NCBI GenBank assembly: GCA_016926155.1
Contig: JAFGPC010000057.1
Location: 1 to 56,928, forward strand
Source: Sedimentisphaerales bacterium
GTDB lineage: Bacteria; Planctomycetota; Phycisphaerae; Sedimentisphaerales; Anaerohalosphaeraceae
Direction of reading: 5' to 3'
DNA length: 56,928 nucleotides
Shown: positions 1 to 56,928 of the stretch, piece after piece
Layout: every line of letters begins with the position of its first letter
How positions within the stretch are numbered: the stretch's first letter is position 1
The notes under the pieces: model-generated
The model's database searches: none
What the model saw: only the letters and a program-made list of their open reading frames with translations
Told to the model about the DNA's origin: nothing
Translations under genes and position numbers: made by a program

Positions 1-1
1 A

Positions 2-886
2 GGGGCCACCGAGCAGGCCGCCGGTCTGGAAGAGACCTCCAGCAGCCTGGAGGAGATGTCCTCCATGACCAAGCAGAACGCCGACAACGCCCAGCAGGCC
101 AACACCCTGGCCACCGAGGCACGCACCAGCGCCAACGCCGGCAGCGAGTCCATGGGCAGGATGAACCAGGCCATCCAGGAGATTCAGAAGTCCTCCGATG
201 AGACGGCCAAGATCATCAAGGTCATCGATGAGATCGCCTTCCAGACCAACCTGCTGGCTTTGAATGCCGCAGTCGAGGCAGCGCGTGCGGGAGAGGCGGG
301 CAAGGGATTTGCCGTGGTTGCCGAAGAAGTACGGAACCTGGCCATGCGCAGTGCCGAGGCGGCCAAGAACACCTCGGAGATGATCGAAGGTTCTGTTAAG
401 AACGCCAACAACGGCGTGGAGATCGCCGAAGAGGTGACCAAGGTCCTCAATGAGATCGTGGAGAGTGTCACCAAGACGACGGATCTGGTCGGTGAGATCG
501 CGGCAGCTTCTCAGGAGCAGGCCCAGGGGATCGATCAGGTCAATCAGGCGGTCAGCCAGATGGATAAGGTGACCCAGGCCAACGCGGCCAACGCCGAGGA
601 AAGCGCCAGCGCCAGTGAGGAGCTCACGACCCAGTCCGAACAATTGAACCAGATCGTGCTGGAACTTTCTGCACTGGTCGGGGGTCGTAGTACATGTGGT
701 CGCCTCTCGGAAAAAGATGATGAAGAATCCGACCATCCTATGCGTTTCTCTGCGTCCGATGAAACATTTCATCAGATTGCTCAGAAACCGCATAAAAAGT
801 GGGATCGAAGCACACTGATTGCATCCCATGGTGAAAAGAAAATTCCGTTAACCGAGGATGAAAGCTTCGACGAGTTTAACAACTAG
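2..886 (+). CDS. Methyl-accepting chemotaxis protein, C-terminal part (5' end outside window)
   Basis: The reading frame is already open at base 2, so sensor, membrane and HAMP parts lie upstream of the window. What remains is the long coiled-coil signalling domain of a chemoreceptor, which bundles with other receptors and controls CheA through CheW. The diagnostic hairpin tip is present ([20 protein letters not shown], followed by [18 protein letters not shown]). After the return helix, which ends near base 680, comes a roughly 65-residue charged tail that is not part of the family fold and has no obvious CheR/CheB-binding pentapeptide. Base composition drops from clearly G+C-rich in the signalling helices to about average in the tail. 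No other che gene is visible nearby. Family call is firm; the ligand is unknown. Confidence 0.95.
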
Positions 887-909
887 AAATACGCTCTTAC
901 TACCTATAC

Positions 910-945
910 AGCCGGGTGTGACCGTAGTCATATCCGGCTTTTTTT
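910..945 (+). terminator. Rho-independent terminator after the chemoreceptor gene
   Basis: AGCCGGGTGTGA pairs with TCATATCCGGCT (with G-T pairs) around a short loop and runs directly into seven T. It ends the receptor transcript and separates it from the membrane-protein pair downstream. Confidence 0.85.
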
Positions 946-1036
946 ATGCCCGATTCTTGAAGGTTGCGAACCTTGACCTCCTGATTTCCAGTGGTACAAT
1001 TGCTTTATTCAGTTCTCACAATGCGAAGGAGTTGAT

Positions 1037-1615
1037 GTGGACAAAATGCAAATTATTGCCAGGGCCGCACTTACGGGATTGGGTTTTTATGCTTTGGGAA
1101 TGATTATGCGAACAGCCTATGAGGTAAGCACATATACCAGCCACCCGGGGATGTGCTTAGAACTTATTCGTCTGGCTATCTGCATTATCTTTGTTTTGTT
1201 TCCTGTTTTTTTCCTGTGCAATGTCAGTCGTATTTCACAGTGGCTTATTGGAACTGGTCCGGTCAATCATTCCTATAATCATCGCCTCTGGTTTGTCGCT
1301 TCCATGCGAGGGGCCTTCTTGCTTGCCGGCCTGATTCTGCTGGCAACATCCATTCGGATTGTTCTGGACTTTGGTGGCTTATTCCTGAGTCTGCCTGTAC
1401 AGTCGCGACAATTATTTAATGAGATGATCTATTCTCATAACTTTTTAGCAGCGCTTCATATGTTATTGGTGGGTGTAATCGCGATTCTCTGGCATTTTGC
1501 TTATATTGTTCTGATCTTCTACCTGATTATTGGAGCGCCCCACTTTCTTTGTAGAGAGTGTCAAAGATTTTCAAAAGATCTCAACTTTTCTGCTGAGGAA
1601 ACGGAAAATGAATAA
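1037..1615 (+). CDS. Tandem membrane protein, copy 1 (unknown function)
   Basis: A 192-residue protein with four hydrophobic stretches (near residues 5-25, 40-65, 90-112 and 140-170), so a polytopic inner-membrane protein. I do not recognise the family. A GTG start is chosen because AAGGAG ends five bases before it. It is a paralogue of the next gene: both begin with a K-x-x-IIAR element and both end their last membrane segment with GAPHF. The stop codon lies inside the next gene (8-base overlap), so the pair is probably translationally coupled and may form a heteromer. No enzyme motif is visible. Confidence 0.75.
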   Translation: MDKMQIIARAALTGLGFYALGMIMRTAYEVSTYTSHPGMCLELIRLAICIIFVLFPVFFLCNVSRISQWLIGTGPVNHSYNHRLWFVASMRGAFLLAGLILLATSIRIVLDFGGLFLSLPVQSRQLFNEMIYSHNFLAALHMLLVGVIAILWHFAYIVLIFYLIIGAPHFLCRECQRFSKDLNFSAEETENE

Positions 1616-2207
1616 AGCACATATAATCGCTCGTATCGCGTTTGCGATCGTTATTTTTTACTATCTTCTTTCTATGGTGCCGCTTATTTGTGGGCAAATT
1701 TTGTTTCTTGTAGAGAACTTCGAAAATGCCGTACATTCCATAGAAATTTTTGTTTACGTTGCCGGATCTATGACTCTAATCGTGTTAGCTGTTTTCCTGT
1801 TAATACTCTTTCTAAAAAAAGTAGACCGGCTAGCCCAATATGCTACTGGGCCGGAAGAAGCAGCGGAGACTGCGCAGAATATCAACTGGGTAAGTCTCTT
1901 ATTTCGATTGATCTGTTGTATAACAGGATTTATATTTCTCTTTAAATTCATTCTTGGAATGGCAGAAGGTTATCGCTTGTTTCATCTGTTGGTTCAGGTA
2001 AATCAAGAGAGAGCATTACCAAGAGAATTGTTACAAATCGCTTCCTGGATACTTTTATTGCCTGTTACAATCTACCTGTTGTGCGGAGCGCCGCATTTTG
2101 TGCGATGGCATGTAAAAAAGACATTGGAATTGGCTTCGGAGCAACCGACGTCAAATCTGATATCATCCAATACCGAATCAGAAGGAGAAAATAATGGGAT
2201 TGTTTGA
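1608..2207 (+). CDS. Tandem membrane protein, copy 2 (unknown function)
   Basis: A 199-residue membrane protein with four hydrophobic stretches, paralogous to the gene before it (shared HIIAR-type N-terminus and GAPHF near the C-terminus). The ATG at 1608 is preferred over an earlier in-frame start because it reproduces the N-terminus of the paralogue and gives the short overlap typical of coupled genes. The frame stays open to 2207 and overlaps the following zinc-ribbon gene by 14 bases. The three genes therefore look like one transcription unit behind the chemoreceptor terminator. Function unknown. Confidence 0.75.
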   Translation: MNKAHIIARIAFAIVIFYYLLSMVPLICGQILFLVENFENAVHSIEIFVYVAGSMTLIVLAVFLLILFLKKVDRLAQYATGPEEAAETAQNINWVSLLFRLICCITGFIFLFKFILGMAEGYRLFHLLVQVNQERALPRELLQIASWILLLPVTIYLLCGAPHFVRWHVKKTLELASEQPTSNLISSNTESEGENNGIV

Positions 2208-2568
2208 AGTCCATGGTTTTCCAGGAAAAGGGGAGTCGATTGATGTAGGAGCAGCGCATGCGGCTTCTCGCGCGGAAGGCAAGGCCCGGAGCGTTGAAAG
2301 CCAGCTTGGCCGCCTGCGGGATAGTCTGGCCAAGGCGATGATGATCAACGAAGCCCTTTGGGAGATGATCCGCGATCAACATGGACTGACGGAAAAAGAT
2401 CTTTATCAGAAACTGTATGAGATTGACATGCGGGACGGCGTGCTGGATGGTAAAAACCAGCGCAAACCGGCTCCCTGTCCTAATTGCGGCCGGATGGTCT
2501 CGGCACGCCATACCACCTGTCTTTATTGCGGACAGACGATGGATACCTCCGTTTTTACAGTTGACTGA
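2194..2568 (+). CDS. Small C-terminal zinc-ribbon protein
   Basis: A 124-residue soluble protein. Residues 20-85 are predicted helical and charged. The last 35 residues hold a zinc ribbon with two CxxC pairs (CPNCGRM near 93 and CLYCGQ near 109). Such ribbons bind nucleic acid or a protein partner; which applies cannot be told. The start ATG follows AGAAGGAG and lies within the end of the preceding membrane-protein gene. The stop is two bases from the convergent DUF488 gene, leaving no room for a separate terminator. Confidence 0.7.
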   Translation: MGLFEVHGFPGKGESIDVGAAHAASRAEGKARSVESQLGRLRDSLAKAMMINEALWEMIRDQHGLTEKDLYQKLYEIDMRDGVLDGKNQRKPAPCPNCGRMVSARHTTCLYCGQTMDTSVFTVD

Positions 2569-2570
2569 GT

Positions 2571-3182
2571 TTATAGATCGAATAAAAGAGGCTGCTCTGG
2601 AGGGCTGTCCTCGGGTCCGGGATAAAGGATACTTTTGTCGGAATTGATCTGTAAGCCGTCCGTAAACGTGTGTTCCATTGCATGATCAGCATCGATAATG
2701 TGCATGATATGCAGGCCCTGAGCGGCCAGGAAATCCGACAGAATTCGGCGATGACATTGAAAAAACATCTTTTCCGCACACATATATGCCGTGGTTTCCT
2801 GCTCTGCGATCCAGATGAGCCTATCGGCGGAAGTACGAAACGGCTTCGTTGCCGTATAATCCGCATAATTACGAAAGCCGGCCACGCGCAAACCCTTATT
2901 GGGTGAATCGTCGCAGACCTTTGGACGACGGCCGCCAAGATCCTGCATCCATGTATAATGTATACCCTGTTCGGATAAGGCCTGCTGTAGCGGCCTGGAA
3001 TTGAAATACGGAAATCTTCGGCTGGAAGGGAATTGACGGATATCGACCACATGAGCAATATGGTATTGATTCAATATGCACAGAAACAATTCCAAATCGA
3101 TATTGGAATGTCCAATCGTGTAGATATATGGACTGATCTTGTTATTCTTAGACTTCACACTTTCTACCATAATCGAAACCAT
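2571..3182 (-). CDS. DUF488 family protein
   Basis: A 203-residue protein with the DUF488 pattern: YTIGHSN near the N-terminus, VVDIRQFPSSRRFPYFN, then YTWMQDLGGRRP, and a late C-x-C-H-R-like segment (FFQCHRRILSDFL). DUF488 proteins are small cytoplasmic proteins of unsettled biochemical role. The start overlaps the end of the upstream acyltransferase gene by 19 bases (a second in-frame ATG lies four codons in), so it is the last gene of a three-gene minus-strand operon. Family assignment is firm, function unknown. Confidence 0.85.
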   Translation of the reverse strand: MVSIMVESVKSKNNKISPYIYTIGHSNIDLELFLCILNQYHIAHVVDIRQFPSSRRFPYFNSRPLQQALSEQGIHYTWMQDLGGRRPKVCDDSPNKGLRVAGFRNYADYTATKPFRTSADRLIWIAEQETTAYMCAEKMFFQCHRRILSDFLAAQGLHIMHIIDADHAMEHTFTDGLQINSDKSILYPGPEDSPPEQPLLFDL

Positions 3183-4114
3183 ACCGGGATTGCATTTGCA
3201 TAGAAAGAAACGCCTTCATTGACTGCGGCGAAGAAATAAACGGAAGAAATCATTAGAAATACAAATGTCAGCACAAAGGCTGCGAATTTCCCTGCTCCGG
3301 AACATCTCCATCTCCAGGTCAAGGCAGAAGCGAGGCCCTGCACCAGGAAAAAAATAAGCATGTAACCGGTAAAACGCCCAATCGCTATATCGATGATATA
3401 TTCATGCATCAGTCCCGAGAGAAAAAATATAAATACCAATGCTCGTGTTGGGTGTCTTATGCCATTGAGAGGTTTGAATACATCCTCCTGAAACCATTTT
3501 TGTATGGTTTGATGGTACCCTCTCCAAAAACGGGCCGGACTATAGAAGGATATCCAGTTGCTCCGATAGGACGTAGTTCGAAATCCCGCCAGACGCCAGA
3601 AAGCGCTATACCAATCAAAGACGTAGGGAATCCAGACGCCGCATATAATGGCCTTAACGATGTGCTCCGGCCAAAACGAAAAACGAGTCCAATCCGCTTG
3701 AAACACTACTAACAATATCGTTGTAGATAAGAGAAGATACAGTAATCTGTAAAGGAAATATCGGATACGGCGGTTCTTGGATTCCATAGTTGTAAAATTA
3801 TCTGTTCTGTCTACGAGGAAGAGGCAATGATTCATGAGATAGAACAAATAACTTTGCAGTGATGTTTGATGGTATTTTACCGGATAAAGACAAACATCCC
3901 AACTCTTGATGAGAAAGAATAAAAATGTAGTGGCCATCAGGCATCGCATAATCGGGGATCGATCCGGAATACACAACGGACACACCAGTATGATTACTGT
4001 TATAAGGAAAAACAAGGCCATTCTTGTACGCTGAGGCAGCTTGCGTAAAACAAAGAATATAAGAGCGAGTGAATACGAAAAGAAAAAACTCAATATGACA
4101 GTCAACACCGACAT
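3164..4114 (-). CDS. MBOAT / wax-synthase-like membrane acyltransferase
   Basis: A 316-residue protein with about eight hydrophobic segments. The central region carries the hallmarks of membrane-bound O-acyltransferases of the wax-synthase branch: SPARFWRGYHQTIQKWFQEDVFKP followed about 35 residues later by GLMHEY, whose histidine is the expected catalytic residue. Such enzymes transfer a fatty acyl group to an alcohol, sugar or lipid within the membrane; the acceptor cannot be predicted. It overlaps the antiporter gene upstream by 13 bases and the DUF488 gene downstream by 19, an unusually compact operon for these three families. Confidence 0.8.
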   Translation of the reverse strand: MSVLTVILSFFFSYSLALIFFVLRKLPQRTRMALFFLITVIILVCPLCIPDRSPIMRCLMATTFLFFLIKSWDVCLYPVKYHQTSLQSYLFYLMNHCLFLVDRTDNFTTMESKNRRIRYFLYRLLYLLLSTTILLVVFQADWTRFSFWPEHIVKAIICGVWIPYVFDWYSAFWRLAGFRTTSYRSNWISFYSPARFWRGYHQTIQKWFQEDVFKPLNGIRHPTRALVFIFFLSGLMHEYIIDIAIGRFTGYMLIFFLVQGLASALTWRWRCSGAGKFAAFVLTFVFLMISSVYFFAAVNEGVSFYANAIPVWFRLW

Positions 4115-5841
4115 TGACCTGTTCCGTTATCCGTTTTTCGAGGAATCAAAAGGATACCTATAACTATCAGAATACCTATAATAATACAAATTAGAGATGG
4201 AAGTCCGAAAGACGCAGGGAGATAAGCGACGGTGAGAGCCAGAGCGGCGATAAAAAGGCTGTAAGGAAGCTGGGTTCGGACATGGGCGACCAGATCACAG
4301 TTGCTTGCCGTGGCGCTGAGGATCGTCGTATCGGAAATCGGTGAGCAGTGATCCCCGAAAATCGCCCCATCCAGGACGGCTGCCAGTGATATGACCGTTG
4401 TCGGTCCATAATGGTTTCCGTCCAGCACAAAAGCAACGGGAATCGCAATGGGAATCAGAATACCCATTGTACCGTAGCTGGTTCCCGTTGCGAACGAAGT
4501 CATGGAAGCGACAATAAAAAGAGCAGGTCCGAACAGCATCGGCGGAATCCGATCCTGAAGAACGGAAGCCAAAAAGGATCCGGTCTTCAAAGATCCGCAA
4601 GTCTCCTTAAGTGACCAGGCCAGGATCAGAATCCCGGCTGGCAAAAGAGCTCGGCGGATCCCGCGAAGGATACAACGACCAACGGTACAGAAGTGAATCG
4701 ACCGGGAATGCCAACCCAATACTAAGGCCAGAACGATCCCGAAACCTGCAGAATATGCAAGCATTTCGGTGGAATGCGTTGCATCGCTGATAACTTGCCT
4801 CCAATACTCCCAGTTGATCAGAGCTGTGATTCCCGTCAGTTTCTCCGGCCCTCCTCCGTCAATCCACAATCCTGCAAAATGGAACATTAAAAATCCGGCC
4901 AACGGGATAATTGCATTCCGGGCCAGCGGTTTACCAAATGTTTTGTCGGTATTTTCAGTTGTTGAATCATGGCACTCAGACCTGTCTTCAGAAGCAATCT
5001 CCCGGGCTCTGAATTCAGCGGTTTTCATGGGCCCAAAATCCCGAGACATGAAGATATGAGCAAAAACAAATGCGATCATCAACCAGCAGTAAAAACGGTA
5101 GGGCAACGCATCGAAAAACATGGCATACCCCGTCGTTGTCAACTCCAGTTTGTCGGCGACATCGTTAAACAGGCCAACCTCGTATGCGATCCATGTACTG
5201 ACAACCGCAAGCCCGGCAATCGGGGCGCTGGTGGCATCCACCAGAAACGCCAGCTTCTCACGGCTGATGCGATATCGGTCCGTGACCGGCTGCATCATTG
5301 AGCCTACGATGATCGCATTGGCGTAATCGTCGATAAAGCAGAGCACGCCCAATCCCGCCGTCGCTGCTTGTACCGACTTTCGTGTACGAACTCGTTTGAG
5401 CAGCCACAGCATAATTCCTGCAAAACCGCCAAATGCGATCATCAGCTCCACCAGAGTAAAGATCAGGGGCAAAAAGGCCAATACCTTCAGATTATCTCCG
5501 TCCAGAGCGGTATTACGCAATGTCATTCCAAATGTTGTTATGCCATGCAGCCAGGCTTGGGGATTGATTGGCTGAGAGGGGATAAAAAGCAGGAGCGAAC
5601 CAACTGTGATCGCAATACATAAACTGAAAAAAACATGACGCGTTACAATGGCCAGAACAATTGCCAGAAACGGCGGAATGATGCTGTACCACAATCCTTG
5701 TTCGACTTGTACTTCTTCGATTGAAATGATAAAACTGATAAAGACAGCCAGGCATACCAGGAGAATGGTGATCGAGGCAATACGGTGTTGGGTGATAGTC
5801 TTGGGCAGTATCGATTTATACTTCATGGATTCCGTTCGCAT
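4102..5841 (-). CDS. NhaC-family Na+/H+ antiporter
   Basis: A 579-residue protein with about 12-14 membrane segments. Family motifs include CFIDDYANAIIVGSMMQPVTDR near residue 170 and, in the second half, GDHCSPISDTTILSATAS, both typical of the NhaC-type ion transporter superfamily. It should exchange sodium (or a carboxylate, as in malate/lactate relatives) for protons across the inner membrane. The first in-frame ATG (5841) is used; an ATG five codons later is equally possible because neither has a clear ribosome site. First gene of the antiporter-acyltransferase-DUF488 unit. Confidence 0.85.
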   Translation of the reverse strand: MRTESMKYKSILPKTITQHRIASITILLVCLAVFISFIISIEEVQVEQGLWYSIIPPFLAIVLAIVTRHVFFSLCIAITVGSLLLFIPSQPINPQAWLHGITTFGMTLRNTALDGDNLKVLAFLPLIFTLVELMIAFGGFAGIMLWLLKRVRTRKSVQAATAGLGVLCFIDDYANAIIVGSMMQPVTDRYRISREKLAFLVDATSAPIAGLAVVSTWIAYEVGLFNDVADKLELTTTGYAMFFDALPYRFYCWLMIAFVFAHIFMSRDFGPMKTAEFRAREIASEDRSECHDSTTENTDKTFGKPLARNAIIPLAGFLMFHFAGLWIDGGGPEKLTGITALINWEYWRQVISDATHSTEMLAYSAGFGIVLALVLGWHSRSIHFCTVGRCILRGIRRALLPAGILILAWSLKETCGSLKTGSFLASVLQDRIPPMLFGPALFIVASMTSFATGTSYGTMGILIPIAIPVAFVLDGNHYGPTTVISLAAVLDGAIFGDHCSPISDTTILSATASNCDLVAHVRTQLPYSLFIAALALTVAYLPASFGLPSLICIIIGILIVIGILLIPRKTDNGTGQCRC

Positions 5842-5906
5842 TTGAATAAAATTTATTGCAGATTGTGCCCCGTCGGCCCGTTTCTGTCAAGTCTGCAGTG
5901 CAATGC

Positions 5907-5934
5907 GTGACATTTCTATAAAAGATGATATAGT
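5907..5934 (+). promoter_or_regulatory. Predicted promoter of avtA, giving a leaderless or near-leaderless mRNA
   Basis: GTGACA (5907-5912) and TATAGT (5929-5934) are separated by 16 bases. The expected transcription start, six to eight bases after the -10 box, falls on or next to the avtA ATG at 5942. Confidence 0.5.
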
Positions 5935-5941
5935 ATTGGGG

Positions 5942-7189
5942 ATGAAACTATCGGCGTTTGGCAAGAAGATAACGACCAAGAGCGGCATTAGTGTTCTTAT
6001 GGACGATCTCGGGGCGGCCCTGGCGGCCGGATCGGATATGGTCATGCTTGGCGGCGGAAATCCCGCCCATATCCCCCGGATTGAAGGGGTATTGCGAGAT
6101 TGCATGAACCGGGCACTGGCAGATCCGGGACGGTTTGAGCGAATGGTTGGCGATTATGATCCACCGACCGGTAATGCAAAGTTTGTTTCCGCAGTCGCAA
6201 ACCTGCTCAAAAAGCACTTCGGCTGGCCGATCACTTCGAATAATATCTGCCTGACCAACGGCAGCCAGACGGCTTTTTTTGCCCTGTTTAATATGTTTGC
6301 CGGTCGATTTGAAGACGGTTCTCGCAAAAAAATTCTCCTTCCCTTGGCCCCGGAATACATTGGATATACCGATGTCGGCCTGACCGAGGATCTGTTTGTT
6401 GCTTACAAACCCGAAATCGAAATCCTCCCCGATCATTTATTCAAGTACCGTGTGGATTTTGATGCGATCCGGATTACTGAAGAGATCGGCGCGATCTGTG
6501 TTTCACGTCCGACCAACCCGACAGGCAATGTTTTGACCAATTGTGAATTGAACAAGCTTGCTGACCTGGCCGGTGCCCATAATATCCCTTTGATTATCGA
6601 CAATGCCTACGGAGCCCCTTTCCCTGATATTATCTTTACCGATGCGGATCCAATCTATAATGACAATACAATCGTCTGTATGAGCCTTTCCAAACTCGGT
6701 CTGCCTGCCGCTCGGACCGGTATTGTGGTAGCCAGCAAAGAGATTATTGCCGCGATGGCTGAATTCAATGCCGTGATGAGCCTGGCCCCGGGCGGACTTG
6801 GCGCTGCGATGGTAACTGATCTGTTTGCCTCCGGCAAAATCATTGAGATAAGTCGGGATGTGATCCATCCTTATTATCAGGAAAAGGCACAGATGACGGT
6901 AGACCTTCTTCGAAGTAAGCTGGATGGCATTGACTTTCATATCCACAAGCCCGAGGGAGCCTTTTTTTTGTGGTTGTGGTTTCCCGGCTTAACCGTCAGC
7001 AGTCAGACGCTTTACGAGGTCCTCAAAGATAACGGTGTTCTTGTGGTGCCCGGTCACTACTTCTTTCCCGGCCTCGATGACGACTGGAATCATAAACAAC
7101 AGTGCATTCGATTGAACTATGCAGGCGATGAAGCGGCTGTTGCGAAAGGGATTGACATCCTGGCATCGCAAATTCAACGACTTTGTTAA
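5942..7189 (+). CDS. avtA: Valine-pyruvate aminotransferase
   Basis: A 415-residue fold-type I PLP aminotransferase that exchanges amino groups between valine and pyruvate (alanine plus 2-oxoisovalerate) in the cytoplasm. It closely follows the enterobacterial AvtA pattern along its whole length: GGGNPAHIP, YDPPTGNAKF, LTNGSQTAFF, PLAPEYIGYTD, SRPTNPTGNV, DNAYGAPFP, SLSKLGLPAARTG with the PLP lysine near residue 251, and VPGHYFFPGLD. The ATG at 5942 matches the usual AvtA N-terminus; an ATG at 5903 would overlap the predicted -35 box. No ribosome site precedes 5942, in keeping with a leaderless transcript. The secreted-protein gene 30 bases downstream has its own ribosome site and may be co-transcribed. 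Confidence 0.95.
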   Translation: MKLSAFGKKITTKSGISVLMDDLGAALAAGSDMVMLGGGNPAHIPRIEGVLRDCMNRALADPGRFERMVGDYDPPTGNAKFVSAVANLLKKHFGWPITSNNICLTNGSQTAFFALFNMFAGRFEDGSRKKILLPLAPEYIGYTDVGLTEDLFVAYKPEIEILPDHLFKYRVDFDAIRITEEIGAICVSRPTNPTGNVLTNCELNKLADLAGAHNIPLIIDNAYGAPFPDIIFTDADPIYNDNTIVCMSLSKLGLPAARTGIVVASKEIIAAMAEFNAVMSLAPGGLGAAMVTDLFASGKIIEISRDVIHPYYQEKAQMTVDLLRSKLDGIDFHIHKPEGAFFLWLWFPGLTVSSQTLYEVLKDNGVLVVPGHYFFPGLDDDWNHKQQCIRLNYAGDEAAVAKGIDILASQIQRLC

Positions 7190-7219
7190 AACACAAATCG
7201 GATAGAAGGGTAAAGAATA

Positions 7220-8560
7220 ATGAAAAAAGCCATTGGGAAGCTCTCTTTTATTATACCGTTTTTGTTGCTTGCAGGTGTTTCTGCTCGGGCAGAAATTCGC
7301 GTGGACAAGGTTCTCGAAGTTGAGTCCGTCTGGGCTGGCCACCCAGTCGGTTTCTGCTTGCTTACCGACGGCGGATATCAGTACGTCGTTTATTATGATG
7401 CCGACCGTAACATGCGGATCGCCATGCGCAAGCTCGATCAGGATACATGGACTTATACCACGCTGCCTTCATCCACCGGCTGGGATAGCCACAATTATAT
7501 CCGTATGGCCCTGGATCGAAAAGGATACCTGCACCTGTCAGGCAACATGCATTGTGTGCCGCTGATTTATTTTCGCTCGCAGCGCCCCTATGATGCGACG
7601 ACACTGCAGCGCATCCCTTCTATGGTAGGAACGGAGGAAAAACGATGCACCTATCCCCAATTTATAAAAGGCGCTCGTGGCGAGATGATTTTCCGCTATC
7701 GCGACGGAGGCAGCGGCAACGGCAACGAAATCTTCAATGTCTATGACGAATCCACCCGGACGTGGCGACGTTTGCTCGATAAGCCCCTGACCGACGGCCG
7801 AGGCCAAATGAATGCCTATATACGCGGTCCCGTTAAAGGACCGGATGGCTATTTTCATATTTCCTGGGTGTGGCGTAACACGCCGGATTGCTCGACAAAT
7901 CATGACTTGTCCTATGCCCGTAGCCGGGACCTTGTGCATTGGCAAACGGCCGGTGGCGAGCCACTGGATCTACCGATCACGATCGATACTCTGGGTGTTA
8001 TTGTTGATCCGATCCCAGTTCAGGGAGGCGTCATCAACGGCAATGGGGCGATCGGCTTTGATGGTGATAACCGTGTGACCCTGAGCTATCACAAGTTCGA
8101 CAAAAATGGAAAAACCCAGGCCTACTGCGCCCGTTGGCAGGATGACGGCTGGAACATCGTTACTGTCAGCGACTGGGACTATCGATGGTATTTCAGCGGC
8201 GGCGGATCGATCCACTCCGAGATCGGACTCGGCGCTGTCGAAACCGAATCGGACGGCTCTCTGACACTAAGCTGGCGACATGTCAAATATGGATCCAGTA
8301 TATGGAAACTTAATCCGGAAACCCTTACAGTTGTGGGCGTTTCCAAAAAAGAGCCACAGATCCCTCGACTTCTGGGCAAGGTCGAATCGGACTTTCTCGG
8401 AATGCAGGTACGATGGGCTAACGATCTGGGAGAAAACAGCGAGCCTGGCGTTCGCTATATGCTGCGATGGGAAACCCTCGATCGCAACCGCGACCGCCCA
8501 CGCTCCGATCCCCTGCCCAAACCTTCAACGCTTCGCCTGTATAAACTTCGAGATTATTGA
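7220..8560 (+). CDS. Secreted BNR-4-type beta-propeller protein (possible polysaccharide lyase or glycan binder)
   Basis: A 446-residue exported protein: residues 1-25 form a signal peptide ending in ARA. The rest resembles the BNR_4 propeller family, with repeated aromatic/acidic strands such as YYDADRNMRIAMRKL, GWDSHNYIRMALD, DGYFHISWVWR, LSYARSRDLVHW and RVTLSYHKFD. Members include ulvan lyases of PL24/PL25 type and uncharacterised planctomycete proteins; the His-Asn-Tyr cluster (residue about 92) sits where such lyases keep catalytic histidine and tyrosine, but this is only a pointer. AGAAGG lies before the ATG. Fold call is good, activity speculative. Confidence 0.7.
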   Translation: MKKAIGKLSFIIPFLLLAGVSARAEIRVDKVLEVESVWAGHPVGFCLLTDGGYQYVVYYDADRNMRIAMRKLDQDTWTYTTLPSSTGWDSHNYIRMALDRKGYLHLSGNMHCVPLIYFRSQRPYDATTLQRIPSMVGTEEKRCTYPQFIKGARGEMIFRYRDGGSGNGNEIFNVYDESTRTWRRLLDKPLTDGRGQMNAYIRGPVKGPDGYFHISWVWRNTPDCSTNHDLSYARSRDLVHWQTAGGEPLDLPITIDTLGVIVDPIPVQGGVINGNGAIGFDGDNRVTLSYHKFDKNGKTQAYCARWQDDGWNIVTVSDWDYRWYFSGGGSIHSEIGLGAVETESDGSLTLSWRHVKYGSSIWKLNPETLTVVGVSKKEPQIPRLLGKVESDFLGMQVRWANDLGENSEPGVRYMLRWETLDRNRDRPRSDPLPKPSTLRLYKLRDY

Positions 8561-8589
8561 TTTTACTATTAAGGATTCAGAGATCGTAA

Positions 8590-8961
8590 TTATTCGATTA
8601 TTTCGATCTTGATACCGGGTTGGATGCGAATCCGGATTCCTTGTTTGATAATGCCTGATTTCTTTGGGTGTGAATCATTTTGATTTGATACTGGATTAGC
8701 GAATTCCATGTACTCTATTCCAGAAGGGTATTTCTTTAATGTTGCACTAGGGCAATCTAAAAGTTGGATATCGATTAGTGGCTCAGTAGAACCGGCTTTT
8801 GATAGAGTCAATTGTATTTCACCACAGAAGGGCCAAATTGAAACAGAAAGTGATATTTCATCGTTTTCAACTTTATAATTATACCACTCTCGGTCTTCTC
8901 CAACCTCAGGTTCGACCTGGAAGAACTCAATGAAATCCGTTTCATTCCAGGATAGTTCCAT
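8590..8961 (-). CDS. Small acidic protein of unknown function
   Basis: A 123-residue protein without signal peptide or membrane segment, rich in Glu and Ile, with alternating hydrophobic residues suggesting a beta-sandwich (SLSVSIWPFCGEIQLTLSK). AGGAAA precedes the ATG, which supports expression. It stands alone between converging neighbours. Size, acidity and isolation are reminiscent of orphan immunity-type proteins, but no toxin gene lies next to it, so this is only a possibility. Confidence 0.55.
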   Translation of the reverse strand: MELSWNETDFIEFFQVEPEVGEDREWYNYKVENDEISLSVSIWPFCGEIQLTLSKAGSTEPLIDIQLLDCPSATLKKYPSGIEYMEFANPVSNQNDSHPKKSGIIKQGIRIRIQPGIKIEIIE

Positions 8962-9035
8962 TTCATTTTCCTATAATCTGTAGATAAGATTCGAAAGCCT
9001 ACTTTTTATCATATTTATTTGATGAAAAGTTAATC

Positions 9036-10574
9036 TCAATGCCGCAACTGTTGCAGGACTAGGGGATCCGCATCGGGGCTGAATCGGTTCGTGCCCGGCG
9101 GGGCCAAGGGACCCGGGACGATCAGGCGCATTAGGAACGTAATCACAAAACAGACGAGAAACGAGAATGGCATATACCAAACCCAATGCACCTGGAATGA
9201 TGTCTCGATACCAAACTTGGCTAGAATCCAGTCCAGATTCTGTATTGCCGCCGTAGTGGAAAACGAAATAACGCACCCAATGAGCCAGTTATAAAAACTT
9301 ACACGACAGGACAGGATTCCCAGCAGAAACAGCGCCAGAATCGGTCCGGCAAACAGCGATAAAAACGAACTCCACGCCTCGACGATGCTACCGATACGAG
9401 CCGCATAAAACGCCGCCACCGTCGCTAATCCCCCCAACACGACCGTTAGTGCCCGTGCCAGCCGGACATATCCGGCCTCCGAGCCAAGACCGTGACGCAG
9501 GGGCTTGACCAAGTCGTTGACCACCACTGCTGAGATCGAATTAATTCCCGAATCCATGCTCGACATCGCCGCGGCAAACACCGCCGTCAGGACCAATCCG
9601 GACACACCGGGAGGAAGCATATGCATGATATAGAAAGGCATAATCTGATCCCGTGTTGTTCCTGCCGGTAAAGTACTGGAATTAATTTGGTAAAACGTCA
9701 GTAAACCCAAACCGATCAATAAAAGCATCGTATTGATCGCGCAATCGCTGATGGAATTAAACACTATAGCAAATCCCGTACGACGCATATCGCGGGTGGC
9801 AATCAGACGCTGGACCGTGACCTGATCAGTTCCATAGTCATGCAGAAACACAAAAAACCATGAAAATACCGCAGTGACCGCCGTCATCCGGGTCAGGTCC
9901 CAGGGCCTGCTGAACACATCCAGCCGACCCGATTCGCGAGCCATCGTCATGATCTGTTCGTATCCGCCCGGTACGTTTTGAATCAGGCTTATGACCATCC
10001 AGACAGCACCGCCGACCAGGATCAGAAATTGAACCATATCCGTCCACAAGACCGCCGCCAGACCTCCCAGCACGGTATAGGCAGTCGCTAGGATCCCCAT
10101 TAGAAAAATCGCTACGGGAAGATCGATTCCCGTGGTGGCCGACAAGGCCAACGCAGGGGCATAAATGACCACACCAAGCCAGAAAAGGCGGGCCAGGATA
10201 AACAACAGAGAGACAATATATCGTGCACCGGGCCCGTATCGCAACAGGATATATTCATAACTCGTAGATACGTTTAGGCGTCGATAGTACGGATAAATAA
10301 GAAGAATCAGGATTGGCGCAACGACCGGACTGACCAGAACACCGAAGAAAATCGCCACATTTTCCTCGTAAGCGATCCCCGGCACACCCAGAAACGTCGA
10401 AGCGCTGGTCATCGAAGCGAACATACTCATCGCCACAACCAGCCAGGGCATCCTGCGTCCGGCCAGAAAAAAATCCTCCGTTGTCTTCTGACGACCGGCC
10501 AGCAGCAATCCGATCAGGAGCATCAGCCCCAGATACACTCCAAGCACGATGGTATTGGCCGTTCCGAACTCCAA
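9036..10574 (-). CDS. Sodium:solute symporter (SSS family)
   Basis: A 512-residue inner-membrane transporter with about 13 hydrophobic segments. The N-terminus shows SSS signatures: TEDFFLAGRRMPW, MSMFASMTSASTFLGVPG, ARLFWLGVVIYAPALAL and the sodium-site region FAAAMSSMDSGINSISAVVVNDL near residue 340. Such proteins import sugars, carboxylates or amino acids with sodium. It is monocistronic on the minus strand; trxB ends 78 bases upstream. The nearby secreted propeller protein hints at a sugar or uronate substrate, which remains inference. Confidence 0.9.
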   Translation of the reverse strand: MEFGTANTIVLGVYLGLMLLIGLLLAGRQKTTEDFFLAGRRMPWLVVAMSMFASMTSASTFLGVPGIAYEENVAIFFGVLVSPVVAPILILLIYPYYRRLNVSTSYEYILLRYGPGARYIVSLLFILARLFWLGVVIYAPALALSATTGIDLPVAIFLMGILATAYTVLGGLAAVLWTDMVQFLILVGGAVWMVISLIQNVPGGYEQIMTMARESGRLDVFSRPWDLTRMTAVTAVFSWFFVFLHDYGTDQVTVQRLIATRDMRRTGFAIVFNSISDCAINTMLLLIGLGLLTFYQINSSTLPAGTTRDQIMPFYIMHMLPPGVSGLVLTAVFAAAMSSMDSGINSISAVVVNDLVKPLRHGLGSEAGYVRLARALTVVLGGLATVAAFYAARIGSIVEAWSSFLSLFAGPILALFLLGILSCRVSFYNWLIGCVISFSTTAAIQNLDWILAKFGIETSFQVHWVWYMPFSFLVCFVITFLMRLIVPGPLAPPGTNRFSPDADPLVLQQLRH

Positions 10575-10652
10575 ATGCTACTCCTCTTGCAGTCTCCTTA
10601 TCGGTCAAGAATAACAGTGGTCTATTAAGGATTTCGACAAATGAGCTCTCTG

Positions 10653-11648
10653 TCACCATCCACCGGGCGCCAACTCATCCTTGATCCCCTCATTCCACCA
10701 GGACGGATCACGGAAATACTGCTTCATCCACATCACGGCATTGACTCCATCCGCCACAGCCGTGACAAGCTGCATCGCCGCCCCGACCCGGCAATCACCC
10801 GCAACAAACACGCCCGGCACTTTGGTCCGCAAATAAGCTGGATCGCATTTGATGTAGCCGTGCTCGCTCAAATCGACGAATCCCTTGACAAACTCCGTGT
10901 TGGGCACCATTCCGACAAACACGAAAACACCATCACAGTCAATCGTTGTTTCCTGGTCTGTTTTTACATTCTTGACAATTGCACGTTCGACCTTGCCTTG
11001 TCCTTCGATGGCCGTGACCACGCTATCGAGCTGAAGATTCAGATTAGAATTGGCTTCGTTGACCTTAGCCATGAGTTCTTCGACCAGAACCCGGGCTGCC
11101 CGGAATTCCTGCCGCCGGTGCACCATGACAACCTCACTTGCGAATTTGGTCAAATGCAGGGTATCCTCGACCGCTGTATTACCCCCGCCGACAGTGACAA
11201 CTTTACGGTCTTTGAAAAACGGCGCATCGCATGTGCCGCAATAACTCACACCCGCCCCGGCATTGCGAAATTCCTCTTCCCCCGGCACATCCAGATTCCG
11301 ATAGGCGCTGCCCGGGGCCAGGATCACTGCCCGTGCAGTGAACATTTCATCTTCTGTATCGACCTGTAGCATGCCGTTGTCATGTGATTTGAGACCGATC
11401 ACTTCTGTACTGGTCTTGATCTCAGCGTCAAACTGGGTTGCCTGATTGACCATCTTCTCGATCAGGTCAGGACCGCTGATCTTGTCAAACGCGGGATAAT
11501 TCTCGATTCGGTCCGTCGTATTGATCTGCCCGCCCGGATAAAACTTTTCCAAAACCAGAGTCTTAAATCGGTCACGGGAAGCGTACAAGGCCGCTCCCAA
11601 ACCCGCAGGTCCACCACCGATGATGATGCAGTCATAGGGTTCAGCCAT
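10653..11648 (-). CDS. trxB: Thioredoxin-disulfide reductase
   Basis: A 331-residue FAD enzyme that uses NADPH to reduce thioredoxin. It has the FAD-binding GGGPAGLGAALYASR at residues 11-25, the redox-active pair C137-G-T-C140 in SYCGTCDAPFF, the NADPH-binding GGGNTAVEDTLHL at 154-166, and VFVAGDCR near the C-terminus. Length and order are those of bacterial TrxB. AAAGGA precedes the ATG. The gene starts three bases after the stop of the anchored protein upstream on the same strand, so the two probably form an operon. No thioredoxin gene is in the window. Confidence 0.95.
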   Translation of the reverse strand: MAEPYDCIIIGGGPAGLGAALYASRDRFKTLVLEKFYPGGQINTTDRIENYPAFDKISGPDLIEKMVNQATQFDAEIKTSTEVIGLKSHDNGMLQVDTEDEMFTARAVILAPGSAYRNLDVPGEEEFRNAGAGVSYCGTCDAPFFKDRKVVTVGGGNTAVEDTLHLTKFASEVVMVHRRQEFRAARVLVEELMAKVNEANSNLNLQLDSVVTAIEGQGKVERAIVKNVKTDQETTIDCDGVFVFVGMVPNTEFVKGFVDLSEHGYIKCDPAYLRTKVPGVFVAGDCRVGAAMQLVTAVADGVNAVMWMKQYFRDPSWWNEGIKDELAPGGW

Positions 11649-11651
11649 GGC

Positions 11652-12275
11652 TTATCCTTTCGAGTCGTATCGTACTGATGTACTGTTCCACTGCGTTATT
11701 CCCTTATCATCCGGTATAATCTGGGGTCGATAGCGAATCTTCTCGGCAATGGATATGAAAATCCGTCGGGCCAGCTCCGGATCGTGGGATGTGACGTTCA
11801 GTTGTAACGTTGCAGAATTGGACAATGCGACGACGCCTATGAAAATCGTATCGTATGTCTTCGGCATCTCAGCCTCGATCCACATCATCCGGGACCGACC
11901 AACTTCGATTTCCCCAAAATCGGCAACCTGATACCCTTTCTTTTCCACTTCTGAGATGAGTTGTTCGCGCGTACTGACAACCTCATCCGTCGTTCGATAC
12001 AGGCTGACTACTTCTGCTGATACGGACGGCAACGCCAGTCGAGCTCTCAGGATTGGTCCAAGAGAACTCATTCCCCATGCGGTTGGAGTTTGCCACCCTT
12101 CATCGGCGGGCATCGGTATCGCCAGACCCGTTTTTTCCAGCGGGATCGGCTCGGTTAATCGGATCCGATGGTACCAACTCACCATCCCCTGTGCGACAGC
12201 CAAACCCAGGATAAACAAAACCAGAAGGAAGATCTTGTCGCCCGAATCTCGAATTTTACCGATCATCATTTTCAT
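11652..12275 (-). CDS. Single-pass membrane-anchored protein of unknown function
   Basis: A 207-residue protein: short cytoplasmic N-terminus, one membrane helix (KIFLLVLFILGLAVAQGMV, about residues 13-34), then a soluble domain of about 170 residues on the outer face. The domain shows no catalytic motif; its end resembles a small sensor or chaperone domain (a LQLNVTSHDPELARRIF segment). A much longer open frame begins at 12428, but the ATG at 12275 is preferred: it puts the membrane helix at the N-terminus and lies nine bases after a good promoter -10 box. Next to trxB, a redox or envelope role is possible but unproven. Confidence 0.65.
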   Translation of the reverse strand: MKMMIGKIRDSGDKIFLLVLFILGLAVAQGMVSWYHRIRLTEPIPLEKTGLAIPMPADEGWQTPTAWGMSSLGPILRARLALPSVSAEVVSLYRTTDEVVSTREQLISEVEKKGYQVADFGEIEVGRSRMMWIEAEMPKTYDTIFIGVVALSNSATLQLNVTSHDPELARRIFISIAEKIRYRPQIIPDDKGITQWNSTSVRYDSKG

Positions 12276-12284
12276 ACAGGGCCC

Positions 12285-12313
12285 ATCATACGTCCCTATT
12301 CGGACATATGCAA
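12285..12313 (-). promoter_or_regulatory. Predicted promoter of the anchored protein-trxB unit
   Basis: Reading the minus strand, TTGCAT (12313-12308), a 17-base spacer and TATGAT (12290-12285) make a good sigma-70-type promoter. The ATG follows nine bases later, so the leader would be only about three bases. Confidence 0.6.
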
Positions 12314-12530
12314 CGGTCGGTCTAAAAAAGCATACCAAAATCAGATGTTGGGTAGGCATCTCTGCATTATTTTTATCGGACCGGCCTAAAGCAGGTTCTG
12401 AGTATTCCTTTTTTTCCGCTATTGGCACTACATTAAGCTTCGTCCAGAATTGGACGATACAGCCATGGTGTTATTACAGAATGACCGTGAAGAAGGCCGT
12501 CAGACTATCAGTATCGAAGGAAACAAAGCA

Positions 12531-13298
12531 ATGGCCGAACCGGTAGTACTTACAGGACAGGAGCTTATGGACGTTTTTGTCCGTGCTGCCCAGCAGGATA
12601 CCGAGTGTAATCTGAGCTGGTTCTCGCAGAACCGATGGTATAAAATCTGTGCTCTGCTGACAGCATGTTGTAACGATAGGGTATCTGTCACACTAAATTC
12701 TGATTCCGAAAAGATTTTTGCAACGATGCAGATCGATCAGCCGGTTAATATTACATTCCAGGCCGACTATAACAAATATCTTTTTGATACGAACATAGCG
12801 GGTTTTGAGGATTCGTCCGCTTCGGACGATCAACAAAAAATTTTACTGGAACTGCCCGATCGAATTGAATGCGTACAGCGGCGCGCCTACCAGCGGGTGC
12901 CTGTGCCAGAGCATCTGAATGTCCTTGTGCAGTTCTGGCACAGGGGTTATACAGATGAATGCTCTGAGGTCCCTGCAGAGAACTACTGGCAGGCCAGACT
13001 CCGTGATTTGTCCGTAGGGGGCGCCCAGATCGCCATCGATTTGGACCAGAAACCTAATTTCCGTGTCAGCCAGGTCGTCGGAATGCAGTTTACCCCCCTA
13101 TCTTACCAAACTCCGATCATTGTCGAAGGGCAGGTTGTCCACCTGGCGGAAAAGACCGAAAACGGTGTATTGATCATCGGAGTCGAGTTTCTTGGCCTTG
13201 AGGCCTATGGTCAAGGGCGGGAAAAACTCCACCGCATCAAAGACATCATCGAATATTACGAGCAGGAAAACGTCAAAAACGGTGTTTCTGTTTTATAA
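12531..13298 (+). CDS. PilZ-domain protein (likely cyclic-di-GMP receptor, YcgR-like)
   Basis: A 255-residue cytoplasmic protein with two beta domains. Residues about 5-105 form an N-terminal YcgR-N-like domain; residues about 112-240 form a PilZ domain with both nucleotide-binding elements, RRAYQR (117-122) and DLSVGGAQI (159-167), matching RxxxR and D/NxSxxG. Such proteins bind cyclic di-GMP and adjust motility or secretion. The ATG at 12531 is chosen because GAAGG lies ten bases before it; longer versions from a TTG at 12450 or an ATG at 12465 have no ribosome site. Divergent from the trxB unit. A chemoreceptor is also present in this window. Confidence 0.85.
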   Translation: MAEPVVLTGQELMDVFVRAAQQDTECNLSWFSQNRWYKICALLTACCNDRVSVTLNSDSEKIFATMQIDQPVNITFQADYNKYLFDTNIAGFEDSSASDDQQKILLELPDRIECVQRRAYQRVPVPEHLNVLVQFWHRGYTDECSEVPAENYWQARLRDLSVGGAQIAIDLDQKPNFRVSQVVGMQFTPLSYQTPIIVEGQVVHLAEKTENGVLIIGVEFLGLEAYGQGREKLHRIKDIIEYYEQENVKNGVSVL

Positions 13299-13406
13299 CT
13301 TGTTTCCCGGTTTGGTTTGACCCATCCGATCCGGATACATACAATCATTGCTCTGAACTTATCCGTATCAACACGGGCTGTTCGACAGCCATTATTAGGA
13401 TGAATT

Positions 13407-14651
13407 ATGTACGCACTGATTTGTATGGGATTATCGCTGGTGGTATTGGTGGCGCTGCTGCGCTTTCGGATGCGAATCGGACGGGCCATGTTGGCCGCGG
13501 CGATTATTCTGGCGATCCTGCTGGGAGTAACTCCGCTAAAGCTGCTGAATACACTTGTTGCCGAGTGGCAATCCAAGCCCTTAACACAAGGAACTCCCTA
13601 TTTGTTTGTTTCCCTCAGCTTGCTGCTGATTTTGGTCAATGTATTCGGTGAGATCATGCAGGAAGCCGGAATTGCATTGCGTCTGGTTCCTGCGATGCAG
13701 GGCCTGTTTCGCAGCCGACGGGCGGCCTTGGCGGCGATCCCCCTGGTGATGGGCATGCTACCGACGCCTGGCGGGATCATGCTTTCCGCCCCAATGGTCC
13801 GCCAGTTGGGTGACCATGTAGGTGTTGGCCGGTCACGACAGGCGGCAATCAATTTCTTTTTTCGACATCAATGGGAACCGGTCTGGCCGCTGTTTCCAGC
13901 AGTACCACTGGCGCAGAAAATTCTTGGCATTTCCGCGATCAGTTTACTTAGTCGGAATATTCTATTGCCTGTTTTTGGAATCACGGCCGGAATTGTTTTT
14001 CTTTTATTAGCTGGTATTCCCCCCCGTCAGCCCAACGCCGAACCTCATCCCCGTCCCGTCCATGCCCTGCGGGATTTTACCCATGCATTCTGGCCCATTG
14101 TCCTGGCGGGTTTCCTTTATACAACATGGAATATCCCGCCTGCAATCGGGATTTTTATAGCGATATTTGGTTTATTTTTTCTGCATCGGATTCCGAGACA
14201 TTGTTGGTGGCCCCTCTTCAAGGCAGGAATCGAATTGGAGTTTGTTCTACTGGTTTTGGCTGCTTTGTATTTTAAGACCAACCTCCAGGCCGCCGGGGCT
14301 GTCCCGCAAGTTGTGCAGTTTCTTGGCGAGATTCATATACCACCCATGATCATTATTTTTATACTACCTTTTCTTGTTGCATTTCTGACCGGTGTAACTA
14401 TGCCCACTGTTGCAATTACCTTTCCTTTTCTGGCGACTTACATCGGTACCGGCGCCGAGGCGAAAATCGGACTCGAAACATTGGCTTTTTCCGGTATCCT
14501 GTGCGGTCTACTCGTCACACCCGTACATCTTTGTCTGGCCCTGTCCTGCACCTATTTTGAAACGCCGATCGGGAAAATCATTGCCAAATTGCTTATTCCG
14601 ACCGTGGTGATCGCCCTGGCTGGAATCATTGCAGCCATATGCTGGAATTAA
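13407..14651 (+). CDS. DUF401 family membrane permease-like protein
   Basis: A 414-residue polytopic protein with about 10-11 hydrophobic segments. The pattern fits DUF401 (related to gluconate/citrate-type carriers): a conserved loop PLVMGMLPTPGGIMLSAPM near residue 115, NFFFRHQWEPVWPLFPAV near 150, and in the second half FLVAFLTGVTMPTVAITFPFL. Substrate unknown; related carriers take up organic acids. AGGA precedes the ATG. The aldolase-like gene starts 54 bases downstream and could share the transcript, suggesting an organic-acid or sugar-phosphate substrate. Confidence 0.85.
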   Translation: MYALICMGLSLVVLVALLRFRMRIGRAMLAAAIILAILLGVTPLKLLNTLVAEWQSKPLTQGTPYLFVSLSLLLILVNVFGEIMQEAGIALRLVPAMQGLFRSRRAALAAIPLVMGMLPTPGGIMLSAPMVRQLGDHVGVGRSRQAAINFFFRHQWEPVWPLFPAVPLAQKILGISAISLLSRNILLPVFGITAGIVFLLLAGIPPRQPNAEPHPRPVHALRDFTHAFWPIVLAGFLYTTWNIPPAIGIFIAIFGLFFLHRIPRHCWWPLFKAGIELEFVLLVLAALYFKTNLQAAGAVPQVVQFLGEIHIPPMIIIFILPFLVAFLTGVTMPTVAITFPFLATYIGTGAEAKIGLETLAFSGILCGLLVTPVHLCLALSCTYFETPIGKIIAKLLIPTVVIALAGIIAAICWN

Positions 14652-14705
14652 CCCACATGGGATGATATGCTATTACCCATTCATGTGTTATTTAAGGGAT
14701 TTCTC

Positions 14706-15332
14706 ATGCAGGTAGATCAAGAGAAAATGAAAGCCTTTGTTGAGGCTTGTCATAAAGTCGGGCGATATGGCCTAGTTCAGTGTAGCAGTGGAAACTTGTC
14801 TTGGCGTATCGGGGATGGTTTAGCGCTATTGTCGGCTAGTCGATCCTGGCTGCCCGAATTGACCGAACAGCAGGTCTCGATCTGTCGAATCGAGACCAAT
14901 GAATGGTTCAACGATGTCAAACCCACTTGTGAAACCGTCTTTCACCTGGGCATTCTGAAACAGAGGCTTGATCAGAATATTGTTCTCCATTTCCAAAGTC
15001 CCTATGCCACCGCGATTGCCTGTGGGGAACCGACCGATTATGACTTCAATGTGATTATTGAAGTGCCGGTCTATATCGGAATCCCGGCCATCGTGGAATA
15101 CCTGCCTCCCGGCTCTCCCGAACTGGCACAGGCGACTATTGATGCGATGCGCGAGCATGACATGATTATCCTTCGTAATCATGGCCTGGTAACGGTTGGC
15201 AGGGACTTCAATGATGCGATCCAGAAAGCTACCTTCTTCGAACTGGCCTGTCAAATCCTTCTTCTACAGCGGCAATATGCCCTGATTCCCCCTGAGGCGA
15301 TAGCCTGGCTTCGTAATGCGGGACAGGCTTGA
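14706..15332 (+). CDS. Class II aldolase/adducin-family protein with an altered zinc site
   Basis: A 208-residue protein of the fuculose-1-phosphate aldolase/ribulose-5-phosphate epimerase/adducin fold (SSGNLSWR near 28, CETVFHLGIL near 75, LHFQSPYATAIAC near 94, ILRNHGLVTVG near 156). These enzymes hold a catalytic metal with three histidines and use a glutamate in catalysis. Here Glu76, His95 and His159 are in place, but the second histidine of the HxH pair is glutamine (Gln97). The metal may bind differently, or the protein may have become regulatory as in adducins. AAGGGA supports the ATG at 14706; an upstream in-frame ATG at 14667 lacks a ribosome site. Confidence 0.85.
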   Translation: MQVDQEKMKAFVEACHKVGRYGLVQCSSGNLSWRIGDGLALLSASRSWLPELTEQQVSICRIETNEWFNDVKPTCETVFHLGILKQRLDQNIVLHFQSPYATAIACGEPTDYDFNVIIEVPVYIGIPAIVEYLPPGSPELAQATIDAMREHDMIILRNHGLVTVGRDFNDAIQKATFFELACQILLLQRQYALIPPEAIAWLRNAGQA

Positions 15333-15352
15333 TGGACCTATGAACTCCCGCG

Positions 15353-17293
15353 TCATAACTGTTTTTGTGCCAGTTCTATAAGCCAGGAAATCCCCTTTTC
15401 CTCACTTGGTTTTATCTCTACGGGCGGGGGAGTTGGTGTAGAGAATGCAGAAGACATACCATCAATGTCCTGATAATAGATCAGCTCAATTTGTCCTTGA
15501 TGAAGTAAGCCATTTGTATTGTAAACTTTGATCTCAATGGATTTGACTGTGTCCTGCATCATATCAATTTTATAAATGAGATTCGTTGCCAGCTCACTGT
15601 TTTCGGAAACGATTAAGACGTTGGCATCACTGGTATACGTCCCCTGTTGCGTCGTTTCGAACCAAAATCGTTGTTGCGCCGCATCGCGTCGAATAATATC
15701 AATCGTGTGCATTCCCGTCCACGGTCGGGGCAGTCCCCTGAAAAAACTGCCTCCAGGATACACAGCAGCTATTTCCCCTTTGGCATTAAACAACATAGCC
15801 CCATCCGGCATGTCGATAATCTGCTTGCCACCCGGCAAGTCGAGCCTTAACCATGCCGGATGCTCTTTGCTGTGTTTATAAAAAAATGGAATCCGGCCTT
15901 CCCCCCGGAAAATTTCACTGTCCAAAAATCCTTCTATTTTGAAATATGTCCAGCCTCGTTTATGCATATCATCCCGAAGATCAATCAGCGGGATCTCATC
16001 CGGCCAGGTATATCGAAACTGCTCGGATGTCACGGAATTATAACTATAGGTCGTCCGGAAATTCCGAGCGTCAACGAAACGGTTGTCTATGGCTGAAACC
16101 AACATGCCCGTATTTTTATCCGTTCGATATTGGATTCCCGTCGGAACGCCTTCCACCTCGGAAAGAAAGTCAATAAATTCCGGTGGATCGCTCGGCAGCC
16201 GACGAACCACCAGACCGGTCAATGTCCGAAGCCAGAGACGATGGTTTCGGGTATACACTTCATTGTTACCACAGTGGTAATAATAGTTTCCTTCTTCGTT
16301 TTGAAGCCATTCGCAGAGTTTGTCCGTATGAGTCACACTCCATCGTTGCCGTCGCATGAAAAGAGGTCCGTCGATCCCTTCGGGGAAGAAAAACGCATGA
16401 TCAAATGCGCCGCTGCTCAAACTGCTCGGAGTTCCGGGCGTGTTAGTCCGGGCCTGAATAGTATACTGAAATCCGGTCACAGCCGCGCGTGTTGGAAGGT
16501 CCGGTTTTTTCGTGATAACGCTTACTGTTCCCGCGGCGGCGGCAATCACAATCACAGCCGCGGCGAGTGCTGCTTTGGCTCCCAATCCCGCCGCTATGAT
16601 GGTGGGGGCCGAAACCTGTAAAACAGAAGCGGAAATCGTTCCCGCCGCCGAACTGGCCGTTGCCGCATCCACCGGTGCCGTGACACGTCCGAAATATCCG
16701 AGACACAAGAGTAAAGCGCCCTTGCCAAGCCCTCGTTGCTTTAACTGTTTTTTCAACGCCAGTTTGGCCCGATAGAATATAACCCGAGCGGAAGGTTCCG
16801 AACAGTCAATTGCTGCTCCAATCTCAGCAAATGAAAGTTGATCAAAGCACCGAAGGGATAATACCTCGCGCTGCTCGGCCGTCAAATCCCGCATCGCCGA
16901 AATAATCGCCCGAGACAATTCGGTCTTAAGAAGAGCGTCCAGCCCCTGGTGAGGTTGACGCTGCGTCGCACCGGCAACAAAGTGTTGATAGAAGGATTCG
17001 CTCGTGAGTCGATCGTTTTTCTGTTTCCGGCGATAATGGTCAAATAATTTGTTTCGTGCAATACGATACAACCAGGACCAGAACCACTCCGGCTTTTTCA
17101 ACTCGTCAAGCGATTGCATCATCTGCAAGATCGTTTCCTGGGCAAGATCCAACGATACATCATGATTTAACGCCACACGAAAAAAATAGGCGCACAATCT
17201 CTCCTGCACGATGAGGGCCAATCGTTCCATCCCGGCCTTATCCCCCTGTCGTGCCTGTTCTATGAGTTCAATATCCGACTGCTGCAATGCCAT
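15353..17293 (-). CDS. ECF-type RNA polymerase sigma factor fused to a membrane segment and a large extracytoplasmic domain
   Basis: A 646-residue protein. Residues 8-90 are sigma region 2 (DLAQETILQMMQSL, WFWSWLYRIARNKLFDHYRR) and 120-185 region 4 (LTAEQREVLSLRCFDQLSFAEIGAAI, then ARVIFYRAKLALKKQL). An Ala-rich stretch holds a short hydrophobic segment (192-203) and a clear membrane helix (about 233-260). The last 385 residues would lie outside the membrane: a beta-rich domain with YYYHCGNNEVYTRNHRLWLRTL and a late segment recalling LolA/RseB-like folds, ending in a proline-rich linker. Planctomycetes are known for ECF factors with long C-terminal extensions. The layout suggests one-protein signalling across the membrane; proteolytic release is inference. 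No separate anti-sigma gene is adjacent. Confidence 0.85.
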   Translation of the reverse strand: MALQQSDIELIEQARQGDKAGMERLALIVQERLCAYFFRVALNHDVSLDLAQETILQMMQSLDELKKPEWFWSWLYRIARNKLFDHYRRKQKNDRLTSESFYQHFVAGATQRQPHQGLDALLKTELSRAIISAMRDLTAEQREVLSLRCFDQLSFAEIGAAIDCSEPSARVIFYRAKLALKKQLKQRGLGKGALLLCLGYFGRVTAPVDAATASSAAGTISASVLQVSAPTIIAAGLGAKAALAAAVIVIAAAAGTVSVITKKPDLPTRAAVTGFQYTIQARTNTPGTPSSLSSGAFDHAFFFPEGIDGPLFMRRQRWSVTHTDKLCEWLQNEEGNYYYHCGNNEVYTRNHRLWLRTLTGLVVRRLPSDPPEFIDFLSEVEGVPTGIQYRTDKNTGMLVSAIDNRFVDARNFRTTYSYNSVTSEQFRYTWPDEIPLIDLRDDMHKRGWTYFKIEGFLDSEIFRGEGRIPFFYKHSKEHPAWLRLDLPGGKQIIDMPDGAMLFNAKGEIAAVYPGGSFFRGLPRPWTGMHTIDIIRRDAAQQRFWFETTQQGTYTSDANVLIVSENSELATNLIYKIDMMQDTVKSIEIKVYNTNGLLHQGQIELIYYQDIDGMSSAFSTPTPPPVEIKPSEEKGISWLIELAQKQL

Positions 17294-17434
17294 AAGGTCG
17301 TCTTTCTATGGAATCAGACGAATCTTTCCCGAATACGTTACAGGATTCTTTGTAAAACGAACAGAACGGATTTTTTTACCGAATACGGATATTTCCCTGT
17401 AGGTTGAGATTTTTTGACCAAAGTTTCAGTCGTT

Positions 17435-17482
17435 TGACAATTTGTCATGATTATTGACACGGTGAATAAGAGGATTTATAGT
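17435..17482 (+). promoter_or_regulatory. Near-consensus promoter upstream of ispD with a possible operator
   Basis: TTGACA (17454-17459), a 17-base spacer and TATAGT (17477-17482) form the best promoter in the window. Seven bases upstream of the -35 box is an inverted repeat TGACA-ATT-TGTCA (17435-17447), a possible activator or repressor site. The leader to the ispD ATG at 17596 is about 105 bases. The rest of the stretch 17294-17595 shows nothing further. Confidence 0.7.
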
Positions 17483-17595
17483 TACCTGTGGTGGTGTGAA
17501 AAAAACCATCCCGGAAGGTCCGCAGTCCGGCTTACGTGTATCCTATGGCGGTCATTATGCTCAGTGGTTTGGAATGTGAAGACAAATCGATTCAT

Positions 17596-18333
17596 ATGAA
17601 AAATATTGCTGTGATTATCTGTGCTGCCGGGGCCAGCGCCCGGTTTGGCGGCGACCGTAAAAAGCCCTTCATTGAAGTGGCCGGACGAGCCGCTTTCATT
17701 CGCAGTATCGAGTTTTTTACCGACCGAAGCGATGTCAAACAGATCATCATGACAATCACCCCGGATGATGAGGAATTGGTCAAAGTCAAATGGGGGGCCA
17801 ACCTGAGTTTCCATAACGTCAAGCTTTGCCACGGAGGCGCCGAGCGCAGCCAGAGCATTGCCAAGGCCCTGAAGCTCGTGTCCGATAATATCGATCTGAT
17901 TGCAGTTCACGACGCGGTTCGATGTTGTCTGACCAAAGAATGGGTCGATGCCGTCATTAAAAAAGCCGCTCAGACCGGAGCCGCGATGTTGGCCTGTCCG
18001 GTGATCTCGACGATCAAAAAAGTCATTGACGGACAGATCGAAGAAACCATCGACCGGACCAATCTCTATGAGGCCCAGACGCCGCAGGTCTTTGAGGCGG
18101 CCCTGCTTCAAAAGGCCTATGCCTCCCTGGACAAGCAGGACCCTGTCGGGGCCAGTGACGATTCGATCCTGGTCGAGTCGATCGGACATAAGGTCTGGAT
18201 TGTCGAAACCGACCATTCCAATATCAAAATTACCCGAAAGAGTGACGTGGCCATTGCCGAGGCGATCATAAAGGCACGCCCCAAGCCCATTCCGGAAGGA
18301 CCCATCGGTCCGTATATCGAGGCCCAGTGGTAA
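17596..18333 (+). CDS. ispD: 2-C-methyl-D-erythritol 4-phosphate cytidylyltransferase
   Basis: A 245-residue enzyme that joins CTP and MEP to CDP-methylerythritol in the non-mevalonate isoprenoid pathway. The nucleotide-binding loop CAAGASARFGGDRKKPFIEV is at residues 9-28; VHDAVRCC replaces the usual VHDAARP; YEAQTPQVFEAALL, ASDDSILVES and SNIKITRKSDVAIAE follow as expected. Upstream in-frame starts from 17536 would add about 20 residues unlike the family, so the ATG at 17596 is used although its ribosome site is weak. IspF, which acts two steps later, is encoded at 26.8 kb. Confidence 0.95.
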   Translation: MKNIAVIICAAGASARFGGDRKKPFIEVAGRAAFIRSIEFFTDRSDVKQIIMTITPDDEELVKVKWGANLSFHNVKLCHGGAERSQSIAKALKLVSDNIDLIAVHDAVRCCLTKEWVDAVIKKAAQTGAAMLACPVISTIKKVIDGQIEETIDRTNLYEAQTPQVFEAALLQKAYASLDKQDPVGASDDSILVESIGHKVWIVETDHSNIKITRKSDVAIAEAIIKARPKPIPEGPIGPYIEAQW

Positions 18334-18455
18334 TGTCCTGCCATTCGATTAGGATGCGAACATTCTTGATTGATGGGACTTGACAGGCCCCCTCCACCGC
18401 GGTAAGGTGTGCCATGATGGAGCCGATCCTGCATAGATTTGGAAAGGAGTACACG

Positions 18456-19265
18456 ATGTCGAGAATAACGTTCATCTGCGTAGCCGGACTGGTAATTCTT
18501 CCAATGTTGGGATGTGAAAAAGCCGTCAAGGACGATCCGCGGTATCGGATAAATCCTGCGGAAATGACCCAGGCTGCTTCGACGGGATATCATATGCCCG
18601 ACGCGACCGAGGTTGACCTGGTGGAAGCCTTGGCCGCCAGTCGTCAGGAATACTATGCCCACCTTCAGGCCCTGCAGCGTTATTATGCCGCTCGCGGCTA
18701 TTCGATTAAAAAGGCTTGGGCCGACAAGGAATTGGCTTCTGTTGGTCAGATTCCACAGTATCGATATCTCACTCCCGCCGAGGGGGCCATGGCCAATCGT
18801 CGCGCTACGGACAGTATTGAAGAGGCCGACATCCTCTTTCAGGAAGCCATCTCTCTTTATCAGGACGCCGGAACACTGCTGATCTTTACCGATGAAGAAA
18901 AACTCCGAATGGCGCTCAATAAATTCAATGAATTGATAGAAGCTTTCCCCAGCAGTGATAAAACTGATGACTCTGCGTATCGAGCCGGTCGGATCTATGA
19001 ACATTTTAAAGATTATGAAATCGCGGCAACCTATTATCAGCGAGCGTTTCAATGGAATGAGGTGACCCCCTATCCCGCTCGTTTCCGTGCGGCTTTCCTG
19101 ATGGATCATAAACTTCGCGACCGTGCTTCGGCCTTGTCCTTGTATCGTCTGGCTGTTGAATATGAATCCCGATACGAAGACAACACGGAATATGCCAAAG
19201 AAAGAATCTTGTTATTGAGCAAGGCCCAGGGAGAATTGGTAGAAACCCCGAGTGAACCGGGGTAA
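18456..19265 (+). CDS. TPR-repeat outer-envelope lipoprotein
   Basis: A 269-residue protein with a lipoprotein signal peptide (ICVAGLVILPMLGC, lipid-bearing cysteine near residue 20). The C-terminal half contains TPR-like helical pairs (ALNKFNELIEAFPSSDKTDDSAYRAGRIYEHF, then EIAATYYQRAFQWN and ASALSLYRLAVEYE), as in BamD/YfgC-type scaffolds. The middle is charged and helical. AAGGAG lies before the ATG at 18456; an earlier ATG at 18414 would bury the signal peptide. It probably works as an assembly or scaffold lipoprotein at the outer membrane. Partner unknown. Confidence 0.75.
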   Translation: MSRITFICVAGLVILPMLGCEKAVKDDPRYRINPAEMTQAASTGYHMPDATEVDLVEALAASRQEYYAHLQALQRYYAARGYSIKKAWADKELASVGQIPQYRYLTPAEGAMANRRATDSIEEADILFQEAISLYQDAGTLLIFTDEEKLRMALNKFNELIEAFPSSDKTDDSAYRAGRIYEHFKDYEIAATYYQRAFQWNEVTPYPARFRAAFLMDHKLRDRASALSLYRLAVEYESRYEDNTEYAKERILLLSKAQGELVETPSEPG

Positions 19266-19302
19266 ATGTTTACACGGAATATTTAACTTCTTAAAGCGAT
19301 AT

Positions 19303-19333
19303 CAAAGGCCTGCTCCAGGGGAACAGGCCTTTG
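19303..19333 (+). terminator. Hairpin between the TPR lipoprotein and tilS genes
   Basis: CAAAGGCCTG and CAGGCCTTTG form a perfect ten-pair stem with an 11-base loop. The tail is only weakly T-rich, so it may be a poor terminator or an mRNA-stability element; it lies 13 bases before the tilS start. Confidence 0.5.
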
Positions 19334-19346
19334 TTGTTGAGTGATT

Positions 19347-20783
19347 ATGGTCGAATCACTGGAACAGACAGTTATCCGGTTTTTGCATACGGAACTTAGG
19401 CTGTCTAAAGACGATTCAATCCTTCTGGCCGTCTCCGGCGGGGCCGACTCGGTTGCCTTACTTCATATTATGCATCGACTGGCTGAAACCGGACAACTCC
19501 AATGTTCCCTGGTCGTAGCTCATGTTAACCATAACCTGCGTTGCGATGCCGCTCTGGATCAGAAATTCGTGCAAGGACAGGCCCGGCAGTACGAATGGCC
19601 TTTTCTGCATCGTTCGATTGATGTTCGAGGTAATTCGCTGAAACATAAGCTCTCAGTGGAAACCGCCGCGAGGCAGCTTCGGCTCAATGCCCTGGTGGAG
19701 ATGGCCCGCCAGGCGGATTGTTCAATCGTCTCTACTGGACACCATGCTGACGACAACGTGGAGACCCTCTTGCACCGGATGCTTCGAGGAACCGGATTTC
19801 GCGGGCTGGGCGGGATTGAACTTTCCAAACAATTTCATGCCTATCCGGAAATCACTTTTATTCGTCCTCTGTTGAGTATCAAAAGGGAGCAAATCCTGGC
19901 ATATTGCCGGACGAAGAACGTGTCCTGGCGTGAGGATTTCACCAACCAGCAAATCACATTTACTCGAAATCGAATTCGTCATTCTCTGATCCCTATGTTA
20001 TGTCAAGAATTCGGCCCAGGAATACTCAATGGAATTTCCACTCTCTCAAACCATTGCCGATCCTTACAACAACGAATAGAACACGAGACCGACCATACCT
20101 GGCCGCATATCGTTATAACTATCGAGTCTAACAAGATTTGTTTGTCTCGAGTCGATTTTGTATTACTCCCTTTACCGATTCAGGTCGAAATCATACATCG
20201 TGCACTTACAATTCTGGACATAGGACTTCGCGAAATTACCCAGAAGCACTATCTGGCTATGTTATCCATGATACAACACCCCCGTGGAAAAATGGAGGTG
20301 CCCGGTCATTGTGGAGTAACATGCTCGGATTCAATCCTGATTTTTGAAAAAACTCCATTTCAGACGGTTTTCAATGAATTTCAATCCGTCACACTGTCTA
20401 TACCGGGCATAACAATTTTTGGAACTTGGGAGATTGAGGCTACCCTATTGAAACGAAACGGAGTAGATCTGGACCATTTCATTAAATGCAAAGATTCTTT
20501 TGTCGAATGGCTTGATGCGGAAAGTCTTTGCGGATCATTAGCCGTTCGAAATCGCACATCCGGAGATCGATTTTGTCCTCTGGGGCTATCTGGGGACAAA
20601 AAGATTGGCAAATTCCTGGCCTCAGGCGGGATTACTCTTACCGAACGAAAAAAAGCATTCGTCATTATTGATGCCAGGGGAATCGTATGGGTAGCCCCAT
20701 TTCGTATCGATCAAAGATGTAGAGTAAAACCGTACACCAAAACGATCCTTCAATTGCAGATTAAACCATCTTCGAGTACATAA
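19347..20783 (+). CDS. tilS: tRNA(Ile)-lysidine synthase
   Basis: A 478-residue enzyme that attaches lysine to C34 of the CAU-anticodon isoleucine tRNA using ATP, so that it reads AUA. The N-terminal PP-loop is ILLAVSGGADSVALLH (about residues 25-40), with VAHVNHNLR and STGHHADDNVETLLHRMLRGTG typical of TilS. The C-terminal domain has GDRFCPLGLSGDKKIGKFLASGG, as in the long (E. coli-like) form. An in-frame GTG two codons earlier is an alternative start; neither has a strong ribosome site. Base composition is slightly lower in G+C than the flanking genes. Confidence 0.95.
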   Translation: MVESLEQTVIRFLHTELRLSKDDSILLAVSGGADSVALLHIMHRLAETGQLQCSLVVAHVNHNLRCDAALDQKFVQGQARQYEWPFLHRSIDVRGNSLKHKLSVETAARQLRLNALVEMARQADCSIVSTGHHADDNVETLLHRMLRGTGFRGLGGIELSKQFHAYPEITFIRPLLSIKREQILAYCRTKNVSWREDFTNQQITFTRNRIRHSLIPMLCQEFGPGILNGISTLSNHCRSLQQRIEHETDHTWPHIVITIESNKICLSRVDFVLLPLPIQVEIIHRALTILDIGLREITQKHYLAMLSMIQHPRGKMEVPGHCGVTCSDSILIFEKTPFQTVFNEFQSVTLSIPGITIFGTWEIEATLLKRNGVDLDHFIKCKDSFVEWLDAESLCGSLAVRNRTSGDRFCPLGLSGDKKIGKFLASGGITLTERKKAFVIIDARGIVWVAPFRIDQRCRVKPYTKTILQLQIKPSSST

Positions 20784-20901
20784 ATGTTTCCAGCGAGACC
20801 TGTGGACGCAAAGCGGGGCTATTTATTGTGACAAATTCACATAAAATCCTATTTGCCAGTGTTGTTTAAGCCGTTTTTTTGAATTCCTGGGCAGAAAAGC
20901 T

Positions 20902-20930
20902 TTGACAACAGCATTATCGATATCTACATT
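20902..20930 (+). promoter_or_regulatory. Predicted promoter of gap
   Basis: TTGACA (20902-20907), a 17-base spacer and TACATT (20925-20930) precede a leader of about 80 bases with a CCCGCT...AGCGGG hairpin and AAGGAG before the gap ATG. The strong -35 box fits a highly expressed glycolytic gene. Confidence 0.55.
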
Positions 20931-21017
20931 GATGCCCGCTATAAGTCTGCGCATGAATGCGAGCGGGAGAAGTAAAAGTCAGGTACTATACTTTAATGAA
21001 GAAAAAGGAGACTTTAG

Positions 21018-22022
21018 ATGGCAACCAAAGTTGCGATTAACGGTTTTGGACGTATCGGTCGAGCGGTAGCTCGGATTCTGATCGAGCGAGGCAAAATGGA
21101 GCTGGTTGCAATCAACGACCTGGCCCCGGCTAAGAGTTTGGCTCATTTGTTCAAATACGATACAGTCATGGGCAATTGGAAGGGCACCGTTGAGGCTACG
21201 GACGATACGATTATTGTTAACGGCAAGAAAATCAAGGTTCTGGCCGTAAAAAGTCCGGCCGAATTGCCCTGGAAAGACATGGGTGTCTCGGTTGTTGTCG
21301 AATCCACCGGTATCTTCCGCACCAAAGAATCCCCCAAGGGCGGATATGGTGATCATCTCACAGCAGGCGCCAAGAAGGTCGTGTTGACCGTCCCGGCCAA
21401 GGATGCCATCGAAGCGACTGTCGTTTTGGGCGTCAATGATGATATCATCACCGCCGACACGCAGTGTATCTCCAATGCAAGCTGCACCACCAATTGCCTG
21501 GCGCCGCTGACTAAGGCTTTAAACGATGCATTCGGGATTGAAAAGGGTATGATGGTTACCATTCATGGTTATACGAATGATCAGAATGTATGCGACCAGA
21601 TTCATAGTGATCTGCGTCGCGCCCGTGCGGCAGCAATGAACATCATTCCAACCACCACCGGCGCTGCCAAGGCCGTAGGCAAAGTCATTCCTGAACTGAA
21701 TGGCAAGCTCGACGGCTATGCACTTCGCGTCCCGGTTATCACCGGAAGCTGTGTGGACTTGGTAGCCGACCTTAAGAAGGAAGTAACCAAGGAAGAGGTT
21801 AATGCCGCTGTCAAAGCCGCCGCCGAAGGCCCGCTCAAAGGAATTCTGGCATACTGCGATGAGCCGATTGTCAGCAGTGATATCATCGGCAATTCCCATT
21901 CCAGCATCTTCGATTCGCTGTGCACCATGGTTATGGGCAAAACTGTCAAAGTGGTAAGCTGGTATGACAACGAGTGGGGTTACTCCACACGTACAGTCGA
22001 TATCATGGAAAAAATCGCCTAA
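21018..22022 (+). CDS. gap: Glyceraldehyde-3-phosphate dehydrogenase, type I
   Basis: A 334-residue NAD-dependent glycolytic enzyme. The Rossmann motif [13 protein letters not shown] is at residues 7-19, Asp34 (INDL) favours NAD, the catalytic cysteine is C156 in SNASCTTNC, and the helper histidine is in [20 protein letters not shown] closes the protein. AAGGAG gives a strong ribosome site. Followed by pgk, the next enzyme of glycolysis, with a hairpin between them. Confidence 0.97.
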
Positions 22023-22033
22023 CGAATTATAAC

Positions 22034-22067
22034 CGGGCCTGTTCTGTTTGGGGAGCGGGCCCGTTTT
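22034..22067 (+). terminator. Terminator-like hairpin between gap and pgk
   Basis: CGGGCC (22034-22039) pairs with GGCCCG (22058-22063) and is followed by TTTT. A partial terminator here would set gap above pgk expression. Confidence 0.6.
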
Positions 22068-22123
22068 CGTTTCCTGTATTCCGGGCGAGACAGGAAGGTA
22101 TAACTTCACAAAAGGCAGGTACA

Positions 22124-23362
22124 ATGGCTAAAAGAACGGTTGCAGATATCAATGTTAAGGGCAAAAAAGTCCTCATGCGGTGCGATTTCAATGTCCCGCT
22201 GGACGAGAATCAAAATATTACTAATGATGCGCGGATCACTAAGGCCCTGCCGACGATCAAGCATGTGCTGGATCAGGGCGGTTCGGTTATCTTGATGAGC
22301 CACCTGGGCCGGCCCAAGGGGGAACCCGATCCCCTGTTTTCGCTTTCCCCGGTGGCCAAACGACTGAGCGAATTGTTAGACAAGAATGTCATCATGGCCA
22401 AAGATTGCATCGGTCCGGATGTAGAAGCCAGGGCTGCTGCTATGAAACCCGGTGATATCATGCTTCTGGAGAATGTCCGTTTCTGCAAAGAGGAGACCAT
22501 CAAAGACAAGGCCGCCAAGGAGGACGCCCAACTCCGTCAGGCCAAAGATGATTTTGCCAAAAAGATCGCCGCACTGGGGGATGTGTATGTCGATGATGCA
22601 TTCGGGACGGCCCACCGCGACAACGCGTCCATGTACACGGTTCCTATGATGATGGAAGGCAAGGACCGGGTAACCGGCTTTTTAATCGAAAAAGAGCTGA
22701 AATTTCTAGGCGACACGGTTACCAACCCGGAAAAACCTTTCGTAGCGATTCTGGGTGGGGCCAAGGTGTCCGACAAGATCGGTGTCATTGAAAATCTCAT
22801 GCGTAAAGTCGATACCATCCTGATCGGCGGGGCCATGGCGTACACTTTTTTCAAGGCACAGGGAAAACAGGTGGGAAACAGCCTGTGTGAGGATGACTTT
22901 GTGGAAAAAGCCACCAGTCTACTCAAGGAAGCCCAGGATGTAGGTTGTGAACTGGTCTTGCCGGTCGATACAGTCGTTGCCAAAGAATTCAAAGCTCATG
23001 CCGAGAATAAGGTCGTCGAGGGTGATATCGAGGACGGCTGGGAGGGTCTGGACATCGGACCCAGGACATGCGGATTGTTTGCGAAGAAACTGGCCGTCGC
23101 CAAAACGATTGTCTGGAACGGGCCGATGGGTGTGTTTGAGTTGGAGCCGTTTGATGCAGGCACGAAGGCCGTTGCGCAGGCTGTTGCCGATGCCACACAA
23201 AATGGAGCTAAAAGCGTCATCGGAGGCGGAGACAGCGCCAGCGCGATTATCGGAATGGGCCTGGAAGATAAAGTCAGCCACATTTCCACAGGTGGTGGCG
23301 CCAGTCTGGAGTTTCTGGAAGGCAAGAAATTCAAATGCCTGGAAATCCTGGATGAAAAGTAG
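22124..23362 (+). CDS. pgk: Phosphoglycerate kinase
   Basis: A 412-residue monomeric glycolytic kinase transferring the acyl phosphate of 1,3-bisphosphoglycerate to ADP. Family motifs: RCDFNVPLDEN near residue 24, LMSHLGRPKGE near 64, GGAKVSDKIGVIENL, then the nucleotide end NGPMGVFELEPFDAGT and GGGDSASAI. The in-frame region upstream (from 21974) is the overlapping end of gap and not coding in this frame; the ATG at 22124 matches the family N-terminus and has GGCAGG before it. Slightly longer than average (about 395). Confidence 0.97.
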   Translation: MAKRTVADINVKGKKVLMRCDFNVPLDENQNITNDARITKALPTIKHVLDQGGSVILMSHLGRPKGEPDPLFSLSPVAKRLSELLDKNVIMAKDCIGPDVEARAAAMKPGDIMLLENVRFCKEETIKDKAAKEDAQLRQAKDDFAKKIAALGDVYVDDAFGTAHRDNASMYTVPMMMEGKDRVTGFLIEKELKFLGDTVTNPEKPFVAILGGAKVSDKIGVIENLMRKVDTILIGGAMAYTFFKAQGKQVGNSLCEDDFVEKATSLLKEAQDVGCELVLPVDTVVAKEFKAHAENKVVEGDIEDGWEGLDIGPRTCGLFAKKLAVAKTIVWNGPMGVFELEPFDAGTKAVAQAVADATQNGAKSVIGGGDSASAIIGMGLEDKVSHISTGGGASLEFLEGKKFKCLEILDEK

Positions 23363-23393
23363 TCATTGGCATTGACGAACAAAAAACTTATTG

Positions 23394-23419
23394 GACGCCG
23401 CGATATGCGGCGTCCTTTT
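23394..23419 (+). terminator. Rho-independent terminator after pgk
   Basis: GACGCCGC and GCGGCGTC form a perfect eight-pair stem around GATAT, followed by CTTTTT. It ends only about 15 bases before the rpe start. Confidence 0.85.
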
Positions 23420-23433
23420 TGGGCTGTTTGATC

Positions 23434-24105
23434 ATGAAACGACGATTGCCAAAAGCCGGGACCGTTCAGATTGCTCCGTCGATTCTTAGTGCTGATTTTG
23501 CCAACCTTGCCTCCGAAATCGAGCAGGTCGTCTCATCGGGGATCGAGATCATCCATTTGGACGTCATGGATGGGCATTTTGTGCCCAATATCACCATCGG
23601 TCCGCCCGTAGTCAAATGGATCAGAAAATGTACTGATGCCGTGCTAGATACACACCTGATGATTACCGATCCAGGCACGTATGCCGAGCGTTTTATCGAT
23701 GCCGGTTCGGACCATATCACATTCCATATCGAAACGGTTGGTCAGCCTGCTGCATTTATTGAACACCTTCGTAGCCTGGGAGTAACGGTTGGGGTAACAC
23801 TCAATCCGGAAACACCTGCTCAGGCTGTGCGAGACATCGTCCCTCTCTGTGATATGGTCCTTGTGATGACAGTTCATCCCGGCTTCGGCGGCCAATCCTT
23901 TATCGATGAGGCGGCCCGCAAGTGTCTTCAAATTCGTAAATGGGCCGGACCCGACGTTCGAATTGAAGTGGATGGAGGGATTGATTCGGAAACCGCTCCT
24001 GTCGTAGTCAAGTATGGTGCCGATACGCTAGTGGCGGGAAACGCCATTTTTGGACGGACCGATCGCCAGGCCGCCATTTTGGCCATTCGAGACGCCCTTA
24101 CTTAA
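23434..24105 (+). CDS. rpe: Ribulose-phosphate 3-epimerase
   Basis: A 223-residue TIM-barrel enzyme interconverting ribulose 5-phosphate and xylulose 5-phosphate (pentose phosphate pathway). Signatures: IAPSILSADFANL, HLDVMDGHFVPNITIGP with metal-binding His and Asp, DTHLMI, VMTVHPGFGGQSF and EVDGGI. The ATG at 23434 is preferred to an upstream TTG at 23419, which lies in the terminator tail. No ribosome site is visible and the pgk terminator is immediately upstream, so translation may depend on read-through or on a very short own leader. Confidence 0.95.
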   Translation: MKRRLPKAGTVQIAPSILSADFANLASEIEQVVSSGIEIIHLDVMDGHFVPNITIGPPVVKWIRKCTDAVLDTHLMITDPGTYAERFIDAGSDHITFHIETVGQPAAFIEHLRSLGVTVGVTLNPETPAQAVRDIVPLCDMVLVMTVHPGFGGQSFIDEAARKCLQIRKWAGPDVRIEVDGGIDSETAPVVVKYGADTLVAGNAIFGRTDRQAAILAIRDALT

Positions 24106-24146
24106 TCTCTGGTAATCGAACTGCGATTCTGGTATTATGCAAAACT

Positions 24147-24152
24147 TATAAT
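24147..24152 (+). promoter_or_regulatory. Predicted -10 box of accD
   Basis: A perfect TATAAT in the rpe-accD gap, 23 bases before the first accD ATG. The matching -35 region is poor, so an activator or an unusual promoter is possible. Confidence 0.4.
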
Positions 24153-24175
24153 AACCGTATTTCACTGATAATTCG

Positions 24176-25039
24176 ATGGTAAATAAGCAAACGAAAACCA
24201 TGGCAAAGGTGAAACCAGGCTGGGATGGCTTTTCCTTAAAGCCCAAACGGGAGATGCCCGAAGGTCTGTGGATTGCCTGTCCCTCCTGCCAGAATATGCT
24301 TTATAAAAAGAGCGTCGAGGAAAATCTCGATATCTGCCCGGAATGTAGTCACCACTTTCGGATCGATGGACGCAAGCGCATCCGACAATTAGCCGATGAT
24401 GGATCTTTTGAAGAGATGGGAGCGGAACTGGTTTCCAGCGATCCCCTGGGTTTTTCAGCGGCCGGTAAGAATTACGCCGAACGAATCCGATCATTCAGCG
24501 AAAAAGGGCAAAATGAGGCTATTCTTGTCGGAAAAGCCTTCATCCGTGGCCGAGGCGTAATGCTGTCCGTTATGGATTTTTCGTTCCTCGGCGGCTCCAT
24601 GGGTATGGTCGTTGGGGAGAAATTTTGCCTGGCCGTCGAGAAAGCGATTGAAGAATCCCTTCCCCTGGTCGTCGTCAGCGCCTCCGGAGGCGCCAGGATG
24701 CATGAAGGTGTTGTTTCATTGGGCCAAATGGCCAAAACCAGTGCCGCCCTGGCCCGATTCGATGAGTCGAGAGGGTTGTTTATCTCGGTTTTGACCGATC
24801 CGACCACCGGTGGAGTTACAGCCAGTTTCGCCATGCTGGGGGATATCATTATCGCCGAGCCTCGGGCCCTGATTGGATTTGCCGGGCCGCGAACGATTTA
24901 CGAGACGATCAAGATCGAACTGCCGGAAGGCTTCCAGAGAAGCGAATTTCTGCTGGAACATGGCTTTATTGATATGATTGTGCATCGTCGTGACTTGCGA
25001 AGTGAAATCGGTCGGTTGATCGATTACTGCGGAAAATAA
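24176..25039 (+). CDS. accD: Acetyl-CoA carboxylase carboxyltransferase subunit beta
   Basis: A 287-residue subunit that with AccA moves the carboxyl group from biotin to acetyl-CoA, making malonyl-CoA for fatty-acid synthesis. The N-terminal zinc ribbon is CPSCQNML...CPECSHHF (near residues 38-60), followed by the crotonase-like carboxyltransferase core with SASGGARMHEG, DPTTGGVTASFA and ALIGFAGPRTI. An ATG eight codons later (24200) is also possible; neither start has a clear ribosome site. accA is not in the window. Confidence 0.95.
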   Translation: MVNKQTKTMAKVKPGWDGFSLKPKREMPEGLWIACPSCQNMLYKKSVEENLDICPECSHHFRIDGRKRIRQLADDGSFEEMGAELVSSDPLGFSAAGKNYAERIRSFSEKGQNEAILVGKAFIRGRGVMLSVMDFSFLGGSMGMVVGEKFCLAVEKAIEESLPLVVVSASGGARMHEGVVSLGQMAKTSAALARFDESRGLFISVLTDPTTGGVTASFAMLGDIIIAEPRALIGFAGPRTIYETIKIELPEGFQRSEFLLEHGFIDMIVHRRDLRSEIGRLIDYCGK

Positions 25040-25143
25040 TCCTGTCAGTTTTCCTTCAGCGATGGAGATTTTATCCGATTCCCACTTTTCATTTCCGATC
25101 GGCTTCGTATAATCAATGATCACTCGTAACGAGCGGAGTAGCC

Positions 25144-26187
25144 ATGACTTATTTCAGGAACAATATCGAAGAACTTGCCGGCTATGCACCTGGCTTTCAG
25201 CCAAGTCAGACCGACGTGGTGAAGCTGAACACGAATGAGAATCCCTATCCTCCGTCACCAAAGGTGATGGAGAAAGTCCATAATATAACCTCCGAATCCC
25301 TCCGCCGCTATCCGGCTCCGCTGGGGGATATATTCCGCACGGCCGCTGCTGAAGTATTGGGTATTCCCTCCGATCATATTATCTGCACCAATGGGGGCGA
25401 TGATTTGCTGACGATCTGTTTTCGGGCCTTTTGCGACGAAGATCGACCTGCCGCCTATCCGACACCGACTTATTCTCTATATTCGGTTTTGGCGGCCTTA
25501 CAGGACAGTCCTGTGATCGAGATTCCGTATGAAAAACCGGACTGGTTGGATCGACTGGCGCAAGCCTCAGCGCCGCTGACGGTTGTGTGCAATCCCAACG
25601 CCCCGACAGGATCTCATGTTCCAGCCAGAAAACTGGCTGAATTGGCCGGGCAACTCGAAGGGATTCTTCTGATCGACGAGGCTTATGTTGATTTTGCAGA
25701 GGAAAACTGTATTCAATTGGCCCGGGACTTTGAGAATGTTATTTTGCTTCGTTCGTTGAGCAAAGGATATTCACTGGCTGGCATTCGCTTCGGTTTCGGT
25801 ATTGCCCAACCCAAACTGATCGAGGGATTATTGAAGGTCAAGGATTCCTATAATGTCGATACGGTCGCTATTGAAGTGGCCACGGCAGCGATTTCCGACC
25901 AGGACTACTTCAAAGCAAACGTGGCCGCTATTAAAGCAGAGCGGGAAAGAATGGTTCAGGAATTGCGAGCCCTGGATTTTGAAGTCCCCCAGAGCTATTC
26001 TAATTTTGTGCTGGCTCGATGTGTGAAAACAGATGCCCGGCAAATTCATCAGAATCTTGCCGAAAAGAATATTTACGTTCGTTATTTTGATCTGCCCGGC
26101 CTGGAAGACAAGCTGCGCATCAGCATAGGAACTCCCGAACAGGATATGGTATTGTTGCAGGCGTTGCAGGAACTAAGGGGCCGATAA
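25144..26187 (+). CDS. hisC: Histidinol-phosphate aminotransferase
   Basis: A 347-residue PLP enzyme of histidine biosynthesis converting imidazole-acetol phosphate and glutamate to histidinol phosphate. Motifs: LNTNENPYPPSP at residues 28-39, CNPNAPTGS, LIDEAYVDF with the cofactor-pairing Asp, and RSLSKGYSLAGIRFG with Lys207 as PLP base. GGAG precedes the ATG, and a TATAAT box lies at 25108-25113. First gene of hisC-hisB-ispF. Confidence 0.95.
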   Translation: MTYFRNNIEELAGYAPGFQPSQTDVVKLNTNENPYPPSPKVMEKVHNITSESLRRYPAPLGDIFRTAAAEVLGIPSDHIICTNGGDDLLTICFRAFCDEDRPAAYPTPTYSLYSVLAALQDSPVIEIPYEKPDWLDRLAQASAPLTVVCNPNAPTGSHVPARKLAELAGQLEGILLIDEAYVDFAEENCIQLARDFENVILLRSLSKGYSLAGIRFGFGIAQPKLIEGLLKVKDSYNVDTVAIEVATAAISDQDYFKANVAAIKAERERMVQELRALDFEVPQSYSNFVLARCVKTDARQIHQNLAEKNIYVRYFDLPGLEDKLRISIGTPEQDMVLLQALQELRGR

Positions 26188-26199
26188 AGGAAAACAATC

Positions 26200-26784
26200 A
26201 TGGCCGAGAGAAGAGCAAACATTGAGCGTAAAACCAATGAGACGGACATTGTCGTCGAACTGGAGCTGGACGGACAGGGAGGATATGAAATCAATACAGG
26301 TATTGGTTTTCTGGACCATATGCTCGCCCACCTGAGCAAGCACAGCCGAACCGATCTGAAGGTCAAGGCCAGGGGGGATCTGGAAGTGGATGCCCATCAT
26401 ACGGTTGAGGATGTGGCGATCTGTCTGGGCAATGCACTTACAGAAGCCCTTGGCGATAAAAAAGGCATCGCCCGGTATGGAAACAGTTCACTTCCAATGG
26501 AGGATGCCCTGGCCAATATCTCGCTGGATTTATCCGGCCGGGCCTTTTGTGCATACAACGTCAACTACAATACCGAAAAGATCGGTGATTTTGATGTGGA
26601 GTGCATTGAAGAATTTCTCCGGACGCTGGCCAATACGGGCAAGTTAAATCTGCACGTCAATGTGCCGTACGGAACCAATAGTCATCACATTGCCGAGGCG
26701 ATTTTCAAGGCCCTGGGCCAGGCCCTGGCTCAGGCAGTGCGGATCATAGGTGGCGACGTGCCAAGCACCAAGGGATCGTTGTGA
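26200..26784 (+). CDS. hisB: Imidazoleglycerol-phosphate dehydratase
   Basis: A 194-residue monofunctional dehydratase of histidine biosynthesis. The metal-binding repeats are present: GFLDHMLAHLSKH, DAHHTVED (His66, His67, Glu70), then TNSHHIAEAIFKALGQAL. There is no fused histidinol-phosphatase domain. It begins 12 bases after hisC with its own AAAGGA site and its stop overlaps the ispF start by four bases. Confidence 0.96.
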   Translation: MAERRANIERKTNETDIVVELELDGQGGYEINTGIGFLDHMLAHLSKHSRTDLKVKARGDLEVDAHHTVEDVAICLGNALTEALGDKKGIARYGNSSLPMEDALANISLDLSGRAFCAYNVNYNTEKIGDFDVECIEEFLRTLANTGKLNLHVNVPYGTNSHHIAEAIFKALGQALAQAVRIIGGDVPSTKGSL

Positions 26785-27293
26785 ACCTTGACCTTAAATA
26801 TGAGTACCGAACCGGTATAGGAACCGACATTCACAAACTGATTGTCGGACGCGATCTGAAACTGGGGGGTATTCTGATTCCCTTTGATAAGGGTTTGCTG
26901 GGTCACAGCGACGGGGATGCTCTGCTGCATGCTGTGGTCGATGCCCTTCTGGGGGCGGCGGGATTGGGAGATATCGGCTCTTTCTTTCCCGACCATGATC
27001 CGCAGTATGCCGACGCCGACAGCCGGGACCTGCTGATGACAGCCAGTCAATATCTGGAAGATAAGCGATGGGAAATCGTCAATCTGGACCTGATCGTCCA
27101 TGCCGAACAACCCAAGCTTGAACCCTTCAAGGCGCAGATGAAACGGGCGATTGCCAGTATCCTCAGCATTGACTTTAATGCTGTCAATGTCAAAGCCAAG
27201 ACCAATGAAGGGTTAGATGCCGTCGGACGTGGTGAGGCGATTGCCGCCACGGCCATGGTTCTGCTGCGCCGGCGCCTGAAACGAACTTTGTGA
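26781..27293 (+). CDS. ispF: 2-C-methyl-D-erythritol 2,4-cyclodiphosphate synthase
   Basis: A 170-residue enzyme closing the cyclic diphosphate in the non-mevalonate isoprenoid route. Metal ligands Asp16 and His18 (GTDIHKL) and His50 (DALLHAVVDALLGAAGLGDIG) are present, as is FFPD; the C-terminal part has VKAKTNEGLDAVGRGEAI. A GTG start overlaps the hisB stop (GTGA), so the two are translationally coupled even though they serve different pathways. The N-terminus is about eight residues longer than in E. coli. Confidence 0.96.
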   Translation: MNLDLKYEYRTGIGTDIHKLIVGRDLKLGGILIPFDKGLLGHSDGDALLHAVVDALLGAAGLGDIGSFFPDHDPQYADADSRDLLMTASQYLEDKRWEIVNLDLIVHAEQPKLEPFKAQMKRAIASILSIDFNAVNVKAKTNEGLDAVGRGEAIAATAMVLLRRRLKRTL

Positions 27294-27326
27294 TATTTAT
27301 GTGAACAACTCTATCAGAGAAAACAA

Positions 27327-28808
27327 ATGGCTTTTTCCATTTACAACACACTGACACGGAAGACGGAAGCGTTTGAACCAGTCCACAAGGGGCAGGTGGG
27401 TATGTATGTCTGCGGCCCGACGGTGTACGGGCATGCTCATCTGGGTCACGCTAAGAGTTATGTGAGCTTTGATGTGCTGGTCCGCTGGCTGCGATATCTG
27501 GGGTATGACGTCACCTATGTGCAGAATATTACCGATGTAGGGCATCTGACCGACGACGCCGATGAAGGCGAAGACAAACTTGCCAAACAGGCGGCCCGGG
27601 AAAAACGACATCCGATGGCCATCGCCGAGTACTATACAGCCAGTTATTTTGAGGATATGGATCAACTCAACTGCCTGCGCCCTGATATCAGCCCCCGGGC
27701 CACCGGACACATCCCGGAACAGATCGAACTGGTTCAGACTCTGCTGGACAAAGGCTTTGCCTATAAAGTCAATGGATCCGTGTATTTTGATGTGAGTACA
27801 TTTAAAGAGTACGGCAAGCTCAGCGGACGGAACCTGGAGGATATGCAGGCCGGGGCGCGTGTCGAGATCAATTCCGAAAAGCGAAATCCGGCCGATTTTG
27901 CTCTTTGGAAGAAAGCCGAACCCAACCACATCATGCAGTGGAACAGCCCCTGGGGAAGGGGATACCCCGGTTGGCATCTGGAGTGCTCGGTTATGAGCAT
28001 GAAATACCTGGGTCAGACGGTCGATATTCATGGCGGCGGAATCGAGAACCAGTTCCCACATCACGAATGCGAGATCGCCCAATCTGAGGCGGCCAATGGT
28101 GTGCCGTTTGTCAAGTATTGGGTGCACAACAATATGGTGACCGTCAACGGACAGAAGATGGGTAAGAGTCTTGGTAATTTTATCCTGCTCAAGCAATTGT
28201 TCAAAGGCGACCATGAAGTGCTCAGCCGCGCCTATGATCCGCTGGCCGTGCGGCAGTTAATCCTGCAAAGTCACTACCGCAGCCCGATCGATTTTTCCGA
28301 TGCCGCCCTGACTGCCGCCCAGAGCGGTTATGACCGTATTACCGAGGCAGTCATTGCTATTCGTAAAAAGATAAATAGTGCATCCGAAGGACCGGTCGAT
28401 CCTGATGTTGTCCATCAATTGGAAACGGCAAAGGCTCGGTTTGAAGGGGCGATGAACGACGACCTTAACACTTCCGTGGCTCTTTCCGTATTGTTTGAAC
28501 TGATTAAACTTGCCGCCAGTCAATTGGAAAAAAATTCCGCGACTGCTGAAACATTCAAGGCGATAGATACTCTTTTCTGTCGACTGGGAGGGGATGTATT
28601 GGGGATCGTTAAAGATCAATATATGCAAGCCGCTGAAAACGACGACGAATTATTGGATCATCTGATGCAACTGATGATGGAACAAAGGCAGATTGCTCGG
28701 AAAAACAAGGATTTCAAAGCGGCTGATGCGATACGGGATAAGTTAGTAGAATACGGAGTGATTCTCGAAGATAAACCGGGGGGAGTTACCACCTGGAGAC
28801 GAAAGTGA
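27327..28808 (+). CDS. cysS: Cysteinyl-tRNA synthetase
   Basis: A 493-residue class I aminoacyl-tRNA synthetase. Cys29 in VCGPTVYGHAHLGHAKS is the first zinc ligand and HLGHA the HIGH motif; GWHLECSVMS supplies further zinc ligands; KMGKSLGN is the KMSKS loop with Gly in place of Ser. The C-terminal anticodon-binding helices end in ILEDKPGGVTTWRRK, as usual. It begins a four-gene run with ruvC, ruvA and ruvB and overlaps ruvC by four bases. Confidence 0.97.
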   Translation: MAFSIYNTLTRKTEAFEPVHKGQVGMYVCGPTVYGHAHLGHAKSYVSFDVLVRWLRYLGYDVTYVQNITDVGHLTDDADEGEDKLAKQAAREKRHPMAIAEYYTASYFEDMDQLNCLRPDISPRATGHIPEQIELVQTLLDKGFAYKVNGSVYFDVSTFKEYGKLSGRNLEDMQAGARVEINSEKRNPADFALWKKAEPNHIMQWNSPWGRGYPGWHLECSVMSMKYLGQTVDIHGGGIENQFPHHECEIAQSEAANGVPFVKYWVHNNMVTVNGQKMGKSLGNFILLKQLFKGDHEVLSRAYDPLAVRQLILQSHYRSPIDFSDAALTAAQSGYDRITEAVIAIRKKINSASEGPVDPDVVHQLETAKARFEGAMNDDLNTSVALSVLFELIKLAASQLEKNSATAETFKAIDTLFCRLGGDVLGIVKDQYMQAAENDDELLDHLMQLMMEQRQIARKNKDFKAADAIRDKLVEYGVILEDKPGGVTTWRRK

Positions 28809-29281
28809 TCCTTTGCGGTATCGATCCTGGTTTGCAGGTATGCGGTTATGCAATTGTCCAGCGCGAGCAGAATCAGGAGAATCTGCTCGAAGCGGGGGTT
28901 TTTCGTAGTGACTCATCCGCACCTTTGGAGGAAAGGCTCCAACAAATCGCGAAGGATATGGGGGATATTTTAAATCGGTTCAAGCCTGACATCGTTGCCG
29001 TAGAAGAACTGTATTCGCATTATAAACATCCCCGAACGGCAATCTTGATGGGCCACGCCCGCGGTGTTATACTGTTGCAGGCCGCTAATGCCGGGGCCCG
29101 GCTTCACAGCTTTGCCGCCACGCGGATCAAGAAATCGCTGACGGGCAATGGAAGAGCCGGTAAGATGCAGATGCAACGGGCAATCCAGTCGACTCTTGGA
29201 CTGGCCCGGACGCCCGAACCGCCGGATGTGGCCGACGCTATCGCGGTGGCTTTGTGTGCGGCAAATGAATACAGAGGATGA
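28805..29281 (+). CDS. ruvC: Holliday-junction resolvase
   Basis: A 158-residue endonuclease cutting four-way DNA junctions. Acidic active-site residues Asp7 (CGIDPGL), Glu67/68 (AVEELY) and Asp141/Asp144 (PDVADAIAVAL) are in place. The GTG start overlaps the cysS stop (GTGA). Forms one unit with ruvA and ruvB. Confidence 0.96.
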   Translation: MILCGIDPGLQVCGYAIVQREQNQENLLEAGVFRSDSSAPLEERLQQIAKDMGDILNRFKPDIVAVEELYSHYKHPRTAILMGHARGVILLQAANAGARLHSFAATRIKKSLTGNGRAGKMQMQRAIQSTLGLARTPEPPDVADAIAVALCAANEYRG

Positions 29282-29290
29282 TCGATCCGG

Positions 29291-29917
29291 ATGATTGCAC
29301 AGATCCAGGGAAAATTAATTCATCTCGAAAAAGACAGCGGTCTCCTGCAGGTGGGGCCAATCTGCTATCAGGTTCTCCTTCCCGGATATGCCGTCAACAG
29401 CCTGGGCGGCCGGATCGGCGAAGAGGTAACCTTGTGCACGATGGAGTATTACGAGGGAACGCTGGGGGGGGGGAATCTCATTCCGCGATTGGTGGGATTC
29501 CTGAGTCAGGCCGAAAAGAATTTTTTTGAAAAGTTCACCTCCGTCAAGGGTGTGGGAATCCGCAAGGGGCTCAAATCTTTATCGGTACCCATTGCCACGA
29601 TTGCCGACGCGATCGAAGCTGGAGATGAAAAGTTGCTTTGTACATTACCCGGTGTCGGCAAACGTATGGCCCAGTTGATACTGGCCGAGTTGAAAGGCAA
29701 GTTGAGCAGCTTTGCTGTTGGCGCAACGGTGACATCCGAGCAAAGGCGTTTTGAGAAATATCAGGTCGAAGCCCTGGAAGTCATGGTTGCCTGGGGCGAG
29801 AAACGAGCGGAAGCGATGGACCTGATCGTGTTAACTTGTCAGCGGCATCCGGAAATCAAGACGGCCGAGGCGCTGGTCCCATTGGCCTATCGTGTAAAAC
29901 AGGGAATTGAAGTCTGA
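29291..29917 (+). CDS. ruvA: Holliday-junction branch-migration protein RuvA
   Basis: A 208-residue DNA-binding subunit that tetramerises on junctions and positions RuvB. The OB-like N-terminal domain (MIAQIQGKLI) is followed by two helix-hairpin-helix elements (FTSVKGVGIRKGL and LCTLPGVGKRMAQLILAELKGKL) and a C-terminal RuvB-binding domain. The first hairpin has a Gly-Val-Gly-Ile variation but is otherwise normal. Starts nine bases after ruvC. Confidence 0.95.
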   Translation: MIAQIQGKLIHLEKDSGLLQVGPICYQVLLPGYAVNSLGGRIGEEVTLCTMEYYEGTLGGGNLIPRLVGFLSQAEKNFFEKFTSVKGVGIRKGLKSLSVPIATIADAIEAGDEKLLCTLPGVGKRMAQLILAELKGKLSSFAVGATVTSEQRRFEKYQVEALEVMVAWGEKRAEAMDLIVLTCQRHPEIKTAEALVPLAYRVKQGIEV

Positions 29918-29928
29918 CGGATTTTATT

Positions 29929-30978
29929 ATGGCGATTGATCGAGTACTCAGTGCGGATTCCACCGGCCGGCAGGAAGAGTCATTCAATCTGGCGTTAAGG
30001 CCGCGTACCCTTGGCGAGTGTATCGGTCAAAGCAATATCAAGGAAAAGCTCTCCATCGCCATTACAGCGGCCTGCCGGCGAGCCGAGCCGCTGGATCATA
30101 TTCTTTTTTATGGTCCTCCCGGCTTGGGTAAAACGACCTTGGCCCACGTCATCGCTAACGAAATGGGTACGACGATCCGTGTCTCTTCCGGACCGGCACT
30201 GGCCAAGCAGGGCGATGTCATGGGTATGCTCAGCAATGTGAACACCGGCGATATCCTTTTCATCGATGAAATTCATCGGCTCAGTGCCCCGGTCGAAGAA
30301 TTTATCTATCCGGCAATGGAAGATTTCAAGGTCGATTTCACCGTCGACAGCGGCCTGCATGCCAAGACGATCAACTTTCCCCTCAAGCGATTTACCCTGA
30401 TTGGGGCCACAACCCGCGCCGGCCTTCTCAGTGCCCCGCTACGTGGCCGTTTCGGGATGATTCATCATCTGGAATTCTATCAGATTGATGAACTCACCGA
30501 AATCCTTATCCGTTCTGCTCGCTTATTGGAACTGCAAAGTGTTGATCACGCCCTGGAAATGATCGCTTCCAGGAGCCGTGGTACTCCGCGAATTGCCAAT
30601 CGTCTTCTCAAACGGGTGCGTGATTATGCACAGGTCAAAGGAACGGGAAAACTCACAACCCAAATCGTCGAGCAAGCCCTGCGGATGGAACGAATTGATT
30701 CGCTGGGGCTGGATGATCTGGATAGAGCCTTCCTCAAGGCGTTAATCAAGGTATACGACGGAGGTCCGGCCGGGATTGAGGCCCTGGCCGCTACGCTCGG
30801 CGAAGAACGCGACACGCTCGAAGATGTCGTTGAACCCTACCTGCTGCAGATCGGGTTTGTTCGTCGTACCAAACGCGGCAGAGAAGTGACCCCCGCGGCC
30901 ATGGAACACCTTGGTCTGTTGCCGCGGACCGGAAAAAAATCACAACAGGAAACCCTGTTCGATGAATCATCGCCATAG
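29929..30978 (+). CDS. ruvB: Holliday-junction DNA helicase RuvB
   Basis: A 349-residue AAA+ motor for branch migration. Walker A GPPGLGKTTLAHVIANE, Walker B ILFIDEIHRL, sensor TLIGATTRAGLLSAPLRGRFG, and the winged-helix C-terminus (YLLQIGFVRRTKRGREVT). Starts 11 bases after ruvA. The sulfatase gene follows after 17 bases with its own ribosome site. Confidence 0.97.
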   Translation: MAIDRVLSADSTGRQEESFNLALRPRTLGECIGQSNIKEKLSIAITAACRRAEPLDHILFYGPPGLGKTTLAHVIANEMGTTIRVSSGPALAKQGDVMGMLSNVNTGDILFIDEIHRLSAPVEEFIYPAMEDFKVDFTVDSGLHAKTINFPLKRFTLIGATTRAGLLSAPLRGRFGMIHHLEFYQIDELTEILIRSARLLELQSVDHALEMIASRSRGTPRIANRLLKRVRDYAQVKGTGKLTTQIVEQALRMERIDSLGLDDLDRAFLKALIKVYDGGPAGIEALAATLGEERDTLEDVVEPYLLQIGFVRRTKRGREVTPAAMEHLGLLPRTGKKSQQETLFDESSP

Positions 30979-30995
30979 TACTGGAGGATCGATAA

Positions 30996-32963
30996 ATGAA
31001 ATTATCCGTCCATTCACGTCGTACGTTTTTGAAAGCTGCAGGTCTAACGACAGCGACGGCAGCGCTGCCCGGATGTTTTCCCGCTGGAAGACCTGTGTCC
31101 GTTCCTCAGCCGGTCAATATGGCCTATCCGAGGCCCAATATACTCTGGCTGAGCACCGAAGACATCGGCCCTCAACTAGGCTGTTATGGGGATCCGAATG
31201 CCAAGACTCCCATGCTGGATCGGCTGGCTGCTGAAGGCATTCGCTATGAAAACGCCTTTGTCGTCACAGGCGTCTGCGCCCCGACACGCTCTTCCGTCAT
31301 CACCGGTATGTACCCGACTACATTAGGTACGCATCACATGCGCGCCGGCGGCGAGGGAGCAGATCGTTCCATCAAACCTAAACTGCCCTCGTACGTCCGC
31401 TGCTTCAGCGAATATCTCCGTCAGATCGGATACTATTGCACCAACAACAGCAAGCAGGATTATAATTTTGATGCTCCCGATTCGGCATGGGATGAATCAA
31501 GCGGCAAGGCCCACTGGAAAAATCGGCCGAAAACCACGCCTTTTTTCGCCGTGTTCAACTATACGGGTACCCATGAAGGTTCCATACGGCTCGATGATGC
31601 TGATCATGCCAAACGAATAGCCCGACTCACGGAAGACCACAGACAGGATCCACAAAAGCTGACTCCGCCGCCGTATTATCCCGATACGCCGGTTGTTCGG
31701 AAGCAATGGGCAAAGTATTATGAGCTGATTACGGCGATGGATTATTGGATCGCCGACCACATCAAAGAACTGGAAGAAGCCAACCTTGCCGAAGATACCA
31801 TCGTTTTTTTCTGGAGTGATCATGGAGTCGGCATGCCTCGTGCTAAACGCTGGTGTTATGACTCCGGAACCCATATTCCTTTGATGGTTCGAATTCCCCC
31901 TCGGTTTCGTGTCGGCACACAGGGCATCCCCGGTACGGTCGAAGAAGAATTAGTCAGTTCTGTCGATTTGGCGCCAACCGTATTGAATCTCGCGGGATTT
32001 CCTATTCCCAATCATATCCAGGGACGACCATTTCTGGGGCCGAACCTTCCAGCCAGGAGACAATATGCGTTCAGCGCACGGGATCGAATGGATGAACGAT
32101 ATGACATGATTCGTTCGGTACGAGACCGGCGGTTTCGTTATATCCGTAATTACGAGCCGTTTAAGCCATATTATCAATATGTCCAATCTGCGGAAAGAGG
32201 ACCGGTCATGCAGGAACTCCGCAAGGAACATCTGGCCGGCCGGCTTAACACCGCTGCCGAGAAATTCATGACCCAAAGCAAACCTCTGGAAGAATTATAC
32301 GATATCAAGGAAGATCCATATGAGTTGAATAACGTAGCCGAAAATATTAGTTATGCGGATGTATTGCGTCGTATGCGCGGAGCACATGTCCGTTGGATGC
32401 TTGAGACGCGAGACCTTGGGCTGATCCCCGAACCTGAACTGGTCTGGGGAGAACAGCAGTACGGGACACGCTATGAGATGGGATTAGCGTCGGATGATGA
32501 ACAGGAACGACGAACTCTATTTTATGTTGCTGCGGTTGCCGGACGACCGTCCATTATGAATTTGACCAAACTAGCCGACGCTCTACACAATGAATATCCT
32601 GCAGTGCGATATTGGGGAGCGATTGGTCTGGGCAATATCGGCTCCGAAGCAGAGCCATCTGTCGATTTTCTCCTGGCCGCTGTTCAGGATAGTTCTCCGT
32701 TTGTCTGTGTTGCTGCGGCACGAGCCTTATGGAAATTGGGTCGAACGGATCAGGCTCTTGCGATTCTTACGGAAAAACTTCAAAGCCCCCTAGAATGGAT
32801 TCGCTTACACGCAGCACTTGTCCTGGATGAAATGGGCCCTGAGGCACAACCGGCGATTCCAGTCTTGCAGCAGGCCTTGCAAGACCGGCATAATAAATAC
32901 GTTGTCCGTGTCGCGAATCATGCCTTGAATAAACTTCTTGGAACCAAAAACCGAGTTCCGTGA
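30996..32963 (+). CDS. Tat-exported sulfatase lipoprotein with C-terminal HEAT-like repeats
   Basis: A 655-residue exported enzyme of the sulfatase/alkaline-phosphatase superfamily. The N-terminus has a twin-arginine motif (SRRTFLKAAG, from residue 7) and a lipobox (ALPGC, Cys27), so it is probably a folded lipoprotein on an envelope membrane. The formylglycine site is C94-A-P-T-R; NILWLSTEDIG and FFWSDHGVG supply metal ligands. After the catalytic domain (to about 490) come HEAT-like repeats (AVRYWGAIGLGNIGSEAEPSVDFLL, VCVAAARALWKLG, RLHAALVLDEMGPEAQPAIP). It should cleave sulfate esters of algal or host glycans. GGAGG precedes the start. No sulfatase-maturating enzyme is seen here. Confidence 0.9.
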   Translation: MKLSVHSRRTFLKAAGLTTATAALPGCFPAGRPVSVPQPVNMAYPRPNILWLSTEDIGPQLGCYGDPNAKTPMLDRLAAEGIRYENAFVVTGVCAPTRSSVITGMYPTTLGTHHMRAGGEGADRSIKPKLPSYVRCFSEYLRQIGYYCTNNSKQDYNFDAPDSAWDESSGKAHWKNRPKTTPFFAVFNYTGTHEGSIRLDDADHAKRIARLTEDHRQDPQKLTPPPYYPDTPVVRKQWAKYYELITAMDYWIADHIKELEEANLAEDTIVFFWSDHGVGMPRAKRWCYDSGTHIPLMVRIPPRFRVGTQGIPGTVEEELVSSVDLAPTVLNLAGFPIPNHIQGRPFLGPNLPARRQYAFSARDRMDERYDMIRSVRDRRFRYIRNYEPFKPYYQYVQSAERGPVMQELRKEHLAGRLNTAAEKFMTQSKPLEELYDIKEDPYELNNVAENISYADVLRRMRGAHVRWMLETRDLGLIPEPELVWGEQQYGTRYEMGLASDDEQERRTLFYVAAVAGRPSIMNLTKLADALHNEYPAVRYWGAIGLGNIGSEAEPSVDFLLAAVQDSSPFVCVAAARALWKLGRTDQALAILTEKLQSPLEWIRLHAALVLDEMGPEAQPAIPVLQQALQDRHNKYVVRVANHALNKLLGTKNRVP

Positions 32964-33163
32964 GATCGCTGAGAAAATTAAAACCAGAAGTGGCGGGATT
33001 TTGATAAATAAAAAGCTCAGACAACCCCTGAATCCGGAAGCAGGAAAAACAGTTTTTCTCTGTCCTTCTCCTGGCGTTCTTGTCCGAATCCTCGGATGTG
33101 GTCTCCTGCCCACAATTGCCTGAGCACGTCCCTCCATGAACATCTGCACATGAGTTAGAAAGG
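32964..33163. other. Convergent intergenic region without a visible element
   Basis: 200 bases between the sulfatase and ATP-cone genes. I see no perfect hairpin with a T tail, no promoter and no credible short gene. Confidence 0.4.
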
Positions 33164-33709
33164 TTATCCTACTACCATTTGCAGTTGTTGCCCGGCTCGC
33201 AGCATGGCATCGCTTTCCGAAGCCACAAGCTCATGAATCAAAGTGTTTCGAATACGGGAAATACCCAGTTGCAATGCCTTTTCTTCCACCGCCGAGGCGA
33301 TTGCTCTTGCAACAGGGCGATGTAAACCCTGCCGGATCATCAAATCGTCAACAATTCGACTTTTCTTCCATGGTTCATCAGGCCGTGACTCATCTTCTCC
33401 CTGCCAGGTCACCACAGTCCGACGGCGTTTGAGCATTCGATTCAAATGATACTCACTCAGGGCTCTGGCTGCATAATCGTAACCAGTGGCTGAAAGGATC
33501 GCCTGAACCATCAGATGAATCTGATCACTGGTGACATGATTGTCTTCGTTTTTCTGGTACAGGTAAAATGTAATGGCTTCGGCAAATTGTTCGGCGGCAT
33601 AGACATTGGATTCATTCACTAAAGCCATTGCGTTGTTAAACGTGCCGATAACCTTCGTATGAAGATACTCCTCGACACTACTGTCCGATTTGATAACTTT
33701 AATTTGCAT
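33164..33709 (-). CDS. Free-standing ATP-cone domain protein, co-transcribed with nrdR
   Basis: A 181-residue protein without zinc ribbon. Residues 2-92 form an ATP-cone (VIKSDSSVEEYLHTKVIGTFNNAM, VTSDQIHLMVQAIL, ARALSEYHLNRMLKRR), the dATP/ATP-sensing fold found in ribonucleotide reductases and in NrdR. Residues 105-175 are a helical segment (WKKSRIVDDLMIRQGL, ARAIASAVEEKALQLGI, LIHELVASESDAMLRAG) resembling a second cone-like bundle. The ATG at 33709 is chosen because AAGGAG lies eight bases upstream; a frame running 20 codons further would overlap nrdR. It starts 46 bases after the nrdR stop. It may form mixed oligomers with NrdR or sense nucleotides independently; inference. Confidence 0.75.
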   Translation of the reverse strand: MQIKVIKSDSSVEEYLHTKVIGTFNNAMALVNESNVYAAEQFAEAITFYLYQKNEDNHVTSDQIHLMVQAILSATGYDYAARALSEYHLNRMLKRRRTVVTWQGEDESRPDEPWKKSRIVDDLMIRQGLHRPVARAIASAVEEKALQLGISRIRNTLIHELVASESDAMLRAGQQLQMVVG

Positions 33710-33755
33710 GGCCCGATCTCCTTCGAACCACAAAAGTTTCATTCTACTTGCCCGA

Positions 33756-34250
33756 TTAAAAACCGTCAAATAATTCCGGCTGTGCTGTCGAATCCGGTTG
33801 ACCGATCTCTCTGGTCACTTCTTCCAGAAGCTGTCCGGCATCGGTAAATTCACGGTACACACTGGCAAAACGAATATAGGCGACATTGTCTACATGACGA
33901 AGATGTCGCATAACGTTTTCACCGATAAATCCCGAGGAAACCTCCTTGTCAAAATGGCGAAACACATCTTCTTCCACTCGATCTGCGATTTCCTGAATTC
34001 TCTCATATGAGACGGGGCGTTTATAACAAGCTTTCTGTAATCCGGCGATCACTTTATCCCGGTCGTATGGAACACGCGAACCATCCTTTTTGACTACATT
34101 TAATTTAAAACTTTCACCGATCTTTTCATACGTGGTAAAACGGCGTTCACAGCAAAGACACTGACGACGGCGACGGATGATTCTCCCCCCTTCGCTTGAC
34201 CGCGAGTCAATCACTTTATCGTTATCTTCCTTACAGAAGGGGCATCTCAT
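33756..34250 (-). CDS. nrdR: Transcriptional repressor NrdR
   Basis: A 164-residue nucleotide-sensing repressor of ribonucleotide reductase genes. The zinc ribbon is formed by Cys3, Cys6, Cys31 and Cys34 (MRCPFC...QCLCCERRFTTYE), followed by the ATP-cone (VVKKDGSRVPYDRDKVIAGLQKAC, YIRFASVYREF). The family is normally about 150 residues. It would bind NrdR boxes before nrd genes, none of which are in the window. Followed by the solo ATP-cone gene. Confidence 0.96.
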   Translation of the reverse strand: MRCPFCKEDNDKVIDSRSSEGGRIIRRRRQCLCCERRFTTYEKIGESFKLNVVKKDGSRVPYDRDKVIAGLQKACYKRPVSYERIQEIADRVEEDVFRHFDKEVSSGFIGENVMRHLRHVDNVAYIRFASVYREFTDAGQLLEEVTREIGQPDSTAQPELFDGF

Positions 34251-34325
34251 CGTGTCTGAATCCTACACCTGCCCTCACTGAGTAATATCTTCTTCATCTA
34301 TACCCCATATCTTGCCGGCCATCAT

Positions 34326-34353
34326 AAGATAATCACTGTATGTAGTATTTCAA
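34326..34353 (-). promoter_or_regulatory. Predicted nrdR promoter
   Basis: On the minus strand TTGAAA (34353-34348), a 16-base spacer and TATCTT (34331-34326) lie between the RNA candidate's terminator and nrdR, so nrdR can be transcribed independently of that RNA. Confidence 0.45.
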
Positions 34354-34379
34354 GCAGAAAACATGAAAAAACTGCGCAT

Positions 34380-34414
34380 AAAAAAGGATCCCTGCATCCC
34401 CTTATGCAGGGACC
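34380..34414 (-). terminator. Rho-independent terminator of the candidate RNA
   Basis: On the minus strand, the segment at 34414-34403 pairs with 34396-34385 over 11 of 12 positions around a six-base loop and is followed by five T. Confidence 0.8.
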
Positions 34415-34603
34415 CTTAAATTGGATAGAAACTTACCAGGACCCCCCCGTGTAAGTTTCTTGATGCCCTGCATAAGTCGGCAGGGTCAGATGTCGTCCAG
34501 AGAGTTCCTTGCTCCGGGACGACTGGCTAATGAAGCCTCAGCCGACGGACAATGGGAGGAGGCGAGGAGCACTGTCCGCATCGGCCGGGCTACCAAACCG
34601 TTC
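34380..34603 (-). ncRNA. Candidate structured RNA of about 220 bases, unidentified
   Basis: Read on the minus strand, this G+C-rich island in an AT-rich gap contains a series of strong hairpins: GCCGATGCGGACA with TGTCCGTCGGC; GTCGTCC with GGACGAC; CCCTGC with GCAGGG; AGAAACTTA with TAAGTTTCT; then a terminator. A possible promoter (TTGCTT, 17 bases, TATTTT at 34637-34609) starts it at about 34603. No protein frame of note covers it. The CCCTGC/GCAGGG arms recur in the terminator, so the two hairpins could exchange partners, as in an attenuator. I could not match it to 6S, SRP, tmRNA, RNase P, T-box or common riboswitches. Confidence 0.55.
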
Positions 34604-34637
34604 CGCTAAAAAATAGAATATCTGACCTCCAGAAGCA

Positions 34638-34662
34638 AATCGGGCATGACTTTAATGCCCGA
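34638..34662 (-). terminator. Hairpin after the 101-residue gene
   Basis: ATCGGGCAT and ATGCCCGAT form a perfect nine-pair stem with a seven-base loop. On the minus strand it is followed by TTGCTT, only moderately T-rich and also the possible -35 box of the downstream RNA. Confidence 0.5.
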
Positions 34663-34682
34663 TAACATCTTTTAGTCCAGTC

Positions 34683-34988
34683 TTAAACAGACCCGTTTAA
34701 AAAAGATTTAAGTGGCTCAAAAAAACATAAAAACTGTTCTGGTTTTAAGTTAAAAACCTCATTTTCCGTAATTGGCCTTACGTCAAGCAATTGATGGTAA
34801 TTATCTGCGACATTGTGACAATTCCCATACGCTTCGACCCAGGGCCAGGCACGGGGAAATACGATTCCCTTTGGTGCTCCGGCGGAGGTCTGGCCAATGA
34901 ACCACAAATGCTTTTCAAACGATTTATAATATCTCGACAGGTCATCTACATCCCCAATCAACATGAATTCCAACTGTGCAATATGCAT
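34683..34988 (-). CDS. Small protein of unknown function
   Basis: A 101-residue soluble protein rich in aromatic residues (YYKSFEKHLWFIG, FPRAWPWVEAYGNCHN, LCFFEPL). No known motif and no signal peptide. The start has only a weak GAAG ribosome site. It is isolated in an AT-rich stretch with a hairpin behind it. The 258 bases upstream (34989-35246) contain no convincing gene. Possibly a solitary immunity-like or phage-derived protein; I cannot tell. Confidence 0.45.
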   Translation of the reverse strand: MHIAQLEFMLIGDVDDLSRYYKSFEKHLWFIGQTSAGAPKGIVFPRAWPWVEAYGNCHNVADNYHQLLDVRPITENEVFNLKPEQFLCFFEPLKSFLNGSV

Positions 34989-35246
34989 TTTACTTCATTT
35001 CATTATTAAAGTCAAGTATATTTTAATGAAATGCTAAGAGTATATAAATTCTAAATTCAAAAGCACTTCTCTTTGCCGTCAGATAAAAGATATTATAGGG
35101 CGTCACTGTAAACCTTAGAAAGTGGATTACCCGGTCAATAAACCATTTATCTTGGTATCGTAAGATACAGAATAGACGAACCGTATCTTTGTCTGATATA
35201 ACGTTTTCATGGTCTTGATGATTTCGAGAAGTATACATTGTTGCTA

Positions 35247-36212
35247 ATGATGTCAACTGCACGTACATCCAGTCTGGGATCGCATTCCTCAGCGTTGCCT
35301 GATTATAGACGTCTGTTTCTGACAGCACTGTTTTGGGGAGGCACTTTTGTAGCGGGAAAGGTACTCGCTCAAGACTTGAACAGGCCTTATTCGGTTTCTT
35401 TTCTACGATTTTTTATCGCTGGAATCGTTCTGACATTATTCGTCTTTATACGACTGAACAAGCTGCCGTTGCCTTCTTTGCAGGAGTTTTCCGCCATCCT
35501 CTTGTTGAGTATAACCGGTGTAGCGGGGTACAATATCTGCTTCTTGAAGGGCTTGCAGACCGATCTTCCTGCCGCACGCGCTTCCATGATTGTCGCTACG
35601 TGTCCGGTCTTTATCGCGATCGGTTCGGCCGTCTTCTTCAACGAACGTCTGAACCTCCTTAAGATCTTTGGGATCCTCCTCTCGATCTGTGGCGCAACTG
35701 TGGTCATTTCCCGGGGGGATCCGAAATCGTTGTTCCTTGGACAGATCGGTATCGGTGAATTATTCATTCTGGGATGTGTTCTGTTCTGGACGATCTATTC
35801 CCTGACTGGCAAGACACTGATGCATTCAGTTTCGCCGCTGTTATTGGTGGCATATTCCGCAGTGATTGGGGCCGCTCTGCTATTTCCTTTTGCATTGTAC
35901 GAGGGGCTGATTCGCGATTTACAGTCCTATACTATCATGAACTGGATAGAAATCGGGTATCTGGCTTTACTCGGTACGGTTATCGGATTTGTATGGTACT
36001 ATCAAGGCGTTAAAAATATCGGACCCACGCGTGCCGGGTTGTTTATCAATTTTGTTCCGGTATGGGGTGTGATTTTATCGGTCTTGATTTTGGATGAAAT
36101 GTTCACCTGGTCCCTTCTGGCTGGAGGAGTCCTTGTTTTTGTCGGTGTTTGGTTGACAAACCGGCCGATACGAAACGTTTCCGATGCAAGTCCTGCAATA
36201 CCTGAATTCTAA
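35247..36212 (+). CDS. EamA-family drug/metabolite transporter
   Basis: A 321-residue inner-membrane protein with ten hydrophobic segments arranged as two EamA repeats (LFWGGTFVAGKVLAQDLNRPYSVSFLRF and, in the second half, LGTVIGFVWYYQGVKNIGPTRAGLFINFVPVWGVILSVLILDE). Such carriers export amino acids or other small metabolites. Two adjacent ATG codons (35247 and 35250) are possible starts; no ribosome site is seen, but TATACA ends nine bases before the first ATG, again suggesting a short leader. Confidence 0.85.
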   Translation: MMSTARTSSLGSHSSALPDYRRLFLTALFWGGTFVAGKVLAQDLNRPYSVSFLRFFIAGIVLTLFVFIRLNKLPLPSLQEFSAILLLSITGVAGYNICFLKGLQTDLPAARASMIVATCPVFIAIGSAVFFNERLNLLKIFGILLSICGATVVISRGDPKSLFLGQIGIGELFILGCVLFWTIYSLTGKTLMHSVSPLLLVAYSAVIGAALLFPFALYEGLIRDLQSYTIMNWIEIGYLALLGTVIGFVWYYQGVKNIGPTRAGLFINFVPVWGVILSVLILDEMFTWSLLAGGVLVFVGVWLTNRPIRNVSDASPAIPEF

Positions 36213-36243
36213 TTGATATCTTCTCGTTCAAAGACACTTATCG

Positions 36244-36272
36244 TTGCATTGGAAGTCGATTTCCTGTAGAAT
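36244..36272 (+). promoter_or_regulatory. Predicted promoter of the receiver-domain gene
   Basis: TTGCAT (36244-36249), 17 bases, TAGAAT (36267-36272). Leader of about 35 bases to the ATG at 36316. Confidence 0.55.
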
Positions 36273-36315
36273 TCCGAAAGAGTTAATAACAGGGACGGCA
36301 GGGCAGGAGCCTGAC

Positions 36316-36708
36316 ATGGGTAAACGAATTCCAATACTGATCATAGATGACGATGCGGATTTTCTCCAACTGGTCGAGTACAATTTGAAGCTGTTTGGTT
36401 ATCAGCCATTTTGTGCAACCAGCGGCCAGGAAGGCCTTCGGATTGCCCAGGAAAATGTACCGGAAGTAATCCTTCTAGATACTACTATGCCCGGTATGGA
36501 TGGTCTGGAGGTGCTCAGTGAACTGAAATTCAATGAGACAACCGCCAGTATCCCTGTTTTCATGCTGACAGCCAGAACAATGATCGGCGATATTGATCAG
36601 GCGTTTGATGTGGGGGCCGACGACTATATCACCAAACCTGTCGAATTAAGGTCTCTGGCCCGAGTCATACAGAGGAAAATGAAGAAGTTATCGGACCAAA
36701 AGAAGTAA
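36316..36708 (+). CDS. Stand-alone response-regulator receiver protein
   Basis: A 130-residue protein consisting only of a receiver domain: acidic pocket Asp11-Asp12, phospho-acceptor Asp55 (VILLDTTMPGMDG), switch Thr85 and Lys107 (DYITKPVE). No output domain follows, so like CheY or Spo0F it works through protein contact. CAGGAG precedes the ATG; an earlier in-frame start at 36244 falls inside the promoter. No histidine kinase gene is adjacent. Given the chemoreceptor at the window start a chemotaxis role is possible, but not shown. Confidence 0.9.
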   Translation: MGKRIPILIIDDDADFLQLVEYNLKLFGYQPFCATSGQEGLRIAQENVPEVILLDTTMPGMDGLEVLSELKFNETTASIPVFMLTARTMIGDIDQAFDVGADDYITKPVELRSLARVIQRKMKKLSDQKK

Positions 36709-36803
36709 AATCAGGTCTTTTCTCCGAATTTTCACCGAAATTTTTATTATTTCATAACTCCTTTTTATATAAATACTTACGCGAGACCCTTTTCTCTAGA
36801 GGC

Positions 36804-36832
36804 TTGATTTGAAAGGTCAGTTGTGATATAAT
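36804..36832 (+). promoter_or_regulatory. Strong promoter of the 31-residue peptide gene
   Basis: TTGATT (36804-36809), a 17-base spacer and a perfect TATAAT (36827-36832). Confidence 0.75.
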
Positions 36833-36896
36833 ACATCTGTAGTTGAGGGGTACGAAAATGGCTTCGGTAGCCGGGTGATATTTAGGAGATAGAACC

Positions 36897-36992
36897 ATGA
36901 AGGACTTCTACTACAAGTTCTGGGTTCCGTTTACGACAAGCAAGAAACGTATCCTGATCCTGGCCATTGCCAGCTATATCGCTTTGTGCTAA
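36897..36992 (+). CDS. 31-residue small membrane peptide
   Basis: A short frame coding for 31 residues: an aromatic and basic N-terminal half (KDFYYKFWVPFTTSKKR) followed by a hydrophobic helix (ILILAIASYIALC). It would insert with the basic face in the cytoplasm. Supporting expression: a strong promoter, AGGAGA seven to eight bases before the ATG, and a clean terminator 38 bases after the stop. A six-codon frame (ATG at 36858, MASVAG, stop) with GAGGGG before it lies in the leader and could act as an upstream peptide; a GGCT/AGCC hairpin overlaps it. I do not recognise the peptide. It could be a type I toxin-like or regulatory small protein. Confidence 0.65.
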   Translation: MKDFYYKFWVPFTTSKKRILILAIASYIALC

Positions 36993-37029
36993 GACAGGAC
37001 TGACGGAGTAATTTACAGAGCACCTTGAG

Positions 37030-37056
37030 CCGGTCCTATTGGGGACCGGTTTTTTT
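37030..37056 (+). terminator. Rho-independent terminator of the small-peptide gene
   Basis: CCGGTCC and GGACCGG form a seven-pair stem with a six-base loop, followed by seven T. Confidence 0.9.
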
Positions 37057-37123
37057 ATGCGCTGGCTTGGTATGAGATCATCCAGACGGGTACTTCAGAC
37101 TGGGAAAATCTGCTCCATGTGGT

Positions 37124-37576
37124 TTAGACCGCTATGTCGAGAATTTTAGGTTCAGCCAGTTTTTTATAATCAGCCAGACTCATGTGTACAGCTTGTTCAT
37201 GGGTGCCCGCCTGAAATATGATATGGTCATCCTTTTCCAGGCCTTTATCCATGATCGTTGGCAGGTCATAGAGTTTACCGAAAGGCGGCTCGGCACCCAG
37301 CTCACAGTCGGCGAAGATCCGGCTCATGTCTTTTTCATCGGCCAGATCGACGGATTTGGCGCCGATCTGCTTACTCAGTTTGGCCAGATCGATTTTGCCG
37401 GGCGCTGCCAGAACACACATCAGGTACTTGTCGTCGGCCTTGACAAGGACCGGCTTGGCGACAAAGCGTCCCGGTTCGTGTTCCACAGCCGCGACCTGCT
37501 GAGCGGTAAATACGGATGGATGCTCCGAGAGTTGATACGAAACGCCCGACTTCTTGAGAAATTCGATTACTTGCAT
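37124..37576 (-). CDS. YbaK/EbsC-type aminoacyl-tRNA deacylase
   Basis: A 150-residue cytoplasmic protein of the YbaK/ProXp family, which clears mischarged tRNAs (for example Ala- or Cys-tRNAPro). Family features: YQLSEHPSVFTAQQVAAVEH near the N-terminus, FVAKPVLVKADDKYLMCVLAA with the catalytic-type lysine, and GAEPPFGKLYDLPTIMD near the C-terminus. GGGAGG lies before the ATG. The exact tRNA substrate cannot be told. Confidence 0.9.
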   Translation of the reverse strand: MQVIEFLKKSGVSYQLSEHPSVFTAQQVAAVEHEPGRFVAKPVLVKADDKYLMCVLAAPGKIDLAKLSKQIGAKSVDLADEKDMSRIFADCELGAEPPFGKLYDLPTIMDKGLEKDDHIIFQAGTHEQAVHMSLADYKKLAEPKILDIAV

Positions 37577-37682
37577 ATTCCGTTCCTCCCAAAAAGTGAT
37601 GACACTTCAGACTTGCTTCCATTGAACCAATCCCTCTGTCCAAAGCAAGAAAAAAATTGATAATGGTCAAACGGAATTACTT

Positions 37683-38531
37683 TTACCTGGCTATTTCCTT
37701 ACGGAGCCATTCGAGGCTTTGCTCCACCTTTCCCGGTGCCGCCTCGCACTCAATGGACAGGACACCGTCCCAATCAGTATCCTTGAGCAGCTCGATACAG
37801 CCGGCGATGTTCTCGGCATTCACACCCTCACCGATAGCGACCATCGAGCAGGCAATTCCTGTTTCACCGCCTCGCGCTGCCCGGGCCAGGTCTTCGCTGA
37901 CATCCTTAATATGGCAGTGAGACAGCTTGTCCCGAAAACGGCGTAGAAATGCAACAGGATCCTGCCCCGCGATAAACGTATTGCCAGTGTCCAGGTTCAG
38001 GCGAAGGTAGGGCGAGTCGAACATACTAAGGATTCGTTCCATGGTGTCGGGATTGGTGGTATACGGCCCGTGCGGCTCGACGTTGATGATGATGTCATAT
38101 CGCTGGGCCCATTCGAGAACGACCCGGTAGTACTGTTTGATCAGGGCCATGACTTCCTCATCGGTATAACCTTCTGGCTTGCGACCGCCATCGGTTGTAT
38201 CGACGCACGGACAATCCAGAGCTGCTGCGAACTGTATAGCACGAATCGTATAGCCGATCCCGCGGTGCTGGCCTTCCGGGCAGGACATCGGATAGGCCGC
38301 ATCGAGCTGGGAGACCTTCAAACCAAGAGTGTCCAGATATGACTTGAGCTTGAGCGGATCGGAATGCAGGGGGATATGCGGATTGTATCCAAGGGCCTGA
38401 ATGAAGTAATCCCCGTCGATGGTACCAAACTCGACGTATTCTATGTCATAATCGACGGCAAACTGACAGGGAACCTCGTAAGAGGCATCGAAATGCCGCC
38501 AGTTATCCACATGCATTCCCAGTTTGAGCAT
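37683..38531 (-). CDS. Sugar phosphate isomerase/epimerase-like TIM-barrel protein
   Basis: A 282-residue protein of the xylose-isomerase-like (AP endonuclease 2) TIM-barrel family. Likely metal ligands are the Glu in NVEPHGPYT, Asp in NLDTGN, His in LSHCHIKDV and Glu in SIECEAAPG. Members act as sugar or inositol isomerases, epimerases and dehydratases; planctomycetes carry many copies. GGAGG supports the ATG at 38531 over a start five codons upstream. Monocistronic. Substrate unknown. Confidence 0.85.
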   Translation of the reverse strand: MLKLGMHVDNWRHFDASYEVPCQFAVDYDIEYVEFGTIDGDYFIQALGYNPHIPLHSDPLKLKSYLDTLGLKVSQLDAAYPMSCPEGQHRGIGYTIRAIQFAAALDCPCVDTTDGGRKPEGYTDEEVMALIKQYYRVVLEWAQRYDIIINVEPHGPYTTNPDTMERILSMFDSPYLRLNLDTGNTFIAGQDPVAFLRRFRDKLSHCHIKDVSEDLARAARGGETGIACSMVAIGEGVNAENIAGCIELLKDTDWDGVLSIECEAAPGKVEQSLEWLRKEIAR

Positions 38532-38657
38532 GATTGTTCCTCCCATTGGTTTTTACTATACCTTTTCAAGAATAATTCTACTGTCTATATTTCACGATGC
38601 AAGAGACGAATGGAAAAGGAAACGTCTTTTGCGTCCGTCTGGTTTTGGACTTTGCGA

Positions 38658-38685
38658 TTTACAGCAAGGGCACAAGGAGTATAAT
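38658..38685 (+). promoter_or_regulatory. Predicted promoter of lptB-def-fmt
   Basis: TTTACA (38658-38663), 16 bases and a perfect TATAAT (38680-38685), giving a leader of about 30 bases before the lptB GTG start. Confidence 0.65.
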
Positions 38686-38720
38686 GCGGCGATGGAATGG
38701 ATTCAGAAGGAGCATGATCC

Positions 38721-39464
38721 GTGGATATGACTCTATTAGAAACGCGGGGCCTGGTCAAGCGATACTCCGGCCGAACAGTTGTCAATGAGGTGAGTATTCG
38801 TGTCGAACAGCGCAGCATAGTTGGTCTTCTGGGGCGAAATGGAGCCGGAAAGACCACGACATTTCGCATGGTCATCGGGATGATTGTTCCCGACGGCGGC
38901 AGTGTGATTTTCGAGGGGACCGAAATCACACGGCTCCCGATGTTCAAACGAGCCCGGTTGGGTATGGGCTATCTGTCACAGGAACCTAGTGTCTTTCAGC
39001 GGCTCAGCGTACGAGACAACCTGCGGGCGATTCTGGAGACGATGTCGATCACCTCGGCCGAAAGGAAACGCAGGGCCGATGAGCTGATCGAGCGATTTGG
39101 GTTGCGGGAGGTCTATAAGAGCCAGGCCCGGTTTTTATCCGGCGGAGAGCGCCGCAAGCTGGAAATCGCCCGGGCGATGGTAACCAATCCGTCGCTGATC
39201 CTTCTGGATGAGCCATTCAGCGGGGTCGATCCGATCGCCGTCGAGGAATTGCAGGTCGAGATTCGCCGTCTGGTGGCCTCGGGCGTGAGCATCCTGATTA
39301 CCGATCATAATGTCGAACGGACACTGGAGGTCTCGGATCGGGCGTATATCATTGACCACGGCAAGGTTATCGCTTCAGGACCGCCGCGGGACATTATTCA
39401 GGATGAACTGGTCAAGCGAAGCTATCTGGGCAGCACCTTCCGTGGTGATGAATTCGACGACTAG
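38721..39464 (+). CDS. lptB: LPS export ABC transporter ATP-binding protein
   Basis: A 247-residue ATPase that powers LPS extraction from the inner membrane by LptFG. Walker A GRNGAGKTTTFRM, Q-loop YLSQEPSVFQRLSV, signature LSGGERRKLEIARA, Walker B LILLDEPFSGVDPIAVEE and H-loop ITDHNVERTL match LptB rather than amino-acid ATPases. AAGGAG precedes a GTG start. It implies an LPS-bearing outer membrane. Unlike in proteobacteria, lptA and rpoN are not adjacent; def and fmt follow instead. Confidence 0.92.
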   Translation: MDMTLLETRGLVKRYSGRTVVNEVSIRVEQRSIVGLLGRNGAGKTTTFRMVIGMIVPDGGSVIFEGTEITRLPMFKRARLGMGYLSQEPSVFQRLSVRDNLRAILETMSITSAERKRRADELIERFGLREVYKSQARFLSGGERRKLEIARAMVTNPSLILLDEPFSGVDPIAVEELQVEIRRLVASGVSILITDHNVERTLEVSDRAYIIDHGKVIASGPPRDIIQDELVKRSYLGSTFRGDEFDD

Positions 39465-39492
39465 GACAAAAAATGGATGAGAGGTAGAATCG

Positions 39493-40017
39493 ATGACTGA
39501 GTTGGATGTAAGCAGGTGTAAGTTGACTAAATATCCCACTCCCGTTCTGATGGCGCCTACTGAGCCGATTAAAACTATCGACGGCAAGATATGTGATCTG
39601 GCAGAACGAATGATCGATATTATGATCCGATCCGGCGGTGTAGGACTGGCCGGCCCCCAAGCGGGAGTAAACCTGCAGATCTTCGTCGTATCCGTCAATG
39701 GAACAAAAGAAAACGCCAAAGTTTATATCAATCCTGAAATCGAGGTGTCCGGTGGATTAGAAGGGTATGAGGAAGGGTGCTTGTCGTTGCCGGGAGTCTA
39801 TGCGAAGATTAAACGACATAAAAAATGCACAGTGACAGCAATGGATCTGGATGGAAATCAGTTTACTGAAACAGGGGAAGGATTACTGGCCCGCGCATTT
39901 CAGCACGAGTACGATCACCTGCAGGGTCGTATGATCAAGGACCGTATGGGCCGAGTCCAGCAGATCGCAGCTCGTCGCCGCCTTAGAGAGCTGGAAGAGC
40001 AGTACGAAAACAAGTAG
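39493..40017 (+). CDS. def: Peptide deformylase
   Basis: A 174-residue metalloenzyme removing the formyl group from nascent proteins. The three motifs are present: GVGLAGPQ (49-56), EGCLS with metal ligand Cys96, and QHEYDH with His138, Glu139 and His142. It lies 28 bases after lptB and is followed by fmt, which makes the formyl-Met-tRNA that starts the cycle. Confidence 0.96.
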   Translation: MTELDVSRCKLTKYPTPVLMAPTEPIKTIDGKICDLAERMIDIMIRSGGVGLAGPQAGVNLQIFVVSVNGTKENAKVYINPEIEVSGGLEGYEEGCLSLPGVYAKIKRHKKCTVTAMDLDGNQFTETGEGLLARAFQHEYDHLQGRMIKDRMGRVQQIAARRRLRELEEQYENK

Positions 40018-40064
40018 TCGTGCATTCCAAAAGAGGCCCTTACAGGCCTAGATGGAGGATTCCG

Positions 40065-41018
40065 TTGCGAATCGTTTACTTTGGCTCAAGTGAATTTGGG
40101 ATTCCTTCCTTGGATGCGCTGGTCGAAAGCGGCAAAGAAATTGTGCATCTTTTTACTCAACCGGCGCATCGAGCCGGCCGAGGCCGCCTGCCCCGTCCTA
40201 CGCCGGTGTCTGTCTGGGCTGACGACCACAGATTGGATTGTACGGAAACAGGAGATATCAATGCGTCTGTAATGATCGAGAAGATCGCCGCATTGAAGGC
40301 CGATCTGCTGGTCGTGATTGCATTTGGGCAGAAGATCGGCAATGCTGTGCTCAACCTCTTCGACAAGGGAGCGATCAATGTGCATGCGTCATTGTTGCCG
40401 GAATATCGCGGGGCCGCTCCGATCAATTGGGCGATCATCGATGGAAAGACCGAAACGGGAATCAGCATCATTACTGTAGCCCGGCGGATGGATGCCGGGG
40501 ATATTCTGGCACAGGCCAAATGTTCGATTGAGCCCGAGGATACTGCCGAGACCCTGCATGACAAGCTTGCCTATCTGTCCCCACTGACACTTTTAGAGAC
40601 GGTGGACCGGATTGCGGCAGGTACGGCAACCTATATCCCACAGGATGAATCCAGGGTTAGTATTGCCAAGAAACTGAAGAAGAGTGATGGATTTATTACA
40701 TTTTCCGAGCCTGCGCAGGTTTTAGTGAACAAAATCAGAGGCCTCTGGCCCTGGCCCGGCGTACACGCCGACTTTGTCGCGGGGCGAACAGGAAAGTGTT
40801 ACCCCGTCATTTTTGTCAAGGGACAGATCGTTTCCAATGATGATAATCCAGGCACGTATGGCAAACTGGATGAAAATCTGAATATTATTTGCGGGAAAGA
40901 CCGTCTTAAAATCCTTGAGTTGAAGCCGGCCGGGAAGAATCGGATGAACTTTGGCGCCTTCGTCCGAGGTCGTAATGTCCTGCCCGGCGATGTTTTTTTA
41001 CCTGTCCAATCTAAGTAA
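40065..41018 (+). CDS. fmt: Methionyl-tRNA formyltransferase
   Basis: A 317-residue enzyme formylating initiator Met-tRNA with 10-formyl-THF. The catalytic triad corresponds to Asn105, His107 (INVHASLLPEYRGAAPINWAI) and Asp143 (RMDAGDIL). A C-terminal OB-like tRNA-binding domain follows. A TTG start is chosen: GGAGG lies five bases before it and it gives the family N-terminus (RIVYFGSSEFG); a GTG start 15 codons earlier would add a basic stretch foreign to the family. In E. coli SLLP is followed by RWRG; here it is EYRG. Confidence 0.95.
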   Translation: MRIVYFGSSEFGIPSLDALVESGKEIVHLFTQPAHRAGRGRLPRPTPVSVWADDHRLDCTETGDINASVMIEKIAALKADLLVVIAFGQKIGNAVLNLFDKGAINVHASLLPEYRGAAPINWAIIDGKTETGISIITVARRMDAGDILAQAKCSIEPEDTAETLHDKLAYLSPLTLLETVDRIAAGTATYIPQDESRVSIAKKLKKSDGFITFSEPAQVLVNKIRGLWPWPGVHADFVAGRTGKCYPVIFVKGQIVSNDDNPGTYGKLDENLNIICGKDRLKILELKPAGKNRMNFGAFVRGRNVLPGDVFLPVQSK

Positions 41019-41052
41019 TTCCTCACGGATCTCCATTTTATAGAGAGTAAAA

Positions 41053-41074
41053 TACATGACATGTTGGTCATGTA
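41053..41074 (+). terminator. Hairpin downstream of fmt
   Basis: TACATGAC and GTCATGTA form a perfect eight-pair stem with a six-base loop. The tail is not T-rich, so termination here is uncertain. Confidence 0.35.
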
Positions 41075-41145
41075 AAGTCCTTCTTAGCCTCGATCTGCTT
41101 CTTGGAATCAATGTGTAATTTGTGGTTATTGGATTTGAGTAAAAG

Positions 41146-41187
41146 ATAAAAAAAAAGACCGCTTTACCAGATGGACTGATAAAGCGG
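41146..41187 (-). terminator. Rho-independent terminator of the peptidyl-prolyl isomerase gene
   Basis: On the minus strand CCGCTTTA and TAAAGCGG pair around a 13-base loop and run into a long T tract. Confidence 0.9.
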
Positions 41188-41209
41188 CCGCAGTATTATT
41201 TTTAGTTAA

Positions 41210-42463
41210 TCAATTAGTGCCACTTTTAACGGGCACGTCTTCCGTTTTCGGCTTAACAGGAACTTGTTGCGATTGTGGCTGCAGGGCCTGCTTGATTTCC
41301 TCGGCATATTCGATCTTGGCGTTCTTCTTCAATTCATTACGATATTCATCCCAGAAACGCTGCCGCTGCTGTTTCTGAAGATATTCCATAATCTGATTTT
41401 TTTCCTCTTCAAAACTGCGGATCTTGGCTTCCTTGCGGTCGGTTACCTTGATAATATGATACCCGAACTTGGTCTCGACGATATCGCTGACATCGCCCAC
41501 CTTCATTTGAAAAGCCGCGTCGGAAAACTCCGGCACCATCCGCTCCTTCGTGAAAAAGTCCAGATCGCCGCCCCGCGCACTGGAGGGACAATCAGAATTT
41601 TCTTTGGCCAGTGTCGCAAAATCTTCACCGGCTTTGACCTTGGCCAGGATCTCTTCAATACGACCGCGAGCCTGAGCCTTGCCCGCCTCATCCAGATTCT
41701 CGGTCTTAATCAGGATATGACTGGCCCGGACCTGTTCACCCTCTTGAAAGGCCTGTTGGTTTTCATCGTAAAACTTCTTGGCGGCGGCCTCATCAATCGG
41801 CTCGGATTTGCCTTGCATATACTCGGTTAGTAGTTTTTCCAGACCCATGTTCATTTTAATCTGGCCACGGAATTCGTCCATCGTTCCCCCTTGTTGCTCC
41901 ACCGCCTTTTTAGCATCATCCAAACTCATGTTGCGGGCGGAAAGCATAGTCGTAAGCTGCTCGTCGATCTGTTCGTCGGTAATGATTATATTTTTGGATT
42001 TGAGCGTTTCTTCTACAAGTATTTGTACGACCAATCCCTCCACCACTTGTGGTCGGATACGTCCTTTCATGTTGTCAAACGCCTGTGGAGGCAGGGAAGC
42101 ACCCATCGGACCCAGTTGGGCGATTTGCTGTTTAATCATCATTTCAACGCGTGGCTCGGTTTCTGCGCCTTTGATCTTGATTCCATTGACGATGGCAAAC
42201 ACCTTGCCCGGATCCACAACAATCGGTTGAGGGGTTGTGGGCGCAGGGGAGGGTGCAGCGACGGGAGGATTTGCAGGCTTTTCCATGGATTGGATCGGTT
42301 CAACGGTTTTGGGTTGTGCCGGCTTGATGGGTTTGGTCTGTGGAGGACTTTTCTGGACTGGTTCAGCGACCTTCTTCTTGTCGCCCTCGCTTTTGCCCAG
42401 ACCGAATACCAGGCCGACACCCACTGCCAGTATAATCAACAGCCCTAAAATACGAATTTTCAT
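41210..42463 (-). CDS. Periplasmic peptidyl-prolyl isomerase (SurA/PpiC-like parvulin)
   Basis: A 417-residue exported foldase. Residues 1-22 are a signal peptide or membrane anchor (MKIRILGLLIILAVGVGLVFG), residues 25-85 a Pro-Lys-rich linker, 86-235 a SurA-N-like chaperone helix bundle, and 240-345 a parvulin domain (VRASHILIKTENL, FATLAKENSDCPSSARGGDLDFF, GYHIIKVTDRK). A charged tail follows. It should assist outer-membrane or secreted protein folding. AAAGGA precedes the ATG. Confidence 0.9.
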   Translation of the reverse strand: MKIRILGLLIILAVGVGLVFGLGKSEGDKKKVAEPVQKSPPQTKPIKPAQPKTVEPIQSMEKPANPPVAAPSPAPTTPQPIVVDPGKVFAIVNGIKIKGAETEPRVEMMIKQQIAQLGPMGASLPPQAFDNMKGRIRPQVVEGLVVQILVEETLKSKNIIITDEQIDEQLTTMLSARNMSLDDAKKAVEQQGGTMDEFRGQIKMNMGLEKLLTEYMQGKSEPIDEAAAKKFYDENQQAFQEGEQVRASHILIKTENLDEAGKAQARGRIEEILAKVKAGEDFATLAKENSDCPSSARGGDLDFFTKERMVPEFSDAAFQMKVGDVSDIVETKFGYHIIKVTDRKEAKIRSFEEEKNQIMEYLQKQQRQRFWDEYRNELKKNAKIEYAEEIKQALQPQSQQVPVKPKTEDVPVKSGTN

Positions 42464-42520
42464 GGATAATCCTTTCGTTGACGTAAAGAACTAGCGATTT
42501 ACAATGAGCACAAACTATTA

Positions 42521-42549
42521 AGTATCTCACAATACGATTGGAAAGTCAA
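42521..42549 (-). promoter_or_regulatory. Predicted promoter of the peptidyl-prolyl isomerase gene
   Basis: On the minus strand TTGACT (42549-42544), 17 bases and GATACT (42526-42521). Leader of about 50 bases. Confidence 0.55.
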
Positions 42550-42573
42550 AGAATTTGTCTTTTTTAGGAGATC

Positions 42574-42601
42574 TTGCTTTTTTCCATGGAAAAGGCATAA
42601 T
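42574..42601 (+). promoter_or_regulatory. Promoter with a palindromic operator candidate in its spacer
   Basis: TTGCTT (42574-42579) and CATAAT (42596-42601) are 16 bases apart. The first 14 spacer bases form a perfect palindrome, TTTTCCATGGAAAA (42580-42593). A dimeric repressor bound there would block RNA polymerase. The leader also has a small GAAC/GTTC inverted repeat. Confidence 0.5.
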
Positions 42602-42658
42602 AGAACAACAATGTTCTCCTTAATCAGGACAAAAACGATTTTGTTGTGGAGGCAAACC

Positions 42659-43642
42659 ATGACTATCCCGTTCAATCGTCGCAAATTCATGCAAAAGACT
42701 TTGATTTCCTCAGCCGGCGCCCTGTCTATTCCCGTGGTCGCCTCAGCGGCCCATGACAAGGTGACGCCAAATCCAATCGGAAAAGATGCATTTGGCTCAA
42801 AAGCCTCTCTTCCGACGGGAAAAGTCGGGAAAATGACGGTCAGCCGATTACTCCTGGGGGGTAATTTACTGACCCATTTCACCCACAGTCGTGATTTACA
42901 GTATGTCTACAGCCTGGCAGCAAAGTATAACACGCCTGAAAAGATACTCGAAACCCTTGCGACTGCCGAAGAGCACGGCATCAATACCCTCGTGATTCAT
43001 ACTGTTCCATGGGCATTGGGGATTCTGCAACAGCACCGGAAACGGGGCGGTAAGATGCAGTGGATCATCTGCTCAACGGCCGAGATAGACGACAAGATGG
43101 ACATATACAAACGAAGCGTACAAGAGATGATTGATATAGGTGTCGATGCGGTTTATGTTTGGGGTGTTCGTGCCGATGGCCTGGCATCGCAGGGCCGGGT
43201 GGACCTGATCGCTCGCGCGGTCGAATTGGCAAAACAACAGGGTGTACCGTCCGGTGTGGGGGCGCACGATATCAATGTGATCATCCAGAGTGAGCAGAAC
43301 CATGTCGATGCCGATTTCTACATTAAAACCCTGCATCATCACAATTATCCAACCGGTCCCCGTGTGGATGAAATTAAGGATGCTACCGCGGAGATTCCCG
43401 GATATTGGTGTAATGATCCGCAGATGGTTATTGATGTCATGAAAGATGTTAAACGGCCATGGATTGCATTCAAGGTGATGGCTGCCGGAGCCATTCCGCC
43501 GGCCGATGCTTTCCGTTACGCTTTTGTCAATGGGGCTGACCATGTGCTGGCGGGTATGTTTGATTTTGAAATCGCCTCGGATATCCAGATTGCAAAGCAG
43601 ACTTTGGCTAGTTTGAAACGCACTCGATCCTGGTATAGTTAA
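42659..43642 (+). CDS. Tat-exported aldo/keto reductase-like protein
   Basis: A 327-residue protein with a twin-arginine signal (NRRKFMQKTLISSAGALSIP, cleavage after ASA near residue 30). The mature part looks like an aldo/keto reductase-type TIM barrel: MTVSRLLLGGNLLTHF, EKILETLATAEEHGINTLVIH, GVDAVYVWGVRAD, and FVNGADHVLAGMFDFEIASDIQ. The usual Asp-Tyr-Lys-His tetrad is not obvious, so it may not be a reductase. GGAGG supports the ATG at 42659 over an in-frame start at 42611. Such Tat-exported barrels are frequent in planctomycetes and their function is not known. Confidence 0.75.
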   Translation: MTIPFNRRKFMQKTLISSAGALSIPVVASAAHDKVTPNPIGKDAFGSKASLPTGKVGKMTVSRLLLGGNLLTHFTHSRDLQYVYSLAAKYNTPEKILETLATAEEHGINTLVIHTVPWALGILQQHRKRGGKMQWIICSTAEIDDKMDIYKRSVQEMIDIGVDAVYVWGVRADGLASQGRVDLIARAVELAKQQGVPSGVGAHDINVIIQSEQNHVDADFYIKTLHHHNYPTGPRVDEIKDATAEIPGYWCNDPQMVIDVMKDVKRPWIAFKVMAAGAIPPADAFRYAFVNGADHVLAGMFDFEIASDIQIAKQTLASLKRTRSWYS

Positions 43643-43893
43643 TTTTTTTAAAAAATATGAAAAAAAATCGTATTCTCCGATAAAAACCATTTCGGCAAAG
43701 TTACCAAGATACCATTTCTTCACTTTGCACTTCTGAAGGGAGTTGTGAAGCGTAAATTTACAAATCTCATTGTCAGTATCGCTGCCGCCGAATTGTAACT
43801 AAAAGCGCCATACCCAGGTTCCTCCTGTCAGAAAAAAGAGATTCAAGAAAAACAGCAAACCGGGACGATCTGCACGAGGAAGATATATGGGGG
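43643..43893. other. AT-rich intergenic stretch
   Basis: About 250 bases after the aldo/keto reductase-like gene. No convincing gene, promoter or terminator was seen, apart from a TTTTTTAAAAAA palindrome just after the stop codon. Confidence 0.4.
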
Positions 43894-43899
43894 TATAAT
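43894..43899 (+). promoter_or_regulatory. Perfect -10 box before the 64-residue frame
   Basis: TATAAT at 43894-43899. The -35 region (TGCACG) is poor. Transcription would begin about five bases before the ATG at 43911. Confidence 0.4.
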
Positions 43900-43910
43900 T
43901 TTATGGAAAC

Positions 43911-44105
43911 ATGGATGTTTATAATGCATTGGCTGGGCCTGGTTCATGTGGACCTGCCGGGCCTGTTAATGGGAAAGACAGAATGGATTCTAAGAACGGA
44001 CTTCCGGACGAGAGTCCGAGAGAGTATACCGATCCAAGTTATGACGAGGGAGCGTCCTCCTCCCGCACTTCGCATAGGGAAATGCGTGTGATCGAGAGGG
44101 AGTAA
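43911..44105 (+). CDS. Possible 64-residue disordered protein
   Basis: A frame rich in Gly, Pro, Ser, Asp and Glu (GPGSCGPAGPVNGKD, ESPREYTDPSYDEGASSSR) that ends in a double stop (TAATAA) and is followed by a terminator-like hairpin. It would be an intrinsically disordered acidic protein. An overlapping frame from 43903 is less plausible in composition. The alternative is that the G+C-richer segment 43903-44110 is a non-coding RNA (GGACTTCCGGACGAGAGTCC could fold). There is no ribosome site; the start lies 11 bases from the -10 box. Confidence 0.35.
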   Translation: MDVYNALAGPGSCGPAGPVNGKDRMDSKNGLPDESPREYTDPSYDEGASSSRTSHREMRVIERE

Positions 44106-44136
44106 TAAAGGAAAACGGATTTGACAACATTTGGAT

Positions 44137-44173
44137 GGGTCGCGGGCATGGATGTTCGCGGCCCTTCTATTTG
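44137..44173 (+). terminator. Terminator-like hairpin before pabB (convergent)
   Basis: GGGTCGCG (44137-44144) pairs with CGCGGCCC (44157-44164), followed by TTCTATTT. Confidence 0.6.
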
Positions 44174-45687
44174 CGCAGGTTTTCGTTTTTTTTGCTTCCG
44201 GGTAACAATGGATCAACAGTAGAAATCTTGCGTTTTTGTTTCGATCCGATCGACACGGTTTTTTCAACCGCTTTAATCCCCGCCAGAAGTGCATATGCTT
44301 TGATAATGGTCTCTTCGTATTCTGCCGTCGGATTGGAATCGGCGACGATCCCCCCCCCGGTTTGTATATACGCCGTTTGATTTTGTATAAGAATCGTTCG
44401 AATTGCGATATTCAGGCATACCATTCGGTCCAGACCGATCCATCCGATACAGCCTGTGTACACACCACGGCGCGACGGTTCTAACGTTTCGATAAGTTCC
44501 ATAGCACGAATCTTTGGTGCCCCGGTAATCGAACCACCTGGAAATGTAGCCTTAAGAATATCATACAACCATGTGTTCGAGGAAAAACATGCCAAATCTC
44601 CCTCGATCGTCGCGACAGCATGATACACGGTAGGATATTCTTCGATCGTTCGAGGTTGAATGACCCTGCGCGTTCCGGGGGTACAGATGCGGGCCAGATC
44701 ATTCCGTTCCAAGTCAACGATCATATTCAGTTCGGCCTGTTCTTTTTCGCTCTCGACTAGATCACGGAAATTTACACGATTACTCTTCTTGGCCTTGGGA
44801 CCCGTACTGTATCGGCGTCGTGTACCCTTGATCGGTCGCGTGATGATCTTACCGTTTCGAACCGATAGAAATAATTCAGGAGAAGTGCTGACAAGTGCCA
44901 GATTGTCGGATTGAAGAAATGCCGAGAAAGGGCTCGGATTATACCGGTTCTGCCATTGAAAAAGGTGAATCGGCGATATGGAACAGGGACAGGAAAACCG
45001 CTGTGAGAAATTAATCTGATATACATTGCCGTCATAAATATGTCGTTGAATACGATCGATCGAACGAAAGTAGTCCGAAGGAGTCATGTTGGAGTGAAAA
45101 CCCTCCATGGAATCAAGCTGCAGCTCGTGTTCAGGAAAGGAAGGAATGACCGTTTTCTCTGCGTGTTTTACGAGAGTGGAAAGGATATCAAATTTTTCTT
45201 TTACTGAAACCGGATCTCCTGGAATGTCCAATACAATCAGCCAGAACGTTTTGTTGCCGTGATCATATGCGATAAGCCGGTCATACAATACCAGTCGAAT
45301 CAAGGGAGTGCGTAGATCATCGATTGCGACCGAAACAATCGTTTCAATGAATCGCCCCAGATCATAACTGAAGAAACCGATCCATCCTCCGACAAAGGGA
45401 CACGGGGAATCCATTGTTTCAACCTGCTGGAGACGATATCGATTTATATATTGTTGTAACTTAACTAATGGATTCCTTTCCTTCGAGTTACATTCAAATA
45501 CCTCATATGGGCGTATTCCCCAAAGACTCCATCTGCTCGCCCATGTAGAAGCCTCATTGCCACCGAGGATCACCGCCCCGTCCTGTTCGGCAATCACACT
45601 TGTAAGAGCCGACAAAGTTACTGGAGTTTTTATGGCTCGCAAGTATGGTTTGCAGACTATTGCATTTGGAGTATAGAAGTGGTTCAT
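44167..45687 (-). CDS. pabB: Aminodeoxychorismate synthase component I
   Basis: A 506-residue chorismate-using enzyme of the anthranilate/ADC synthase family, making the precursor of p-aminobenzoate for folate. GWIGFFSYDLGRFIE lies in the N-terminal domain; the core has YQINFSQRF, TSPELFLSV, PIKGTR (Lys in place of the Ala of TrpE, favouring PabB), LNMIVDLERNDLARI and FPGGSITGAPKIRAMELIE. TGGGIVADSNPTAEYEET closes the active site. The glutaminase subunit PabA is not in the window. It lies 30 bases after the 77-residue gene, apparently the same minus-strand unit. Confidence 0.92.
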   Translation of the reverse strand: MNHFYTPNAIVCKPYLRAIKTPVTLSALTSVIAEQDGAVILGGNEASTWASRWSLWGIRPYEVFECNSKERNPLVKLQQYINRYRLQQVETMDSPCPFVGGWIGFFSYDLGRFIETIVSVAIDDLRTPLIRLVLYDRLIAYDHGNKTFWLIVLDIPGDPVSVKEKFDILSTLVKHAEKTVIPSFPEHELQLDSMEGFHSNMTPSDYFRSIDRIQRHIYDGNVYQINFSQRFSCPCSISPIHLFQWQNRYNPSPFSAFLQSDNLALVSTSPELFLSVRNGKIITRPIKGTRRRYSTGPKAKKSNRVNFRDLVESEKEQAELNMIVDLERNDLARICTPGTRRVIQPRTIEEYPTVYHAVATIEGDLACFSSNTWLYDILKATFPGGSITGAPKIRAMELIETLEPSRRGVYTGCIGWIGLDRMVCLNIAIRTILIQNQTAYIQTGGGIVADSNPTAEYEETIIKAYALLAGIKAVEKTVSIGSKQKRKISTVDPLLPGSKKNENLRK

Positions 45688-45717
45688 GGTCCTTTACTCA
45701 TGTTCGCCCTATCGCAA

Positions 45718-45951
45718 TCACATCTGCGGATCGACTTCGATGGATTCCACAGTGCTCATATGGATCACGAATTGCCCGGTTTTGGCTTCCGTCAGATCGT
45801 AGATATCAATCCACTGTCGTCCTTCTTCACGTCTCTCATAGGTGATCATTTGCACCAATTGGATGGCCTTTTCTACGGTCATGGTAAAGGCATGTGTCTT
45901 CCCGGATGTCATGGTAATTCTGACTTGAGTCAGTTTGTCTTTTCCTTCCAT
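45718..45951 (-). CDS. 77-residue protein between the nucleotide-enzyme fusion and pabB
   Basis: A small beta-rich protein (VRITMTSGKTHAFTMTVEKAIQLVQMI, WIDIYDLTEAKTGQFVIHMSTVESIEV). AGGAAA about seven bases before the ATG at 45951 supports this start rather than one 20 codons earlier. The pattern of paired strands suggests a small SH3-like or sandwich domain. I do not recognise it. Its position between two metabolic genes, with short spacers, suggests the same transcript. Confidence 0.6.
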   Translation of the reverse strand: MEGKDKLTQVRITMTSGKTHAFTMTVEKAIQLVQMITYERREEGRQWIDIYDLTEAKTGQFVIHMSTVESIEVDPQM

Positions 45952-46026
45952 ATATTTTCCTGAAAAATAACATTCTATAGAGCATTGTCGGACCCAAATA
46001 TCTTTTTCCATCTGGTTTCAATGGAA

Positions 46027-47115
46027 TTATATTTCGGCAAGGCAACCGGTGGACCGAAAAAAATTAATGGCTTCGGTAATCGACCGAAAAACAGCCGTTG
46101 CCGTTTGGGTAACAAAAATCGAAGGTTCACTTTGTGCGGTCCAGATCACATACACATCTTTGGCTGCTTCATGGGCATGCTGCAACTCTCGCTCGACTCC
46201 GCTGGAGATCGCGGCACGACCGTCTTCCAGGGCGGGAATAAAACTGAGTATCCAGTCTGACTGATCGATCAGGGCAAAATCACGGGCATAGATTTGGCTG
46301 TTAATGTCTGTTTCGATCTGCAGGATTTCATCTACCCGGAACTCAATATCCTGTTCCAAAGATGTAAGTTTGATTGTATCTTGTCCCCGTTTCAGAGATT
46401 CACGAGCGAAGCATGGAAGATACGCCTCTTCCAGATCTCCCGGATCGAAACATATAAACCACTTCTTCATCTGTTCCCGAAATTGTTCAATTTCTGTGAC
46501 AACAACCGGCAAATGCATGACATGGGTCATTGGAAAACTTAAATATACTTTTTTTCTATCTGGCTCGAACAGCAGACGATAAAACGTTTCGACAGTGCTC
46601 TTTTCCGCTCCTCGTGCCAGGCAGAAAAAGCCCGCATTCTCATCGATTCCCCGCTGCATCAATTCGGTTCCAAGCACCTCCTCTTCCCGCCAGACCAACA
46701 GGTCTTTCAGAGAATGGCGGATCGAATGTTCGCGAATCAGACGTACATGCAGCGGCTCAGCACTGTCGATCAGGCAAATGTATATATCTGGTGTAAGCTG
46801 TCGTATTTGCCAGAAGTCAAAGGCGGGAAACAGACCGTGCCGCCAGCGAAATGTGGCGTGGGTATTGATAATCGTGTGTTCGGCTTGTTGCGCTTTGGCG
46901 ATGATATCTTTCATCACACTGCGTCGCAGGGAATGCAGATGCTGCAGGGGAATATCCAGAATACGCCCTGGAGCAATATCGGGCGCTTCGGCATACATCA
47001 TATCTCCGACATTGCACAATTGTACCTTTTTGTCCCGCTGTCCGGCCAGGGCGCAAACCTCCTGCAGATAACGCTTCTTATCGATACCCACCATGCCGGT
47101 TACAACAACAATCAT
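46027..47115 (-). CDS. P-loop-like kinase domain fused to a nucleoside 2-deoxyribosyltransferase-like domain
   Basis: A 362-residue cytoplasmic protein. Residues 1-180 resemble an adenylate-kinase-type P-loop fold (MIVVVTGMVGIDKKRYL), but the Walker A is degenerate: Lys13 or Lys14 is followed by Lys or Arg in place of Ser/Thr. IINTHATFRWRHG and IYICLIDSAEPLHVRLIREH look like the rest of that fold. Residues 189-350 resemble the deoxyribosyltransferase/deoxynucleotide N-hydrolase fold: KVYLSFPMTH, DFALIDQSDWILSFIPALEDG and SSGVERELQHAHEAAKDVYVIW, where Glu310 takes the place of the catalytic glutamate. It may process modified or damaged nucleotides. GAGGGA precedes the ATG. Confidence 0.7.
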   Translation of the reverse strand: MIVVVTGMVGIDKKRYLQEVCALAGQRDKKVQLCNVGDMMYAEAPDIAPGRILDIPLQHLHSLRRSVMKDIIAKAQQAEHTIINTHATFRWRHGLFPAFDFWQIRQLTPDIYICLIDSAEPLHVRLIREHSIRHSLKDLLVWREEEVLGTELMQRGIDENAGFFCLARGAEKSTVETFYRLLFEPDRKKVYLSFPMTHVMHLPVVVTEIEQFREQMKKWFICFDPGDLEEAYLPCFARESLKRGQDTIKLTSLEQDIEFRVDEILQIETDINSQIYARDFALIDQSDWILSFIPALEDGRAAISSGVERELQHAHEAAKDVYVIWTAQSEPSIFVTQTATAVFRSITEAINFFRSTGCLAEI

Positions 47116-47208
47116 TGTTTCCCTCGGTTTTTCTTGTTGAAAACGGACTCAGTATAGACAGCTTGAACGTTCTGTCCATGAAAATTGACACAATCCTGTT
47201 TTGCCGGG

Positions 47209-47236
47209 TTGACAGCAGTTTTGTGAGTGGTATAGT
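47209..47236 (+). promoter_or_regulatory. Near-consensus promoter of the DUF1080 lipoprotein gene
   Basis: TTGACA (47209-47214), 16 bases, TATAGT (47231-47236). Leader of about 50 bases. Confidence 0.75.
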
Positions 47237-47293
47237 GCTACTTCTTTAGGTGGAATGTAGAATAAATCCGGTCGGTCAGGAAAGGGCTTGGAC

Positions 47294-47986
47294 ATGAAAA
47301 GAATAATGGCAAGTATAATATTGGTTTGTTGTGCGGTTGTTCTGACCTCATGCGGCACTCTATCGATCCCTCCTAAGACGCACCCCGACTCCGGCTCATG
47401 GCAGGACCTTTATGCCGCCGACCTGAGCAATGCCGAATTTCCGCAGGGGATTTGGACGTTCGAAGACGGTATCCTGACCGCCAGTGAGGATCAGGTCATC
47501 TGGACCAATCGGGAATACGATAATGTCATCATTGACCTGGAATTCAAGACTGAAGAAGGCACCAACAGCGGTGTGATCGTCTACTGCACAGACCGAGAAA
47601 ACTGGATTCCTCATTCGGTTGAGGTGCAAATTGCCGATGATTTCGCCGAACAGTGGGCCAAGAGCCCCAAGACCTGGCAATGCGGCGCCATTTTCGGCCA
47701 TCTGGCGGCTTCCCAAAGTGTGGTCAAGAAGCCGGGCGAATGGAATCGGATGACCGTTACTTGTGTCGATAAGATGGTTTATGTCCTGCTTAACGGAATG
47801 CAGGTGACGGAAATGAATATGGGCCTGTGGACCAGCGCCAAGACCAATCCGGACGGCAGCGAGATTCCTGCCTGGCTGAGCACCCCTTTTGCCGAACTTC
47901 CCACTCATGGATACATTGGCCTGCAGGGTAAACATGCCGGTGCCCCGATCTATTTCCGTAATGTCAAGATTAAAGAATTAAATTAA
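47294..47986 (+). CDS. DUF1080 (3-keto-disaccharide hydrolase-like) lipoprotein
   Basis: A 230-residue exported lipoprotein: signal peptide with lipobox VLTSCG (Cys near residue 20), then a concanavalin-like jelly roll of the DUF1080/GH-like family (WTFEDGILTASEDQVIWTNREYDNVIIDLEFKTEEGTNSGVIVYC, HSVEVQIADDF, GAIFGHLAASQ, EWNRMTVTCVDKMVYVLLNG, GYIGLQGKHAGAPIYFRNVKIKEL). Planctomycetes have many such proteins; characterised relatives act on 3-keto-glycosides. ATG at 47294 is preferred to the TTG two codons upstream. Confidence 0.88.
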   Translation: MKRIMASIILVCCAVVLTSCGTLSIPPKTHPDSGSWQDLYAADLSNAEFPQGIWTFEDGILTASEDQVIWTNREYDNVIIDLEFKTEEGTNSGVIVYCTDRENWIPHSVEVQIADDFAEQWAKSPKTWQCGAIFGHLAASQSVVKKPGEWNRMTVTCVDKMVYVLLNGMQVTEMNMGLWTSAKTNPDGSEIPAWLSTPFAELPTHGYIGLQGKHAGAPIYFRNVKIKELN

Positions 47987-48035
47987 CTGTCGTCGAAAAG
48001 AAGAAATTTTTCTTGTTTTCCGGCTTCTCATAGCA

Positions 48036-48082
48036 TTCGAAATGTTTCCAAGGCGATCCGATGCCGCAGGATACATTTCGAA
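48036..48082. terminator. Hairpin between the convergent DUF1080 and prfA genes
   Basis: TTCGAAATGT and ACATTTCGAA form a perfect ten-pair stem around a 27-base loop. Neither side has a T tract, so its role in termination is uncertain. Confidence 0.4.
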
Positions 48083-48093
48083 AAATCATTTGT

Positions 48094-49182
48094 TTAAAGA
48101 TTCCTAAGCCGTTCGGCTTTATCGTGGGCAATCAGGGCTTCCACCAGCTCATCCAGATCCCCCAGAATAATCTTGTCTAGGCTGTACAAGGATACGTTGA
48201 TACGGTGGTCGGTCAGCCGGTTCTGTGGGAAGTTATACGTCCGAATCCGCTGGCTTCGGTCTCCTGAACCGATCATGGTTTTGCGGGCACTGTCGCGCTG
48301 GGCGTTGAGTTTGCTTTGAAAATGATCATATAGTCGGCTTCGAAGGATGCGCCATGCCTTGGCCCGATTTTTATGTTGGCTTTTTTCATCCCGCATACTC
48401 ACTGTGATTCCTGTGGGAATATGCTCCAGCTTGATAGCTGAGCTGACCTTATTGACGTTCTGTCCCCCCGGCCCCCCGGCCCGGCTGACGTGCTCGACTA
48501 CTTCGTCCGGATTGATTTCGATATCCACCTCCTCCGGTTCCGGGAGTACTGCGACTGTCGCGGCGGATGTATGAACACGACCCTGTGACTCAGTCTCCGG
48601 CACCCGCTGCACCCGATGTCCGCCTCCTTCGTATCCCAAATAACTCCAGACACCAGAACCCTTGATATTTAGAATCGCTTCCCGAAGCCCGCCCAGTTCC
48701 GTCGGACTGAACGAGAGCACTTCCACCTTCCATCCTTTCCTTTCGGCATACTTATTGTACATTTGGTACAGATCCCGAGCAAACAGTGACGCTTCGTCAC
48801 CCCCGGTCCCTGGCCGAATCTCCACGATTACCGAATCCACTGTCGAGTCCTCGGCCATGACCAGCGTATCCTTGATCTGGTCAATGAGCCGATCTTTCTG
48901 CTCCTGAAGCTGTTCAATCTCCTGGCGGGCCAGTTCCCGGAATTCCTCATCCAATTCCGGGTCGGTGAGCATCTGTTCGGCATCGGTCAATCCTGACTGG
49001 CACTTGATGTACTGACGATACCTCTCCACTAATGGACGCAGCTTCTTCTGCTCTTTGCTGAGTGGTATGATCTTGTTCGGATCGGAAGCCACGGAAGGAT
49101 CGTGGATCTGCCGCTCGATCTCAGTAAACCGACCGTCCAGTTCGTCCAGTTTGGTCAGTAATCCATCCTTCGTTTCGCTCAT
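48094..49182 (-). CDS. prfA: Peptide chain release factor 1
   Basis: A 362-residue factor recognising UAA and UAG stops. The stop-reading tripeptide region is RVPETESQGRVHTS, and the GGQ catalytic motif is G239-G240-Q241 (RAGGPGGQNVNKVSSAI). It lacks the intact ribosome-rescue features of RF-like paralogues and is of full length, supporting RF1. It follows rpmE on the same strand after a 114-base gap containing a terminator. prmC, often next to prfA, is absent. Confidence 0.96.
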   Translation of the reverse strand: MSETKDGLLTKLDELDGRFTEIERQIHDPSVASDPNKIIPLSKEQKKLRPLVERYRQYIKCQSGLTDAEQMLTDPELDEEFRELARQEIEQLQEQKDRLIDQIKDTLVMAEDSTVDSVIVEIRPGTGGDEASLFARDLYQMYNKYAERKGWKVEVLSFSPTELGGLREAILNIKGSGVWSYLGYEGGGHRVQRVPETESQGRVHTSAATVAVLPEPEEVDIEINPDEVVEHVSRAGGPGGQNVNKVSSAIKLEHIPTGITVSMRDEKSQHKNRAKAWRILRSRLYDHFQSKLNAQRDSARKTMIGSGDRSQRIRTYNFPQNRLTDHRINVSLYSLDKIILGDLDELVEALIAHDKAERLRNL

Positions 49183-49224
49183 GCCTGCATCCTGTCATTA
49201 ACCCTGATTGGGCTCCGTATAGAC

Positions 49225-49278
49225 AAAAAAATTGCGCTGCCAATCCATAATTCGGTGGAACCATGTCCAGCAGCGCAA
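49225..49278 (-). terminator. Rho-independent terminator after rpmE
   Basis: On the minus strand TTGCGCTGC and GCAGCGCAA pair around a 29-base loop and are followed by seven T. Confidence 0.75.
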
Positions 49279-49296
49279 ATGGGTTTCGCTCTGCAG

Positions 49297-49524
49297 CTAC
49301 TTTTTGCCTTTTTTCTGGAACGAGTATCCTTCCCCGAACTTCTTCTGGAACCGTTCAATTCGACCGGCAGTATCCACATACTTTTGCTTGCCTGTGTAGA
49401 ACGGGTGACACATCGAGCAGATTTCCGCCACGATTTCCTTGGCCGTGCTTCGCGTCTCAAACGTATTGCCGCAGCCGCAACGGACCTTTACTACCTGGTA
49501 TTCTGGATGAATGTCTTTCTTCAT
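49297..49524 (-). CDS. rpmE: 50S ribosomal protein L31 (zinc-binding form)
   Basis: A 75-residue ribosomal protein with the four zinc-binding cysteines Cys16, Cys18, Cys36 and Cys39 ([34 protein letters not shown]). This C+ form is normally replaced by a C- form under zinc limitation. GGAG precedes the ATG. The upstream 450-base gap holds the candidate RNA described separately. Confidence 0.96.
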
Positions 49525-49660
49525 CGTACTGACTCCGTACTCTCTTTTCTCGTATTAAACCCATTATTCTATCGATATTTATTTACTTTTCAACCCCTTT
49601 GGCTAAATTTTTCCGATTCCAGAATTAGGGACAAAGCTACGGTCCTCTTCCAGAGGCCGA

Positions 49661-49691
49661 ATTGCCCCCCAATATCGGTTTTTGGGGCAAT
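49661..49691. other. Perfect hairpin in the rpmE upstream region
   Basis: ATTGCCCC and GGGGCAAT pair around a 15-base loop, next to the palindrome CTTTGCGCAAAG. It lies in the long gap 49525-49972 between rpmE and the next upstream gene and has no T tail. Confidence 0.45.
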
Positions 49692-49707
49692 GGAAGGGCT
49701 TTGCGCA

Positions 49708-49819
49708 AAGAAAAAGGGCTCTTTTTTAGCCCTTCTTCACGTTTTCTCCCTTCCGGATGCATACATATGCACACCGGTTTCTCATTGCTTGTGTGAATCC
49801 CCTCACCGCAATTGCTGAT
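49708..49819 (-). ncRNA. Candidate small RNA or rpmE leader of about 110 bases
   Basis: A possible promoter (TTGAAC, 17 bases, TAGGAT at 49854-49826, minus strand) is followed about 110 bases later by a terminator hairpin (AAGGGCT/AGCCCTT, loop of seven bases, T-rich tail). In between is a CCGG-TGTGCATA/TATGCA-TCCGG hairpin. No protein frame is convincing. It could be an independent RNA or a terminated leader of rpmE. Confidence 0.4.
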
Positions 49820-49894
49820 ATGAACATCCTATAATAAACGAAATTTTTGTTCAAGAGAAATCTTGTTCGTTTTTTTATATTTGTGTGAAACTGG

Positions 49895-49949
49895 ATAAAA
49901 TCAGGCAGATTTTTGCCCTGCCTAGGGCACCAAACTTGACGTTTTGGTG
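49895..49949 (-). terminator. Pair of hairpins after the CxxC protein gene
   Basis: Minus strand: CACCAAA/TTTGGTG, then AGGCAG/CTGCCT with tail GATTTTAT. The second can refold as GCCCT/AGGGC, so the arms compete. Confidence 0.45.
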
Positions 49950-49972
49950 TAGAAAAAAATACGGAAGTAAAA

Positions 49973-50542
49973 TTAAATTAATAAAAATGGTGTATCTATA
50001 GGCAGGTTCTGAAATTCCGGATCCAATCCCAGATAATCCCCCACAAATCCGTCCAGACGGTCACGAGTTTTCTTGCTGATCAGTCTATTAATCTCCTCAG
50101 CCACAGAGCCGGCAATCATCAAGGGCAGGACCGTTCTCTCGATCTTGTCGCCTCGGCACCTGGCACAAAGCTGATAGCTATGCAGTTCACTCCGTTTGCG
50201 GCCGCTGATAAGACACGTATCAATCCACTGATCCAGGTCATCTCCTTTAACATTTATGATCTGTGCCATCCGTGCCGGCCAGTTCACCTGCTCGGCCAAA
50301 AACCGTTCCATCCGTTGTGCGGATTCGACGGATAGCTCGCTGCCTAACTGTTCAGCACATGTATCACAGATCGCGTATTCGATGATTACCTCGGTGCCAC
50401 GGAACACCTTTTCAATCATGTATTCGGTTTGCTCTTCCGATAGGGTCCGTGTACAGACAATGCATTTGCTGAAAGGGCCCTCTTCATAGATCGAGTGAAA
50501 GATCTTTGGTATCGGAACATAGATACTTCTATTATGTCCCAC
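49973..50542 (-). CDS. Protein with two cysteine-pair zinc sites, unknown function
   Basis: A 189-residue soluble protein. Cys27/Cys30 (CIVC) and Cys59/Cys62 (CDTC) make one probable zinc site, and Cys110 with Cys126/Cys129 (CARC) a second. Between them are charged helices. The tail is ordinary. The first site resembles treble-clef adaptors of the McsA/Clp type in spacing only. No catalytic motif, no signal peptide. It is monocistronic, between cstA and the rpmE leader. Confidence 0.6.
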   Translation of the reverse strand: MGHNRSIYVPIPKIFHSIYEEGPFSKCIVCTRTLSEEQTEYMIEKVFRGTEVIIEYAICDTCAEQLGSELSVESAQRMERFLAEQVNWPARMAQIINVKGDDLDQWIDTCLISGRKRSELHSYQLCARCRGDKIERTVLPLMIAGSVAEEINRLISKKTRDRLDGFVGDYLGLDPEFQNLPIDTPFLLI

Positions 50543-50637
50543 TGCGGTGTCCTTATCGTACGAATTCTCGAAAACTCGCCTTCGTTATCGTTAGACATAT
50601 ATAAAGAATATGTTTCATTATACCCTTCCCCGGGTTG

Positions 50638-52431
50638 CTATCCATCTTTTGGTTTTAGTGGCAGTTCTTCGAGTGGATCTGCATCGATTACTCTGCTTGT
50701 CAGAAAGATAACAACCGTCTCCACTGTCATCCAGATAGCCAGAAGGAATACACCACCGCCGACAATAACCAGCGGCCATTTTTTAGCTTGGTAGTTGGTC
50801 TGCAGGTTGATCACCATGGACCAACTGGTTAACACGAGCATGATTACACAGGGAATGGCGGCAATCAAAAATTTGAGTCCACCCTTTCGCTTCAGATACA
50901 TCGTCACAACAAGCAGTGCCAAGGCCGCCAGAAGCTGGTTTGTTGTGCCAAATAGAGGCCAGAGCCGCAGGGCTCCCTTACCGCTGGCATTGAATACCAG
51001 ATGGCCCTGCTCATTGGTATTTGTAAAGGCCAGAAGTGCCGCCGTGATGACGGCGATTGTCGTTGCTGTCCAGCGATTGCCCAGGACCGGTACTTTCAGA
51101 TCTTCGGTTAGCTCGCCGACGACATAACGCTGGATTCGCACGGCCGTATCCAGAGTCGTACCGGCAAATGACGAGATAAAGACACCCATGATCGCAAAAC
51201 CTAAGCCTTGCGGGATTCCCAGAGAACCCATCATATTGGCTGCTCCGACAACCACCGGCTGGAGTCGATCACCCAGCGTTTGTCCTCCGATCCAGGTCTT
51301 GTATTTGGCATACCACGCCTCGCTGCCGGTCAGACCGTCATGTCCCAAGCCAAATCCTGCCGTGACACAGAGAATGACCAGCACGGCCAGCATGCCCTCG
51401 GTCAGCATTGAACCATAGCCGACAAATTGGGCATCTGGCTCGCAGGAAATCTGTTTGGGGCTTGTCCCCCCGGCAACCAGAGAGTGAAAGCCACTGATGG
51501 CTCCGCATGCGATCGTAACGAACATCATTGGCAACAGTGGAGGGACTGTCGCATCCAGCTTGGTATTGATAGCCGGAGCACTTAGTTCAAATCCATCGGT
51601 GACAAAAGCGGAGACTGTAACGCCTAGCACAAGAATCACCATCATAATAAAAAGCTGCCATGCGTTGATGTAGTCCCGCGGCTGCAGGAGCGTCGTCACG
51701 GGTAGTGTCGAGGCGATCCAGGCATAGATCAATAGGATAATCGTCCAGGTACCTGTGGCGGGCATCTTGCCCAGATCGGGAATGAGAAACAGGCCGGGTT
51801 TTATATGTTCCAGCCAGGCGCCCAGTCCGACACCAACATACATCAGTGACACGGCGATGATCGTGGAAAGAAGCACATTGGCGTTTTTCTTGTAGATGGC
51901 ATAGCTCAGACCGATGGCGATGGGAATCTCAAGCCATACGGCGATTACGCTTTCCGGATACAAGCTAAAGACAGTAGCGATCACTAAACCAAAAATTGCA
52001 ATGATGATCAACAGGGCCAGAAACACGACCACAAAAAAGAGAAACCGCACACGGGGATTGATGTATCTGGCGGCAATCTCGGAGATGCTCTTACCATCAT
52101 TGCGAAGGGAAACAACCAGGGCGCCGAAATCGTGCACTGCTCCCATCAGAATGCTGCCAAACACCACCCAGAGAATCGCCGGTAGCCAGCCCCAGATGAT
52201 CCCGATGGCCGGCCCTACAATCGGACCTGTCCCGGCAATCGATGTAAAATGATGCCCGAAAATGATTCCTTTCCGGGTCGGCACATAATCGACTCCATCC
52301 CTGCGCTCGTGGCTGGGTACACGGGCATCAACCCGCAACTTAAAAATTCGCCTGGCCAGAAATCGTCCATAGGTGTGATATGCCAGAAGATATGCTGCTC
52401 CGCAACCCAACATTAATAGTAATGTTTCCAT
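50638..52431 (-). CDS. cstA: Carbon starvation protein A (peptide/pyruvate transporter family)
   Basis: A 597-residue inner-membrane protein with about 16 hydrophobic segments. The family signature DYVPTRKGIIFGHHFTSIAGTGPIVGPAIG is at residues 49-78, followed by FGSILMGAVHDFGALVVSLRNDGKSI and the later SGFHSLVAGGTSPKQI. Members import peptides or pyruvate during carbon limitation. It is slightly shorter than E. coli CstA. The internal frame is uninterrupted. Confidence 0.95.
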   Translation of the reverse strand: METLLLMLGCGAAYLLAYHTYGRFLARRIFKLRVDARVPSHERRDGVDYVPTRKGIIFGHHFTSIAGTGPIVGPAIGIIWGWLPAILWVVFGSILMGAVHDFGALVVSLRNDGKSISEIAARYINPRVRFLFFVVVFLALLIIIAIFGLVIATVFSLYPESVIAVWLEIPIAIGLSYAIYKKNANVLLSTIIAVSLMYVGVGLGAWLEHIKPGLFLIPDLGKMPATGTWTIILLIYAWIASTLPVTTLLQPRDYINAWQLFIMMVILVLGVTVSAFVTDGFELSAPAINTKLDATVPPLLPMMFVTIACGAISGFHSLVAGGTSPKQISCEPDAQFVGYGSMLTEGMLAVLVILCVTAGFGLGHDGLTGSEAWYAKYKTWIGGQTLGDRLQPVVVGAANMMGSLGIPQGLGFAIMGVFISSFAGTTLDTAVRIQRYVVGELTEDLKVPVLGNRWTATTIAVITAALLAFTNTNEQGHLVFNASGKGALRLWPLFGTTNQLLAALALLVVTMYLKRKGGLKFLIAAIPCVIMLVLTSWSMVINLQTNYQAKKWPLVIVGGGVFLLAIWMTVETVVIFLTSRVIDADPLEELPLKPKDG

Positions 52432-52534
52432 AACGGCTTCCCGTCCATAAGTAAACGTTCTTCTATCAGATCCGCTCTGGTTCCATCGCCTCTGTTATAC
52501 CAACTGTCCGACGACTCTACCAGAAAAAGTTTGC

Positions 52535-53848
52535 TTAATGACGACTGCGCAGGAGCAGACGGATGGGAACCTCTTCCAGTCCTAAAAGCTCACGGAAACG
52601 GTTGATTGCAAACCGTTTGAAAGAGTTATCGAACAAGTCCGGCTGGTTGACAAAAAGTAATAAGCTGATCGGCCGGACAGCGACCTGTGTGGCGTAATAA
52701 ATCTTTGGTTTGCCTCCCTTTTTACGTGCAACGCTGATCCGTTCGTTTTGAATCGCTTCTACCGCCTTATTCAGTAGTGGCGTCGGAATCTCCTGCGAGG
52801 CCTGTTCGTAGACATCGATTGCCAAGTCCAGCACCCTGTGAACATTTTGCCCTGTTTTTGCCGTCATCATGACGATCGGTGCATGACGAAACTGGGGCAT
52901 CAGATCATCCAGATATTCGCGATAATCTTCAGCATCGGCCTGGTTCTCCACAAGATCCCATTTGTTGACGAGCAGGATGCATGCCTTGTGGTGCTCGTTG
53001 ATCAAGTGAGCCAGTTTTTTATCGACTTGTGAAATCTCCAGGGTTGCGTCGATTAAAAACAGCACCACGTCGGCCCGGCGGATGCTCCGGGTGGCGCGGG
53101 TATAACTGTAAAATTCGATACTGTCGGCAATGCTGCTCTTTTTCCGTACACCGGCTGTGTCGATCAGAACAAGATGTTTGGCTTTGAATTCGAACCGTAC
53201 ATCGACCGCATCCCGTGTCGTACCTGGTATTTCACTGGTAATTAATCGGGGCTGGCCGACAACGGTATTGATAAAGGTGCTTTTGCCGGCATTGCGTTTT
53301 CCCACCACGGCGATCTTAATCGTGTCCGTTTGCGGCGCCTCCTGCGGCAGATGCTCCAATCGTTCCAGAATCTTTTCCATCAGCAGGGCCTGGTTCAGAT
53401 TATTGGCCGCCGAGACGCAGAATGCCTCACCGAATCCCAACCGGACAAACTCTCCTGCCTGCGGAAACATTTTAGCTGTATCCGCTTTGTTCGCGACCAG
53501 AAGCACCTCCATATCCTGCTTGCGTAAAAGCTGGGCGATTTGTACATCCAGGGGCATTACCCCTTCACGGATATCCACCACGAACAGAACAAGGTTGGCC
53601 TGCTCGATGGCCTGGCGAATCTGGTTTTCTACATGCTCGGAAAGCTGGTCGCTGTCGACGATCCCGTAGCCTCCCGTATCGATCAGTTCGAAAAATCGAC
53701 TATTGTGCTCTACGATCGTACTGATCCGGTCGCGGGTTACGCCCGCTGTCGGCTCGACAATACTGATCCACTCACCGGCCAGTGCATTCAAGAGGCTGCT
53801 CTTGCCCACATTGGGTCGACCTACAATGGTTACTATCGGAAACGCCAA
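52535..53848 (-). CDS. der: Ribosome biogenesis GTPase Der (EngA)
   Basis: A 437-residue double GTPase needed for 50S assembly. The first G domain has GRPNVGKSSLLNAL, DTGGYG and NKAD; the second has GKRNAGKSTFINTV, DTAGVRKKSSI and NKWDLV. The C-terminal KH-like domain follows. The second G1 has Ala-Gly in place of the usual Val-Gly, a mild variant. Monocistronic. Confidence 0.97.
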   Translation of the reverse strand: MAFPIVTIVGRPNVGKSSLLNALAGEWISIVEPTAGVTRDRISTIVEHNSRFFELIDTGGYGIVDSDQLSEHVENQIRQAIEQANLVLFVVDIREGVMPLDVQIAQLLRKQDMEVLLVANKADTAKMFPQAGEFVRLGFGEAFCVSAANNLNQALLMEKILERLEHLPQEAPQTDTIKIAVVGKRNAGKSTFINTVVGQPRLITSEIPGTTRDAVDVRFEFKAKHLVLIDTAGVRKKSSIADSIEFYSYTRATRSIRRADVVLFLIDATLEISQVDKKLAHLINEHHKACILLVNKWDLVENQADAEDYREYLDDLMPQFRHAPIVMMTAKTGQNVHRVLDLAIDVYEQASQEIPTPLLNKAVEAIQNERISVARKKGGKPKIYYATQVAVRPISLLLFVNQPDLFDNSFKRFAINRFRELLGLEEVPIRLLLRSRH

Positions 53849-53973
53849 AGGAGACTCCTAATCGGATTCCATATCTATCATTACAATTAAAAGAAAACAG
53901 TATAACAATTGTGAAGGAAGAAGGGAAGATCTGGTCTCAAGTCATCGGTACTACATACTGTATATTCTTCCGT

Positions 53974-54597
53974 CTATAGGCCAAGATGGTGTTTTTTGAG
54001 CCGTTTGTCCATGCTTTTTGCCTCTGCGACGTACTTATCCAGTTCCGCCCAGAAGGTTTTGCTATGGTTTTTGATACGGGTGTGAAGCAGTTCGTGGAGG
54101 AGCACATAGTCCATCAGTTCGGGTTGCAACTTGACCAGATTCACATTCAGGCTGATATTATTTTTCGAAGAGCAGCTTCCCCAGCGAGTTTTCTGATTTC
54201 GAACGGATACACGGTTGTAGGTGAATCCGTATTGCCGGGCCAATTCCTCAAGCCGGATTAAAAGCCTTTCTTGGGACGCAGTACGAGATATTTGTGGTTT
54301 AGGAGTTACAGTAGTGGCATGTTCGGCTTCAACCTGTTTCGCATAGATCAGGTTTTTCTGCACCCATGCCATATTTTTTTGCAGGTATGTTTTGGCCTTA
54401 CGGAGGGAAATTCGCGGCGGAAACGCCACACGGACCGGCCGAAACGGTCGAATGGAGATAGAAAGCCGTTTGGCCCGGCGCGTTTGGGCAAAAATCACAA
54501 CTCCGACCGGAGGACATTCCAGGGTAATCGTTTGGGTTTGTGGTCGGATTTTCGCGATCTGTTTCGTTCTAGGATAAACGCGATTTAAAATCTTCAT
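53974..54597 (-). CDS. YgjP-type zinc metallopeptidase domain protein
   Basis: A 207-residue protein with the DUF45/YgjP zinc-peptidase motif HELLHTRIKNHSKTFW (two motif histidines, glutamate and a downstream histidine) and the family's RWGSCSSKNNISLN before it. Such proteins resemble SprT/WLM peptidases; the substrate is unknown. The ATG at 54597 gives a 29-base overlap with the end of nspC, and a longer in-frame start would overlap more. Translational coupling with nspC is likely. Confidence 0.85.
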   Translation of the reverse strand: MKILNRVYPRTKQIAKIRPQTQTITLECPPVGVVIFAQTRRAKRLSISIRPFRPVRVAFPPRISLRKAKTYLQKNMAWVQKNLIYAKQVEAEHATTVTPKPQISRTASQERLLIRLEELARQYGFTYNRVSVRNQKTRWGSCSSKNNISLNVNLVKLQPELMDYVLLHELLHTRIKNHSKTFWAELDKYVAEAKSMDKRLKKHHLGL

Positions 54598-55711
54598 AGG
54601 TGAACCGCCGTTGTACAGTGTAAGTGTCTGTGTCCGGTTCATAGAGGACAATGTCGGGTAGGTTAATACCGTTGAACATGGTGTTTTTAACCATGGTGTA
54701 ATGGGCCATATCGGTAAAGACCAGCGAATCGCCGACTTTAAGCGGCTTGTCGAACGAATAATCTCCGATTACATCCCCTGCAAGACAGGTCGGGCCGGCC
54801 AGGCGATACGTATGCTTTTTCGCACCCGGCAGATCCGCGCCGACAATTACCGGCCGATAGGGCATCTCCAGCACATCGGGCATATGGGCCGAGGCCGAGG
54901 TATCCAGAATACCGATATCCATGGCATTGTGAACAATATCCAGAACCGAGGCGATCAGAAAACCCGTATTCAGGGCTATCGCTTCCCCCGGCTCCAGATA
55001 GACCTGTGCATCGTGCCTGTCGGCAAAATCGGTAATCAGCCGGCAAAGCAAGTCAATGTCATAGTCCGGACGGGTGATATGATGCCCTCCGCCAAAATTG
55101 ACCCAGTTCATCTGGTTGAAAAATCGGCCGAACTGTTGCTCGACAGCGATAAGAGTTCGTTCAAGAGAGTCGGAGTTCAGCTCACAGAGGGTATGAAAGT
55201 GCAGACCTGTGATCCCGTTCAATTCATCGGGCCGAAACTGATCCAGAGGAATCCCCAGCCGGGAACCGGGAGAACAGGGATCGTAAATCTTCGTTTTGAC
55301 CTCCGAATGCATGGGATTGATCCGCAATCCGCACTCAATGGGTCGGTCAGCCCTGGAAATCCGGTCCCTGAATAGCCGCCATTGCGTGAAGGAATTAAAG
55401 ACAATATGATCGACGAGTTGAAGATAATCGTCCATTTCATCCTGTCGATAAGCCGGGGCACACAGATGCACCTCGCCCGGGAAATACTCCCGACCAAGCC
55501 GAACTTCATGCAAGGCGCTGGCCGAAGTGCCGCACAGGTATTGGCTGCACAACGCAAACGTGCTCCATGCGGCATACCCTTTCATAGCCAGCAGAATTTT
55601 GCAGCTCGTTCGTTTCTGCACATCTGCCAGAAGTTCCAAATTACTGCGTAACAGCCCCAGATCGACCAGATAGCAGGGCGTCCGCAGATGATTGATGTCA
55701 TATTGCCTCAC
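54569..55711 (-). CDS. nspC: Carboxynorspermidine decarboxylase
   Basis: A 380-residue PLP enzyme of the alanine-racemase fold decarboxylating carboxy(nor)spermidine to (nor)spermidine. The cofactor lysine is Lys44 (LLAMKGYAAWS); CGTSASALHEVRLGR, HFHTLCE, NFGGGHHITRPDYD, EPGEAIALNTGFL and DYSFDKPLKVGD are family features. It lies nine bases after bTHX and divergently from carboxynorspermidine dehydrogenase, so the two enzymes of the pathway are encoded back to back. The product (norspermidine or spermidine) depends on the precursor. Confidence 0.93.
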   Translation of the reverse strand: MRQYDINHLRTPCYLVDLGLLRSNLELLADVQKRTSCKILLAMKGYAAWSTFALCSQYLCGTSASALHEVRLGREYFPGEVHLCAPAYRQDEMDDYLQLVDHIVFNSFTQWRLFRDRISRADRPIECGLRINPMHSEVKTKIYDPCSPGSRLGIPLDQFRPDELNGITGLHFHTLCELNSDSLERTLIAVEQQFGRFFNQMNWVNFGGGHHITRPDYDIDLLCRLITDFADRHDAQVYLEPGEAIALNTGFLIASVLDIVHNAMDIGILDTSASAHMPDVLEMPYRPVIVGADLPGAKKHTYRLAGPTCLAGDVIGDYSFDKPLKVGDSLVFTDMAHYTMVKNTMFNGINLPDIVLYEPDTDTYTVQRRFTYEDFKSRLS

Positions 55712-55720
55712 TTGGATAGC

Positions 55721-55831
55721 CTATTCGGTCTTGCTTTTGCTTGCCTTCTTTTTCCCGCCTTTCGGCCTGGATTTACCATAACTGCTGCGGCATCGTTTGC
55801 CCTTTTTGCTCTTCTTGTCGCCCCTACCCAT
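55721..55831 (-). CDS. Small ribosomal subunit protein bTHX
   Basis: A 36-residue, very basic protein beginning MGRGDKKSKKGKRCRSSYGK and ending in a Lys/Ser-rich tail. It matches the Thx/bTHX family of 30S proteins (typically MGKGDKK-x-K-x-GK...YGK-x-R), with a longer tail. AAGGA precedes the ATG and it lies nine bases before nspC on the same strand, so both are probably made from one transcript. It is too short for most automatic gene callers. Confidence 0.88.
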   Translation of the reverse strand: MGRGDKKSKKGKRCRSSYGKSRPKGGKKKASKSKTE

Positions 55832-56040
55832 ACGTTTCTTTCCTTTCTTACACTATTTATTAAATGTAAACCATTTACAGAGTCGGTTACTATACTGCCT
55901 TGGTGTGTAAATTTCAATCCATTGTCTGAAAGGAAACTGGATTCGATGGATACAGCCGTTATACTGATGCTTTTTGAGACGCCCGGCAGGAAGTGTCGGG
56001 ATTTATATATCTGACAGGAACGAGTCGTGGGAGACGGAAA

Positions 56041-56928
56041 ATGGCGACAGTATTGATTATTGGAGCCGGCGGGGTCGGCAATGTGGTGGTGCATAAATGC
56101 GTGCAGGTACGGGAGGTGTTTGAGACGGTGATTCTAGCCAGCAGGACGCATGCCAAATGCGAAGCGATCGCCAAGTCCCTGACCCGACCGATCGAAACCG
56201 AGCAGGTCGACGCCGACGATCCCAAACAGACCGCCTCCCTGATTCGCAAATACAAGCCCGGTCTGGTTATCAATGTAGCCCTGCCGTATCAGGATTTAGC
56301 CATTATGGACGCCTGCCTGGAAACGGGCGTGGATTATCTGGACACGGCTAACTATGAGCCGCCGGATGAAGCCAAATTCGAGTATAAATGGCAATGGGCT
56401 TATCAGGACCGCTATGCCCAAAAGGGCATCATGGCCCTACTGGGCAGCGGATTCGATCCGGGGGTGACCAATGTCTTCTGCGCGTATGCCCAGAAGCACG
56501 ACTTCGACGAGATCCACAACATCGATATTGTAGACTGCAATGCAGGCGAGCACGGCCATCCTTTTGCGACCAATTTCAATCCCGAGATCAATATCCGTGA
56601 GATCACCCAGAAGGGCAAATACTGGGAAAACGGCAAATGGATTGAGATTGATCCGATGAGCATCTCGCAGGAGATCGATTATCCCGAGGTCGGGCCGCGC
56701 CGGTCGTATCTTCTCTATCATGAGGAACTGGAGTCGCTGGTCAAGCATATCCGGGGCCTGAAGCGTATCCGTTTCTGGATGACCTTCGGCGAGGCGTATC
56801 TGACGCATTTGCGCGTGCTGCAGAATGTCGGCATGACCCGGATCGATCCGGTGGAATACGAAGGGCACAAGATCGTGCCGCTGCAGTTTCTCAAGGCCGT
56901 CCTGCCCGATCCCGGCTCGCTGGGCGTC
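56041..56928 (+). CDS. Carboxynorspermidine dehydrogenase, N-terminal part (3' end outside window)
   Basis: An uninterrupted frame of 296 codons running off the window. It is a saccharopine-dehydrogenase-fold enzyme: dinucleotide loop GAGGVGNVVVHKC, then LASRTHAKCEAIAKSL, VINVALPYQDLAIMDACLETGVDYLDTANYE, LGSGFDPGVTNVFCAYAQKH and DCNAGEHGHPFATNFNPEINIREI. This fits the family that reductively joins aspartate semialdehyde to a diamine with NADPH. GGGAGA precedes the ATG. Divergent from bTHX-nspC, completing the pathway. Confidence 0.93.
   Translation, partial: MATVLIIGAGGVGNVVVHKCVQVREVFETVILASRTHAKCEAIAKSLTRPIETEQVDADDPKQTASLIRKYKPGLVINVALPYQDLAIMDACLETGVDYLDTANYEPPDEAKFEYKWQWAYQDRYAQKGIMALLGSGFDPGVTNVFCAYAQKHDFDEIHNIDIVDCNAGEHGHPFATNFNPEINIREITQKGKYWENGKWIEIDPMSISQEIDYPEVGPRRSYLLYHEELESLVKHIRGLKRIRFWMTFGEAYLTHLRVLQNVGMTRIDPVEYEGHKIVPLQFLKAVLPDPGSLGV

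Follow-up and report, generated by a model that had tools for sequence, protein, structure and literature searches.

Few small RNA families have been catalogued for the Planctomycetota; a 2022 survey of Rfam annotations counted 8 distinct sRNAs in the PVC group versus 345 in the Proteobacteria (PMC9029176). One candidate shared by both, the Rhodopirellula-1 motif, is an uncharacterised RNA of Proteobacteria and Planctomycetes (PMC2864571). Precedents for the mode of action come from the Actinobacteria. For the 6C sRNA of Mycobacterium tuberculosis, loop-mediated binding of mRNA targets that needs no RNA chaperone is reported (Mai et al. 2019, as cited in PMC10470900). The C-rich loops of the sRNA B11 could be bound by a 5'-UTR G6 tract, and mutation of both loops abolished repression (PMC10470900). 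Further points of comparison are the CsrA-sequestering RNAs CsrB, CsrC and RsmX/Y/Z, and 6S RNA (RF00013). Our literature search found no paper combining Planctomycetes, small RNA and nrdR, and three surveys of structured RNAs make no mention of nrdR in their main text. Here we describe a structured RNA locus from the Planctomycetota that we interpret, with a probability of about 0.6, as a stand-alone sRNA gene of a new, order-restricted family acting in trans through its loops or a pyrimidine tract.

The locus lies in a 56,928-nt stretch of contig JAFGPC010000057.1 from a Sedimentisphaerales bacterium, referred to below as the window. The original prediction had marked positions 34380-34603 as a G+C-rich block within an AT-rich gap, strongly folded on the minus strand into at least five hairpins and closed by a good intrinsic terminator, and all of these features were recovered. 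The G+C content of the block is 0.51-0.63 between AT-rich flanks. Its minus strand folds at -103.9 kcal/mol, compared with -76.9 +/- 4.8 kcal/mol for dinucleotide shuffles (z -5.6, 0 of 200 shuffles as stable), and for its G+C content it is the most stable of 1892 segments of 224 nt taken from both strands of the window. Five hairpins were located, the last being the terminator hairpin at 34384-34417 (Table 1). No conserved ORF signal was seen in the RNA, and we rejected a small-protein gene at this locus since the longest ORF has 26 aa versus 32 in shuffles.

The gene is predicted to have its own promoter and its own terminator. A sigma70-type pattern, GAT-TTGC-N16/17-TAnnnT-TT, occurs a few nucleotides before the 5' end of the RNA in nearly all copies, and A-rich tracts are often found upstream of it. 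From this promoter the transcript start is inferred to lie at 34601-34605 (about 34604) and the end at about 34380, which coincides almost exactly with the block originally proposed. Several other elements were observed around the promoter. A perfect 9-bp inverted repeat, ATCGGGCAT/ATGCCCGAT, adjoins the -35 box at 34639-34663, and a TTATCGGGC motif is present about 40 nt before the -35 box in many copies of clade f7, the clade with the most copies; the repeat and the motif may serve as operator or as upstream terminator. Just upstream of the promoter, a 101-aa ORF without a Pfam match occupies 34683-34988 on the minus strand.

Table 1. Features of the small RNA gene and its downstream neighbour (positions in the window)
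Feature	Position	Strand	Basis or remark
-35 element TTGCTT of the predicted RNA promoter, preceded by GAT	34633..34638	(-)	same architecture and placement in nearly all relatives
-10 element TATTTT of the predicted RNA promoter, spacer 17	34610..34615	(-)	conserved promoter pattern
Inferred small RNA, ~225 nt	34380..34604	(-)	promoter and terminator positions; fold z -5.6
5' hairpin P1/P2, pyrimidine tract in apical loop	34525..34599	(-)	MFE and centroid folds
Pyrimidine tract CCUCCUCCC, anti-Shine-Dalgarno-like, in 5' loop	34554..34562	(-)	comparison among members
Second hairpin, AAGGAAC in loop	34492..34523	(-)	folds
Hairpin CCCUGC..GCAGGG; loop and 3' arm could pair over 11 bp with the terminator	34466..34485	(-)	window genome only
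Penultimate hairpin P5, stem AGAAACUUAC/GUAAGUUUCU, G7 run in loop	34427..34460	(-)	compensatory changes in 7/10 pairs
Intrinsic terminator: 14-pair stem, loop with AAGGGGAU, then U tract	34380..34417	(-)	folds, covariation
nrdR promoter TTGAAA-16-TATCTT, overlapping NrdR-box-like ATACTACATACAGTG	34326..34353	(-)	conserved in relatives
nrdR (Zn ribbon + ATP cone), usual downstream neighbour, outside the RNA	33756..34250	(-)	

The RNA had been proposed to belong to no recognised class, and an Rfam covariance search of the whole window bears this out: no family reaches its gathering score, and relaxed thresholds gave chance-level matches only (the best, a chance match to the terminator, scored 20.6 bits, the cut-off being 81.9). 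Plain DNA similarity detected no match in 40 relatives because these differ too much from the window in sequence, and plasmid and phage records contained no match to the RNA. The family surfaced only through the syntenic nrdR loci and iterated profiles. An nhmmer comparison of the RNA with the 1.5 kb upstream of nrdR in relatives returned weak, correctly oriented matches, and iteration of the profiles extended the set to 52 distinct loci. Thus the alignment of nrdR-upstream regions from related Phycisphaerae, suggested earlier as a check, recovered both the RNA and compensatory changes in it.

A covariance model, R1, was then built from the 3' module and run on 161 whole genomes of the order. 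R1 matches 90 of them at E < 1e-5 (best 2e-18), with essentially one copy per genome. The matches are specific: all 55 found among 397 genomes of the class fall inside the order, which is very probably the Sedimentisphaerales of the Phycisphaerae, and among 392 genomes of the phylum only the window itself passes 1e-4. Coverage close to the window is lower. Of 39 genomes from the window's own family, a second model, R2, picked out six with strong matches, all six of them part of its training set, suggesting that the RNA was lost or has diverged too far in many close relatives. The assignment to a previously uncatalogued family, occurring once per genome in one order of Planctomycetota, is well supported, and we hold with high confidence that the family is real, new and restricted to this order. 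The Rhodopirellula-1 motif is likewise an uncharacterised candidate RNA of Planctomycetes, but by its description it also occurs in Proteobacteria, whereas the new family was found only in its order.

The constant part of the family is a 3' module composed of a G4-G7 run followed by the terminator hairpin with a conserved CUCUGC stem sequence. The 5' part is variable, being nearly absent in some copies and reaching about 350 nt in others, and for this reason the inferred RNA lengths span roughly 95 to 440 nt. Members of the window's clade display the G-run in the loop of a hairpin, P5, whose stem changes by compensation: the window's version is replaced by a GC-rich equivalent in member G013 and by another in G003. 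For the last two helices of this clade (P5 and the terminator), changes on both sides were observed in 12 of 20 pairs, and the covariation score was reached by 0 of 500 shuffles. The covariation set is small, consisting of eight sequences. In the same helices 92% of cells are paired, compared with at most 55% in slid controls, a comparison that is somewhat generous because the structure was drawn partly from the same eight sequences. Further elements are shared between clades, including a second hairpin, CCUGCCUU-GGGGGGA..AGGGCAGG, common to f2 and several f7 members, and an AGGGGA terminator loop recurring in f1-f3.

Two sequence features recur across the clades. Runs of four or more G occur in hairpin loops at about ten times the shuffled frequency in f1/f3 (1.71 vs 0.19) and f2 (2.15 vs 0.22), and at about twice that frequency in f7 (0.37 vs 0.16). 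A pyrimidine tract is present in most members, as CUUCUUCUCUCCUCCUUU in f2, CUUCUCCUCC in f3, UUUCCUCCUCC in G003 and, directly after the G-run, UUUCUUUCC in f7; G014, G022 and G004 lack it. These features invite comparison with 6C/B11, which are also stand-alone structured sRNAs with homopolymeric runs in their hairpin loops. In contrast to 6C/B11, however, the loops of the new RNA carry G-runs instead of C-runs, accompanied in some clades by a C/U tract, so that the polarity is reversed. In addition, the new RNA belongs to a different phylum, does not match the 6C model of Rfam and has a highly variable 5' part.

The inverted repeats themselves could be viewed as a DNA or repeat element that folds incidentally and encodes no RNA. 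Such repeats are numerous in the block and the complementary strand also folds well, although less well (z -3.8) than the minus strand. However, the element is single-copy, it has an oriented promoter and terminator, its stems show compensatory changes, and it has no plasmid or phage counterpart; we regard this explanation as hardly credible. A diverged housekeeping RNA (6S, SRP, tmRNA or RNase P) would account for a highly structured, single-copy RNA that is widespread within the order, and 6S RNA in particular is similar in being stand-alone and about 200 nt long. It is nevertheless a long bulged rod, unlike the several hairpins and intrinsic terminator seen here. We rejected 6S RNA, given that no covariance match was obtained at the locus and that 51 of 59 relatives, carriers of the new RNA among them, encode 6S RNA separately; tRNA and tmRNA were rejected with ARAGORN, which found neither. 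For SRP and RNase P, the comparison consists of the Rfam scan of the window, in which no family matched. Moreover, the patchy occurrence of the RNA within the order, with most of the window's own family lacking a detectable copy, is unexpected for a housekeeping RNA and speaks against such a role, which we consider very improbable.

The position of the RNA next to nrdR raises the question of whether it is the 5' leader of this gene, serving as an attenuator or riboswitch in which an internal hairpin switches the terminator. As originally described, the RNA adjoins nrdR on its upstream side, and nrdR is its usual downstream neighbour: of 39 usable loci identified by covariance model or sequence pattern instead of through nrdR, 31 have nrdR 231-506 nt downstream. 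The repetition of the CCCTGC/GCAGGG arms in the terminator, which had suggested a terminator/antiterminator switch, is also real and even longer than first noted. Over 11 bp, CTTATGCAGGG (34466-34476) can pair with the 5' arm and loop of the terminator; this perfect antiterminator pairing appears in a fold of intermediate length and is unlikely by chance in the window sequence (0 of 200 shuffles). However, this pairing is peculiar to the window genome, being absent in all 15 relatives tested. A separate promoter of nrdR, anticipated by the original prediction, is conserved downstream of the RNA's terminator; in the relatives it reads TTGACA-16-TAGAAT and overlaps ACATACTATATATTG, which resembles an NrdR box. 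Finally, nrdR is absent within 1.5 kb in 8 of the 39 usable loci (two further loci were too short to judge). Since the sequence pattern and covariance model used for this count were derived from nrdR-linked copies, these eight loci are if anything an underestimate. The RNA gene is not tied to one downstream gene. On the grounds of the downstream promoter, the loci without nrdR and the non-conserved antiterminator, we rejected the attenuator or leader, which is improbable, and with it the switch once proposed for nrdR.

The frequent linkage leaves some functional tie to nrdR possible. NrdR is described in PMC9110341 as often regulating its own gene, and the conserved promoter placed over the NrdR-box-like palindrome, together with a second half-site resembling it downstream of this promoter, suggests that nrdR is autoregulated throughout the order. 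In the relatives, the RNA is often preceded by a gene for thymidylate synthase or for a peptidyl-prolyl isomerase of the PPIC type (dprA in one case), and thyA or the PPIC-type gene is still upstream in most of the examined loci that have no nrdR. Between the RNA's terminator and nrdR, relatives in f7 and f2 (loci L065, L085, L089, L090, L099, L114 and L043) also conserve an element formed by a roughly inverted pair, CTGTGAGTTTTT ... CTAACAGCC; it is missing in the short gap of the window.

Instead of switching nrdR, the RNA probably has other RNAs or an RNA-binding protein as its target. For the second of these options, the main rival to a trans-acting RNA is a CsrA decoy like CsrB/RsmY, in which GGA loops would sequester the near-universal CsrA. 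The host repertoire agrees with this explanation, as CsrA is present in 63 of 66 good-quality genomes of the order and Hfq was detected in none of 118, and the new RNA shares G-rich apical loops with CsrB/CsrC/RsmX/Y/Z. GGA in hairpin loops exceeds shuffles in f2 (1.54 vs 0.57) and in the window (2 vs 0.32), and the recurrent AGGGGA terminator loop of f1-f3 also contains this motif. On the other hand, the enrichment does not extend throughout the family: only f2 and the window are raised, and f7 is near chance (0.60 vs 0.45). No clade has, on average, a raised total of GGA motifs, the Csr/Rsm families of Rfam give no match, and CsrA also occurs in genomes without a detectable copy of the RNA. 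We therefore consider a CsrA decoy unlikely, if well worth weighing.

The preferred reading, a trans-acting sRNA, would work as follows. In the window, a sigma70-type promoter (34610-34638) would direct the synthesis of a multi-hairpin RNA of ~225 nt ending at the intrinsic terminator at 34380. Without Hfq, this RNA would pair with target RNAs through its exposed G-run loops, the pyrimidine tract, or both, and the G-runs could mask the tract intramolecularly. As free strands, the tract and G7 loop of the window give a calculated -13.4 kcal/mol, a value that indicates a possibility rather than pairing evidence. Hfq was not detected in 118 genomes of the order by a search that was positive in five control genomes. 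Taken together, the lack of detectable Hfq, the near-universal CsrA and the G-runs in loops favour a trans-acting, chaperone-independent RNA, and we judge this mechanism itself somewhat better than an even bet. Perfect complements, 12 nt long, of the segment that is invariant in f7 were sought in 25 genomes and showed no clear excess over the reversed control. A more far-reaching version, in which the RNA would be an order-wide, Hfq-independent mirror image of 6C, with G-runs masking the tract, serving as a global regulator of translation in Phycisphaerae and usually encoded beside nrdR, is speculative and, as it stands, doubtful.

The candidate family comprises 90 strong instances with a defined promoter and terminator and with covariation support, in an order in which no recognisable Hfq was found among 118 genomes. 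It provides a concrete entry point to small-RNA action in Planctomycetota, and its usual neighbourhood, with thyA or the peptidyl-prolyl isomerase gene on one side of the RNA and nrdR on the other, makes a link to nucleotide supply testable.
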